Source: Methanobrevibacter sp.
Lineage (GTDB): Archaea; Methanobacteriota; Methanobacteria; Methanobacteriales; Methanobacteriaceae
Assembly: GCF_017432245.1 (NCBI RefSeq)
Contig: NZ_JAFRJO010000028.1
Coordinates: 1 to 51,048 of the forward strand
Direction: 5' to 3'
Length of the DNA stretch: 51,048 bases
Under the pieces are notes generated by a model. It worked only from the letters and a program-made list of their open reading frames with translations. It ran no database searches and had not been told where the DNA came from. This document shows positions 1-51,048 of this stretch, piece by piece; within the stretch, counting starts at the first letter, position 1, and each line of letters begins with the position of its first letter. A program made the translations under genes and the position numbers.

Positions 1-33
1 AATAAAAATTATTAATAATAATAAAATTTAAAA

Positions 34-441
34 TCATTCTGGACGATGAACTGCCTCTTGAGGAGTCATTCCAGAAGGCGCTTGAATATATATTGCATGC
101 TCACTCGTTTTAATCTGAACATCACCTTGGTCAAGCACTCTTGCATGAACACCGACAGCATTTCCTCTTATCTCAGAAGACATATCTACACCATTTACAA
201 CAACTTTCTGCAGTCCTGCAACTGGCAGCAAATAATACTCTGCATCTCCAGTAGTGTCAGTCATATTTGGTTTTCCAGTGCCTGTGCCAGTGTCATCACC
301 AGTTACAGATGCCGCACCGAAAGTACTGGTCACCACTAAAAAGATTAGTAAAGTAAATAAAATGTCAATAAAAGGAACTAGCTTAATCTCAGGTTCATCC
401 CGATTCATCTTTTCCTTATGACGCTTAATGTCAATTGCCAA
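34..441 (-). CDS. ExbD/TolR-family biopolymer transport protein
   Basis: A 135-residue protein with a short basic cytoplasmic N-terminus, one transmembrane helix at about residues 20-42 containing the family's conserved acidic residue (motif VPFIDILFTLLIF, Asp within the helix), and an extracytoplasmic C-terminal domain. In known systems ExbD works with ExbB as a proton-driven motor in the membrane. The start is a TTG at 441 with GGGG about 9 bases upstream; the stop is TGA. It lies 16 bases downstream of the ExbB-like gene, so the two are almost certainly co-transcribed. What the motor drives in an archaeon without an outer membrane is unknown. Family call is firm; role is not. Confidence 0.88.
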   Translation of the reverse strand: MAIDIKRHKEKMNRDEPEIKLVPFIDILFTLLIFLVVTSTFGAASVTGDDTGTGTGKPNMTDTTGDAEYYLLPVAGLQKVVVNGVDMSSEIRGNAVGVHARVLDQGDVQIKTSEHAIYIQAPSGMTPQEAVHRPE

Positions 442-457
442 CTTAACAGCCCCTTGA

Positions 458-1297
458 TTATTGTCTTAATTTACTTTCAGTAATTTCAGATTTGACATCA
501 CATTTTTCCAATATGATGTTACTTATACTCTTTTCAAGCATACTTGGCTTAAATGAGATTTGAATATTTGAATAAGGATCAGAGATTTCCTTTACGCTAA
601 CAATACCTTCTGCTTCCTGAAGCGCTTCAATTACACAAGGCAATTTTTCATAAACTCTGATTTTAATTACTGCATAACTCCAATTGGTCATTTTAGTAGC
701 TAATTCAATCTTATCCATCTCAGCATCAATTAAACCTTTGATATAAGTGTATAATGGCATAAGAACAATAGCTACAGTTAACCCTGCAATAGTAGTGATA
801 AGAGCAATATAAATACCTTCAGCCATAGCTGCAGCATCAGGATTTACACCTAAATTCTTAAATGTCATCCAAATACCCAATACAGTACCAATCAATCCTA
901 AGAAAGGAGCAAGTTCAATGATGGTTTTTAATGCGCTAATTCCATTGGTCATCTTTGAGAGTTCAACAATGAAGATTTGCTCCATACTTTCTTCTACTTC
1001 AATTTTGTTTTTATAACCGATTTTCAATGCTTCAGACATGATTCTTGAAACAGGGTTCTTATAGTGACTGATATTCTTTAAAGCTTCAATAGCTCCACCT
1101 TGTTCCATGGATGAGGTAATTGTCCCCATAATCTCTGTAGCATCAATTTTACTTATTTTTCTAAGGTAAAATATCTTCCTTATAGATATTAACAGACCAT
1201 AGATACCAAGCAAAAGAATTATATAAGTGATAACTCCCCCACTTTGGAGCATCTCCATAATCATGTCAAATCCATTAATAAGACCTTCTATAATCAT
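458..1297 (-). CDS. MotA/TolQ/ExbB proton channel family protein
   Basis: About 279 residues. The start is taken as the ATG at 1297 because GAGGA sits five bases before it; a longer TTG-started reading from 1318 would put that ribosome site inside the gene. Hydrophobic helices are visible near residues 20-42 and, in the conserved MotA/TolQ/ExbB core, around the ELAPFLGLIGTVLGIWMTF segment and the following IALITTIAGLTVAIVLMPLY segment. Family members form the pentameric stator around an ExbD dimer and conduct protons. The downstream partner is the ExbD-like gene at 34-441. The C-terminal part, after the last helix, is a soluble domain of about 80 residues that I do not recognise. Confidence 0.88.
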   Translation of the reverse strand: MIIEGLINGFDMIMEMLQSGGVITYIILLLGIYGLLISIRKIFYLRKISKIDATEIMGTITSSMEQGGAIEALKNISHYKNPVSRIMSEALKIGYKNKIEVEESMEQIFIVELSKMTNGISALKTIIELAPFLGLIGTVLGIWMTFKNLGVNPDAAAMAEGIYIALITTIAGLTVAIVLMPLYTYIKGLIDAEMDKIELATKMTNWSYAVIKIRVYEKLPCVIEALQEAEGIVSVKEISDPYSNIQISFKPSMLEKSISNIILEKCDVKSEITESKLRQ

Positions 1298-1496
1298 AAT
1301 ATCCTCTAAAGAATTCAATTAATAATTAAATAATCTAATAAATTAATAATAAAAGTGATTATTAATCATACTAATAATAGATTTATTATTTTTAATATAA
1401 AAGCATATTGTTAATTTTTAAAAAAAATAAAGCATAATCGTTAATTTTAAAAATAAATTTACAACAATACAAATTTATAGTGAATAACAATAGTTT

Positions 1497-1504
1497 TTTA
1501 TATT
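1497..1504 (+). promoter_or_regulatory. cofE: Candidate TATA box of cofE (leaderless start)
   Basis: TTTATATT lies with its centre about 25 bases before the cofE ATG. In archaea transcription usually begins about 25 bases from the box centre, which would place the transcript start at or next to the start codon. The absence of a ribosome site before this gene, unlike most genes in the window, agrees with that. AT-rich background makes chance matches common. Confidence 0.35.
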
Positions 1505-1525
1505 TTATTAATATAACATTTAAAT

Positions 1526-2290
1526 ATGACTTTAAAATTATATGGATTAAAAGAAATTCCTTTAGTTAAAAAAGGAGACGATATAGCTAAGATTATTGAA
1601 GATGATTTGGAAAAGGAAAATATTGTTCTTGAAGATGGAGATATTTTGCTTATTGCTGAAACATTGATTTCAAAGGCTGAAGGCAACTACATTAAAATTG
1701 ATGAACTTGAGCCAAGCGAAGAAACAATTAAAATCGCAGAACAATGCAAAAAAGATCCAAAACTTGTTGAAGCGATTTTACAGGAATCAAATGAAATTGT
1801 TGCAGTAGGACCTAATTTCATTGTAACTGAGACTAAACATGGATTCGTTTGTGCAAACTCAGGAATTGATGAATCCAATGTGGAAGAAGGATTGGCAACT
1901 CCAATGCCTAAGAATCCTGACCAATCCGCTAAGGAAATAAGAGAATATCTAGAAGAAAAAACTGATAAGGAAATTGCAGTAATAATTACAGATACTCAAG
2001 GAAGAGCATTTAGAGTAGGTGCAATTGGAACCGCTATTGGTTGCTCTGGAATTAATCCACTTTGGGTAAGAATCGGTGAAGAGGACCTATTCGGCAGAGC
2101 TCTTGAAACAACCGAAGTTGCTACCGCAGATGAACTTGCAGCAGCGGCATCATTATTGATGGGTCAAGCAAATGAGGGAATTCCTATCGTATTGATTAGA
2201 GGATTTACTGCATTTGACCATCTTAGAGACATTGAAACTGGAATCAAACCATTGCTTAGGCCTAAAGAGTTTGATGTATTCAGAAAATAA
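1526..2290 (+). CDS. cofE: Coenzyme F420-0:L-glutamate ligase
   Basis: A 254-residue protein of normal length for archaeal CofE. It adds glutamate residues to F420-0 using GTP, giving the gamma-glutamyl tail of coenzyme F420, the hydride carrier of methanogenesis. Recognisable segments include the N-terminal GLKEIPLVKKGDD, the central ITDTQGRAFRVGAIGTAIG and the PLLRPKEFDVFR C-terminus. No clear Shine-Dalgarno precedes the ATG, and a TATA-like element ends about 20 bases upstream, so the message may be leaderless. cofD follows 650 bases downstream on the same strand, with one small zinc protein gene between. Confidence 0.95.
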   Translation: MTLKLYGLKEIPLVKKGDDIAKIIEDDLEKENIVLEDGDILLIAETLISKAEGNYIKIDELEPSEETIKIAEQCKKDPKLVEAILQESNEIVAVGPNFIVTETKHGFVCANSGIDESNVEEGLATPMPKNPDQSAKEIREYLEEKTDKEIAVIITDTQGRAFRVGAIGTAIGCSGINPLWVRIGEEDLFGRALETTEVATADELAAAASLLMGQANEGIPIVLIRGFTAFDHLRDIETGIKPLLRPKEFDVFRK

Positions 2291-2356
2291 ATTAATAAAT
2301 AAATAGGTAAACCATTAAAAATTAATTATCAAAAGGAACAACCAAAGAGCGATAAA

Positions 2357-2842
2357 ATGGCTGAAATTAAATTTAAATGCACTAATTGCGATTTTGCATT
2401 TACAGACAAGAATTTGATATTCTACTTGAATTCCAAACTTGAGGATTTGGAATCCATCTTAAATTCAAATTCAGAAGATCTGGAACTTATTGAGGAAAGT
2501 TTGAATAAGGAAAATTCAGACAAAATGACCAAAGCATTAATTTCAGGCTTTTTATATGAAAACTACTGTCCTCACTGCAATGAATTAATCAGGACTTATG
2601 TTCCCGAAGCCAATGAACTCTTTAATCTGGAAGAAATCGAAAAGATACTGAATAAAGAGATTTCCAAAAATGCTTCTGAATATAAGATACTGTTTTTTGA
2701 TTTCAAAAAGACATTGTATAGAGACAGACGAAAGATTCTTGAGAATAACCAATGTCCAAACTGTGAAAATGAAATGTCTTTAGTAATTTCTGAAAAGACT
2801 CCATGTCCCAAATGTGGAGCTTCATTAAAAGAAGAATTTTAA
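2357..2842 (+). CDS. Small zinc-binding protein of unknown function between cofE and cofD
   Basis: A 161-residue protein with three CxxC pairs in the first 136 residues (Cys8/11, Cys71/74, Cys133/136) and a fourth at Cys150/153. The last two pairs make a classic zinc ribbon (CPNC...CPKCG), and the first two pairs may form a second site separated by a charged helical insert. The middle is rich in Glu, Lys and Leu and looks helical. It is not a known F420 enzyme. The start ATG has only a weak ribosome site (an AAGGA about 20 bases upstream). It lies 66 bases after cofE and 104 before cofD. Real gene by codon pattern and cysteine layout; function unknown. Confidence 0.8.
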   Translation: MAEIKFKCTNCDFAFTDKNLIFYLNSKLEDLESILNSNSEDLELIEESLNKENSDKMTKALISGFLYENYCPHCNELIRTYVPEANELFNLEEIEKILNKEISKNASEYKILFFDFKKTLYRDRRKILENNQCPNCENEMSLVISEKTPCPKCGASLKEEF

Positions 2843-2946
2843 AGTTATAAAACCAATGATCCTTTGCTTATTAAGCATTATATTTATAAAGCAAATTATT
2901 TTAAAATCAATATTATTCAATTTTATTATATTTAAGAAGTGATATC

Positions 2947-3849
2947 ATGATTACCATACTTTCTGGAGGTACTGGAACTCCAAAATTAATTCAAGGAATT
3001 AAGGAAATCTATCCTGAAGAAGATATTACAGTTATTGTAAATACTGTTGAAAACCTATACATGTCTAGAGGATACATTGCAGCAGACATTGATACTGTTA
3101 TGTATACATTTGCAGATATGATTGATGAAGAATTCTGGTACGGAATCAAAGGTGACACATTTATAGTTAGAGAACAGCTAATTGAAATGGGAACTGAAGA
3201 ATTGCTTAGATTAGGTGACAAAGACAGAGCAACCAAACTTCAAAAAGCCATTCTCTTAGAGGAAGGATGGACATTGACTGATATTGTGGAACTTCAAAAA
3301 AATAAATTAGGCATTAAGGCAAGCATATTGCCAATGAGTGATGATGAATCCGATATAACCATTGCAACAAAGGAATATGGTGATATTGAGTTCCATGACT
3401 TCTTAATCAAATACCAATGCAACTGTGAAGTTCTTGAAGTGAAATATGGGGATGTGAAACCTAGCCCTAAGATTATTGAAGCAATTGAAAAGGCAGATAA
3501 GGTTATATTCGGACCATCAAATCCAATCACTTCAATAAGACCAATCATATCCCTTGAAGGTGTGGAAGATACATTGAAAGAAAAAGAAGTCATCGCAGTT
3601 TCACCATTTGTAGGCAAATCCGCATTTAGTGGACCTGCAGGACAATTCATGAATGCATTTGGTTATGAAACCTCTTCCAAAGGTGTTGCAGAGCTTTATA
3701 AATCATTCCTAAACACATTGGTGATTGACAAGCAAGACGAAGAGTTTAAAGAGGAGATTGAAGAGATTGTTCCAAATGTCATAGTAACCAACACTTTCAT
3801 GAAAACAATTGATGATAAAATCAATCTTGCAAAAACTGTTTTAGAATAA
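2947..3849 (+). CDS. cofD: 2-phospho-L-lactate transferase (F420-0 synthesis)
   Basis: A 300-residue protein of the CofD family, which joins the phospholactyl group from its guanosine-diphosphate-activated form to Fo (7,8-didemethyl-8-hydroxy-5-deazariboflavin) to make F420-0. The N-terminal glycine-rich nucleotide loop ILSGGTGTPKLIQG, the DIDTVMYTFAD segment, and the later GPSNPITSIRPI and SPFVGKSAFSGPAG motifs are characteristic. A GTGAT ribosome site lies three bases before the ATG. It shares strand and pathway with cofE just upstream. Length and motifs are complete. Confidence 0.96.
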   Translation: MITILSGGTGTPKLIQGIKEIYPEEDITVIVNTVENLYMSRGYIAADIDTVMYTFADMIDEEFWYGIKGDTFIVREQLIEMGTEELLRLGDKDRATKLQKAILLEEGWTLTDIVELQKNKLGIKASILPMSDDESDITIATKEYGDIEFHDFLIKYQCNCEVLEVKYGDVKPSPKIIEAIEKADKVIFGPSNPITSIRPIISLEGVEDTLKEKEVIAVSPFVGKSAFSGPAGQFMNAFGYETSSKGVAELYKSFLNTLVIDKQDEEFKEEIEEIVPNVIVTNTFMKTIDDKINLAKTVLE

Positions 3850-4006
3850 CAAATTCAATCAAAAATTTTTTTAAAAAATTTATTAATAAAAAAGCATGAA
3901 AAATTATTAAAAACTATAAGATTTTTAAAAAAATAATTAATTAAATGCTTAAAGTTTAAATACTAATTTAGTTATAACTAAATATATTACTATTAGGTGA
4001 AAATAT

Positions 4007-4768
4007 ATGATACAAATGACTTTGATACAAATCGATAATTATGGTCCATGGACAGTAACTCCAAGACCACGTACAGAATCTGACCTTCAAATTTTACAAG
4101 CAGAACTTTTTGCAGATGTACAAAGATTAATAGCTGCTAAAAAAGGTTTAGTGTTCTTTACAAGATTTGATAATTTACTTGCAGTCACAAACGGTCTTAA
4201 CGAAGAAGACCACATGAGAATCCAAAGATCTATTAGAAACAGATACCCAATTACCATCAGTATGGGTGTAGGAGCAGCAGAAACTGCACACGAAGCTCAA
4301 AGATTAGCAACCATCGCACTTCAAAAAGAAGGTGGAGCTCAATCTTCTGGAAGAAAAGAAATTTTAGCAATAAACAACTTAATTGAAAACCCAGAAGACA
4401 GTTTCGTACAAGCTGCACATATTGACATCAACAGTGTAACTGAAACATTGACTGATATTGAATCTGCTTTCGATACAAGCTTTATGGTAAACAAGGCTCA
4501 ACACTACTTAATGACTAAACTCAGAGAAAAAGGAGCATTATTATTCTTCATTGGTGGAGACAACTTCATGTCCCCTTGTAACGGATTAAGTGAAGAGGAC
4601 ATTACCCAAATCCTTAAGGAAATCTACGATGAAATTGGTATTGGCTTGAAAGCAGGAATCGGAAGAGCAGACAACATGGAAGATGCTGCATATATGGCTG
4701 ACATCGGACTTGAAATTATTCGTGCAGGAAATAATAAAGATTGGATACACGTAATTGAAGAACTTTAA
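4007..4768 (+). CDS. gch3: GTP cyclohydrolase III
   Basis: A 253-residue archaeal GTP cyclohydrolase III. The family hydrolyses GTP to 2-amino-5-formylamino-6-ribosylamino-pyrimidinone monophosphate, the entry reaction for archaeal riboflavin and for the deazaflavin part of F420. The two-fold architecture related to nucleotide cyclase/GGDEF folds is visible as two similar halves ([19 protein letters not shown] and [19 protein letters not shown], each at the end of a half). GGTGA six bases before ATG is a good ribosome site, and a TTTAAATA box lies about 50 bases upstream. It follows cofE and cofD on the same strand, consistent with a shared flavin/deazaflavin context, although the 157-base gap suggests its own promoter. 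Confidence 0.95.
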
Positions 4769-4811
4769 TTATAGCATATTTTCACTTAATTTAACTTTTC
4801 TTTTTATTTCC

Positions 4812-4858
4812 AAACTTTTAAAAAAAGTTTGATCAAAACTTTTTTCTTTTTATTTTTC
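4812..4858 (+). terminator. Hairpin plus T-rich terminator after gch3
   Basis: An 8-bp inverted repeat AAACTTTT / AAAAGTTT (4812-4819 and 4823-4830) is followed by runs of T at about 4840-4858. T-runs downstream of genes terminate archaeal RNA polymerase; the weak AT stem may add little. Confidence 0.5.
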
Positions 4859-4957
4859 AATTTTATCTATTTTTATTTTAATTTTATAAATGAATGTAAA
4901 ACTATTTTTAGAATAAAAACTTAAATTTAAATAAACAGTATTTAAGGAAGTGTTAAC

Positions 4958-5689
4958 ATAAAAGTACTTGCGCCTATGGCAGGGATAACAAATGCAGAAT
5001 TTGCAATGAAACTCATACCTTACGGATTTGACACAGTCACTATTGGAGGATACAATACAGATAATGAGTCAATAGATGCTTGTGAAAAAATCATTGCAAG
5101 AGGCAGGAAAGAATTCAATTACCCTAAAGAAGAGATTTACAGTGTAATTGAAAATGAAGTTAACACAATAAAAGATAGTTTTGATGTGACTGTAAGCGCT
5201 AACTTAAGGGGAACCACTCCAGACCCTCTTATTGAAATCAGCAAAATAAAAAACCTTGACATAGTTGAAATCAACTGCCATTGCAGACAGGAAGAGCTTG
5301 TTGCAGTTGGATGTGGACAAAGCATGTTGCTCAGACCAGACTTGGAAGATTACATTAAAGAAGTTGTCAAAAAATCAAAATCAAAAGTTTCAATGAAAAT
5401 GAGAGCAAATGTTGAAGGTGTTGACAACCTTGAAATAGCAAAATTAGCTGAAAAGTGCGGTGTAGACTATTTGCATATTGATGCCATGAAAAAAGGAGTA
5501 AGAGACGCTGATTTCGATTTAATCAGACAAATATCTGAAAATACAAATATCTTTATCATTGGAAACAACTCAATCAATTCCATTGCACAAGCAGAAAAGA
5601 TGTTAAATGCAGGAGCAAATGGAATTTCAATAGCTAGAGCAGCTATAAAAGGAAAATTAGATTTTGATTTGAATGAAATTAAAATTTAA
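4958..5689 (+). CDS. TIM-barrel protein related to Dus/NifR3, probable ATA start
   Basis: The reading frame encodes about 244 residues beginning (I/M)KVLAPMAGITNAEF, the first strand of a Dus/NifR3-like flavin TIM barrel, here of the archaeal NifR3-related group. Later segments KVSMKMRANVEG, DYLHIDAMKKG and the phosphate-binding GNNSINS...GANGISIARAAI fit such a barrel. The first ATG (4976) would cut away strand one up to APM. Upstream in frame there is no ATG, GTG or TTG before a stop at 4943, but an ATA at 4958 is preceded by GGAAGTG six bases away, so initiation there is inferred. The enzyme activity is not known; a tRNA dihydrouridine synthase or other flavin oxidoreductase role is only a possibility. 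Confidence 0.78.
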   Translation: MKVLAPMAGITNAEFAMKLIPYGFDTVTIGGYNTDNESIDACEKIIARGRKEFNYPKEEIYSVIENEVNTIKDSFDVTVSANLRGTTPDPLIEISKIKNLDIVEINCHCRQEELVAVGCGQSMLLRPDLEDYIKEVVKKSKSKVSMKMRANVEGVDNLEIAKLAEKCGVDYLHIDAMKKGVRDADFDLIRQISENTNIFIIGNNSINSIAQAEKMLNAGANGISIARAAIKGKLDFDLNEIKI

Positions 5690-5763
5690 TTATTTTTTCT
5701 GAAATAACATATTTTTTAAACTATTTTTATTATTTAATACATGAAATCATATAGTCATCACAC

Positions 5764-7020
5764 TTAATCATCATTCTCTTTTTTAGCAAATTCTCCTAAA
5801 AAGTTAACAGCCTCTCCTCTTTTTGCTCTCTCATAATAATCAACTGTAGCAGTGAATAAAGGATCTGAACTTGAATTGAGAGCAGTTTCAAAGGAATCTT
5901 GAATTACACCAATGATAAAACCTACTGAAATGGCTTGAAGAGAAATGTCTGAAGGAATTCCAAATAATGAACAAGCCATCGGAATAAGCAATAGGGAACC
6001 TCCAACAACACCTGAAGCCCCAAATGCACCAAATGTAGAAACAATGCATAATAGAATAGTGGTAGGTATATCCACACCTATTCCTAATGTATTACACACG
6101 GCCAAAGTCATTATTGTAATGGTAATCGCTGCACCTCCAGTATTCAATGTAGACCCTAAAGGAATGCTGATTGAATAGAGATCCTCATCAAGACCAAGCT
6201 TTTCGCAAAGGATCATGTTTACTGGAATGTTTGCTGCTGAACTTCTTGTAAAGAATGCAGTAATGGAACTTTCCTTTAAGCAAATGTAAAGAAGAGGATA
6301 AGGGTTACGCCTTAAGATAATTGCTACAATGAGAGGATATACAATCAAAGCTGTAAAAATCATGCAACCAACAAGCAGTAATATTAGCTCTCCGTATTCA
6401 AGAAATATGCTTAAACCGTTTTGTGAAACTGCAGTGAATACAAGAGACATGATACCAATAGGTGCAAATTGTATAATTCCAACTACAACAATAGTTAATG
6501 CATCTGAAAAATCGATAAGCATTTGCTTAGTATTTGCACTAGCAACTTTCCTTAAGGCAATCCCTATAACAAATGCCCAAAATAAGATTCCCAAATAATC
6601 CCCTTGAGACAGGCAAAGCAAAGGATTTGCAAAAATATTATGCAGGAGATTGCTTACAATTTCCCCTAATCCTCCAGGAGGAGAGAGGGAACTTGCTTCA
6701 GTAAGTGTCATACTAACTGGAAACAGAAAACTTCCAATAACTGCAACCAATGCAGCTATGAAAGTGGAAACTAAGAATAAGCAGATAATTTTTTTAAATT
6801 TGTTTGCAATTCCGCCATCAGTTTTTGAAAAGGCAGAACTGACCAATAGAAAAACAAGAATTGGAGCAATAGCTTTTAAAGCATCTACAAATAATTCTCC
6901 TGGAAGGCTAATCATATCATATTGGGGAATGGTAAGTCCTAAAATAATACCGATGATTAAACCAATGATTATCTTTAATATTAAGCTAGATTCAGTCCAC
7001 TTTTTAACAAAATTATTCAT
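5764..7020 (-). CDS. sstT: Serine/threonine:sodium symporter, dicarboxylate/amino acid:cation symporter family
   Basis: A 418-residue integral membrane protein of the glutamate-transporter fold. The N-terminal WTESSLILKIIIGLIIGIIL, the hairpin region FTRSSAANIPVNMILCEKLG, the TLNTGGAAITITIM segment and the GAFGASGVVGGSLLLIPMAC segment match SstT, which imports serine and threonine with sodium. About eight hydrophobic spans are apparent. GAGGT precedes the ATG at 7020. It stands alone on the minus strand downstream of the small TfoX-domain gene, separated by T/A-rich 10-bp tandem repeats. SstT is the best fit; a related amino-acid symporter cannot be excluded. Confidence 0.9.
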   Translation of the reverse strand: MNNFVKKWTESSLILKIIIGLIIGIILGLTIPQYDMISLPGELFVDALKAIAPILVFLLVSSAFSKTDGGIANKFKKIICLFLVSTFIAALVAVIGSFLFPVSMTLTEASSLSPPGGLGEIVSNLLHNIFANPLLCLSQGDYLGILFWAFVIGIALRKVASANTKQMLIDFSDALTIVVVGIIQFAPIGIMSLVFTAVSQNGLSIFLEYGELILLLVGCMIFTALIVYPLIVAIILRRNPYPLLYICLKESSITAFFTRSSAANIPVNMILCEKLGLDEDLYSISIPLGSTLNTGGAAITITIMTLAVCNTLGIGVDIPTTILLCIVSTFGAFGASGVVGGSLLLIPMACSLFGIPSDISLQAISVGFIIGVIQDSFETALNSSSDPLFTATVDYYERAKRGEAVNFLGEFAKKENDD

Positions 7021-7120
7021 AAAATACCTCTTATGCCAATTTTTGTTTTTTAAATACTTAATTAATCTTTTATTATTCTTATTTAAATTATTTTTTCTTT
7101 TTAATTTTTTAATTTTTTTA

Positions 7121-7170
7121 TCACTTTTAATCTCTTTTAATCTCTTTTAATCTCTTTTAATCTCTTTTTA
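7121..7170. repeat. 10-bp tandem repeat, about five copies
   Basis: The unit TCTCTTTTAA occurs three times exactly (7131-7160), with imperfect flanking copies at 7121-7130 and 7161-7170. It sits between the end of the TfoX-domain gene and the start of the sstT gene, on the sstT promoter side. The last copy overlaps the TfoX-domain stop codon. Confidence 0.85.
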
Positions 7171-7422
7171 CTTTTGGGAATTATAAAAATCCCTTAAATT
7201 ATCTTTATCCTCTTCTGACAAATTGTGCCAACGAATATTTTGTATAGCGCCTTCCAATGCCATCAATCTATTTAAACATGCACTATCATCTATTTCCTTA
7301 ATTTTTAACCATGTCTCTTTACTGCCAAGATTAATCAAGTCATCTATAGTGTTAATTCCAACATCATTTAATTGTTTTTCAAGTACTTTACCAATATTTG
7401 GCAGTTTAGATAGTTCACCCAT
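7168..7422 (-). CDS. TfoX C-terminal domain protein
   Basis: An 84-residue protein consisting only of a TfoX C-terminal-like domain: KLPNIGKVLEKQLNDVGI is a helix-hairpin-helix-like start (GIxTxxDL follows as GINTIDDLINLGS), and the C-terminal ALEGAIQNIRWHNL is typical of the family. Full TfoX in bacteria is a competence regulator; the isolated domain is common in archaea and other bacteria without a known function. GAGGT lies seven bases before the ATG. No DNA-uptake genes are nearby. Confidence 0.82.
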   Translation of the reverse strand: MGELSKLPNIGKVLEKQLNDVGINTIDDLINLGSKETWLKIKEIDDSACLNRLMALEGAIQNIRWHNLSEEDKDNLRDFYNSQK

Positions 7423-7567
7423 TTCAATACCTCAAAAATGTTTGACAAAATTGATTTATTCTATTTCTCATAAAAATCGTTTATTTAAAATTTGTATTTT
7501 TAGTTAAAAAAATTTTGCTATAAACGATTTTACACATTTTCAAAAGACAAAATATATATTAAATGTT

Positions 7568-7603
7568 ATGAATATATATTCATAATAAATATATATTCAT
7601 AAT
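7568..7603. promoter_or_regulatory. Tandem palindromes upstream of the DUF134 gene
   Basis: A perfect 16-bp palindrome ATGAATATATATTCAT (7568-7583) overlaps a 16-bp direct repeat, AATATATATTCATAAT, present at 7571-7586 and again at 7588-7603, 17 bases apart. It lies about 60-95 bases before the start codon at 7665, just upstream of an AAAATATAAAT TATA-like box near 7625. The layout fits a two-site operator; a regulator encoded by the gene itself is an obvious candidate. Confidence 0.5.
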
Positions 7604-7664
7604 GAATTTGTTTTAGGGTTCATTAAAATATAAATCCATTAGTAAAATATTAAGGAGAGAATAA

Positions 7665-8300
7665 ATGGTTAGGCCAAAGATAGAAAGGAGAATTGTGAAA
7701 AAACCTGATTTCACTTGCCTAAAGCATGGAGACATCTTGGAAGATGATCAAGAGACAATCAAAATGAATCTTGATGAATTTGAAGCAATCAGATTAGGTG
7801 ATTATCACAATATAAAGCAAAAAGAGGCTGCAGAATTGATGGGAATATCACAACCAACCTTCCACAGAATCATTAACTCTGCAAGAAAAAAAACAGCCAT
7901 GTCCTTAATTGAAGGCAAAAAAATTGAAATAAACAATGAAAACTTTCAAGCAGAAGAAAAGATATACATCTGCAAGGACTGTGGATTTCAATGGAACAAT
8001 CCAAAAAAGGAATACACAAACTGTCCAGACTGCAAGTCTCAAAACATTGAAATAATCAAAAATGATTTGAACGATAACTCAGAATCTCTAACTCCACAAA
8101 TGTTCAATGTACCTGAAGCTTCAAAATATCCTTTGAATGAGAGGAGGTCATTTGGAGGATCTGGAAGTGGAAGAGGACCGTCCAAAGCATGTGAATGTCC
8201 AAACTGTGGCCACATAGCACCAAAAATCAGAGGATTCCCATGCAGAAATGTAAAATGTCCAGAATGCGGAACACCATTATGTGGTTCAAATCATAAATAA
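7665..8300 (+). CDS. DUF134 (UPF0251) DNA-binding protein with zinc-binding C-terminus
   Basis: A 211-residue protein. Residues 1-95 form the DUF134 domain with the opening MVRPKIERRI, and a sigma-like helix-turn-helix at about 50-73 (KQKEAAELMGISQPTFHRII). A zinc ribbon follows (Cys103/106 and Cys120/123), and after a glycine-rich linker a second cysteine cluster (Cys176, 178, 181, 193, 198, 201, 206) ends the protein. GGAGAG precedes the ATG. The family is thought to bind DNA; targets are unknown. The second cysteine cluster makes this longer than the minimal family member of about 100 residues. Palindromes upstream suggest self-regulation. Confidence 0.88.
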   Translation: MVRPKIERRIVKKPDFTCLKHGDILEDDQETIKMNLDEFEAIRLGDYHNIKQKEAAELMGISQPTFHRIINSARKKTAMSLIEGKKIEINNENFQAEEKIYICKDCGFQWNNPKKEYTNCPDCKSQNIEIIKNDLNDNSESLTPQMFNVPEASKYPLNERRSFGGSGSGRGPSKACECPNCGHIAPKIRGFPCRNVKCPECGTPLCGSNHK

Positions 8301-8479
8301 GAAAATAAGATAAAAGTATTAAAAACATCAAAAAATATCAAAATTTATATTAATAATATCGTTTATAAATAATATACATATAATTTAATAAAACATAATC
8401 TATATTAAATTTCTATAATAATTTAAAAAAATGAAATTAAAATAAAATTATATTTACAACTAATTATCAAGGTGGGCTT

Positions 8480-10090
8480 ATGTCTTTCATAACTTTAAAA
8501 AATATTAATAAGTCATTTAATGGGGAACCAGTTCTTAAAGATATTAACTTAACAATAGAAGAAGGTTCTACCTTAGGTATTCTCGGTAGAAGTGGTAGTG
8601 GAAAATCTGTTTTAATCAACATGCTAAGAGGTACTAAAGAATATGCTCCAGACAGTGGGCAAGTGCTCTTTAACTTAGCAATCTGTGAAAACAAAAAATG
8701 CTTGCATGTTGAACCTGCTTCAAAAGCTGGTGAAAAATGTCCAGAATGTGGAGCTGAATTGAAAGCTAAGGAAATTGATTTCTGGAATGCTGACAGATTG
8801 GAAAAAGCTGCAATCAGAAGAAGAATTTCTATCATGCTTCAAAGGAACTTTGCATTGTACGACGAACAAAGCGTAATTGAAAACGTATTGAATGCAATGG
8901 GTGACGAAGGCAGATACGAAGAAGAGAATATCTACAATGCTATTGACTTATTGGAAATGGTCCAAATGAGTCACAGGGTAACTCACATTGCTCGTGACTT
9001 AAGTGGAGGAGAAAAACAAAGGGTTGTACTTGCAAGACAATTAGCTAAAAACCCAATGTTGCTTTTAGCTGACGAACCAACAGGTACCTTAGACCCACAA
9101 ACTGCTGAAAAACTTCACCAAACCTTGATTGAAGGTGTTAAAAATGAAGGAATCAGTATGGTAATCACTTCCCACTGGCCAGAAGTTATGAACCAATTAG
9201 CAGACGATGCTATATGGTTAGACAAAGGAGAAATCATTGAGCATGGTCACCCAGATGTCATAGTTCCAAAATTCCTTGAAACCGTTCCTCAAGCTGAACA
9301 AGTGGAAAAGGTTGAGCACACCGAAGAGATAATTAGAGTGAAAGACATTAAACAGCATTATTATTCCATTGAAAGAGGGGTTGTTAAAGCTGTAGACGGT
9401 GTAAGCTTAACAATTAACCAAGGAGAAATTTATGGTATTGTTGGACTTAGTGGATCCGGAAAAACAACCTTAACCAGAATGATGATTGGTTTGACTGAAC
9501 CAAGTGCTGGAGAACTTGAAATCAAGTTAGGTGATGACTGGATTGACATGAAAAAGCCAGGCCCATTAAACAGAGGCCGTGTAACTCCATACTTAGGTTT
9601 ATTACACCAAGAATACTCATTATACCCTCACAGAGATATTTTAGGAAACCTAACTGATGCTATCAGTTTGAACTTGCCTGCAGAATTTGCAAAAATCAAG
9701 GCAGCACATATCCTTGAAACTGTAGGATTTGAAAAGGAAAAATCCATGAGCATATTATCCAAATGGCAAGATGAGTTAAGTGGAGGGGAAAGACACAGAG
9801 TAGCTCTTGCACAAGTTCTTATCAAAGAGCCTAACATTGTCGTATTGGATGAACCAACAGGTACTATGGATCCAGTTACAAGAATCATCGTAACCAATTC
9901 CATCTTGAAAGCAAGAGATGAATTGGACCAAACCTTTGTAATCATTTCTCACGATATGGATTTCGTATTGGATGTTTGTGACAAGGCAAGCTTAATGAGA
10001 GGAGGAAAACTCCTCAGTACTGGAACTCCAGAAGAAATTGTTGCAGAGTTAACTGGTGAAGAAAAAGCCGACATGATCAAAGATCACTAA
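8480..10090 (+). CDS. atwA: Methyl-coenzyme M reductase system component A2
   Basis: A 536-residue protein with two ABC ATPase domains. Walker A motifs are GRSGSGKS (36-43) and GLSGSGKT (322-329), and the signature motifs are LSGGEKQR and LSGGERHR. A four-cysteine insert (Cys69, 74, 87, 90) interrupts the first ATPase domain, as a small zinc or iron-sulfur site. Component A2 is needed for ATP-dependent reductive activation of the Ni-F430 centre of methyl-coenzyme M reductase. GGTGG precedes the ATG. The next gene downstream is methanogenesis marker 9, which supports a shared role around MCR. Complete and of normal length. Confidence 0.95.
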
Positions 10091-10127
10091 CTCTTTTTCT
10101 TTCTTTTTTATTTTTTCATTATTATTA
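10091..10127 (+). terminator. T-rich terminator after atwA
   Basis: Directly after the atwA stop codon there are several runs of five to six T separated by single C bases, with no clear hairpin. This is the usual form of archaeal intrinsic terminators. It suggests that atwA and the marker 9 gene, 239 bases further on, are separate transcripts. Confidence 0.5.
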
Positions 10128-10329
10128 TTTTTAATTTTACTATTTTTCTATAGATAACACTTTAAAAATTTATTGGCATAGATTATACTACTATTTTTAA
10201 AGATTTTCAATTTATAATTAAAAACTTATATTAATATAAACAAACAAAGTTTATAATGTTATAATATTAATTAAATTAAAACTATTAATATTCATTAAAT
10301 TTTATTTTATAAAAATTTGAGGAAAAATT

Positions 10330-10812
10330 ATGGTATGGGAAAATTCACCGTCACATATTTGTAGAGGAGGAGATGTAAGAGGACTCGCATTCTGTTGTCC
10401 TCCTGTAAAACCTTGCCCTATTATGGGAGCTTTAAAAGAAGTTGGACTAACTCCTCAAGAATTCTTAGACATAAAACAAAAATTTGCAAGAGAAACTAGA
10501 TTAGGCGAAGGTCCAGCAACCTGTTTCGGATCACTTGTATGGTGTTGTAAAACTTCAAAACCTTGTCCTTTAAGAGACATGACCTTACACCAAATAGGCA
10601 TGAGTGAAGAAGAGTACATGGACTTGAAAAAGGAATTGTCTGAAGTGATTTTAGCTGCAGGAACACCACCTACATCAAATGAAGCTGTGTTTGCCCTATC
10701 ACAAACCTTTGAAATCAGTGAAGCCGAAGCTGAAAAAGTGCTTGCAGACTGTAACAATGACTTAAGAATGGCTGTTAAATTATTAAAACTTAAACAATTG
10801 GAAGAAAAATAA
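10330..10812 (+). CDS. Methanogenesis marker protein 9
   Basis: A 160-residue protein matching the methanogen-restricted marker 9 family. It contains an internal duplication: Cys11, Cys22/23, Cys29 followed by helix [20 protein letters not shown], and Cys65, Cys72/73, Cys79 followed by a similar helix ([20 protein letters not shown]). Eight conserved cysteines suggest metal or iron-sulfur binding. The last 45 residues ([20 protein letters not shown] and [12 protein letters not shown]) resemble a three-helix UBA/NAC-like domain. GAGGA precedes the ATG. The family has no established biochemical function; its place next to atwA hints at MCR maturation. Confidence 0.85.
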
Positions 10813-10898
10813 ATTTTTAATCTATCATAACCATCTAAAAATTAGATATGAAAACCAGATGGGGAAATCAATTGAACTAAAATAAATGATGTGATACT

Positions 10899-11528
10899 AT
10901 GGGAAAAACTTCTCTTTTCTTTGAAGTGGAAAACAAGAATGTCTTTATTTTAGGCACTGGAGAGGTAGCTACAAGAAGAGCACATCGCTTTTTAGATAAA
11001 GGTGCCAATGTAATATTGGCAGGAAATTCAATTGATGAGGAATTAACAAAAAAAGGAGCTATTTTAACACCTTTAAAAGACCTTGATGAAATGGTTAAAT
11101 GGAGTGACATAGTGATTACTGCAAGCGGCGATGAAAAGCTATGTGAATACATCGCATCCATCAGTCAAGGAAAATTAATTAACAGGGCTGACAAGCCTGA
11201 AAAAGGAAATATTATAGCCCCTACAAGTTTCTTGATTGACGATATAGAGATATCCATTTACACAAATGGGCAAAGTCCTTTAATGGCAAGAGAACTTAGA
11301 AAGAAAATACAATCAATCATTACAGAAGAGGATATTCTCGAAATAAAGATTCAAGATCATGCTAGAAAAATACTGAAGGAGAAAACAGAGAGTCAAAGAT
11401 TAAGAAGGGAATATCTTGAGAATATTCTAAAAGATGAAGAAATAAAGCAATGCCTAAAGGAAAATAAATTAGATGACGCCAAAGAACTTGTAGAAAATTT
11501 CATAAATTCTAACTTATCAAAAGAATAG
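10899..11528 (+). CDS. Precorrin-2 dehydrogenase / sirohydrochlorin ferrochelatase-like protein
   Basis: A 209-residue protein similar to the Met8p and CysG N-terminal domain. The NAD-binding loop VFILGTGEVATRRAHRFLDK is clear, followed by the middle segment NRADKPEKGNIIAPTSFLID and a helical dimerisation region. The enzyme oxidises precorrin-2 to sirohydrochlorin, the branch point to siroheme and, in methanogens, F430. Whether it also inserts iron cannot be told. The gene is 37 bases before hemA on the same strand, so an operon is likely. A GTGAT site lies before the ATG. Confidence 0.9.
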   Translation: MGKTSLFFEVENKNVFILGTGEVATRRAHRFLDKGANVILAGNSIDEELTKKGAILTPLKDLDEMVKWSDIVITASGDEKLCEYIASISQGKLINRADKPEKGNIIAPTSFLIDDIEISIYTNGQSPLMARELRKKIQSIITEEDILEIKIQDHARKILKEKTESQRLRREYLENILKDEEIKQCLKENKLDDAKELVENFINSNLSKE

Positions 11529-11565
11529 AGAAATTATTTAATCATAAAATAAAGGAGACTCAAAA

Positions 11566-12774
11566 TTGATTATCAATATACGTGTAGACCATACCCTTGC
11601 AGACATAGAAACTATGGAAAAGGTATCAAAAGATTTAAAAGAATTGTTTTCAACCTTAAAAGAACAGATTGATGTTAAAGAATATATTGAAATCAATACA
11701 TGCAATAGATATGAGTATTTCCTTTACACTGACGATTACAATGAACTTGACTTAGACTGTGAAAACAAATATGTCATAATACAATATAGCGATGAAGCGG
11801 TATTGCATTTATTCAGAATGACTTCAGGTCTTGAATCCATGATTATTGGTGAAGACCAAATCTTAGGCCAAGTAAAGGATGCGAAAAGGAAAAGTGAAAG
11901 GGAAGGCCATTGTGGAAAGAAATTAGATGCAGTTTTCACAAAGGCAATTCATGTTGGTCAAGTTGTAAGAAACAAGACTAAAATCAATCAAGGATCAATT
12001 TCCATTGGTTCTGCAGCAGTTGACCTTGCAGAAGAGCATCTCGGAGACTTGCAAGACAAGCATGTTCTTGTAATTGGTGCAGGAAAGATGGGAACCCTTG
12101 TTGCTAAGGCATTAGCTGAAAAGAACTTGAAAGCTATTTTTGTTGCAAACAGAACTTATTACAAAGCAATTAAACTTGCAGAGGAACTTGATGGAGAGGC
12201 AATTCTCTTTGATAATCTTGAAGAAAAACTGCTTAATGCAGACCTTGTAATCAGTTCCACTGGTGCACCACACCCAATTATAAATAAAGAAAGGTTATTA
12301 AGAGTATTTGATGAAGAAATACCTGATAAGATGATTTTTATTGACATTGCAAATCCAAGAGACATTGAAGATGATGTGAAGGAAATAGGCATTGACTTGT
12401 TTAACATCGATGACTTAAGGGGAATTGCAGAAAAAAATAAAAAGCTTCGTGAAAGGGAAGTCATAGAAGCAGAAAAGATAATTGAAAGTGAGTTTGATTT
12501 GCTTAAAGAATCCTTCAATTTAATTGAAATAAATTCAATGCTCGGTAGTTTAAGAGAGTCTATGGAAGAGATAAGACAACGTGAGAGTCAAAAAGGTATA
12601 GTTAAACTAAATAGTGTAGATGCAAAGGATATAAAAGTCATAGATAAGATGACTCAGTCAATAGTCAACAAAATATTTTATGACATTTCTGAAAACATTA
12701 GACAAACAGCAAAAAACAACGAAGAAGATTTCGTTAAAATTTGTGAAATGATCTTAAAAAGAGAACAAGCCTAA
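11566..12774 (+). CDS. hemA: Glutamyl-tRNA reductase
   Basis: A 402-residue protein. It reduces glutamyl-tRNA to glutamate-1-semialdehyde, the first committed step of tetrapyrrole synthesis in archaea. The catalytic cysteine is Cys46 in INTCNRYEYF; the LESMIIGEDQILGQVK segment and the NADPH-binding loop VIGAGKMGTLVAKALAE are present, followed by a C-terminal helical dimerisation domain. It begins with TTG, supported by AAAGGAGA eight bases upstream and the conserved N-terminus MIINIRVDHT. It follows the precorrin-2 dehydrogenase gene closely and would supply precursor for F430 of methyl-coenzyme M reductase. Confidence 0.96.
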   Translation: MIINIRVDHTLADIETMEKVSKDLKELFSTLKEQIDVKEYIEINTCNRYEYFLYTDDYNELDLDCENKYVIIQYSDEAVLHLFRMTSGLESMIIGEDQILGQVKDAKRKSEREGHCGKKLDAVFTKAIHVGQVVRNKTKINQGSISIGSAAVDLAEEHLGDLQDKHVLVIGAGKMGTLVAKALAEKNLKAIFVANRTYYKAIKLAEELDGEAILFDNLEEKLLNADLVISSTGAPHPIINKERLLRVFDEEIPDKMIFIDIANPRDIEDDVKEIGIDLFNIDDLRGIAEKNKKLREREVIEAEKIIESEFDLLKESFNLIEINSMLGSLRESMEEIRQRESQKGIVKLNSVDAKDIKVIDKMTQSIVNKIFYDISENIRQTAKNNEEDFVKICEMILKREQA

Positions 12775-12786
12775 AAGTTTAAAAAA

Positions 12787-12841
12787 ATAGATTAAAATAA
12801 GAAATAGATTAAAATAAAAAATAGATTAAAATAAGAAATAG
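12787..12841. repeat. 17-bp tandem repeat between convergent genes
   Basis: The unit ATAGATTAAAATAAGAA begins at 12787, 12804 and 12821, with the start of a further copy at 12838; the second copy has one substitution. It is intergenic, between the ends of hemA and the AAA ATPase gene, which point toward each other. Probably simple-sequence DNA. Confidence 0.8.
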
Positions 12842-12914
12842 CAGAAAAATTATAAATTAAAATAAAAAAAAATAGTTGATAAAAATTAGAAAATAAAATA
12901 ATAAAGGATGTTGA

Positions 12915-14042
12915 TTATTCAAACATTCCTTTAATTTCTTCTTTTTTATATTTATTGATGTCTAATGCAAAATAAATATCATCCATTGTTACTTTTTCCT
13001 TATCATTTATAATTGCATTGTGAAGAGCAGTTTTCAATATCTTTTCCTTAATGTCCCTACCAGACATTCTTTTGGAAAGCTTGACTAATTTTTCAATATC
13101 CAACTCATAATCCATTGGGAATGTATTAAGGTTTAGCTCAAAGATTTCTCTTCTTTCATCATCATTTGGAAGCTTGAATTCGATTTCCTCTTCAAAACGA
13201 CTTCTGATTGCAAAGTCGATTGAAGACGGGTTATTGGTTGCTGCAATTGTTACAACACCATCATTTGGATTTATTCCATCCATTTCAGTTAAAAGGGAAT
13301 TTACAATTTCAGAAACATCCCCTCTCAATGATTGGAATGACCTATGCAATGCAATCGCATCGATTTCATCAATGAAAATCAAAGATGGGGAGGATTTCAA
13401 TGCAGTTTCATATAAATCATGAATCTTATTTGCTGCATCTCCAACATGGTCCCCGATTAATGAGGTTGCCTTGACCAAGAATAAGTTGATGTTCAATTCA
13501 TTTGACAATGCCTTTGCAAGCATGGTTTTACCGGTTCCCGGAAGACCATAGAATAGAACATTCTTAGGAGCCCAATTGCCAAACTTCTCAGGGTCTTGGA
13601 GATACTTGTAGATGAGTTTTGATTTCTTTTTAGCATTCTCTTGACCTACTACATCATCAAAGAAAACATTGGATTTCACTCTTTTAATGGAATCATGCTT
13701 CTCCACATCTGGAATGACTATTTCAATTGAAGTGTTTTCTCCAATAACAGAGTCTTCAGGATATGCAGTTATGATTTTAAATGCAAAATCTGGAATGATC
13801 TTTTGGTCAAAAAGATAGGAACCAGTTCTAACTGATGTGCCACTCCATTGGTCTATAGCATACTGTTCAAAAAGAACTTTATCAGATATCTCTAGATTAG
13901 GGCTTTCCAATAATCCAAAATTGAAAGGATAACCTGCAGTTTCCAATACGAGAACCTTAGTTTCAATCTCACTGAAACTAGCCCTATTCTTAATGGAAAC
14001 CTCTGATTTCTTTTTGCTTGAACTTTTGTTTTCAGATTTCAC
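12915..14042 (-). CDS. AAA family ATPase (Cdc48/PAN-like single domain)
   Basis: About 375 residues. One AAA domain carries Walker A GLPGTGKT (166-173), Walker B LIFIDEIDA, the sensor segment AATNNPSSID and the arginine-finger region IRSRFEEEIEF. The first 130 residues are a lysine/serine-rich tail and a beta-rich domain unlike the OB fold of PAN or the N domain of Cdc48, so the substrate is unknown. Start choice: GTG at 14042 has a GTGAT site four bases upstream; another GTG at 14051 would add three residues. It is convergent with hemA. A protein-remodelling role is likely from the family but not shown. Confidence 0.87.
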   Translation of the reverse strand: MKSENKSSSKKKSEVSIKNRASFSEIETKVLVLETAGYPFNFGLLESPNLEISDKVLFEQYAIDQWSGTSVRTGSYLFDQKIIPDFAFKIITAYPEDSVIGENTSIEIVIPDVEKHDSIKRVKSNVFFDDVVGQENAKKKSKLIYKYLQDPEKFGNWAPKNVLFYGLPGTGKTMLAKALSNELNINLFLVKATSLIGDHVGDAANKIHDLYETALKSSPSLIFIDEIDAIALHRSFQSLRGDVSEIVNSLLTEMDGINPNDGVVTIAATNNPSSIDFAIRSRFEEEIEFKLPNDDERREIFELNLNTFPMDYELDIEKLVKLSKRMSGRDIKEKILKTALHNAIINDKEKVTMDDIYFALDINKYKKEEIKGMFE

Positions 14043-14196
14043 ATTTATCACATCAAATCAAATGTTTAAAATAATTAAAATTTTTTTATGAATGTTTAGA
14101 TTACTTAATATATTTTTAACATTATTTAAATATTTTCATAAAAGAATTAAGTTTGAAATTTGAGAAAAAATTTAGTAAAATTTTAAAAAAAATTAC

Positions 14197-15033
14197 CTAA
14201 ATTAGACTGTCATAAAGCTGTTTCATTCTTAAGGCATCTTGGTCAATTAAAGGAGTTTCGCAAATAATGGTAGCTTTCCAATCGTTTTCAATCAGATTCA
14301 AAAGCAAATCCTTGATGTGTGGACCATACTCATCAGCTTCAGCTAATGTGTGATGCTTCTTTTCACCCTTATCAGTATACTCAATTGTAGTGAAATGACA
14401 ATGCAATCTATCAATGTCCAAATTATCTTCAAGCTTTGAAAATATGCAATTGTAGTCTTCCTTCTTATTTAGGATTCCTCTTCCTCTTGCATGAACATGT
14501 GCAAAGTCAATTGTAGGCTCGAAGTGGTCAAAGCTAGCACACATTTCAATGATTTCATCAATATTTCCTAATTGAGAACGTTTTCCAGTTGTTTCAGGCG
14601 CAAAAGTAAAGTTTTCTATTCCTTCCTCTTCGCATCTTTCAAGGAGTCTAGTGTAAGTCTTTTTAGCTAGATCCATACAGGTTTCAGGTTTTCTGCCTGA
14701 ATAGAATCCCGGATGGAATACAAGCCTATATGCACCCATGAATTCTCCAACTTTTGCAGATTGAACCAATCTGTCTATTGTACTGTCAATCTTTTCCTCC
14801 TCTTTAGAACAGACATTAACATAATAAGGGCAATGCATAGACATCAGGACCCCATTTTCCTCTGCAGATTCCCTAAGCTTAAGTGCAGAGGATTCACCAA
14901 TTCTTACACCATAAGTGGACTGATATTCAAAAGCATATAATCCTAAAGGTCCTAAAAATTCTGGAGATTCATGTGCCTTTCCATTAAACTCTATTGGTTT
15001 TCCAGCCGGACCAAAAATAACTTTATCTCTCAT
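14197..15033 (-). CDS. nfo: Deoxyribonuclease IV (AP endonuclease family 2)
   Basis: A 278-residue TIM-barrel protein of the endonuclease IV/Xyl-isomerase superfamily. Metal-ligand motifs expected for Nfo are visible: SMHCPYYVN, RLVFHPG, the FAPETTGKRSQLG glutamate segment, PTIDFAHVHARG, and the HCHFTTIEY segment. It would cut DNA at abasic sites during base excision repair, using zinc ions. GGTG precedes the ATG. It lies between the AAA ATPase and GAPDH genes on the same strand with gaps of about 150 bases, so probably an independent unit. Length is normal for archaeal members. Confidence 0.9.
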   Translation of the reverse strand: MRDKVIFGPAGKPIEFNGKAHESPEFLGPLGLYAFEYQSTYGVRIGESSALKLRESAEENGVLMSMHCPYYVNVCSKEEEKIDSTIDRLVQSAKVGEFMGAYRLVFHPGFYSGRKPETCMDLAKKTYTRLLERCEEEGIENFTFAPETTGKRSQLGNIDEIIEMCASFDHFEPTIDFAHVHARGRGILNKKEDYNCIFSKLEDNLDIDRLHCHFTTIEYTDKGEKKHHTLAEADEYGPHIKDLLLNLIENDWKATIICETPLIDQDALRMKQLYDSLI

Positions 15034-15199
15034 AAAAACACCATAAATAATTTAAAAGGGCAAATATAAAAAAATGAAATTAAAACAAATTAAATTAAAA
15101 CAAATTAAATAGAAATATAAATTTTTGATTTAGAAAAAAAGTAAGAAAATTAAATAGAAAAATTCTATTTAATTAATTAAATCTGAAATTATAGTCGAT

Positions 15200-16216
15200 T
15201 TATAAAATTCCCATAGCTTTGTTGGTTTTAGCAATGGATTTTTCATTATCAGATTCCATTTCCAACATTGCACGGATAGCATCTACGTTTTCAGGCACTA
15301 CATCAGATTCTTGGTGTACTGCTTGCATGTAGAACAATTCATTGTCTACAACGTTAATGGATTCTTTCCATACTGGAATCTCATATAAATCATTTCTGCT
15401 TCTTCCTAAATCTTTAGCATATTCCATAAGTGCTGCAGTTGAGTCAAGGCCAGCAGCAGCTTCAACAACCATAACTCTGGAACGTTTTTCAAGTACATCG
15501 ATTACTTCATCATTTGTCACTTCATTGCCAATTTCAACCATAAGGTTGTGTTGGTGCATTAAAGTGGTAGGAACAAGTAAAGCCATTGTAGTAACATCTA
15601 TACCTTTCATTACAGTCTGTACATCAGGACCGTGGTGAGAAGGTACTTTTGGAGGGTTAGGTACAATAGCATTAATAGGACCTTTCTTGATTTCAGATGG
15701 GTCAGATCCTCTTCTAACCATTACAGCACGAACTTTCTTAATGTCAACCAATGGATTGAGAGTGTGTAATGTACGGGTTAAACCGGTAGTGTTACAAGAT
15801 ACTACTCTAGCATAGTCTGCACCATATGAATCATCATAATTAGCAAAAGAGTTAAATGATAATCCAGTTAATTCATGATCTTCTCCACCTTGGTAAATAG
15901 CTTTTACACCAGCTTTTTTATACATTTCAAGGTTTTGAGGACCAATGTTTCCAGGAGTACAGTCAACGACGATATCTGCTTCTTGAACCATATCTTCAAC
16001 AGTACCTGCAATTTCAATTCCTGCTTCTTTAAAGAGACCTTCCCTTTCAGGAATTCCAATGTATAAAGGATATCCCTTTTCTTCTACAGCAGTTTTTGCT
16101 TCAAAGTTTGGTCTGGTTTTGCTCACACCAATGACTTTCATATCATCTTGAGCAGCTACAGCATCAGCCACCCTTTTACCTATAGTTCCAAATCCATTAA
16201 TAGCTACAGATTTCAT
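15200..16216 (-). CDS. gap: Type II glyceraldehyde-3-phosphate dehydrogenase
   Basis: A 338-residue archaeal GAPDH. The nucleotide-binding start [20 protein letters not shown] and the catalytic cysteine segment SCNTTGLTR (Cys141) are clear, and [20 protein letters not shown] matches the archaeal type. It interconverts glyceraldehyde-3-phosphate and 1,3-bisphosphoglycerate with NAD(P), mainly in gluconeogenesis in methanogens. GGAAG precedes the ATG at 16216. It is well expressed-looking (frequent GGT/GAA-type codons). No neighbour is a glycolytic gene. Confidence 0.97.
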
Positions 16217-16332
16217 TTTTAAACTTCCTTAAGAATACTAAATTTATATAAAAACATTAAATTCAATAATTATATAATTAAAGTTTTATAATTCAATCTA
16301 TATATAATTTGATATTCAACTTTGAGAAAAGA

Positions 16333-17004
16333 TTAGAATACCCATTCCTGACTCTCAGGAGCGGAATGTTTTGTACCCTCATCATCAATATAATATTTTG
16401 TACCATCACTTCTGTGGTGAATATATACATGACAGTCATATCCTGCCTTATCAGACAAATCAAGGTCTTCCACCCATTCAGTAGTGCCTTTACTGCTTGA
16501 ACTGCCAGATGCTGAGTGCTCTGCTTTAGTGATTGATTTTGCAGTGACTGTTCCATTTCCAATAGCTAACTGTATACTATCGTCAGTGGCTAAACTAATA
16601 TCTGCACTATCCAATACATTTCCCTCTTCATCATATAATTTGACAATTGCACGGTCAGGATACTTGTCATATGAGTCCTTACTTTCACATACAATACTTC
16701 CATCCGCACCAACCGTTTTTGTACTTTTATCCCCATCATTTAAATTAGCACCTCCACGACTATATAAAATGCTTACAATAACATTCTCATTTGAATGATT
16801 AGAACCTACATTAATAGTACAGATGGTTTTTGCATCTAATGAATGGTCGGTTGAAAAAGTAGTATTTATAATATGCATAGGCTCTTTTTCACTTAAAGGA
16901 TTGATTCCCCCATTTGAGTTTAAGTATAATACAGTCCCCAATATAAAAGTTACACAAATTATGGCAACTACAATAATTATCGTATTTTTATTATTTAATT
17001 CCAT
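16333..17004 (-). CDS. Membrane-anchored protein of unknown function
   Basis: A 223-residue protein with one N-terminal transmembrane anchor (residues 8-29, IIIVVAIICVTFILGTVLYL) and a long extracytoplasmic part. That part contains a beta-rich domain with Ig-like spacing (TICTINVGSNHSNENVIVSI and RAIVKLYDEEGNVLDSADIS), a serine-rich stretch near residue 165, and a C-terminal segment GYDCHVYIHHRSDGTKYYID. GGGGG precedes the ATG. No family recognised. A short predicted secreted or surface lipoprotein-like role is inferred only from the anchor. Confidence 0.75.
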   Translation of the reverse strand: MELNNKNTIIIVVAIICVTFILGTVLYLNSNGGINPLSEKEPMHIINTTFSTDHSLDAKTICTINVGSNHSNENVIVSILYSRGGANLNDGDKSTKTVGADGSIVCESKDSYDKYPDRAIVKLYDEEGNVLDSADISLATDDSIQLAIGNGTVTAKSITKAEHSASGSSSSKGTTEWVEDLDLSDKAGYDCHVYIHHRSDGTKYYIDDEGTKHSAPESQEWVF

Positions 17005-17109
17005 TTTAATCCCCCTTTAAATTATTCTAAAAATTAATTCTAATTATTCTAAATTTTAAATTAATTTATTCTAATTTTCCTAATTATTCTAATTATTTAA
17101 TTTTGATAA

Positions 17110-17652
17110 TTATTCTAATAAAACTAAACCATAACAGAAATAGCTATTATTCTCTTTATCAATGCCTAATATGTCATATCCATTGTTTTCAATGGTTTTA
17201 TGAATATCCACTCCACAAGCTTCTCCAGAGGGACGGGCTTCATTTGGATACTTGCATCCATCCAAATTACACGCTTCACCTTTGGACTGGCACACTAAAC
17301 AAGTTCCTGCACCCATACCAAAAGCCTTATAATATCCATGATGAGCACAGCAATTTTCAATATCCACTGCTATTTTAGTTATTCCCCCAATATTGTCTTC
17401 AATAGAAGCTAAGCTGATTTCAAATAAAATAGCTGTTTTATATGAATTGACCATTCCCACAAATTCCTCCGCTTTCGGAGTATATGGTGGACAAACCAAT
17501 GTTTTTCCATAACTAGGGCAACCATATTGACATTTTAATCTTGTCCATGGCTCTACAACAATGGAGCTTACATCAATATATTCAAACTTAAAATTCTTAT
17601 AATCTTTTGTTAAATCGAATATTTCCTCTTTTAATTCATCCAAGCTAATCAT
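17110..17652 (-). CDS. DUF2284 predicted metal-binding protein
   Basis: About 180 residues with at least ten cysteines in the DUF2284 pattern: CQYGCPSYGKTLVCPPYTP near the N-terminal third, then CCAHHGYYKAFGMGAGTC, LVCQSKGEACNLDGCKYP and PSGEACGVDI. The start is the ATG at 17652 because GGAGG lies five bases before it; a TTG at 17664 would include that site. The family is found in anaerobes and is presumed to bind metal or iron-sulfur clusters, with unknown function. It stands alone between the unknown membrane protein and the metal P-type ATPase. Confidence 0.88.
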   Translation of the reverse strand: MISLDELKEEIFDLTKDYKNFKFEYIDVSSIVVEPWTRLKCQYGCPSYGKTLVCPPYTPKAEEFVGMVNSYKTAILFEISLASIEDNIGGITKIAVDIENCCAHHGYYKAFGMGAGTCLVCQSKGEACNLDGCKYPNEARPSGEACGVDIHKTIENNGYDILGIDKENNSYFCYGLVLLE

Positions 17653-17817
17653 AAAATCCTCCAAGATTTAAAAAAAAAAATAAAAAATACCTTATTAAAT
17701 AAATTTTGAATACAATAATAAATAAAATTTTTTAAATTATATTAAAAAAAGTTAATAAAAGAATTAAGGAAAAATAGGAAAAATGATAAATAAGAAAAAT
17801 AAAAAAAGTAAAAAAAG

Positions 17818-19761
17818 TTAATATTGGAATCTTAAAAGTAAAGATGAATAAATAATCACTATTACAGATCCAATATTATGAACAAATGCTCCACCAATAG
17901 GACCTAAGTATCCAAAAGCAGCCAGTGCAGTTGCTATAATATTTAATCCTAATGCAAAGCCAATCCCAATATTAATGGTTCTAATGGTTTTTCTTGAAAG
18001 TGCAAGCAAATGTGGAATATTCTTAATATCATCACTTACAAGACATACATCAGAGGCTTCAATTGAGATATCACTTCCGACACCACCCATTGAAATGCCT
18101 ATATCTGCTTGTCTTAAAGCGGGAGCATCATTTATTCCATCTCCAATCATAGCCACTTTTTTATTAGTGGATTGGAACTCTCTGATTTTAGAGATTTTAT
18201 CTTCAGGCAAACAATTATACTTCAAATCATTGATTCCCACATTAGATGCAATATGCTCCGCAGCATTCTTATTATCTCCTGTAAGCAAAGTGGAACTTAT
18301 TCCTAATTTGTCTAACTGACGAATAAGTTCATAAGCATCATCCCTTAAAACATCAGACAATAAAACTGCACCTAACAATTTACCATCTTCTCCAAGGTAA
18401 ATGGCTGTTGCACCAAGATTTAAATCTTCAGAAATCTTTTCTTCCATGAACTCATTAGGAACATCCATCTCCAATGAATTCAAGAACTCTTCATTTCCAG
18501 CACAAAGAGAGCGATTATTTAAATTAGCTTTTACACCTTTACCAATAATCATTTCAAAGTTTGATACTTTTTCCAAACTGTCTTCATAATTCTCCTTATA
18601 ATATTTCACAATTGATTTTGCTAAAGGGTGTTCAGAAGGACTTTCTAATGAAGCAAGCAAGCGAATAAGATCTTTTTCACTTATATCCTCATTATATGGA
18701 ATCACATTTGTAACAACTGGCTTTCCATAAGTCAAAGTACCTGTCTTATCAAAAATCATTTGATCTATTTTTGCTAATTTTTCAATGGAAATTCCCTCTT
18801 TAACTAAAATACCAACTTTAGTTAAATTACCGATTGATGCCATAATGGCAGTTGGAGTAGCAAGCACCAATGCACAAGGGCAGAACACTACTAAAATAGT
18901 CACTGCACGGATTATTTCACCTGTAAAGATTAAAGTTAAAATAGCACAAATAAATGCTACAACAACTATGAAGGTTGCCCATTTATCCGCAGCTTTAACC
19001 ACTTCCGCGTTCTCAGGATTTGCAGATTCCACTAATTTGATTAATTTCTGAAGAGAACTGTCTTGTCCTTTTTTAGTGGCTTTCATCACAAATGAACCAT
19101 AAAGATTAATGGTACCGCTAAATACTTCATCACCAACCATTTTATCTATTGGTATAGACTCCCCTGTCATAACAGACTGGTCTATTGAAGATTCCCCCTC
19201 AATGATTACCCCATCAACTGGAATAATCTCACCAGGAACAACTTTTAAAATATCCCCAACTCTAATCAAATCTGCAGGGACTACCAATTCAGTTTCAGAG
19301 TCAAGATTATAGTTCTTTATTAAAGTACCTTTAGTAGGACTTAAATCAATGAGCTTTTCAATTCCTGCTTTTGTTTTAGAGACTGTATAATCTTCTAAAA
19401 AACCACCAATTGCCATGATAATAGCAATTACACCTGCAGCAAATAATTCACCAATAAGAATTGAAGAGATGATTGCTATGGATACAAGAACATCTGCCTT
19501 AATGTCAAATTCTGTGTAAAGTCCTATGATTGCCTCTTTAAAAATTGGAATACCACAAAATATCACTGCTATCCAAATTAAATCAAATCTCCATAAATTT
19601 GCTCCAATTAAACTTAAGATTACTGAAATAATAGAAATTACAATAAATAAAATATCTCTTTTTTCACCATCCTGGAAAAAGTCTCTGATATTTAATTTAG
19701 GCCTATTAAACTCAATGGATGTTTTATCATCATTGTTAGAGAAAAATTTTTTCATATTCAT
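17818..19761 (-). CDS. Heavy-metal translocating P1B-type ATPase
   Basis: About 647 residues. The CPC metal motif of the membrane domain is at 294-296 (VFCPCALVLATPTA), the phosphorylated aspartate is Asp338 (DKTGT), and TGES, the SEHPLAKSI loop and the MIGDGINDAPAL hinge motif are present. There is no N-terminal HMA metal-binding domain. The start is taken as ATG at 19761 because GGAGG lies eight bases upstream; the longer form from 19791 would contain it. The last helix carries HNIGSVIVI, not the usual Cu-type MSxS, so the exported metal is uncertain. A CsoR-type operator lies just upstream. Confidence 0.92.
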   Translation of the reverse strand: MNMKKFFSNNDDKTSIEFNRPKLNIRDFFQDGEKRDILFIVISIISVILSLIGANLWRFDLIWIAVIFCGIPIFKEAIIGLYTEFDIKADVLVSIAIISSILIGELFAAGVIAIIMAIGGFLEDYTVSKTKAGIEKLIDLSPTKGTLIKNYNLDSETELVVPADLIRVGDILKVVPGEIIPVDGVIIEGESSIDQSVMTGESIPIDKMVGDEVFSGTINLYGSFVMKATKKGQDSSLQKLIKLVESANPENAEVVKAADKWATFIVVVAFICAILTLIFTGEIIRAVTILVVFCPCALVLATPTAIMASIGNLTKVGILVKEGISIEKLAKIDQMIFDKTGTLTYGKPVVTNVIPYNEDISEKDLIRLLASLESPSEHPLAKSIVKYYKENYEDSLEKVSNFEMIIGKGVKANLNNRSLCAGNEEFLNSLEMDVPNEFMEEKISEDLNLGATAIYLGEDGKLLGAVLLSDVLRDDAYELIRQLDKLGISSTLLTGDNKNAAEHIASNVGINDLKYNCLPEDKISKIREFQSTNKKVAMIGDGINDAPALRQADIGISMGGVGSDISIEASDVCLVSDDIKNIPHLLALSRKTIRTINIGIGFALGLNIIATALAAFGYLGPIGGAFVHNIGSVIVIIYSSLLLRFQY

Positions 19762-19813
19762 TTTATGGTCCTCCAATTTCATGATACACAATTAGATTTT
19801 TAATATTTTATAG

Positions 19814-19833
19814 GTATACCCTTATAGGTATAC
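19814..19833. promoter_or_regulatory. CsoR-type operator upstream of the P-type ATPase
   Basis: A 20-bp inverted repeat GTATACC-N6-GGTATAC, with core CTTATA, lies about 50 bases before the chosen ATPase start. The same core in the opposite orientation occurs before the repressor gene. This arrangement resembles known CsoR-family operators (TACCC/GGGTA half-sites). Confidence 0.8.
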
Positions 19834-19907
19834 TAAGTATTTGAAAAAAATAGATTAAATTGTTTAGAAATCAAAAAGAAATATTTAATCCCTAAAAACA
19901 ATTTAAT

Positions 19908-20180
19908 CTATAACCTTGAATAATATTCTAAAATAGTAGAAACATCATTAATGGCCTCATCACTTTCTCCTGCCTCAATTGCATTTCTAATACAATTTTC
20001 TAAGTGACCTTCTACTATAATGTGGCCTACTTTGTGTATAGCAGATTTAGAAGCGTTTACTTGCATTAAAATGTTTTCACAAGGAATATCTTCTTCAATC
20101 ATACGATCAATAGCATTTAACTGTCCAATAATTTTATTAATTCTTCTGTGAAGATTGTCTAAATCCATACATTGTTTCAT
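19908..20180 (-). CDS. CsoR-family metal-sensing transcriptional repressor
   Basis: A 90-residue all-helical protein of the CsoR/RcnR family. The likely metal ligands are Cys34, His59 and Cys63, the C-H-C set of copper-sensing CsoR; an extra Cys4 lies near the N-terminus, at a position used by some nickel or formaldehyde sensors. Such repressors leave DNA when metal binds. AGGTG lies before the ATG. The gene is upstream of the metal ATPase on the same strand, and both genes have the same palindrome, so autoregulation and joint control are very likely. Metal identity is inferred as Cu(I) but unproven. Confidence 0.9.
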   Translation of the reverse strand: MKQCMDLDNLHRRINKIIGQLNAIDRMIEEDIPCENILMQVNASKSAIHKVGHIIVEGHLENCIRNAIEAGESDEAINDVSTILEYYSRL

Positions 20181-20212
20181 AATAACACCTTAATAATTTT
20201 TTGATATTTATT

Positions 20213-20234
20213 GATATACCTATAAGGGTATATC
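20213..20234. promoter_or_regulatory. CsoR-type operator upstream of the repressor gene
   Basis: A 22-bp inverted repeat GATATACC-N6-GGTATATC (core TATAAG) lies 33 bases before the repressor ATG. It is the reverse-complement version of the repeat at 19814-19833, sharing the 14-bp core. Confidence 0.82.
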
Positions 20235-20408
20235 TATACTAATGTAGAACTTTCTAGTATATAAATGTTTTGAAAAATATCGAAAAATAGTAAAAATAGT
20301 AAAAATTTTCAAATGGGGATCAAAAATAATAAAGTATATAAAATTAAAAAATTTAAAAAATAGAAAGAATAAAAAAAGAAAAAATAAATTAATTTAAAAA
20401 TTAATTTA

Positions 20409-21509
20409 TTATAATTGTCCAAATTGTCTTAATTTCTCTGGGAAATATGTGTCTACTACATATTCTAGACCATATTTGGAGAAAGATTGCTGTTCTGCTT
20501 TTTTACCAATCTTAAGCATTTTCTTAATCTCGGTTTGCCAGAACTCAGTTTGATACCTTGGGTCTTTTGAAAGCTCTTTCAATCTCAATACATCGATATC
20601 TTTCAATGGATCTGTTGGAAGATCATATTCAATGATATCTGTTGCAGTTACTCCTAAGAACTTAGCATCAGGAGTAGCCAAATCATGATTTACGTGAGCT
20701 AATTTTGCACTTCCAGATATAATTACCTGTCCGATGTGGAATCCCCAAGGGTCTCCGTCGTTACAGATATAAACTGGAAGGCCTAATTCTTCATTTACCC
20801 TTTTGATAAATCTTCTTGTAGCACGAGCAGCTTGACCTTTAAGACCTACAATCAAACAATTGAATCTATTGTGAGCGTCCTCTTGAACTAACCTGTGGAA
20901 CATCCCCATGGTTTCCACTGCAAGTACAAAGTCTGCACCACAATCCAACAATTCAACTTGGTCAATGGTTGGAGAAATGGTATAACCGGATTTACCTGCC
21001 CTTGCAGCATTGATTTCAAATTCACCATCAAGCAAGGTAATGTCACCATAAACGGATGCACCGTCTTCTTCAGGCATTAATCCTAAATCTTCACGGGTAG
21101 CACCTAATGCTACTTCAAGGTCTTCTCCTACAATGTTAGATTCCTGTTGGTTATTGAATTCAATACCCCAACCTTCAGAGATATAGTACATCTCCCTGAT
21201 AGTAGCGGTTTTATCTCTTAATACCAAGTCCTTACAGAAATTAGCAACATAAACCATTTGCCCTAATTTTCTGATTTGCTTTACATTTCCAAGAGACCTT
21301 TTACCAAATCTGTCACCGAGGATATAATAACGTTTATCTGGGTCGTAAACAATGTTTCCAGTACCTCTAGAAGGAATTCTTAATGTAGGTACTTTCTCTT
21401 TTTCAACGTCCTCTATAATTTCTTGACCAAAGGCCTTAAGTTTATTGAAAGTGTATTGTCTCCTTTGCTCTTTGTGAGTATGTTTATGAGTAGTAGTTTC
21501 TTCAGCCAT
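20409..21509 (-). CDS. top6A: DNA topoisomerase VI subunit A
   Basis: A 366-residue Spo11-like subunit that makes the double-strand break. The catalytic tyrosine is Tyr108 or Tyr109 in REMYYISEG, within the CAP domain. The Toprim domain includes [19 protein letters not shown] and the metal-binding [18 protein letters not shown] site overlaps the end of top6B nine bases before the ATG, and the two genes are 4 bases apart, so translational coupling is likely. It forms an A2B2 heterotetramer with the next gene. Length is normal for archaeal members. Confidence 0.97.
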
Positions 21510-21513
21510 CTAA

Positions 21514-23292
21514 TCATACCTCCTGGTCCTCTGAGTCAAACAATGTAGACTGTTCAGTTTTTTTAGATTTTTTCTTTCTAGGTTTTTCATCATCTAAAAA
21601 CGCTTCATCCAAATCAGATTCTTGAACTCTATCCTTACGACTTGAATGTTCCTTGTCTACCACATGACCGAATTCGTCAAGCTCTTCAAGTAAGGAGTCT
21701 ACGTAATCTTCCTCTTCTATCTCTTCTTCAACTTTTTCTCCCATCAATTCTGCTAATGCTCTTCTTGTAACCTTAGCAAGAACCGGTTTATAATCAGGAA
21801 CACCAGTTTCAGCAAGTGCTGCTGCCTCTTCAATGATAACAGGAACATAATCTTCAAATATTTTAGATCTCATAGCTTTTTCCTTTTCAGCTTTTTTGGA
21901 TCTTATATGTCTTTGAAGCTTTCTTGCAATTTTCATGGTAGCTTGTCTAATCTCATGAACAATTTCAGGTTCTGGTGCAATACTTTGCTTACCAGTGGAT
22001 AAATAAGGAACTTGAGTGGAAATAATGTTAACAAATAAAGTTAAAGGAGTGTTATCCAAGTCTCTAAGACCATATCTTCTCCAATCAATGGATTTCAATG
22101 CTTCTGTAATGGCACAGCTTCCTGCATCAAAAGTCAATGGAACTCTGTTTGCAAATCTTAAGATTTCTGATTTTCTTTGTTCATTTACAATTCTACCAGC
22201 ATCTCCTCCATAAGCGATACCTGCTTCTACGATGAATGCTACACCACCTTTATAGGTAACAGGAGCTCTTGTAATTGTAGTGATGAATTCAGGTTTCAAT
22301 ATTAATTTCATACCTTTTTCTATTTGCTCTTCACCAATTGGAATAAGACCAGAGGTAGGAGGAGCCATGAATTTCATTTTTCCGAATGCTTCTACAATAG
22401 CTTCCGCTTCTGCCCAAGTCATGTTTTTTGGACGTTTTTTCATGTCAATGCCAGTAAGCTCTTGAAGCTCTTTGATTTTCTTGGAAGACATTCTGGATAA
22501 ATTAGTTGTAAGCATGCTTTTGAAGTTTCTTTTATCAGTAGTTTTTGCAATATGAGTAATGTCATCAGCAGTTACTCCTTTAGGGTGAGGCAATACTTCT
22601 TTAGGTAAGACTGGAACAATTTCTGCAGCTCTTTTAAAGATGTATTTATGTCCTTTAGGATCTCTAAATGTAATCTTTGCATGAGGGTTAGCAATCATGG
22701 TTCTACGAATGTACTCAAATGCACCTTGTTCAGCTAATGAATAGGACACCTCTTTAAAATGGAGTTGGATACAAACACCAGTACTTTCTGGAGTGAAATG
22801 CTCTGTTTTAATAACATCCCCAACGTTGTTTTTTACATCCATCTTAAATTCCATTTTGACACCTTTAAGCTCACCATCCTCTTTCCATCCGGAAATTACA
22901 TGGGTGGACTCACCAGTAGTCATTTGGGATAAAAGTACACAACCACTACAACCTAAACCTTGTTGCCCTCTTGATTGGATGTTTCTAAATTTGGAACCTG
23001 CAAACATCTGACAGTATACTTGAGTTACAAATTCCTCAGGGATACCTGGACCATTATCTGAATGTCTTAAAAGATAATGCTCTTTTCCGAGTTGCTTTAA
23101 ATCAATTCTAATTTCCGGCAAAATTCCTGCTTCCTCAGCAGCGTCAAAACTGTTTGTAATCAATTCGTGGAAAACAATAGTTAAAGACCTGATTTTACCA
23201 GAAAATCCTAACATCTGTTTATTTTTTCTAAAGAACTCTGATGGAGTCAATTGGTCAAAATTCTCAAAGAGTTCTTGCGCTTGTTGAGACAA
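21514..23292 (-). CDS. top6B: DNA topoisomerase VI subunit B
   Basis: A 592-residue GHKL ATPase subunit. The N box [14 protein letters not shown], the DNGPGIP G1 motif and the [10 protein letters not shown] lid (residues about 108-120) are clear; a H2TH and transducer domain follow, and the last 80 residues are acidic then lysine-rich ([11 protein letters not shown]). The start is TTG at 23292 with a strong GAGGAGG site. The order is B then A, with 4 bases between. Together they relax supercoils and unlink chromosomes. Confidence 0.97.
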
Positions 23293-24007
23293 ATTAAACC
23301 TCCTCTACATGTTTTTAATTAACATATGAATTAATTAAGCTAAAATCTAATTAAGCTAAATCATTAAATAATCAATAATACTTAATTATTTAAAGTACTG
23401 AACTTTCATAAAAATTCTCCATAAAAAACATATAATGAATTTTTTATATGGTAATGTAATCATAAAATAGCATATATTTAATAAATGTTTTATTAAAAAT
23501 ATACAAAGATTATTTTTCTGGAAAATTTTTATACAAAAATGAAAAAATTACTAAAATTTTAGACAAAATAATATTTAATTATAATCAAAAATGTGCCAAA
23601 ACTATAGTAAATATATCACTATATATACATATGTTGTTGAAAGTATATAAAAGTTTTTAATTACTATAAAAATTTTAATAAAAAAATCATCATATAGTAA
23701 AAAAATTTAGGCTAAATATAATTAAATTACATCACATCAAAAAATATTGTTAAAAAATATTAAACCATACATATATCTTTAATGAAAAATAACAATTAAT
23801 TAAGAAAATTGATTCGGACAAATAAAAACAATATCAATTTGTAAAAATAAAATTGATGAATCAGATATTAGAAATAAATTTAAGAAATTAAAAAAAATGA
23901 AAAAATAGAAAAATAGCAGGATTAAAAAATAAAAAAATTAAGAAATAAAAATCGAGATGTTGATAGAAAAAATAATAAAAGTAATAAAAAAGTAAAAGAA
24001 AAAATTT
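23293..24007. other. 715-bp AT-rich intergenic region
   Basis: No gene, tRNA or convincing structured RNA was seen. It includes the top6B promoter; a TATAAA-like element on the minus strand near 23440 is a candidate. Two-way AT runs and a near-palindromic ATATATACATATGT at about 23625-23640 occur in the centre. Homopolymer A runs dominate the downstream 150 bases. Confidence 0.6.
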
Positions 24008-24607
24008 CTAATCTAAGTCATCACGGAATTGAATTTCATCTCTTTCAATTCCAACAACTTCTTTGAATTCTTTCATTTTACGTTCATTTTTCTTATTCTC
24101 TAAAAATGCATAGACAGATTTATGCCTTGATCCATTAAGAATCATTTCAACTGCTTCCTTAGCAATCATTACATTTTCAAGCTCGCCGATTAATGAAACA
24201 GTCTTTCCATAAATAGCCATGTCCACTTCAGCCATATCAACAATTATTTCTCTGGTTTTTCCATCTTTTCCAATTATTCTACCTTTGTATCTTGCCATAG
24301 CCTTTTTGGATTTTCCAACATACAAAGGCAATTTGATTATTTCCAAATAAGTATCATCTTTATTTAATTTTAATGCTACACGAGGATTGAATCCACGAGC
24401 AATAGCCTTTACAATATGATTTGCTTTCCATACACCAAGAGGATCTTCCATATTTTCATTAGGATAAACAGCTACAGTGCAATCTTCACTATCAATATCC
24501 AAATGAGTATTAGTTGCATTTTCAATTAATTGTTTGGTTTCTCCTTTTGTTCCAATTAAAGCACCTACTCTATCTGCAGGAACTCTAAGATAATCGGTTT
24601 CCGGCAA
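24008..24607 (-). CDS. KH-domain protein of the Pno1/Dim2 type
   Basis: About 199 residues with two KH domains. [18 protein letters not shown] marks the first and [21 protein letters not shown] the second, each with the GxxG RNA-binding loop. Archaeal relatives are Dim2/Pno1-like ribosome assembly factors that bind the 3' end of 16S pre-rRNA. The start is taken as TTG at 24607, five bases after GAGGTGA; a GTG at 24616 would place the ribosome site within the gene. Just upstream on the same strand lie the RIO1-like kinase and aIF1A, the usual archaeal neighbours. Confidence 0.9.
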
Positions 24608-24842
24608 TTTATTCACCTCTTTGATTTGTTTTATAAATTCATTTACAATTATATATTAAATATTTCAATTAAATTTAATAAATATTTTGATAAATTAATG
24701 TTTTAATAAAATTAACTTAAAATTAAAAAACACACAAATGGAAACCTAATTGGAACTTAAAAATATTTATTTAATATTAATAAAAAATAGGTTTCCTAAG
24801 AGCATTTGAAAAGTAATATTTTTAAATAAGACTTTTTTCTTA

Positions 24843-24864
24843 AATCTTCTCTTCGAGAAAGATT
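24843..24864 (-). other. Stem-loop in the RIO1-like gene 3' region
   Basis: AATCTTCTC pairs with GAG(A)AAGATT around a three-base TTC loop: a nine-pair stem with one bulge, unusually GC-containing for this genome. It lies 7-28 bases beyond the kinase stop codon. It is not followed by a T-run on the minus strand, so termination is not certain; processing or chance are alternatives. Confidence 0.35.
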
Positions 24865-24870
24865 AAATAA

Positions 24871-25746
24871 TTAATCTTTAATCAAACGATTAGTTAAATC
24901 TTCAATGGAAGTGTCCACGCCCATCTTAGAAAATTCAAAACTAATGTTCTTTATGTCTCTTTCAAGCAATTCGCGAGCTATGATATGATCTTTTACAACA
25001 GATTGAGAAACATCTATAATAACTGGCTCTTCATCAAAATTTAGAATGTTATAGCTTGATAAGTCACCATGAATCAAATTGGCCTTGTTTATGAACTTAT
25101 CCATTTGATCAACTAATTTCTCATAAAAGTCAATAGGGTCTTGTGGAGGCAAGTTTTTCACAGTTGGTGCAGGATTTCCATCTTCATCCCCGATGAATTC
25201 AATTATCAAAACATTGTTCAAGCTTGTTATGGCTTCTGGAACATTCACTCCTGCATCCTTAAGCCTTGTTAAATTCCTATATTCCTTATTCACCCAATTA
25301 TTTATCAGCTGTCTTTTATTGCTTGACCTAACATTAAAACGAGGGTCTCCTGCAATGTAATATTGCATTTTCTTAAAATCGGAAGTGGCAATCCTATAAA
25401 TCTTAACAGCAACTATGGAACCATCATCCTTAATCCCTTTTAGTACATTAGCTTCCTTACCAGTGCTAATAGCTCCATTTAAAACATCCAAATAACCTTG
25501 ATTAGCTAATTTATAAAGTACCTGCAAAGTTGCCTTGTCAAAGATTTCACTAGATACCTTCCTATCATCAGAATCCTTAATTCTTTTTTGTGAAATCAAT
25601 TTTTGAACTTGTGCATCCGCTTTAGCCACTCTCGGATTTTCGTCCATCACTTCTTCATCAGATTCAACTTCCATTGAATCATCTTCCATAAGCTCCTCAT
25701 CAACAAGTTCCTCATCAACATTAGCCATTATTGGATTCTCTTCCAT
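24871..25746 (-). CDS. rio1: RIO1-family serine protein kinase
   Basis: A 291-residue atypical kinase. An acidic N-terminal extension of about 60 residues is followed by the RIO1 core: phosphate loop GAISTGKEANVLKG, catalytic lysine in VAVKIYR, the flexible loop RFNVRSSNKRQLINNWVNKE, catalytic HGDLSSYNIL and metal-binding IIDVSQSV. RIO1 acts late in small ribosomal subunit maturation. GGTG before the ATG supports the start. Downstream is the KH protein, upstream is aIF1A, together a conserved ribosome-biogenesis group. Confidence 0.94.
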   Translation of the reverse strand: MEENPIMANVDEELVDEELMEDDSMEVESDEEVMDENPRVAKADAQVQKLISQKRIKDSDDRKVSSEIFDKATLQVLYKLANQGYLDVLNGAISTGKEANVLKGIKDDGSIVAVKIYRIATSDFKKMQYYIAGDPRFNVRSSNKRQLINNWVNKEYRNLTRLKDAGVNVPEAITSLNNVLIIEFIGDEDGNPAPTVKNLPPQDPIDFYEKLVDQMDKFINKANLIHGDLSSYNILNFDEEPVIIDVSQSVVKDHIIARELLERDIKNISFEFSKMGVDTSIEDLTNRLIKD

Positions 25747-25867
25747 AAAAACACCGTTTTAAAATTAGATAAAAATTTAGAAGTAGTTCAAAAAGTAATT
25801 AAAAAAATTAAGTAAAATTTAGGTAAAAAAAGAAAATTAAAAAAGTAAATCAAAGGATTTACTTAAT

Positions 25868-26173
25868 TTACATATTCAAATAGCCTTTTCTTTCAAGCCA
25901 GTTAGATTCTGTTCTTGTGTATCTCCAAATTACATCAGCCTTTTGGTCTGATTGGAAATCCCATGGTTTTACAAGAACAACATCACCTTCACGTATCCAA
26001 ATTCTCTTTTTCATTTTACCTGGAATACGTGTCATTCTGATATTACCATCAGCACATCTTACTTTAATTTTTCCATGACCCATAATTTGTTCGACTACCC
26101 CTGGAATTTCGCCTTTTCTAGGAGTACGTACTCTTCTATATTCTTGTTGATCATTATTTTGTGGTTTACTCAA
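25868..26173 (-). CDS. Translation initiation factor aIF1A
   Basis: A 101-residue OB-fold protein. RRVRTPRKGEIPGVVEQIMG, GHGKIKVRCADGNIRMTRIP and WIREGDVVLVKPWDFQ are the family signatures. It binds the A site of the small ribosomal subunit during initiation. The start is TTG at 26173 with GGAGGAG upstream. It heads the minus-strand group with the RIO1-like kinase and KH protein. Confidence 0.97.
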   Translation of the reverse strand: MSKPQNNDQQEYRRVRTPRKGEIPGVVEQIMGHGKIKVRCADGNIRMTRIPGKMKKRIWIREGDVVLVKPWDFQSDQKADVIWRYTRTESNWLERKGYLNM

Positions 26174-26544
26174 AAATTCTCCTCCTACTCATTCTCCAAA
26201 TATTTAATAACACATCATTTTAATAAATCAGTTAAATAAATCATTTATATAAATTAATATTTGATTAAACAATTTTCTAAATAAATTGAAAATTTCGTTT
26301 AAATTATTGTTTAAGAAATACCGCTAATAATTTATTATTATATATTATATATTTCTTAATATAAATACTAACAAGATAATTTATAAAGGTTTTGATTTTT
26401 AATGTGAATTTTTATACAAAAATACATAATATAAAATATATCTATTAATAAATTATTAAATAGAAAACATTATCAAAAATATTTTTGATATGTTATATAT
26501 TATAATTTTTTTAAAATATTTTTTAAAGTTTCAAAGGTAATACA
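26174..26544. other. 371-bp AT-rich divergent promoter region
   Basis: Separates aIF1A (minus) from moeA (plus). It holds promoters for both; several TATATAT-type stretches occur around 26335-26365, and a TATA-like ATATATTATAATTT lies near 26490-26508 for moeA. No gene or structured RNA seen. Confidence 0.6.
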
Positions 26545-27789
26545 ATGGGTGTAGAATTTTTAAAGATAAAAGAAGTAGATGAAGCAAAAGAAATCATTAA
26601 TGAAAAGTTTAATGAATACTATACTCCACAATCTGAAATCATTGATATAGCAGAAAGCAATAACCGAATTACATTCAGTAAAATCGAAAGTAAAATTGAT
26701 TTTCCACCATTTAACAGATCCCTTAAAGATGGTTTTGCAATAAAATCAGAAGATAGTTATGGGGTTAATGAAGAAAATCCTAAAAAGCTTAAAGTCATTG
26801 ACTTTTTAGAGGCAGGATCATTTACTGATAAAACTGTAGAACTCGGAAAATGTGTAGAAATCAGTACAGGTGCACCAATTCCTGAAGGTGCAGATGCAGT
26901 TGTTATGGTGGAATTTTCCAATAGACCAGAAGACAATGATGAACTTGAAGAAGACGAGATTGAGATATTGACCAGCGTGACTCCTTCCCAAGACATTGGA
27001 CAAAAAGGTTCTGATGTTAAGAAAGGACAGACAATTCTTGAAGAAAACATTCTACTTAATCCTCCTAAAATAGGAGTGATAGCTGCTCAAGGAATAGACA
27101 CTGTTGAAGTGTATAGAAAGCCTAAAGTTGGAATTATCTCTACTGGAAATGAATTATTAACCAATCAGGAAGAATTGCAACCTGGAAAAATCTATGATGT
27201 TAATAGTGAAATGATTAAGGCAGGTGTAGATAACTGTGGTGGAGAAGGAAAATGCTTAGGAATCGTTAAAGACGTTTATGATGACTTAAAGGCTAAAATT
27301 CAAGACTCATTGAAAGAATGTGACATCTTGCTATGCTCTGGCGGAACTTCCGCAGGAGTTGGAGACAATATACGGCATATTCTTGATGAACTGGGAGAAG
27401 TTTATATTCATGGGATTACTGTACAGCCTGGAAAGCCAACTATTCTTGGAGTTGTTGATGGAAAGATAGTCATAGGACTTCCTGGAAATCCAGTTTCTGC
27501 AATTGTAATCTTTAATGTATTTGTTGCACCAGCAATTAAGAAATTAGCAGGTTACAAAGATGAGGAAGAGCAAAAAACAATTAAAGGAACTTTAAGAAGA
27601 AGAATCCATTCACCAATTGGAAGAATGCAATATCAATTGGTCAGATTGGAAGGTGATGATGTGATTCCGATATTTAAAGACTCTGGAGCTATATTCTCAC
27701 TTGCTAGTGCAGCAGGATATACAAAAGTCTCTAAACAGACAGAATTGCTTGAAGAAGGAGAAGAAGTTGAAGTAATTCTCTTTAATTGA
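26545..27789 (+). CDS. moeA: Molybdopterin molybdenumtransferase MoeA
   Basis: A 414-residue protein of normal MoeA length. FNRSLKDGFAIKSED is domain I/II, EISTGAPIPEGADAVVMVEF a conserved segment, and CSGGTSAGVGDN with GLPGNPVSAIVIF form the molybdopterin-binding domain. It inserts molybdate (or tungstate) into molybdopterin, needed for formate and formylmethanofuran dehydrogenases. A GGTAA-type site precedes the ATG. Two small genes follow closely. Confidence 0.95.
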   Translation: MGVEFLKIKEVDEAKEIINEKFNEYYTPQSEIIDIAESNNRITFSKIESKIDFPPFNRSLKDGFAIKSEDSYGVNEENPKKLKVIDFLEAGSFTDKTVELGKCVEISTGAPIPEGADAVVMVEFSNRPEDNDELEEDEIEILTSVTPSQDIGQKGSDVKKGQTILEENILLNPPKIGVIAAQGIDTVEVYRKPKVGIISTGNELLTNQEELQPGKIYDVNSEMIKAGVDNCGGEGKCLGIVKDVYDDLKAKIQDSLKECDILLCSGGTSAGVGDNIRHILDELGEVYIHGITVQPGKPTILGVVDGKIVIGLPGNPVSAIVIFNVFVAPAIKKLAGYKDEEEQKTIKGTLRRRIHSPIGRMQYQLVRLEGDDVIPIFKDSGAIFSLASAAGYTKVSKQTELLEEGEEVEVILFN

Positions 27790-27850
27790 ATTAAAATGAA
27801 AATTTAAAAATTATAAAAAAGATATATCATTATAATTATCAGGTGTAAAC

Positions 27851-28321
27851 ATGGAAATTAAAGAAAAAACTATTGAAGATCAAAAAGTAGCTATCATGAA
27901 TTATAAGGGAGCTCTAAAGGATATGGATGTTTTGGTTTCTAAATTAACCGGATGGGTTGAAGTTGAAGAAATTGAAACTGCTGGAGACTTATTTGCAATA
28001 TTCTACAATAACCCAAGAACCGCTAAGGAAAATGAAGTTGTTTACGATGTAGGAATTCCAATCAATCCTGAATTAGACCCTGATGAAACTGAAGAGATTA
28101 GAATCGTAACCCTGATTGAACACAAGGTATTGTCTGGAATCCACAATGGAACTTTGGAAAATATTCAAGAAAGCTATAATATTATGGCAGAATACTCCAT
28201 TGAAAACAAATATGACATTATCGGTTCTCCTAAAGAAATTTACATAAAAAACAAATACGAAGTGGATAATGAAGAGGACTTAATAACTGAAATTCAATTA
28301 CCAGTTATTAAAATGGGATAA
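27851..28321 (+). CDS. GyrI-like small-molecule-binding domain protein
   Basis: A 156-residue protein with the GyrI/SOUL-like (bacterial transcription activator effector-binding) fold. KTIEDQKVAIMNYKGALKDM is the typical opening and YDVGIPINPELDP the repeated GIPI-type strand; the C-terminal half repeats the pattern with LIEHKVLSGIHNGTLENIQE. It has no DNA-binding domain. GGTGT lies before the ATG, 61 bases after moeA. Ligand and role are unknown. Confidence 0.82.
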   Translation: MEIKEKTIEDQKVAIMNYKGALKDMDVLVSKLTGWVEVEEIETAGDLFAIFYNNPRTAKENEVVYDVGIPINPELDPDETEEIRIVTLIEHKVLSGIHNGTLENIQESYNIMAEYSIENKYDIIGSPKEIYIKNKYEVDNEEDLITEIQLPVIKMG

Positions 28322-28380
28322 ATTATTCCATACTCTTAAATCTCTAATTCTATTAAATCTACTGGGAAGGAAATGATAAA

Positions 28381-28677
28381 ATGGCTAAAGAGAAAAGTAA
28401 AAAAATGACTAAAAAGGAAGAGGAAAAACTTAATGAAAAAGTAGATAAAATAATAGAAAAAAACTTTGCAGACTTTTCATCTCAAGACGAGCTTGAGAAC
28501 TTCATCCAAAATGCCTTTGACACTAAAACCTCTAAATTCAATAAGAACCTAAAGAAAAAGGAAAAGGAAATAAATAAAAAAGTGTCAAAAGCATACAAAA
28601 CAGACACTAAAAGAATTGATAGAAAAATGAAGGAATTGGATAAGAAAATCAATGCAAGATTTAAAAATATAGGATAA
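28381..28677 (+). CDS. Small lysine-rich coiled-coil protein
   Basis: A 98-residue highly charged protein with about a third Lys and many Glu residues, probably all-helical (KKMTKKEEEKLNEKVDKII; KKKEKEINKKVSKAYK; ELDKKINARF). No family recognised. A clear GGAAGG site precedes the ATG, and the gene follows the GyrI-like gene by 59 bases, so the three-gene moeA unit is possible. Codon use and ribosome site support a real gene. Confidence 0.7.
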   Translation: MAKEKSKKMTKKEEEKLNEKVDKIIEKNFADFSSQDELENFIQNAFDTKTSKFNKNLKKKEKEINKKVSKAYKTDTKRIDRKMKELDKKINARFKNIG

Positions 28678-28727
28678 AAAATAGATAAAAAGTTAAAATA
28701 CTGAAAAATTATTTTATTTAGGTGGGA

Positions 28728-30032
28728 TTAATTACCCACCACTCTTACATCATGTAAAAGCAATTTAGGAACAATGAAAGATCCTCTTTGCTTTGTCTCT
28801 TTACCTACAGCTACTGCATCACCTAGCAAATCATATATATTACCAGAAATCATAGCTTTTTTAATAGGTTTTTTGACTCCTTTATCGATTAAAAATGAAT
28901 TGCTTGCTTCAACTGAAAAGTCTCCAGTTATCGGATTTGCAGTATGTGCACCTAAAACATCAGTAACCATGAATGCATCATTTATTTCATCTTCAAAAAC
29001 ATGATCTTTAAAGTCAAAAATAATATTTGAACCGCTAACAGAAGGAGTTCCTGCATAGGAACCTCTAAACCCATTGGAAGTGCTTTTGACTCCATCCTTA
29101 TTAGCTGTATAAATATCATATAAATATCCTTTAAGAACACCATCTTCAACTAATGAGGTTCTTCTTGAAGCAGTTCCTTCATCATCACTTACTCCAGAGT
29201 TCAAACCTCCATCGACAGTGCCGTCATCATAAATGGAAAGACCTTCAGTGACTATTTTCTCACCGATTTTACCAGCAAGTCTTGACCTTCCCCTTTGAAC
29301 ATTATCTGCACTAAAACCGCTCATGAAAGTGGAGAGAAGTCCAGTTACCGCATGATAATCCAATATGACATCCTTATCTGAAGTTTCAATATGATCACCA
29401 TCCAATGAGGACTTTGCCAAATCACATAAGTCTTCAGCCAATTTGATTCCGTCCAAATCATAAAGACATGATGAAACAGAGTCATAAGCAGTTGCCAAAT
29501 CACCATCTTTTATTGCATTTATTGAAACACCTAATGCAAAACCGGTGGACTTGTCATAAGCTTCAACACCATTGGAGTTTACAATCAAGACTTCACCTTC
29601 TGCTGCTGAAAATCCACCTGAAGTGGTTTGACATCCATTATCTTCAATGCAGTTTAATACAGATTTTAAAGAACTTGTAAGTTCATCCAAATCAATTTCC
29701 TGGAACTTCTTATCAAAAGTGCCATTGATTTTCGGCAATTTTTCAAGCTCTGCAAAAGAGAAATTCTCATCTTTAGAATTAAGTTTAGAGTTTAAGTAAG
29801 CATTTTCACAAGTCTTTGCAATTTCAGACATGTCTGATGTGAAAGCAAAACCTACTGAACCGTCTTTAATAACTCTTACACCAATGCCTAAACTAATCTC
29901 TTCTTTTGCAAAATTCAAATCAGTCTTTTGGGAATCCAATTGAAGCAATTCAGTGTTTTCCAAATAAATTTCATAATTATCTGAATATTTTGAAATTTCC
30001 CTTTTTGCCTCTTCCGCTAATTCATATAACAT
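28728..30032 (-). CDS. pmbA: TldD/PmbA family protein (PmbA-like)
   Basis: A 434-residue protein of the PmbA half of the TldD/PmbA pair. Characteristic segments are GGLNSGVSDDEGTASRR, VEDGVLKGYLYDIYTA and the C-terminal FSVEASNSFLIDKG. The HExxxH metal site of TldD is absent, as expected for PmbA. In bacteria the pair processes unstructured peptides; no tldD gene is in the window. A GTGAT site precedes the ATG. Alternative functions are open. Confidence 0.92.
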   Translation of the reverse strand: MLYELAEEAKREISKYSDNYEIYLENTELLQLDSQKTDLNFAKEEISLGIGVRVIKDGSVGFAFTSDMSEIAKTCENAYLNSKLNSKDENFSFAELEKLPKINGTFDKKFQEIDLDELTSSLKSVLNCIEDNGCQTTSGGFSAAEGEVLIVNSNGVEAYDKSTGFALGVSINAIKDGDLATAYDSVSSCLYDLDGIKLAEDLCDLAKSSLDGDHIETSDKDVILDYHAVTGLLSTFMSGFSADNVQRGRSRLAGKIGEKIVTEGLSIYDDGTVDGGLNSGVSDDEGTASRRTSLVEDGVLKGYLYDIYTANKDGVKSTSNGFRGSYAGTPSVSGSNIIFDFKDHVFEDEINDAFMVTDVLGAHTANPITGDFSVEASNSFLIDKGVKKPIKKAMISGNIYDLLGDAVAVGKETKQRGSFIVPKLLLHDVRVVGN

Positions 30033-30103
30033 ATTATCACACTAAATGATATAAATAAGATTAAAATAAAAATTTTTTAAATAATTTAAATAATTTCATT
30101 AAA

Positions 30104-30808
30104 TTATTCCACATTAAAAACAAATTTATCAATAGCTTCTGCTACTCCATCCCCATACTTATTCTCACAAACATAATCTGCGATTTCCTTTAGTTCATCA
30201 CATGCATTAGCCACTGCAACTTTAAATCCTGCAGCATGTAAAAAGTCAATGTCATTTTCACTGTCCCCAATGCACATCATGTTTTCAATATTGTAATTCA
30301 AGAGCTTAGCCAATTCAGCAAGCCCTGTTCCCTTATCAACATCAGGATCTGTCAAGTGAAGTGCAAATCCACTATCATAAATTTCAACATCAAAGTCTTG
30401 GAGGAGCTCTTTAAGTGGTTCTGAATCCATATTCTTATAGAAACAGATTTCAGAAACCCTAGCATCGGAATCCTCAACAATCTTAAATGGAATATCCTCG
30501 CCAAACTTTTCAAGTAAAAAGTCATAAGCCTTTTGAGCTTTGGAAATGTCTCCTAAAACAATTACCCTATTGTCATTATATCCATCTTGATAGATGACTC
30601 CACCATTTTCACAAACTAAACCTCCAGTAGTTCCAACAAGTGTAGCCACTGCATAGGCAAAGTGTGAAATGTTTCCAGTAGCAATGATTACTGGAATACC
30701 TGCATCTTCCGCTTTACGTAGAGCATCCAATGCACTATGACAAACTCTTCTTTTTCCATCTGTAATTGTTCCATCAACATCTACAGCTATCGCTTCTATT
30801 TTTACCAT
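30104..30808 (-). CDS. Phosphoglycolate phosphatase (archaeal HAD type)
   Basis: A 234-residue HAD phosphatase. Motif I is AVDVDGTITDGKRR, motif II lies in ATGNISHFA, and motif IV is CIGDSENDIDFLHAAGFKVA. The C2 cap matches archaeal sucrose-phosphate-phosphatase-like PGPs. It would remove phosphate from 2-phosphoglycolate, but other sugar phosphates are possible. It starts at ATG 30808 with GGATT upstream, between pmbA-like and hypD genes on the same strand. Confidence 0.9.
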   Translation of the reverse strand: MVKIEAIAVDVDGTITDGKRRVCHSALDALRKAEDAGIPVIIATGNISHFAYAVATLVGTTGGLVCENGGVIYQDGYNDNRVIVLGDISKAQKAYDFLLEKFGEDIPFKIVEDSDARVSEICFYKNMDSEPLKELLQDFDVEIYDSGFALHLTDPDVDKGTGLAELAKLLNYNIENMMCIGDSENDIDFLHAAGFKVAVANACDELKEIADYVCENKYGDGVAEAIDKFVFNVE

Positions 30809-30864
30809 GTTATCAAATCCTTAAAAATGATTGCATAAAGAAACTATAAAATCAATTGTTTAAC

Positions 30865-31917
30865 TTATCTGCTATATCTGTGAGCAATGTTACAGGTTCC
30901 TTCCTTACTTACCATACATGCACCGATTGGGTGCATTGGATTACATGCCTTTCTAAACAATTTGCAGTCAGTTGGCTTTGCCATACCTCTTAAGATAGGT
31001 CCGCAAATACATCCTTTAGGAGCTTCAGTAACATCTTTCACTTCAATGTCATATTTCTTCCTTGCATCCCACTCGGCAAACTCATCATTAACTTCCAAAA
31101 CGGAGTTAGGAATTTTTGGGAAACCTCTCCATTCTCTGCTTTCCACATGGAAAACCTCATCCATCATTTCCTTTCCAATGACATTTCCTTCAGTTCTTAC
31201 AGCACGCTTATATTCATTGTCGATTCTTGGGGTTCCATTGTCAATTTGTCTTAAGATCATATAAACGGACATCAGGATATCCAATGGATTGAAACCTGCC
31301 ACAGCTTGAGGAATGCCATATTCAGTTGAGAACTTCTCAAATGGCTCAGTTCCTAAAATTGTACATACGTGTCCAGGTTCAATTAAAGCATTTAAATTGG
31401 TTTCACCTGAATTGATCAAGAAGTCAATAGCTGGTGGAATCAATCTGTGACATGAAACTATTGAGAAGTTTTCAGGAGGCTTTTTCAATAATTCAGATGC
31501 AGTTGCAGGTGCAGTTGTTTCAAAACCTGCAGACATGAATACAACATCATTGTCTACTTTTTCTGCAATTTCCACTGCATTTGGAATACCGTAAACAACC
31601 CTTACATCTGCACCTTCCGCTTTTGCTTCAGCAAGAGAGCCATTGGAACCTGGCACTCTTAACATGTCTCCAAAAGTGGTTACAGTAACTCCTTTTTCTA
31701 TCAATTGTAAACATTCATCAATTTCTCTTGAAGGAACAACACACACAGGACATCCTGGCCCTGCAACAATCTCAACTTCAGGAGGAAGCAAAGACCTTAT
31801 ACCGTGTTCCATAATGGTATGTTCATGAGAACCACAAACATGCATAATTTTAACAGGAGTAGCTAAATCATTTATTCTTTTAATTAAAGTATCAGCCATC
31901 TCTTTCATACTAGCCAT
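30865..31917 (-). CDS. hypD: Hydrogenase maturation protein HypD
   Basis: A 350-residue protein. HVCGSHEH, GPGCPVCVVP, the GFETTAPATA segment and the C-terminal iron-sulfur cysteines (GCICGPILRG, CKLFRKACNPMHPIGACMV) are all present. HypD with HypC builds the Fe(CN)2CO group of [NiFe] hydrogenases. GGTGT precedes the ATG. No other hyp gene is in the window; a LarC-like nickel-insertion protein is at the far end but unrelated in position. Confidence 0.97.
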   Translation of the reverse strand: MASMKEMADTLIKRINDLATPVKIMHVCGSHEHTIMEHGIRSLLPPEVEIVAGPGCPVCVVPSREIDECLQLIEKGVTVTTFGDMLRVPGSNGSLAEAKAEGADVRVVYGIPNAVEIAEKVDNDVVFMSAGFETTAPATASELLKKPPENFSIVSCHRLIPPAIDFLINSGETNLNALIEPGHVCTILGTEPFEKFSTEYGIPQAVAGFNPLDILMSVYMILRQIDNGTPRIDNEYKRAVRTEGNVIGKEMMDEVFHVESREWRGFPKIPNSVLEVNDEFAEWDARKKYDIEVKDVTEAPKGCICGPILRGMAKPTDCKLFRKACNPMHPIGACMVSKEGTCNIAHRYSR

Positions 31918-32268
31918 TATAACACCTTAAATTCTTTATAATAAATTATCTGATTAATTTTAAAATTTTCAATAAATTTCTTCTAAATTTATTTAATATT
32001 TTAATTTTCAATTATTTTAATAATTAAAAAGTTCTACTTAATTAACTTATATAATTAATAAAATTTAATATTAATTAATAATATACTATTATTAGTTTGT
32101 CTTAATTAATAATATTTTTTAAAATTCAAAAAATTTGAATAAATTTTTTATTTTCAAATAATGAATGAAAATAATGAATGAAAATAATGAATGAAAATAA
32201 AAAATGAAAATAATGAATGAAAAAAAATGAAAATAATGATTAAAAATTAAATAGCTAAAGGTTTTAAA
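31918..32268. other. 351-bp leader region of the nonulosonic acid operon
   Basis: Separates hypD (minus) from the glycan operon (plus). The left part carries promoter elements of both genes, with TATA-like TTATATAATTAA near 32045-32058. The right part holds the 13-bp tandem repeats. No gene or structured RNA. Confidence 0.6.
32161..32242. repeat. 13-bp tandem repeat in the glycan operon leader
   Basis: Unit ATGAATGAAAATA: three exact copies at 32161-32199, then degenerate copies to about 32242. The last unit ends about 27 bases before the first gene of the nonulosonic acid operon. The unit is not a multiple of three and is non-coding. Confidence 0.85.
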
Positions 32269-33999
32269 ATGTATAAGGATAATAGAATTTTAGTTGTAAT
32301 CCCTGCCAGAGGTGGTTCTAAAGGCATTCCTCGAAAAAACATAAGACTACTCGGAGGAAAACCGCTTATTGCACATACAATAGAAATGGGAAAGGCATCA
32401 AAATATGTTGATGACATTATTGTAACAACCGATGACAATGAAATAAAATTCATTGCAGAGAAATTTGGTGCAGAAACTGTAAAAAGAGATGGGAAACTTG
32501 CGGAAGACTCAATTCCACTTGATCCTGTAATCCATGACGCTACAATTCAAAAAGAGAAAAAAGATAATGAAAAATATGATGTTGTAATAACAGTACAGCC
32601 TACTTCCCCACTTCTTAAAACAAAAACCTTAGATTTAGCTATTGAAACATTATTAAATCCAAATGAAGACAAGGAATTCTATGATACAATTATTAGTGTT
32701 GTTGACGACAGACACCTGAGTTGGGGATACGATGAGAAAAACAAGAAGTATTTCCCATTATACAAGGAAAGGGTTAACAGGCAATACCTGCCGAAAGCAT
32801 ATAAAGAGACAGGAAGCATATTTGCAACAAAACGAGAATTTGTAACTGAAAACAGCCGTCTTGGAAATAATATTGGGCTTGTTGAAATATCCAAACAAGA
32901 AAGCATTGATATTGACAATTATGAAGACTGGTGGGTAGCTGAAAGAATACTAAAGAAAAAGAAAATACTGATTAAAGCCGATGCTTCCCATGAAATCGGC
33001 ACCGGGCATATCTATAGGGCATTGGCAATAGCTTCCAAATTAGTCAATCATGAAGTGGTATTCTTGCTTGATGAGGCACAACCATTAGGAATTGAAATCG
33101 TTAAAAATAACAACTATCCTTACATTACTCATAACAGCAATAAAGGCAAAGGAAAGAAAGCAGATGAGAAAGCTAAAGAGGAATTGATTGAAAAGATAGT
33201 TGAATATGACCCAGATATTGTTATCAATGATATCCTCAATACAAATTCAAAGTATATAAAATCACTTAGGGATAAAGGATTCTTCATAGTTAATTTTGAG
33301 GATGTCGGAGGGGGAGTGAAATATGCACATATGGTCTTTGATGCATTATATGAGCATAAGATACCTCTTAAAAACCTTTACTCCGGACATAAATATTACA
33401 TTCTAAAAGATGAGTTTTACTATCAATCATTTAAGGAAATCAAAGAGGGCGTCGATAAGGTTCTTCTCACATTTGGAGGAACAGATCCAAATAACTTAAC
33501 TGAGAAGGTTCTTGAAGCGATTTTGGAAAGTGATTACAAAAACAAAATCGAGATTATTTTAGGACTTGGTTATGGAAACAAAAAGGAAATCCAAGATAAA
33601 TACAAGGATGATGAAAGAATAGAAATCTATGAAAACGTTAAGAACATGAGTGAGCATATGCACGATGCTGACTTGATATTCACTTCTGCAGGAAGAACCA
33701 TGTATGAAATAGCTTCACTTGGAGTTCCTTGCATCTGCCTTTGCCAAAATGAAAGAGAATTAAGCCACATCTTTGGAAATGTGGAGCATGGATTCATTAA
33801 TTTAGGTTTAGGCAGCGAGGTCTCTAAAGAAGAAATAAAGGAAACATTTGAAAATACAATTGAAGACTTCCAATTAAGGAAAGAAATGAACAAGAGAATG
33901 AGTGAAGTTGACTTGAAACATGGCTTTGATAACATCAAAAGGTTAATCAAGCAATCATACAAAGAATGGAAAGAAGAATTGAAAATGGAAAATAGATGA
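32269..33999 (+). CDS. CMP-nonulosonate synthetase fused to a PseG-like domain
   Basis: A 576-residue fusion. Residues 1-225 form a CMP-sialic acid synthetase-type domain (VVIPARGGSKGIPRKNIR with TVQPTSPLL and the ETGSIFATKRE segment). Residues 227-576 form a PseG/SpsG-like GT-B fold: DASHEIGTGHIYRALAIA with the catalytic histidine, TFGGTDPNNLTEKVLEAI and the SAGRTMYEIASLGVP segment. PseG-type enzymes hydrolyse UDP from a modified sugar, giving the sugar used by NeuB-type synthase. So one polypeptide would do two steps of a nonulosonic acid (pseudaminic-like) pathway. GG-rich site before ATG; 21 bases before the next gene. Confidence 0.93.
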   Translation: MYKDNRILVVIPARGGSKGIPRKNIRLLGGKPLIAHTIEMGKASKYVDDIIVTTDDNEIKFIAEKFGAETVKRDGKLAEDSIPLDPVIHDATIQKEKKDNEKYDVVITVQPTSPLLKTKTLDLAIETLLNPNEDKEFYDTIISVVDDRHLSWGYDEKNKKYFPLYKERVNRQYLPKAYKETGSIFATKREFVTENSRLGNNIGLVEISKQESIDIDNYEDWWVAERILKKKKILIKADASHEIGTGHIYRALAIASKLVNHEVVFLLDEAQPLGIEIVKNNNYPYITHNSNKGKGKKADEKAKEELIEKIVEYDPDIVINDILNTNSKYIKSLRDKGFFIVNFEDVGGGVKYAHMVFDALYEHKIPLKNLYSGHKYYILKDEFYYQSFKEIKEGVDKVLLTFGGTDPNNLTEKVLEAILESDYKNKIEIILGLGYGNKKEIQDKYKDDERIEIYENVKNMSEHMHDADLIFTSAGRTMYEIASLGVPCICLCQNERELSHIFGNVEHGFINLGLGSEVSKEEIKETFENTIEDFQLRKEMNKRMSEVDLKHGFDNIKRLIKQSYKEWKEELKMENR

Positions 34000-34020
34000 A
34001 GATGAAAAATAGGTGAAAAT

Positions 34021-35091
34021 ATGAGCATATTCAATGAAGAACCATTTTTAATAGCTGAAATTGGTGTAAATTACTATGATATTGCAAAAAAGGAAAATAT
34101 AAGCAATATGGATGCAGCTAAACTAATGGTTAAAGAAGCAAAAGATGCAGGTTGCAATGCAGTTAAATTCCAATCATATAAAGCGAATACAATAGCTTCC
34201 AAGAACTCTCCAGCATATTGGGATACAAATGAGGAGCCTACAACTTCACAATACGAATTGTTTAAGAAATTCGATTCCTTTGGAGAAGCGGAATATAGGG
34301 AAATAGCTGATTACTGCAATGAGATTGGAATAATGTTTCTATCAACACCTTTTGACTTTGATTCCATTGATTATTTGGATGAATTCATGGATGTCTATAA
34401 GATATCATCATCAGACCTTACAAACATTCCTTTCATAAAAAAAATTGCAGAAAAAGGAAAGGACATTATCATTTCAACTGGAGCTTCCACTCTTGATGAG
34501 ATTAAATTAGCAATAGACACTATAGAAAAGACCAATGAAAAATACACAAGCGGTGATGCTGGAATAGGAATTATGCATTGTGTCCTTTCATATCCAACTG
34601 ACAACAGCGATGCAAACTTACTTATGATTAAAAACCTTAAGGATTTGTACCCTAACTATGAAATCGGTTACTCAGATCATACAAAGCCTGATGAAAACAT
34701 GCTTATTTTAACAACCGCTTACCTTTATGGAGCAACAATCCTTGAAAAGCATTATACATTAGATAAAACATTGCAAGGAAATGACCATTATCATGGAATG
34801 GACCCAGATGATGTAAGAAAATTCAATGAAAACATAAAACTTATCAAAACAATCAATGGACAATACGATAAGGTCCCTCTATCTTGTGAAAGCGAATCAA
34901 GAAAGCAAGCAAGACGTTCCATTATTGCAAAAGAGGAAATTAAAGAAGGGACAGTGATTTCTGAAGATATGCTCACATACAAAAGACCTGGAACAGGCAT
35001 TTCACCAAGTGAACTAGATAAAATCATCGGTAAAAAGGCAAAAATGGATATTGCTGAAGATGAATTGATTAAATATGAATATTTGGAATAA
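34021..35091 (+). CDS. Nonulosonic acid synthase (NeuB/PseI family)
   Basis: A 356-residue protein. A TIM barrel opens with FLIAEIGVNYYD and carries CNAVKFQSYKANTIA, ISSSDLTNIPFIKKIAE, MHCVLSYPTD and GYSDHTKPDEN; a C-terminal SAF domain with RRSIIAKEEIKEGTVISEDM and KRPGTGISPSEL follows. It condenses phosphoenolpyruvate with an N-acetylated hexose to make a nine-carbon acid. NeuB, LegI and PseI cannot be separated by eye. GGTGA precedes the ATG. It is the second gene of the operon. Confidence 0.95.
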   Translation: MSIFNEEPFLIAEIGVNYYDIAKKENISNMDAAKLMVKEAKDAGCNAVKFQSYKANTIASKNSPAYWDTNEEPTTSQYELFKKFDSFGEAEYREIADYCNEIGIMFLSTPFDFDSIDYLDEFMDVYKISSSDLTNIPFIKKIAEKGKDIIISTGASTLDEIKLAIDTIEKTNEKYTSGDAGIGIMHCVLSYPTDNSDANLLMIKNLKDLYPNYEIGYSDHTKPDENMLILTTAYLYGATILEKHYTLDKTLQGNDHYHGMDPDDVRKFNENIKLIKTINGQYDKVPLSCESESRKQARRSIIAKEEIKEGTVISEDMLTYKRPGTGISPSELDKIIGKKAKMDIAEDELIKYEYLE

Positions 35092-35114
35092 ATTATAATC
35101 ATCAAGGAATTTTT

Positions 35115-36614
35115 ATGACTTTTACAGTGAAAGAGATTTGTCAAGAGATTTGGAATCTTGAAGAGAAATATGAGTTGAATCATAAGGAGATTCAAGGTTG
35201 CTATCCTTGGCAATTGATTAGAATGTATTTATATTATGAAATAACTAGAAAGACAAATGTTTTTGAATCTGCTCAGCAGTCCAGTCTTTCCTTATTTGAT
35301 AAGATAAACTCATTCTTGCCTTTTCTCAAAAACAGCATTTTATCAAACCCTTTAAGCGGGAGAGAAAATGTGGATGTTTTGATATTCGACCATCCAAGAA
35401 AAGTCATATTTGAAGATGAATACCAAGATATCTATAGCTATTTTTTAAAAGACACTCTTAATAAAATTGGGAAAAGTTTTGAAACAATTGAATCCCCTTA
35501 TCTTAATCAACATTTTAGAAACAATGAAAACATTAAGGAAAATAATGTCAAATTCAATGACAGAATTCTCTTAGGTTCATTCATTCATAAAACAAGAAAT
35601 AGAGGAAAATTGTCTTTTACTGAAGATGAAAAGCAACTGATAAATGCAGTGAAAGAAGAGCTTGAAACTGATTTTAAAATTGAAATTGACTTGTTTACAA
35701 TCATAGAAGACCATATCCTGAATTTCCAATATGATTATGAAAAGTATATTGAACTTCTTCAAAGGAAAAATCCTAAAGTCGTATTTCTTGTAGTGGCTTA
35801 TGAAAATAAGGCATTAGTTGCAGCCTGTAAAAAAATGAATATAGAAATTATCGAATTGCAGCATGGAACCATCAGCCCATACCATTTAGGATACAGCTAT
35901 CCGGAAAACACTATGAAATCCAATGATGAAATCAAGGAAATTGAATACTTCCCAGACAAGATTCTAAGTTTTGGAGACTATTGGAAAAATGCTTGTCCAT
36001 TCCCTATAGATAGTGAAAACATTATTTCAATGGGTTTCCCATACTTTGAGGAAAACTCAAAAACATATATGAAAATAGCTGATAAAAAAGATAATGAACC
36101 TAATGATCAAAAGCAAATATTATTCATTTCACAAGGAGTTATTGGAAAATACTTATCTGAATTAGCATATGAAACAGCTTCAAACATCCATGAAAACAAT
36201 GATTCTCAAAATTTCAAATTTATCTATAAATTACATCCAGGGGAATATGGAACTTGGAAGGAAAATTACGATTACCTAACAAAAGCAAACGATGAATTCG
36301 ATAACTTTACTGTAATTGATAAAAGTGAACCTCCATTATACGAACTGTTTGCTAAAAGCCACTACCAAATAGGTGCTTTTTCAACTGCAATCTATGAAGG
36401 GCTTGCATTCAATTGCAAAACTTTCATAATAGATGTTCCTGGTGTGGAATATTTAGATGACCTAATCGATAAGGATATTGTAAAAAAGGTTAAAAACAGT
36501 GAAGAACTAATTAATTACATAAACAGTGAAAACATATCAATTCAAGAATATGATAAGGATTATTTCTTTAAGAGCTTTGATGAAACTATTTTTAAAAGTA
36601 TTTTAAGTGATTAA
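35115..36614 (+). CDS. Putative glycan transferase, unrecognised family
   Basis: A 499-residue protein, soluble, with no signal. The C-terminal half has features of capsule-type transferases of GT-B fold: IIELQHGTISPYHLGYSYPE, KILSFGDYWKN, then FIYKLHPGEYGTW and the phosphate/nucleotide-like region YQIGAFSTAIYEGLAF. These resemble KpsC/S, polysialyltransferase or TagF-type transferases. It stands between a NulO synthase and a flippase with a 23-base gap before and no gap after, so transfer of the CMP-nonulosonate is the simplest guess. Not confirmed; exact family unknown. Confidence 0.75.
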   Translation: MTFTVKEICQEIWNLEEKYELNHKEIQGCYPWQLIRMYLYYEITRKTNVFESAQQSSLSLFDKINSFLPFLKNSILSNPLSGRENVDVLIFDHPRKVIFEDEYQDIYSYFLKDTLNKIGKSFETIESPYLNQHFRNNENIKENNVKFNDRILLGSFIHKTRNRGKLSFTEDEKQLINAVKEELETDFKIEIDLFTIIEDHILNFQYDYEKYIELLQRKNPKVVFLVVAYENKALVAACKKMNIEIIELQHGTISPYHLGYSYPENTMKSNDEIKEIEYFPDKILSFGDYWKNACPFPIDSENIISMGFPYFEENSKTYMKIADKKDNEPNDQKQILFISQGVIGKYLSELAYETASNIHENNDSQNFKFIYKLHPGEYGTWKENYDYLTKANDEFDNFTVIDKSEPPLYELFAKSHYQIGAFSTAIYEGLAFNCKTFIIDVPGVEYLDDLIDKDIVKKVKNSEELINYINSENISIQEYDKDYFFKSFDETIFKSILSD

Positions 36615-38057
36615 ATGAGCGAATATGTGCGATTTATACAAAGAATAGGTTTGGTGGGACTCACAAACATCCTAATCTCTCTCAGTAGCCTAATCTTTAT
36701 TCCAATCATTACAAAGTCATTCACCACCGCAGAATACGGTATGTGGGCACAGGTAAACACTACAATCGCACTTGTTCCAAATATTGCAAATCTTGGACTT
36801 CCATACACAATGGTAAGGTTCCTGTCTGCTGAAAAGGATAAGGAAAAGATCAAGGATTCATTCTATCCAATGATTAGCCTAACATTCATTTCCACATTGA
36901 TAATTTGTTCATTATTCCTAATCTTTGGAAACACAATTGCAAATGCACTATTCAATGGAAGCATGCAAGTATTGTACATAACTACTGCAATCTCATTCTT
37001 CGCATGCATGAACCTGATGCTAATAAGCTTCTTTAGAACATTCCAGAAAATGAAAAGATACTCATTATTCCTTGTTCTTCAAAGTTATATTGGTGTGTTT
37101 GTAAGCATTTACCTCACTTATGCAGGATATAATATTGAAACTGTTGTGCTTGGTCTTTTGACAGGTTATGTGGCAGTATTCATCATGATGGCATTCCTAA
37201 TTGTCAAGTATCTTGGAATTGGAATTGGAAAATGGTCTAACCTAAAGGAACAGCTTGCATTTGCTCTTCCTACAATACCAAGCAATGTGTCCAGTTGGGT
37301 TGTTGATTCAAGCGATAAGTATGTCATCGGAATCCTTATCGGATCAGTTGCAGTTGGATGCTACTCACCAGGATATGCATTAGGAAGCATACTATTAATG
37401 TTCCTTTCCCCATTTGCAGTTCTCCTACCTGCAGTCTTGCCTGAACATTATGAAAAGGGAGACATAGGGGAAGTGGATAAGTATCTCAGCTACTCAATGA
37501 AATACTATCTCTTGCTAACCGTTCCTGCTGCAGTTGGAATGAGTGTGCTTTCAAAGCCATTATTATACATAATCACAACTCCAGAAATTGCACTTGGAGG
37601 TTATATGGTAACTCCTTTCGTTTGCCTTGGAGCAATATTCATGGGAATGTATGGAATAACAAACAATATTCTCATCCTTGAAAAAAATACAATGATTCTT
37701 GGAAAGCTATGGATTGTTGTGGCTATTTCAAATATAGTCTTGAACTTATTGCTTGTTCCTTACCTAAACATCTTAGGAGCAGCCATTGCTACACTTATCT
37801 GCTACATATTGGCATTTGCAGTAACAGCAATTGCAAGCAAGAAAACCATGAGATTGCCATTCAACAGAAATGATCTTTTAAAAATCATTATTGCATCAGC
37901 TATTATGGGAATTGCAGTATATATGATGCATCCAATTGGAATTATTAATGTCTTGATATCCATTGCCACAGGAGTAATCATATACTTTGCAATCATCTTC
38001 ATTTTAAAGGCAGTGACAATAAAAGAAATTGCAATCTTTAAAGATTTGATTCATTAA
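36615..38057 (+). CDS. Wzx-like polysaccharide flippase
   Basis: A 480-residue membrane protein of the MATE/MVF superfamily (polysaccharide export). About 14 hydrophobic helices; the N-terminus FIQRIGLVGLTNILISLSSL and the FFRTFQKMKRYSLFLVLQSY segment are typical. Its ATG follows directly after the stop of the transferase gene, and the ribosome site lies inside that gene end (GTGAT), so translational coupling is certain by layout. It would move lipid-linked glycan across the membrane. Confidence 0.92.
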   Translation: MSEYVRFIQRIGLVGLTNILISLSSLIFIPIITKSFTTAEYGMWAQVNTTIALVPNIANLGLPYTMVRFLSAEKDKEKIKDSFYPMISLTFISTLIICSLFLIFGNTIANALFNGSMQVLYITTAISFFACMNLMLISFFRTFQKMKRYSLFLVLQSYIGVFVSIYLTYAGYNIETVVLGLLTGYVAVFIMMAFLIVKYLGIGIGKWSNLKEQLAFALPTIPSNVSSWVVDSSDKYVIGILIGSVAVGCYSPGYALGSILLMFLSPFAVLLPAVLPEHYEKGDIGEVDKYLSYSMKYYLLLTVPAAVGMSVLSKPLLYIITTPEIALGGYMVTPFVCLGAIFMGMYGITNNILILEKNTMILGKLWIVVAISNIVLNLLLVPYLNILGAAIATLICYILAFAVTAIASKKTMRLPFNRNDLLKIIIASAIMGIAVYMMHPIGIINVLISIATGVIIYFAIIFILKAVTIKEIAIFKDLIH

Positions 38058-38187
38058 ATTGAAGCTAAAATTAATTAAAATGAATGAACTTTTTTTGTGA
38101 AAAATAGTAATTGTGCAAAAATGAAAAATATGTAAAAATAGCAATTATATAAAAATAAATCATGAAAAAATTAAAAGATGATAACTA

Positions 38188-38694
38188 TTAATGAAACTTT
38201 CCTTCTTTTTTTAACTTTTCATAATGATCCTTATCTCTTGAAGAGAAGACCTTTGCAGGATGCCCACCAGCGATTGCATATTTTGGTATATCATTGACTA
38301 CAACACTTCCCGCTTGAATTATGGCACCTTCACCAATAGTTACCCCTGGAAGAACAATGACACGATTTCCTAACCATACATTGTCTTCAATAACTACATC
38401 CTTAGAGATGACAGTGCTATCATATGGAATAGCCTCACCTTCATAATTATGGCTATCTGTAATAATCATGCATTCTATGCCACTGTGAAAATTATCTCCA
38501 ATGATTACATTGGCTGTTCCTTGAATCTTCATTCCATTGAAATTCACATTGTTTCCAAGACTTGTTTTAGGAGTGATATATGAATAGGCATTGACAGTCA
38601 AATCATTCCCACATGATGCAGATACCCTTTTTACTCTAAAAGTGTAATATTTCCTTTTAATTGACTTAAAAACATTTAAAACTTTAGAAATCAT
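38188..38694 (-). CDS. Hexapeptide-repeat acyltransferase
   Basis: A 168-residue left-handed beta-helix protein. Hexapeptide repeats run from NVNFNGMKIQGTANVIIGDN to VVIEDNVWLGNRVIVLPGVT and GEGAIIQAGSVV, and end with AIAGGHPAKVF, the signature of the maltose/galactoside O-acetyltransferase group. SHNYEG carries the catalytic histidine region. It is convergent with the flippase and probably O- or N-acetylates a cell-surface sugar. It begins at ATG 38694 with GTGAT upstream. Substrate unknown. Confidence 0.88.
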   Translation of the reverse strand: MISKVLNVFKSIKRKYYTFRVKRVSASCGNDLTVNAYSYITPKTSLGNNVNFNGMKIQGTANVIIGDNFHSGIECMIITDSHNYEGEAIPYDSTVISKDVVIEDNVWLGNRVIVLPGVTIGEGAIIQAGSVVVNDIPKYAIAGGHPAKVFSSRDKDHYEKLKKEGKFH

Positions 38695-38814
38695 ATTTCA
38701 TCACAGCTTGAATCTATAGAAACAAAATAAATTTTGAAATTGAATAATTAATAATCTAATTTAAGTTAATTTAAAAAATGTGAAAATAAATAAAAAAAGT
38801 AAAAAATTAAAGTA

Positions 38815-40755
38815 TTATACTACAGAACAGTCTGCAGAATAATAGGATAATAATCTTGCTATCTTAGCAACAGTCAACTCATCAATTCTTCTTTGACCAC
38901 GAATCATTCTATTGAACAATTCATCTATAAAGAGGTCTTCATTGGTAAGAATTACATTTAAAATAGCCAAGTCATCATTAACAAAACCAATTAATGGCTC
39001 AATGTAAATTCCGCTAAATCCTTTATTATCCAAGAAAATAGCTAAATCTTCATTTAACTCTAAAGCTTTGCGTTTGATTTGACTATTGTTTACAAAATGA
39101 ATCTCTTCATTTCCAAATTCAAATCTTGTTTGGTTATCCTTGTAATCAGTTTGAAGCTCTAAAGTATTCTTCTTATCCATGTAATTTTGGATAGAAGCGG
39201 AATCATTTACCATAGCATCTGTTTCACTGTCAGATTTTACCTTATTCTTATAGTCTTTAGAGTCATATCTTTTGGATAAGATGGTATATACACCAGTAGG
39301 CCCAACAACCACATGGTTAATGATATCCTTGGATTGTGGCGGTTGAACTGCATAGAATACATAGAAATCATTTGGAAGTGCAAGCAATCTTTCACGAATG
39401 ATTCTTCCACGAGCGATATAATTATTGAAAGCATATCTTTTGTAAATACCGTAACTTAGAATGAGAACACCTATGGCAATAGCAATCAATACATACCATA
39501 TTTGGCTAATAAAGTAATAATATGCAGCTGAAACGACTAAAATGAATGCTCCAATCAACATGTATAAATCAGCATTGGTTTTCTTAGGTTCATAAGCCCT
39601 ATTTTGAGATTTCATTAGCTCAACTGTTTCTGGAGTGACCAATGCATCCTCTTCGCTTGCGGTTAAGTTTCCACGTTTAACGCTTTCTTCACCTTTTTTG
39701 ATTAAGCGTTTGACAGAACTTCCCTTATAAAATTCCTTATCCATACTTCTGATATATTCATCTTTAAGAACATCAGACAAGGCAGTGTAATACTTATAAC
39801 GAGCAAGCTTAAATGCTTCATACTCTTCAGGACTATCAAAGACCATTTCATTTTGAACTCTTGCAAATAGCTTTTGATCTTCTTCAGACAATTCCTGTCT
39901 AGCTAAAGACACTGGAGATTCAGGCATTTCATCTTCTGGAATGTCAGTGATTTCAACAAGCCTTGTTCCTCCACTTCCATATTCATCTTCATACTCATCT
40001 CTATAAGCAAATCCAGAAGCTATGTCTCTTGAAGTTTCCATATGCCTTCTTTCTGCATGTATAGGAATGATCTCATCAACATCTCCAAGTGTAGAGTCAT
40101 AAATTGAACCATAAGAAATCATTTCTTCCTCTTCATATGATTCTAATGTATCAGGCAATATCTCTTCAGTTTCATAATAATATTCCTCATCAGCATATCC
40201 TGCATCTTGAGCATTTAACTCAGCATGTATAGGAATGATTTCGTCAACATCAGAACTAGCATAGAGAGAATCATCTACATAATTAGCTTCCGCATGAATA
40301 GGAATAATCTCATCAACATCAGAACTAGCATAGAGAGAATCATCTACATAATTAGCTTCCATATGAATAGGAATAATCTCATCGATTTCATCATCAGCGA
40401 GCGGGGTTTCTGTGAGTGGGTTTTGTGTATAATAAGTTGAATAAGTGGTTTCGGTTGATGCAGAGTCCATATTGGAAACGTAATCTAATGAACCTCCACA
40501 GCTATTGCATTCAAATTCGTTAATATTGTCATTTTCAGTCAATTGATATTTCAATCCGCAATTAGTACAATAAACAAGTACTAAATCAGAAGGATTCTGC
40601 GAATCATAACCAGAGGAAACTTTTTCTTCATCGTTTGAGAAGCTATCCAATTCCTCTAGATTTCCAGAACAAACAGAACATTCAAATGCGTTAATATCAT
40701 CTTCGTCATCAAGTTGATATTTTTCACCACAGTTCTGACAAACTACCACTTTCAT
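38815..40755 (-). CDS. Zinc-ribbon, repeat and NERD-like domain membrane protein
   Basis: About 646 residues. Two CxxC...CxxC zinc ribbons (Cys6/9/26/29 and Cys63/66/83/86) are followed by an acidic region with DEIIPIHxE repeats at residues 125, 148, 171 and 227, a helical region (290-390), two transmembrane helices (about 395-437), and a C-terminal domain whose start (NHVVVGPTGVYTILSKRY) resembles the NERD nuclease-related domain. ATG 40755 follows AGGG; a longer TTG start at 40797 lacks a ribosome site. Architecture not recognised. Location in the cell and function unknown. Confidence 0.82.
   Translation of the reverse strand: MKVVVCQNCGEKYQLDDEDDINAFECSVCSGNLEELDSFSNDEEKVSSGYDSQNPSDLVLVYCTNCGLKYQLTENDNINEFECNSCGGSLDYVSNMDSASTETTYSTYYTQNPLTETPLADDEIDEIIPIHMEANYVDDSLYASSDVDEIIPIHAEANYVDDSLYASSDVDEIIPIHAELNAQDAGYADEEYYYETEEILPDTLESYEEEEMISYGSIYDSTLGDVDEIIPIHAERRHMETSRDIASGFAYRDEYEDEYGSGGTRLVEITDIPEDEMPESPVSLARQELSEEDQKLFARVQNEMVFDSPEEYEAFKLARYKYYTALSDVLKDEYIRSMDKEFYKGSSVKRLIKKGEESVKRGNLTASEEDALVTPETVELMKSQNRAYEPKKTNADLYMLIGAFILVVSAAYYYFISQIWYVLIAIAIGVLILSYGIYKRYAFNNYIARGRIIRERLLALPNDFYVFYAVQPPQSKDIINHVVVGPTGVYTILSKRYDSKDYKNKVKSDSETDAMVNDSASIQNYMDKKNTLELQTDYKDNQTRFEFGNEEIHFVNNSQIKRKALELNEDLAIFLDNKGFSGIYIEPLIGFVNDDLAILNVILTNEDLFIDELFNRMIRGQRRIDELTVAKIARLLSYYSADCSVV
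40250..40387 (-). repeat. 69-bp near-identical coding tandem repeat
   Basis: Two adjoining 69-bp copies (40250-40318 and 40319-40387) code the 23-residue unit ending in DEIIPIHxEANYVDDSLYASS. They differ at only a few bases. Single shorter copies of the DEIIPIHAE core occur further into the protein. Confidence 0.85.
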
Positions 40756-40955
40756 CTTATCCCTACTCAATCTGATTAATGATAAAAATCTTATCAAAAT
40801 ATAATCTAAAAAGTGATTAAAATTAGAAATTCATAAATCACTCTAATAAATCTATATTAATATATAATTTATAATTTATTAGATTTAAACATTATGTATT
40901 TATTGAATTTATTTGATTAATTTATTTAATTGAAAATAAAAAGAATTTAAAAAAA

Positions 40956-42170
40956 TTAGAGAAATCTCTTATAGATTTCTAAAATTTGACTATTAATTAT
41001 GTCCCAATTATATTTCTCTTTTATTAGTTTCTTGCCGTTTTCAGCAAAAATGAGAGACATTTCCTCATCGAATAAGATTTTTTCAATAGCTTGTCTTAAA
41101 GAGTCCTTATTGTCTTCACAAGCGAGACCTACATTTCCATCCACCCAATCGTGAATATGATTATTTTTAGTCAATACCAAAGGTTTGGAACATGCCATTG
41201 CCTCAAGACCACTTGTTGTAAATGATTCATATTTGGAAGGCATGACAAATAGGTCACAATCAACTAAAGCCTCTTGCTTTTCCTCCTTATACAATGGACC
41301 AGTGATAATGACATTTTCTTCAAGAGAGTATTCTTTAATCTTTTCTTCCAGTTTAACTAAATATCCATCATCAGGACCTACAATAGCTAACTTAATGCAA
41401 GAACTATCAATATCCTCTAAAATGTTTTCTTCATCATTTTCTTCATCATTCTGATTAATCAAATCATTAAAGGCATCTATCAATAGATCAAGCCCTTTTA
41501 TTTCATGGATTCTTCCAACAAAAAGAATTAACTTATCATTTTCATCAATATTGAATTTAGAGCGGAATTTTCCAAAAGATGGAAGGTTCTCATACTCTTC
41601 CAAATTGATTCCAAGAGGAACAATTTCTATTTTATCCTCATCAACACCCATTTTCAAATATTGTTCCTTTTCAACTTCTGTAAGAGCAAATACACATGAT
41701 GCATTGTGAAGCATCTTAAAGCCAAAGACTTTATCAAAAAGATTCTTTAACCCTTCCTTTTGGAAAAATGGAAGAACAGAACCGTGGGCCTGTACAATGT
41801 ATGGAATATTGTTTTTCCTTGCAAAATAGCTTGCAATAATGGCTAAGGTTTGTCTATGCTCATGAATATGCACAATTTCATAGTCTTTAATGTCTTTTCT
41901 AATCTTAAATGGGGCTGTCAAAGGAGTGTCTAACATGGTTTTAAGCTTAAATCTGTTAGATAGGTTTCTGAAATAATCAACTTTGATTCCATCTACATCA
42001 ACATCATAACGACCTTTTGGGAATTTTAATCTTTCCTTACATGAGTCTGAGCTGATAACCTTCACGTCATTATCCTTGCTTTGATTGGATGCAATTTGAT
42101 AGCTTGCATTAACCACTCCTCCTGCAGACAAGCAAGGATAAAAGAAATGTGCAACATGTAAAATTTTCAT
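40956..42170 (-). CDS. Glycosyltransferase, GT4 family
   Basis: About 404 residues with the GT-B fold. MKILHVAHFFYPCLSAGGV is the typical N-terminal loop, HIHEHRQTLAI is at the acceptor site, LFVGRIHEIKGLDLLIDAF and VMPSKYESFTTSGLEAMACS (with the E-x7-E motif) are donor-site features. Start at ATG 42170 is preferred as GGTGA lies five bases upstream; an earlier ATG at 42182 would include it. It probably adds a sugar to a cell-wall or lipid-linked glycan. Donor not predictable. Confidence 0.9.
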   Translation of the reverse strand: MKILHVAHFFYPCLSAGGVVNASYQIASNQSKDNDVKVISSDSCKERLKFPKGRYDVDVDGIKVDYFRNLSNRFKLKTMLDTPLTAPFKIRKDIKDYEIVHIHEHRQTLAIIASYFARKNNIPYIVQAHGSVLPFFQKEGLKNLFDKVFGFKMLHNASCVFALTEVEKEQYLKMGVDEDKIEIVPLGINLEEYENLPSFGKFRSKFNIDENDKLILFVGRIHEIKGLDLLIDAFNDLINQNDEENDEENILEDIDSSCIKLAIVGPDDGYLVKLEEKIKEYSLEENVIITGPLYKEEKQEALVDCDLFVMPSKYESFTTSGLEAMACSKPLVLTKNNHIHDWVDGNVGLACEDNKDSLRQAIEKILFDEEMSLIFAENGKKLIKEKYNWDIINSQILEIYKRFL

Positions 42171-42216
42171 AAAATTCACCATCTTAAAATTTATGATTAA
42201 AACATTAAATCATATT

Positions 42217-43932
42217 TTAATTAATCCTCTCGTATAAATATAAACCTTCTTTTTGATAAATAATAGTGTAATTTGATAGATTGAAATTGTCATCAGATAT
42301 GTAATAAGTGATATTGCTTGACTCCAAATAATCCAATTGATCATCTGTAATTGGAATTGTATACTTCTTTAGGAACCAATTGTAAGACCTTTGATGGAAT
42401 ACAGCAACATCCTTTGACATATAATCAGAATCATATTCAGTTAAATAATCTGCAATTACCTTATTCTTATTGAAATCCTCATTATAATTAACTGTAGAAG
42501 TGAATGTAAATGCAGAGAATATGCAAAATAGAATCAGGATTATTGGAATAACCTTTAAAATATTCTGTTTTTTAAACTCAAAGAACTCCAATTTCCTAGA
42601 CAAATCCAAAATCTCATTTAAGGCATAGATTACAAAATAAATGAAAGCAGGAAATACGGTTATGATGTATCTATTCACCTTAATATTCAAGAATGTGAAG
42701 AAGATGAAGTAAACCAATAACCATGCCAACATAAGCATATCTGTTGAATATAACTCCCTATCAATGCCAATTTTCCTGAAAAATGAAAACAGAATAACCA
42801 AATCAATTAATATGATAGTGATTGTGATAAGTGAATTTATCTTAAAGCATAGAATTGAAATTGCTAAGAGCACAATAAATAAAATACCTACATGATACTT
42901 GTATTTAGACTCTTCTTTTTTCTTAGCGTTAATCAATTTATATCCAAAATACAAAATTCCAATGGCAAATAGTCCAATCAAGAAAAATGACATTGGATTT
43001 GAACCGTTTAATACTGGAATTACATTATCAAAGCTTACATAATCTGAGTATAGGAAATTCGGAAAGTCATGAAGATAAAAGAATGTATCTGTTGTATATG
43101 CATTATCAATCACTTCCCCTTTAGAACCTGAGGCAAATGTAGAACTTTGTGTTAAGAATGACAAATTAGATCCATATGCTAAAATTGTGGCTGAAAAGAG
43201 CACGACTAAAACGAAAGCTATTGCACATGCTTTTAAAATATTCCTAAATTCCTCGCTTTTTATGTAGGATTTAAGTTTTCTAGAAAATTCTTTCCCATCC
43301 CCAATCAATAAATCCAAATTTGTGAAAAAATCATGCTTGGAAAGGTAATACAAAAGTATCAAAGGGAGTAAAAATAATGCAGTGTAACGTGTGAAAACAG
43401 CTAAAACAAAGAATGGAATAGCTATCATATAATACTTTGAATCCTTATCAACTGCAAGAATTGTAAAAATGATTGCCCATATGGATAAAGCGACTGCAGG
43501 AACATCCAATGTCCCATTTGCCCACCAAAGCAAAGTAAGGGAAAAACTACCAAAAAGAAATGCACCGCAAAGGCTTAATAAGGAACTGAACTTATTCTTC
43601 AAAAGCACGTAAATGCCTAAATTTGCAAATATGCAAAAGATTCCAGTTATTAAATAAAGAGCGGCTTCAGATAAAAATCCTAATTTGAATAGAATAGCTG
43701 TTAAAATACAAATGACTGGAGATAAGTACAGATATAGGATACTTGATTCATAACCTGCAAAAACAAGAGAATTGGACAAATAAATAAAAACGTCTGAACA
43801 GTAAATTCCTAAAACCAGATTGAAATTTATTAGGGCATAAGTTATGAGAATGCTAAAAATTGTTAAAATGAATAGATAGAAAAAATCATTCTTAGAGACA
43901 TTTAAATCATCAAAAAATTTTTTAAACATCAT
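42217..43932 (-). CDS. GT39-like membrane glycosyltransferase
   Basis: A 571-residue polytopic protein with a dozen or so hydrophobic helices and an extracytoplasmic C-terminal domain. ALINFNLVLGIYCSDVF includes the early acidic residue expected in the first loop, and ALSIWAIIFTILAVDKDSKY with FFVLAVFTRYTALFLLPLIL are typical of ArnT/PMT-like lipid-linked sugar transferases. It would use a polyprenyl-phosphate sugar. It lies between two GT genes on the minus strand. The exact substrate is unknown. Confidence 0.85.
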   Translation of the reverse strand: MMFKKFFDDLNVSKNDFFYLFILTIFSILITYALINFNLVLGIYCSDVFIYLSNSLVFAGYESSILYLYLSPVICILTAILFKLGFLSEAALYLITGIFCIFANLGIYVLLKNKFSSLLSLCGAFLFGSFSLTLLWWANGTLDVPAVALSIWAIIFTILAVDKDSKYYMIAIPFFVLAVFTRYTALFLLPLILLYYLSKHDFFTNLDLLIGDGKEFSRKLKSYIKSEEFRNILKACAIAFVLVVLFSATILAYGSNLSFLTQSSTFASGSKGEVIDNAYTTDTFFYLHDFPNFLYSDYVSFDNVIPVLNGSNPMSFFLIGLFAIGILYFGYKLINAKKKEESKYKYHVGILFIVLLAISILCFKINSLITITIILIDLVILFSFFRKIGIDRELYSTDMLMLAWLLVYFIFFTFLNIKVNRYIITVFPAFIYFVIYALNEILDLSRKLEFFEFKKQNILKVIPIILILFCIFSAFTFTSTVNYNEDFNKNKVIADYLTEYDSDYMSKDVAVFHQRSYNWFLKKYTIPITDDQLDYLESSNITYYISDDNFNLSNYTIIYQKEGLYLYERIN

Positions 43933-43994
43933 AATTTCACTATCCTAATAATTTCATTTAAATTTTAACAATTTATTCAACATGATTTAAAAAA

Positions 43995-44867
43995 CTATAA
44001 AAAACTAAAAATATTAAAAGATCCCACTACAAATGCTATAAAACTGATTAGCATAGCTATCTTTAGATTTTTAGAAACTTTTGCACATGTCTCTTCAGGG
44101 GGGTTCAACTTTAAGCTATAAGCGCTATACAAGAATATGATTATAGGTATAATCATTATAATCATATACCCAAGATTAAAAATTTTGAAAATGTAAAGAA
44201 TAGGACACATTAAAGTTGTTACAACAATCAAAATTATTGATATGATTGAAGAGATCTTTTTACCATATAAAATAGGAAAAGTTCTTGCTCCTTCCTGTTT
44301 ATCTCCCTCAATATCTTCCATGTCCTTTACTATTTCACGTGCTAATGTCATGAACATTGCAAATAATCCTAAATAAATTGAGATGAATAAAATCTTTAAT
44401 GAACTTGTAGCGCATGCTATTACAACACCTGCGATTACAAAACAGAACCCTGTTAAAGTAGCTACAGTGAGATTTCCAATGAGTGGCATGGCCTTTAAGT
44501 TTCTTGCATAAAGATACATTATGATTGCAGCAGGAATGACAATTACAGAAGGCCAAATTGAATTTACCAAATAACTGTCTACAAAACTTAAAACAATGCC
44601 TATTCCAAAGAGAACAAAAGCATAATTTCTTGCATTTTCAAGACTGATTCTTCCTGATGGAATAGGGCGATTAGGCTTGTTGATTTCATCTATCTTCACA
44701 TCAAAAACATCATTTATAGTGTTTCCTGCACCAGTACATATGAAAACAATCAACGCACAGATGATTATAGGCAAAGCATAATAATGCCCAACAAACATCA
44801 TCAAGATTACAGCAATAGCTGCCATAACTGCATTTCCTAGACGGATAATTTCTAAATAAGCATTCAT
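43995..44867 (-). CDS. Digeranylgeranylglyceryl phosphate synthase-like UbiA prenyltransferase
   Basis: A 290-residue UbiA-family protein with about eight helices. Both aspartate motifs are present, NDVFDVKIDEINKPNRPIP and DMEDIEGDKQEGARTFPI. The archaeal (S)-2,3-di-O-geranylgeranylglyceryl phosphate synthase of this size adds the second geranylgeranyl chain to the membrane lipid precursor. GAGGA precedes the ATG. It sits between glycosyltransferase genes, away from other lipid genes, so independent expression is likely. Confidence 0.9.
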   Translation of the reverse strand: MNAYLEIIRLGNAVMAAIAVILMMFVGHYYALPIIICALIVFICTGAGNTINDVFDVKIDEINKPNRPIPSGRISLENARNYAFVLFGIGIVLSFVDSYLVNSIWPSVIVIPAAIIMYLYARNLKAMPLIGNLTVATLTGFCFVIAGVVIACATSSLKILFISIYLGLFAMFMTLAREIVKDMEDIEGDKQEGARTFPILYGKKISSIISIILIVVTTLMCPILYIFKIFNLGYMIIMIIPIIIFLYSAYSLKLNPPEETCAKVSKNLKIAMLISFIAFVVGSFNIFSFL

Positions 44868-45008
44868 TTTAGTTCCTCAATTTTTATTTCCATATTTATC
44901 TTCTAAATAAATTTATATTTTATAAGTATAAATCTTTTATTTTTTTAATATTAAAATTATTAATTTTAAAACTGTTAATCTTATAAGAATTAATATAAAA
45001 TTGCTATT

Positions 45009-46364
45009 TTATAATTCATTCAATAAATCAGCAAATTTCTTAGCCATATTTTCCATGGAATAATCTTCAATATTTATATCTGATCTTAATTCAACAGTTC
45101 CCTTTTCAATAAATTCATTATAAATGTCCAATAATGCTACTTTAGTTGATTCTAAATTTGAAACATGATATCCTACCTTAGTTTCCTCAATCAAATCTTT
45201 TAAGGAACCATCTTTATATCCAATTGATAAAACAGGTTTCTTCAATGCAAAATATTCATAAATCTTTCCTGGAATAAACATCTTTTCCTTTTCATTATCC
45301 CAAGATATCAAGAGGAGAACATCACTATCCAATTGCTTTTTCAATACTTCCTCGTGAGCTATTTTGCCGCCAATATGAAGAATATCCAAAAGACCATAAC
45401 GTTTAGCTATTTCTTCCAAATCTGTGCTGTCACCATAAAATTCAATTGAAATCTTAGATGAATCCAATTTATTCTCATCTTCCAATTGGCGAATAGCTTC
45501 AAATAAATAGCTTGGGTCTCTTTTACCACCATATAATGATCCTGCATAAATAAACTTCAATTTTTCTGAAAAGCCAGTGGAAAAATCATCCTTTTTAGAA
45601 ATTAAGTCCTCTAAAAACTTAAAGTCATCCTTGTCATAGCCTGATAAAATTGGAACTATTTTACTCATTGGATGCAAAGTGGACAATGTCTCCGCAGCTA
45701 AATCGGTAGTGGTTGTTAAAGCATCAGCATTTTCAAATGTCTTCAATTCCAATCTTTTTTCAAAATAATTTCTTATGAAAGTATGTGAAACATATGGATT
45801 TAAATTCCAAAGGTCCCTTAAGTCTGCTATCCAAGGAATATCCTGATGCTCCTTTAAATCCTTTGCAATTATATGGCAGGTTATAGGCCAGGAAGAACTT
45901 ATGATAGCATCAATCTCTTCCTCATCCATAATGTTAGAAGCTTCTTTGAAAGCAGATTCGTGCCAGTATTTCATCCCATCAGGATATGCAAATATTTCAC
46001 CAGCAATTGAAATGGCTTTTGAAGCAATTGGATTTGAAAATGATGAGGAGTCCTTTAACTTTTCATCATTAAATTCTATAGACTCTTTAGAATCATTAAA
46101 ATCATTGAAATTAGAATTATTGGAATCAATTGATTTAGATTTCTTAAATTTATTGGAGAAATGACTGAACATATCCTCATATTCAGTGTAAATTATTCTG
46201 CAATCCAAATCATCGTTTTCCTTCGGAATGAAACCTAAATCAGGAACAATGACTATAGGTTCCCATCCAAATTGAGGCAAATATTTTGCAAGTGCCCTTA
46301 AACGCTTTGAAGCAATTTCATTTACCTGATTAAAATAAAATGCTATTAAAATCACTTTTTTCAT
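45009..46364 (-). CDS. Glycosyltransferase, GT4-like
   Basis: A 451-residue protein. MKKVILIAFYFNQVNEIASK is the N-terminal sugar-transferase loop, with an asparagine/serine-rich insert near residue 80-100. LKFIYAGSLYGGKRDPSYLF and MFIPGKIYEYFALKKPVLSI are donor-site features. The low-complexity stretch (SNNSNFNDFNDSKESIEFND) is probably surface loop. GGTGG precedes the ATG. It is divergent from ino1. It belongs with the surface-glycan genes, substrate unknown. Confidence 0.88.
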   Translation of the reverse strand: MKKVILIAFYFNQVNEIASKRLRALAKYLPQFGWEPIVIVPDLGFIPKENDDLDCRIIYTEYEDMFSHFSNKFKKSKSIDSNNSNFNDFNDSKESIEFNDEKLKDSSSFSNPIASKAISIAGEIFAYPDGMKYWHESAFKEASNIMDEEEIDAIISSSWPITCHIIAKDLKEHQDIPWIADLRDLWNLNPYVSHTFIRNYFEKRLELKTFENADALTTTTDLAAETLSTLHPMSKIVPILSGYDKDDFKFLEDLISKKDDFSTGFSEKLKFIYAGSLYGGKRDPSYLFEAIRQLEDENKLDSSKISIEFYGDSTDLEEIAKRYGLLDILHIGGKIAHEEVLKKQLDSDVLLLISWDNEKEKMFIPGKIYEYFALKKPVLSIGYKDGSLKDLIEETKVGYHVSNLESTKVALLDIYNEFIEKGTVELRSDINIEDYSMENMAKKFADLLNEL

Positions 46365-46612
46365 TTAACCACCGAATAAAAAATTAAAATCCAAATCAAA
46401 TATGATGATATGAAGGACTATTTTTTGAAAATTCATCAATTTTTGAAAAGATTTATATAAATAAATGATAATATATTAAAGTAATATGATTTATATTTAT
46501 TTTTATTCAATAATGTTTATATAAATTTTTAAAAAAATCAAAATATACTTTATTTAAGCAATAACAAATTGAAAAATCAAAAAATTAGAATTATTTTATT
46601 ACTGGTGAAAAT

Positions 46613-47707
46613 ATGAGCAAAATTAAAATAGCTGTAGTAGGAATAGGAAACTGTGCAAGTTCCCTTATACAAGGAATCTATTATTATAAAGATAAGAATC
46701 CTGAAGATGCAATTGGCCTTATGCACTGGAAAATTGGTGAATGGGATCCAACTGACATTGAAGTGGTCGCTGCTTTTGATATTGATGCAAGAAAAGTTGG
46801 AAAAACTGTTGATGAAGCTATCTTTGCAAAACCAAACTGTACTACAGTTTTCCAACCAGAAATACCAAAAAGCGATGTAGTTGTCCAAATGGGACCTGTT
46901 CTTGATGGTGTCAGTGAACATATGGCAGAATTCGAAGATGATTATACTTTTATAGTAGCTGATGAAGAACCAGTAGACGTTGTTGAAGTCTTGAAAGAAA
47001 GTGGAGCAGAAATATTACTCAGTTATTTACCAGTAGGTTCTGAAGAAGCTGCAAGATTCTATGCACAATGTGCATTAGATGCAGAAATTGCTTATATTAA
47101 TTGTATGCCAGTATTTATTGTAAGTGACCCAGAATGGGATGCAAAATTCAGAGAAAAAGGACTCCCTGCTGTTGGTGACGACATTAAAGCACAAATCGGT
47201 GCAACTATCACCCACAGAACCTTAAGTAACTTGTTTAAGGAAAGAGGTGTTAAATTAATTCACACTTACCAAATCAACACTGGTGGAAACACTGACTTCT
47301 TGAACATGTTAAACAGAAAACGTTTAGACTCTAAAAAAGAATCTAAAACTGAAGCTGTTCAATCTGTACTTGCAGAAAGAATGGATCCTCATGACATTCA
47401 CATTGGTCCAAGTGATTATGTGCCATGGCAAAAAGACAACAAGATCTGTTTCTTAAGAATGGAAGGTAAAACCTTTGGTGACGTTCCAATGGACATAGAA
47501 CTCAGATTAAGTGTAGAAGATTCTCCAAACTCTGCAGGATGTGTAATTGATGCTATTCGTTGCTGTAAATTAGGACTTGAAAGAGGAATTGGTGGACAAT
47601 TAACTTCAATTTCATCTTATGTTATGAAACACCCTCCAATCCAATTTACTGATGATGAAGCAGCAGCTAATGTTGAAGCATTCATTAATGGAGAAATAGA
47701 ACGTTAA
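46613..47707 (+). CDS. ino1: Inositol-3-phosphate synthase
   Basis: A 364-residue enzyme. It converts glucose-6-phosphate to inositol-3-phosphate with NAD; in archaea this is used for archaetidylinositol lipids. The nucleotide loop is IAVVGIGNCASSLIQGIYYY, and DIKAQIGATITHRTLSNLFK, QINTGGNTDFLNM and VEDSPNSAGCVIDAI are family segments. GGTGA precedes the ATG. It is monocistronic, flanked by a T-rich terminator. Confidence 0.95.
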   Translation: MSKIKIAVVGIGNCASSLIQGIYYYKDKNPEDAIGLMHWKIGEWDPTDIEVVAAFDIDARKVGKTVDEAIFAKPNCTTVFQPEIPKSDVVVQMGPVLDGVSEHMAEFEDDYTFIVADEEPVDVVEVLKESGAEILLSYLPVGSEEAARFYAQCALDAEIAYINCMPVFIVSDPEWDAKFREKGLPAVGDDIKAQIGATITHRTLSNLFKERGVKLIHTYQINTGGNTDFLNMLNRKRLDSKKESKTEAVQSVLAERMDPHDIHIGPSDYVPWQKDNKICFLRMEGKTFGDVPMDIELRLSVEDSPNSAGCVIDAIRCCKLGLERGIGGQLTSISSYVMKHPPIQFTDDEAAANVEAFINGEIER

Positions 47708-48036
47708 GATTTATTTCTTAACTTTTTTTACTTTTTTTCTTTTTTTATCTTTTATTATTCTTTTATTATAGTTTATTTCTATTTTCTATTATTTTTATAC
47801 TCTTTTTGACACTATTTTTCGTTTAACTTAACTCTTTAAACTATTTTTAAAAAAACCTCTTAAATATGGCTAAAAATAGATAACTTTTATTAGTAGTTAT
47901 AACAATAAATAATAATATAATGTAATATAATCGTATGTGATTTAGGAAATAATAAATTATAATTTACATTTAGAAATCAACAATATGATTGAATTAAATT
48001 TATCGTAATATTTAAAAATTTTAGTGAGGTGTAAAG
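47708..48036. other. 329-bp intergenic region between ino1 and pycB
   Basis: Starts with the T-rich terminator of ino1, then AT-rich sequence with several TAATATAATG-like stretches near 47905-47930 that could hold the pycB promoter. No gene or structured RNA seen. Confidence 0.6.
47720..47750 (+). terminator. T-rich terminator after ino1
   Basis: Three runs of seven T separated by short AC or C breaks begin about ten bases after the stop codon. No strong stem. Typical archaeal form. Confidence 0.5.
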
Positions 48037-49764
48037 ATGAAAGTGAAAATAACAGAAACTGCATTCAGAGATGCTCACCAATCCCTTTTAGCAACCAGAA
48101 TGAGAACAAGAGATATGGTTCCTATTATTGAAGAAATGGATAAAGTCGGATATCATGCTATAGAAGCATGGGGTGGAGCTACCTTTGATACTTGTATTAG
48201 ATTTTTAAACGAAGACCCATGGGAAAGATTAAGAATATTAAAGGAAAACTTTACTGAAACTCCATTGCAAATGCTCCTTAGAGGTCAAAACTTACTCGGA
48301 TACAAACATTATGCTGATGACATTGTAACTAAATTTGTAGAAAAATCCTATGAAAACGGTATTGACATCTTTAGAATCTTCGATGCAATGAATGATATTA
48401 GAAACATGCAACAATCCATTAAAGTAGCTAAAGAACAAGGCGCTCATGTTCAAGGAACTATTAGTTATACCATTAGCCCAGTTCATACTATAGACAAATT
48501 CGTGGAATTTGCAAAAGAGCTTGAAGCATTGGAATGTGATTCAATAGCTATTAAGGATATGGCTGGTTTAATCACCCCATCTGTTGTATTCGAATTGGTT
48601 AGCAGATTAAAAGAAGAAACTGACTTATTAGTTAATTTACACTCACATTGTACCAGTGGTATGACTCCTATCAGTTATTATGCTGCATGTCAAGCAGGTG
48701 TTGACATTTTAGATACTGCTATCTCACCTATTGCTTGGGGTACTTCCCAACCTCCAACAGAAAGTATTGTAGCATCCTTACAAGGCACTGAATTCGACAC
48801 TGGTCTTGATTTGAAAGCATTGAACCAAATTAAAAAATACTTCGAAACCCTTAGAGAAAAATACGAAGGATACATCGATCCTATTAGTGAAAGAATCGAC
48901 ACTGATGTATTGATGTACCAAATTCCTGGTGGTATGCTTTCCAACTTAATTTCACAATTAAAACAGCAAAATGCGTTAGACAGATACCAAGACGTATTGG
49001 AAGAAATGCCTCGTGTTAGAAAGGATATGGGATACCCTCCACTTGTAACTCCAACTAGCCAAATCGTAGGTATTCAAGCTGTAATGAACGTTATAAATGG
49101 AGAAAGATACAAAATCGTTTCTAATGAAGTTAAAGATTACATGAAAGGTTACTATGGACGTGCTCCAGCACCAATCAATCAAGAAATCGCTAAAAAGATC
49201 ATTGGTGATGAAGAGCCTATTACCTGCAGACCTGCAGATTTAATAGAACCTGAATATGAAAACTTCAAAAAAGAAGGTGAAGAGTTAGGAATCATCAAAA
49301 AAGAGGAAGATGTTCTTACTCTTGCAATGTTACCTCCAGTTGCTAAACAATTCCTTAAAGGCGACCTCGAAGAAGAAGCATTCCCAGAAGCCCATATCGG
49401 CAATGGTAGTGAAAACGACTTGGGAGCTATTCCAACTGAATACTCTGTAGAGGTTGACGGAGATATCTTTGATGTGAAAATCATGCCTACCGGATACTTA
49501 CAAATTGATCCAAATGGATCTGGAAACATTGGCCCAATTCCTGGTGCATTAACTGCTTCCATGCAAGGTATGGTACTTAAAATCAAAGTAAATACTGGAG
49601 ATAAAGTCCAAAAAGGTACTGTAGTGGCAGTTCTTGAAGCTATGAAAATGGAAAACGATATCTATGCTGAAGAGGAAGGTATTGTAGAACAAATTTTCGT
49701 AGAAGAAGGTGACACTGTCAATGCAGGTGATAACTTAATGTTGATTAAACCTTTAGACGAATAA
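48037..49764 (+). CDS. pycB: Pyruvate carboxylase subunit B
   Basis: A 575-residue protein. The N-terminal carboxyltransferase TIM barrel opens with VKITETAFRDAHQSLLATRM and has the metal motif in NLHSHCTSGMTPISYY. The conserved PYC/OADA segment follows, and the C-terminal biotinyl domain has Lys537 in LEAMKMEN. With the biotin carboxylase subunit PycA it makes oxaloacetate from pyruvate; pycA is not in the window. GAGGTGT precedes the ATG. A hairpin and T-run follow the stop. Oxaloacetate decarboxylase alpha is the alternative, less likely in this group. Confidence 0.93.
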   Translation: MKVKITETAFRDAHQSLLATRMRTRDMVPIIEEMDKVGYHAIEAWGGATFDTCIRFLNEDPWERLRILKENFTETPLQMLLRGQNLLGYKHYADDIVTKFVEKSYENGIDIFRIFDAMNDIRNMQQSIKVAKEQGAHVQGTISYTISPVHTIDKFVEFAKELEALECDSIAIKDMAGLITPSVVFELVSRLKEETDLLVNLHSHCTSGMTPISYYAACQAGVDILDTAISPIAWGTSQPPTESIVASLQGTEFDTGLDLKALNQIKKYFETLREKYEGYIDPISERIDTDVLMYQIPGGMLSNLISQLKQQNALDRYQDVLEEMPRVRKDMGYPPLVTPTSQIVGIQAVMNVINGERYKIVSNEVKDYMKGYYGRAPAPINQEIAKKIIGDEEPITCRPADLIEPEYENFKKEGEELGIIKKEEDVLTLAMLPPVAKQFLKGDLEEEAFPEAHIGNGSENDLGAIPTEYSVEVDGDIFDVKIMPTGYLQIDPNGSGNIGPIPGALTASMQGMVLKIKVNTGDKVQKGTVVAVLEAMKMENDIYAEEEGIVEQIFVEEGDTVNAGDNLMLIKPLDE

Positions 49765-49798
49765 TGGTAATTATTTACCATTATCTTTTATTTTTTTT
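49763..49798 (+). terminator. Hairpin and T-run after pycB
   Basis: AATGGTAA and TTACCATT (49763-49770 and 49775-49782) form a perfect 8-bp stem with a four-base loop, overlapping the stop codon. A T-rich run follows at 49786-49798. This is a bacterial-style intrinsic terminator shape, and T-runs alone terminate in archaea. Confidence 0.6.
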
Positions 49799-49983
49799 AG
49801 ATTAATCTAATGCTGATTAGATTTAATCTCTTTACACCTTATTTAAAATTAAACAAAAAACTATTTTTAAAAATCTTACATTTTAAAATCTGAAATAATA
49901 GACATTTATTTCATCCCATCATTAATTCGTATAATATAAAACTATTATTGGAATGATAAAAAAAGAAAATGAATAGATGAGCA

Positions 49984-50592
49984 TCATCCATTTCCAATTC
50001 CTAAAAAGAAATAATCATAAGTGTTTTCTAAAGTTTCAGGAGCCATCCAAGGATAAGTTTTAGCCAAATATTCCTTAATCTCATCTGATCGGGTGATGAC
50101 ATCTGCCTTATTTGCAAATTTCTGTGCTCTGAAATAATCATTCAAATCATCACTGATTTCACGGGATTCCTCATACAAATGCTCTAAATGAGCAGGCGGA
50201 ATATGAGGCAATATCTCCCTAAGAATGTCAATAGGAATCAAATCAAAATGATTTGCAATTGCAAAATTAAAAATCACATTCAATACAAGATCTTTGGTAT
50301 TAAGAACAACACGTCTTGGAATGGATTCCGCTTGTTCCTTAGAGATAACACCATCCTTTAAAGCTCTATCCACATCTGTTTCAACAACAATCTGAAAAGA
50401 CTGATTGTACTTTCCTTGTCTAAATCGAATGGCAAATATTACCATGCAAATAACAGACAATACAGCAAATATTAAGGAAATGAATGAAACCAAGCTGGAT
50501 TGGAGTTTGAATTCATTATAAATCAATAATATAAGAGCCAGTATGATGAAAAATCTTGATAGAAATGCTAAATTTATTCTTGGAATTTTCAT
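49984..50592 (-). CDS. Small membrane protein of unknown function
   Basis: A 202-residue protein with two transmembrane helices near the N-terminus (about 11-27 and 36-55: FFIILALILLIY and FISLIFAVLSVICMVIFAI) and a soluble, mostly helical C-terminal part (60-202). No family recognised. GTGA lies before the ATG at 50592. It lies 65 bases downstream of the LarC-like gene on the same strand, so co-transcription is possible. Function unknown. Confidence 0.75.
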   Translation of the reverse strand: MKIPRINLAFLSRFFIILALILLIYNEFKLQSSLVSFISLIFAVLSVICMVIFAIRFRQGKYNQSFQIVVETDVDRALKDGVISKEQAESIPRRVVLNTKDLVLNVIFNFAIANHFDLIPIDILREILPHIPPAHLEHLYEESREISDDLNDYFRAQKFANKADVITRSDEIKEYLAKTYPWMAPETLENTYDYFFLGIGNG

Positions 50593-50657
50593 ATTTTCAC
50601 ATATAATAATTATTCTTATTCTTATTTAAGAATTTCTTATTGAACAAACAAAATATT

Positions 50658-51048
50658 TTACTCTCTATTGTTTTCCAAATAATCACGAATCATTGTGTTT
50701 GCAACATCCCTAACTTCAATTAAAGGAATGTCCTGTTCTACAGAGATTCTGCGTAAATCCTCATATTCAGGCCTATGAGAAATAATTTCATCACCAATCA
50801 ACCCTATTTTGAAGTTGATTGTATAAATATGATTGCCAACATTAATATCCAAAGGAACGAATTGTCTTTCAGCCACTCCTCTATGAGTGTTTTCAGAGAC
50901 TCTAATGCCTAAAGTGCCTGTTTCCCTAAAGAGGATATTTACCAAATGATCAACCAAATCCGGTTTTGAAATAATTTTAATTAAATGGCCCGGCCTATTT
51001 TTCTTCATGGTAATAGGCACCATTGAAACATCTCTTGCCCCTTCAATC
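50658..51048 (-). CDS. larC: LarC-like nickel-insertion protein, C-terminal part (cut by window edge)
   Basis: The C-terminal 130 or so residues of a DUF111/LarC protein. The conserved stretch VPITMKKNRPGHLIKIISK and ETGTLGIRVSENTHRGVAER are diagnostic, and the later SHRPEYEDLRRISVEQDIPL segment matches the family. The reading frame stays open past the internal ATG at 51023 to the window end (EGARDVS before it), so the gene continues outside. LarC in bacteria inserts nickel into the lactate racemase cofactor; archaeal members are of uncertain function. Confidence 0.88.
   Translation of the reverse strand, partial: IEGARDVSMVPITMKKNRPGHLIKIISKPDLVDHLVNILFRETGTLGIRVSENTHRGVAERQFVPLDINVGNHIYTINFKIGLIGDEIISHRPEYEDLRRISVEQDIPLIEVRDVANTMIRDYLENNRE

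What the first reader, a model, noticed from the sequence alone, without database searches (positions are those of the whole stretch)
38815..40755. Zinc-ribbon + repeat + two-helix + NERD-like protein
Two N-terminal zinc ribbons, an acidic repeat region, two membrane helices and a C-terminal domain like the nuclease-related NERD domain form an architecture I do not know. It could be a membrane-bound nucleic-acid sensor or a defence protein, but nothing around it proves this.
Basis: inference. Interest (0 to 1): 0.6.

Follow-up and report, generated by a model that had tools for sequence, protein, structure and literature searches.

The report
Membrane protein with dead nuclease-like domain
This is a real, single-copy gene of gut methanogens (Methanobrevibacter and close kin) whose nuclease-like end has lost its cutting residues yet is the most strongly preserved part, so it most likely works as a membrane-held binding platform rather than as a DNA-cutting or anti-virus protein.

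Summary
The minus-strand ORF (ATG at 40755, stop at 38815; 646 aa) has two zinc ribbons, an acidic repeat linker, a two-helix membrane hairpin and a C-terminal NERD homologue. The C-terminus is a genuine but degenerate NERD domain. In 34 of 34 long-form relatives the catalytic Glu of the ExK motif is Leu/Ile/Val/Phe, the Asp is Asn in 29, and the Lys is Gln in 20. Thirteen genomes (Methanobacterium- and Methanothermobacter-like) carry a ~290-aa zinc-ribbon/two-helix/NERD cousin with the motif intact; no genome has both forms. The dead domain evolves slowest (dN/dS 0.02-0.06). The gene is single-copy in 106 of 151 Methanobacteriota genomes. In 7 of 9 genera it lies in a lipid/glycan cluster (UbiA, PMT, GT4). 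It has no viral relatives and no meaningful defence-library match. I favour a non-catalytic membrane scaffold for envelope assembly, comparable to SmdA of Staphylococcus, but no function was tested. Side result: in one genus (4/4 species) the gene is split by a -1 frame break at a conserved A9-A10 run, and the downstream frame lacks an ATG but is under purifying selection: a candidate slippage-recoded archaeal gene.

The parts
38815..40755 (-). Gene for the 646-aa zinc-ribbon / acidic linker / membrane hairpin / pseudo-NERD protein (stop included)
   Evidence: ORF with ATG; orthologues across Methanobrevibacter-like genera; purifying selection
40636..40755 (-). Zinc ribbon 1 (aa 1-40, CxxC at 6 and 26), net charge -8
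   Evidence: Sequence and alignment of relatives; weak Pfam Zn_ribbon_4 match
40471..40587 (-). Zinc ribbon 2 (aa 57-95, CxxC at 63 and 83), net charge -5
   Evidence: matches zinc ribbons of SprT and TFE-alpha models weakly
39586..40470 (-). Acidic low-complexity linker (aa 96-390) with four DEIIPIH-type motifs; variable in length and repeat number among relatives
   Evidence: dN/dS 0.15-0.26, higher than the NERD part
39436..39579 (-). Two-helix membrane hairpin (aa 393-440); positive residues on both flanks suggest both ends are cytoplasmic (inference)
   Evidence: Hydropathy scan; conserved in relatives
38818..39435 (-). Degenerate NERD domain (aa 441-646); canonical Asp = N480, Glu of ExK = L493, Lys = K495
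   Evidence: dN/dS 0.016-0.062
40956..42182 (-). GT4 glycosyltransferase, gene immediately upstream, same strand
   Evidence: Pfam Glycos_transf_1 5e-32; same position in most genera
42217..43932 (-). PMT_2-like membrane glycosyltransferase
   Evidence: Pfam PMT_2 1e-10; conserved neighbour
43995..44867 (-). UbiA-family prenyltransferase (digeranylgeranylglyceryl-phosphate-synthase-like, inference)
   Evidence: Pfam UbiA 1.8e-41; conserved neighbour
38188..38694 (-). Hexapeptide-repeat acetyltransferase, downstream, same strand
   Evidence: Pfam Hexapep 3e-14; conserved downstream neighbour in four genera

Best explanation
A membrane-anchored, non-catalytic scaffold or regulator that arose when a zinc-ribbon/two-helix/NERD membrane protein lost its nuclease site, gained a second zinc ribbon and gained a long acidic disordered linker in the ancestor of the Methanobrevibacter-like genera. 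The hairpin holds the protein in the membrane with both ends in the cytoplasm. The dead NERD domain is the conserved binding module at the membrane, and the two acidic zinc ribbons on their flexible tether are a second protein-binding head. The client machinery is most likely envelope lipid/glycan assembly and its coordination with growth or division, as with SmdA of Staphylococcus (a membrane-anchored, degenerate-NERD protein that binds cell-wall and division proteins). Shown: the anatomy, the homology, the loss of catalytic residues, the selection pattern, the distribution and the gene neighbourhood. Inferred: direction of the evolutionary change, topology, protein binding and the envelope role.
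For: NERD homology. Loss of E, D, K and the GE motif across the clade. Strongest purifying selection on the dead domain. Single clade with 100/100 support, separate from the intact-motif cousins. One copy per genome, nearly universal in the clade, never together with the intact form. Neighbourhood UbiA-PMT-GT4-target-acetyltransferase, in whole or part, in 7 of 9 genera. Zinc ribbons and linker are acidic, which argues for protein rather than nucleic-acid partners. SmdA precedent: membrane helix plus degenerate NERD, binds division and wall proteins, conserved NERD residues needed (PMC9040797).
Against: The link to the glycan cluster is absent in two genera (g2, g4), where the gene stands elsewhere. 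The gene persists in genomes without a close GT4 orthologue (g5, g2, g4). No direct sequence comparison with SmdA could be made. No confident structure model was obtained (mean pLDDT 40 and 36). No expression, localisation or interaction data exist here.
Confidence: 0.4

Rival explanations
1. Nucleoid-membrane tether: the dead NERD domain still binds DNA without cutting it and anchors the chromosome to the membrane, with the zinc ribbons recruiting a partner.
For: NERD belongs to a nuclease superfamily; the authors of the SmdA paper raise a nucleoid link as speculation (PMC9040797); Lys561 is kept in 34 of 34 long-form relatives.
Against: Zinc ribbons, linker and NERD domain are all net negative (-8, -5, -48, -5), and catalytic-site residues are lost.
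Confidence: 0.2
2. Metal- or redox-responsive regulator of the neighbouring lipid/glycan enzymes, with the zinc ribbons as the sensor and the pseudo-NERD as the enzyme-docking part.
For: Conserved paired zinc ribbons and conserved glycan/lipid neighbours.
Against: No direct evidence of a sensing role; structural zinc is the commoner use of such ribbons; the neighbourhood is lost in two genera.
Confidence: 0.15
3. Active or sensing nuclease in antiviral defence.
For: NERD domains occur in some defence proteins (established knowledge); membrane plus zinc ribbon is compatible with a sensor-effector.
Against: Catalytic Glu replaced by a hydrophobic residue in all long forms; core, single-copy, clade-wide pattern; no meaningful PADLOC match; no viral relatives; no defence genes beside it.
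Confidence: 0.06
4. Decaying pseudogene of a NERD nuclease.
For: Catalytic residues lost; gene split in some genomes.
Against: dN/dS of 0.016-0.062 in the dead domain and an open frame in nearly all genomes.
Confidence: 0.01

Closest known systems
NERD domain family (Pfam PF08378)
   Same: C-terminal domain homologous: 27 of 32 relatives match, best E 1.5e-8; profile match 99.7% to Pfam-recognised members.
   Different: All key catalytic-motif residues degenerate; window protein itself is below the gathering score; carries a clade-specific insertion and C-terminus (EPLVGFVN, LTDEDLF).
Zinc-ribbon/two-helix/NERD proteins of ~290 aa in Methanobacterium- and Methanothermobacter-like genomes
   Same: Same order of one zinc ribbon, membrane hairpin and NERD; NERD E down to 1e-26.
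   Different: One zinc ribbon, no long linker, intact D...ExK motif; different gene neighbours; never in the same genome as the long form.
SmdA of Staphylococcus aureus (PMC9040797)
   Same: Membrane-anchored cytoplasmic degenerate NERD domain; several conserved NERD residues missing; conserved in its clade.
   Different: One membrane helix at the N-terminus, no zinc ribbons or acidic repeat linker described; no direct sequence comparison was run here.
A-run recoded genes: dnaX of Thermus thermophilus (A9 slippage, PMC1088944) and the Sulfolobus alpha-fucosidase -1 frameshift (PMC8211752)
   Same: Genus g6 orthologues have an A9-A10 run where the frame changes by -1.
   Different: No conserved RNA stem-loop after the run; not tested experimentally; does not concern the window's own copy, which is one open frame.

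Membership tests
NERD (PF08378) | Sequence-profile similarity to the NERD domain | tested here: met
   Via relatives and profile-profile comparison; window protein alone sub-threshold
NERD (PF08378) | Conserved nuclease-type residues (Glu of the GE motif, Asp of IDH, ExK) | tested here: not met
   E of GE lost in 32/34, D to N in 29/34, E of ExK to L/I/V/F in 34/34, K to Q in 20/34
NERD (PF08378) | PD-(D/E)XK-type fold | tested here: inconclusive
   Structure models too poor (mean pLDDT 40 and 36); no solved relative found by sequence
Anti-phage defence protein | Match to a known defence family or defence-gene neighbourhood | tested here: not met
   Only a weak sub-domain hit over the zinc ribbon (E 0.0014); neighbours are lipid/glycan genes
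Anti-phage defence protein | Patchy distribution and presence on mobile or viral DNA | tested here: not met
   Core, single-copy and clade-wide; no viral relatives
SmdA-like cell-envelope/division protein | Membrane-anchored degenerate NERD domain | tested here: met
   SmdA description from PMC9040797
SmdA-like cell-envelope/division protein | Sequence kinship with SmdA itself | not tested
SmdA-like cell-envelope/division protein | Septal localisation and binding to division or wall-synthesis proteins | not testable with these tools
   Needs cell biology

The most novel reading that the evidence does not exclude
In one Methanobrevibacter-like genus (g6) the gene has become a programmed-recoding gene. 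Slippage on a conserved A9-A10 run lets the cell make both a short soluble zinc-ribbon protein and the full membrane-anchored pseudo-NERD protein, which would show that the two halves have separate, dosed functions. It would be one of very few recoded cellular genes in archaea.
Probability: 0.5. Interest if true: 0.6.

Novelty: new variant of a known kind. Interest (0 to 1): 0.42.

Why it matters
It is an undescribed core membrane protein of the main gut and rumen methanogens, in which a nuclease-related domain has been turned into what looks like a binding module under very strong selection. If it serves envelope growth or division, NERD-derived scaffolds would have arisen in both a walled bacterium (SmdA) and walled archaea, and the gene would be a new handle on methanogen envelope biology. 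The split, A-run-linked version in one genus would make archaeal slippage or frameshifting directly testable on a natural gene.

Tried and rejected
Pfam, NCBIfam and PADLOC on the window protein gave no family above cut-off. The PF08378 search of the window's own genome found nothing above threshold, because the domain is degenerate. Structure prediction was tried twice with the permitted close relatives; both models were poor, so no fold search was run. Viral-contig scans found no relatives. The PDB sequence search found none. Rfam found nothing around the gene. No Methanobrevibacter paper mentions the NERD domain in the library searched; the M. smithii division and vesicle papers do not mention this protein in the passages found. 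An RNA stem-loop after the g6 A-run was considered and not found. Frame breaks in G014 and G006 were set apart: they lie in the repeat linker (by inspection a 5-bp duplication and a 1-bp loss) and look like ordinary mutations or assembly faults.

Full report
Observation. The ORF at 38815-40755 lies on the minus strand, starts with ATG at 40755 and encodes 646 aa. The window is contig C89 of a 1.69-Mb draft genome, and its nearest relatives are Methanobrevibacter. CxxC pairs stand at aa 6/26 and 63/83. DEIIPIH motifs stand at aa 125, 148, 171 and 227. Hydrophobic helices span aa 393-411 and 413-440. The linker is acidic (net -48 over aa 96-300), and the repeat is visible in DNA as a 69-nt unit with 2.3 copies. 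The repeat motif is confined to near relatives of the window; a low-complexity linker is general in the family.

NERD homology. Pfam NERD is sub-threshold for the window protein (15.9 bits, cut-off 22.1). Of 32 C-terminal domains from relatives, 27 match NERD, best E 1.5e-8. A profile of the long forms matches a profile of eleven ~290-aa proteins at 99.7% probability, E 1.2e-25, and all eleven are Pfam NERD (best E 1.1e-26).

Catalytic residues. In all eleven shorter cousins the GE motif, the Asp of IDH, the ExK and a later Gln are invariant. In the 34 long forms the Glu of ExK is L, I, V or F in every one. The Asp is Asn in 29, the Glu of GE is lost in 32, and the Lys is Gln in 20. H481, G485 and G488 are kept. 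The Glu loss is universal and replaces a charged with a hydrophobic residue, so a working nuclease of the usual type is very unlikely. A wholly rebuilt active site cannot be excluded without a structure.

Selection and descent. Between the window and four same-genus relatives, dN/dS is 0.016-0.048 in the NERD part, 0.086-0.18 in the zinc ribbons and 0.15-0.26 in the linker; for a fifth, more distant relative the NERD value is 0.062. The dead domain is thus the most constrained part. In a tree of 49 domains the long forms and the intact cousins fall on two sides of one branch with 100/100 support; the root is not fixed.

Distribution. Of 151 Methanobacteriota genomes, 119 have a match. Thirteen of these are intact-motif cousins (genera g9, g17, g18, g19) and 106 are long forms, at one place per genome apart from three genomes where one gene shows as two adjoining pieces. 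No genome has both forms. The long form is present in 18 of the 19 g1 genomes searched, the exception being 62% complete, and absent from all g3 genomes listed. This is a core-gene pattern, not a defence-gene pattern.

Neighbourhood. In g1, g6, g10 and g16 the gene usually follows a GT4 glycosyltransferase on the same strand, often with a PMT-like membrane protein and UbiA further upstream, and is followed by a hexapeptide acetyltransferase. In g15 it follows GT4 near UbiA. In g5 it directly follows the PMT-like gene and UbiA. In g7 UbiA and PMT lie close but inverted. In g2 and g4 the neighbours differ. Gaps of 57-660 nt in most of these make a separate promoter likely (inference). The GT4 and PMT-like genes are also close together in cousin-bearing genomes (for example G070 315-317 kb), where the intact NERD gene lies elsewhere (406 kb). 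The linkage of the pseudo-NERD gene to this pair is therefore a trait of the long-form clade. Neighbourhood is suggestive only.

Mechanism. The hairpin puts both ends on one side of the membrane, most likely the cytoplasm, given KK before and KR..R..R after it (sequence; inference). Zinc ribbons and NERD part are net negative, which favours protein partners. SmdA of S. aureus is the one studied degenerate-NERD membrane protein. It localises to the septum, binds division and wall proteins and needs conserved NERD residues (PMC9040797). I therefore propose a membrane scaffold for envelope assembly or its timing, at 0.4. That the domain is a non-cutting NERD I hold at about 0.9.

Side result in genus g6. 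In all four g6 genomes the zinc-ribbon half and the membrane/NERD half are in two overlapping frames, the second shifted by -1. The overlap (28-34 nt) holds A9 (three species) or A10 (one) at the same alignment position. In 35 kb of g6 coding DNA the only four A9+ runs are these four. The downstream frame has no ATG before the membrane helices and no shared alternative start, yet its TM+NERD part shows dN/dS of 0.14-0.24. No stem-loop follows, which points to polymerase slippage rather than classical ribosomal frameshifting. A9 is a known slippage length, as in dnaX of Thermus (PMC1088944). Experimentally shown archaeal frameshifting is essentially limited to one Sulfolobus gene (PMC8211752, PMC8037382). 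A caution: A9-A10 runs also occur in the still-open linker of a g7 relative (L034), so such runs are not unique to the break. A shared mutation with two separately started products is not fully excluded.

Limits. Both structure models are too poor to use. SmdA could not be compared by sequence. No functional data exist for this gene in the sources searched.

Noticed in passing
L082:6500-6680, L083:7410-7590, L084:3950-4130, L085:4630-4810 (genomes G054, G023, G039, G048): In genus g6 the orthologue is split by a -1 frame break at a conserved A9-A10 run; the downstream frame lacks an ATG but is under purifying selection. Candidate slippage or frameshift recoding.
   Followed up: yes
L087 / L062 (G014) and L008 (G006): Two further frame breaks in the repeat linker of g1 orthologues, by inspection a 5-bp duplication (TATTC twice) and a 1-bp loss; the repeat linker may be prone to slipped-strand change, or the assemblies are faulty.
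   Followed up: partly
window 40956-43932; G070:C1:315377-317180; G061:C1:577662-579404; G063:C9:2677-4393: A GT4 glycosyltransferase gene and a PMT-like membrane gene stay close together across Methanobacteriota, down to Methanothermobacter-like genomes; an old functional pair of unknown product.
   Followed up: partly
window 34021-38057 (+): NeuB, a 499-aa protein without any Pfam match, and a Polysacc_synt flippase lie in a co-directional run opposite the target gene: a surface sialic-acid-like glycan locus.
   Followed up: no
L034:796-2232 (G040, genus g7): Intact orthologue with A9, A9, A9 and A10 runs in the linker, unusual for coding DNA; slippage there would also change frame.
   Followed up: no
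genus g3 (G020, G036, G052, G056, G163-G172): The genus, probably Methanosphaera, lacks both the long and the intact form; a loss that could be set against cell shape.
   Followed up: no
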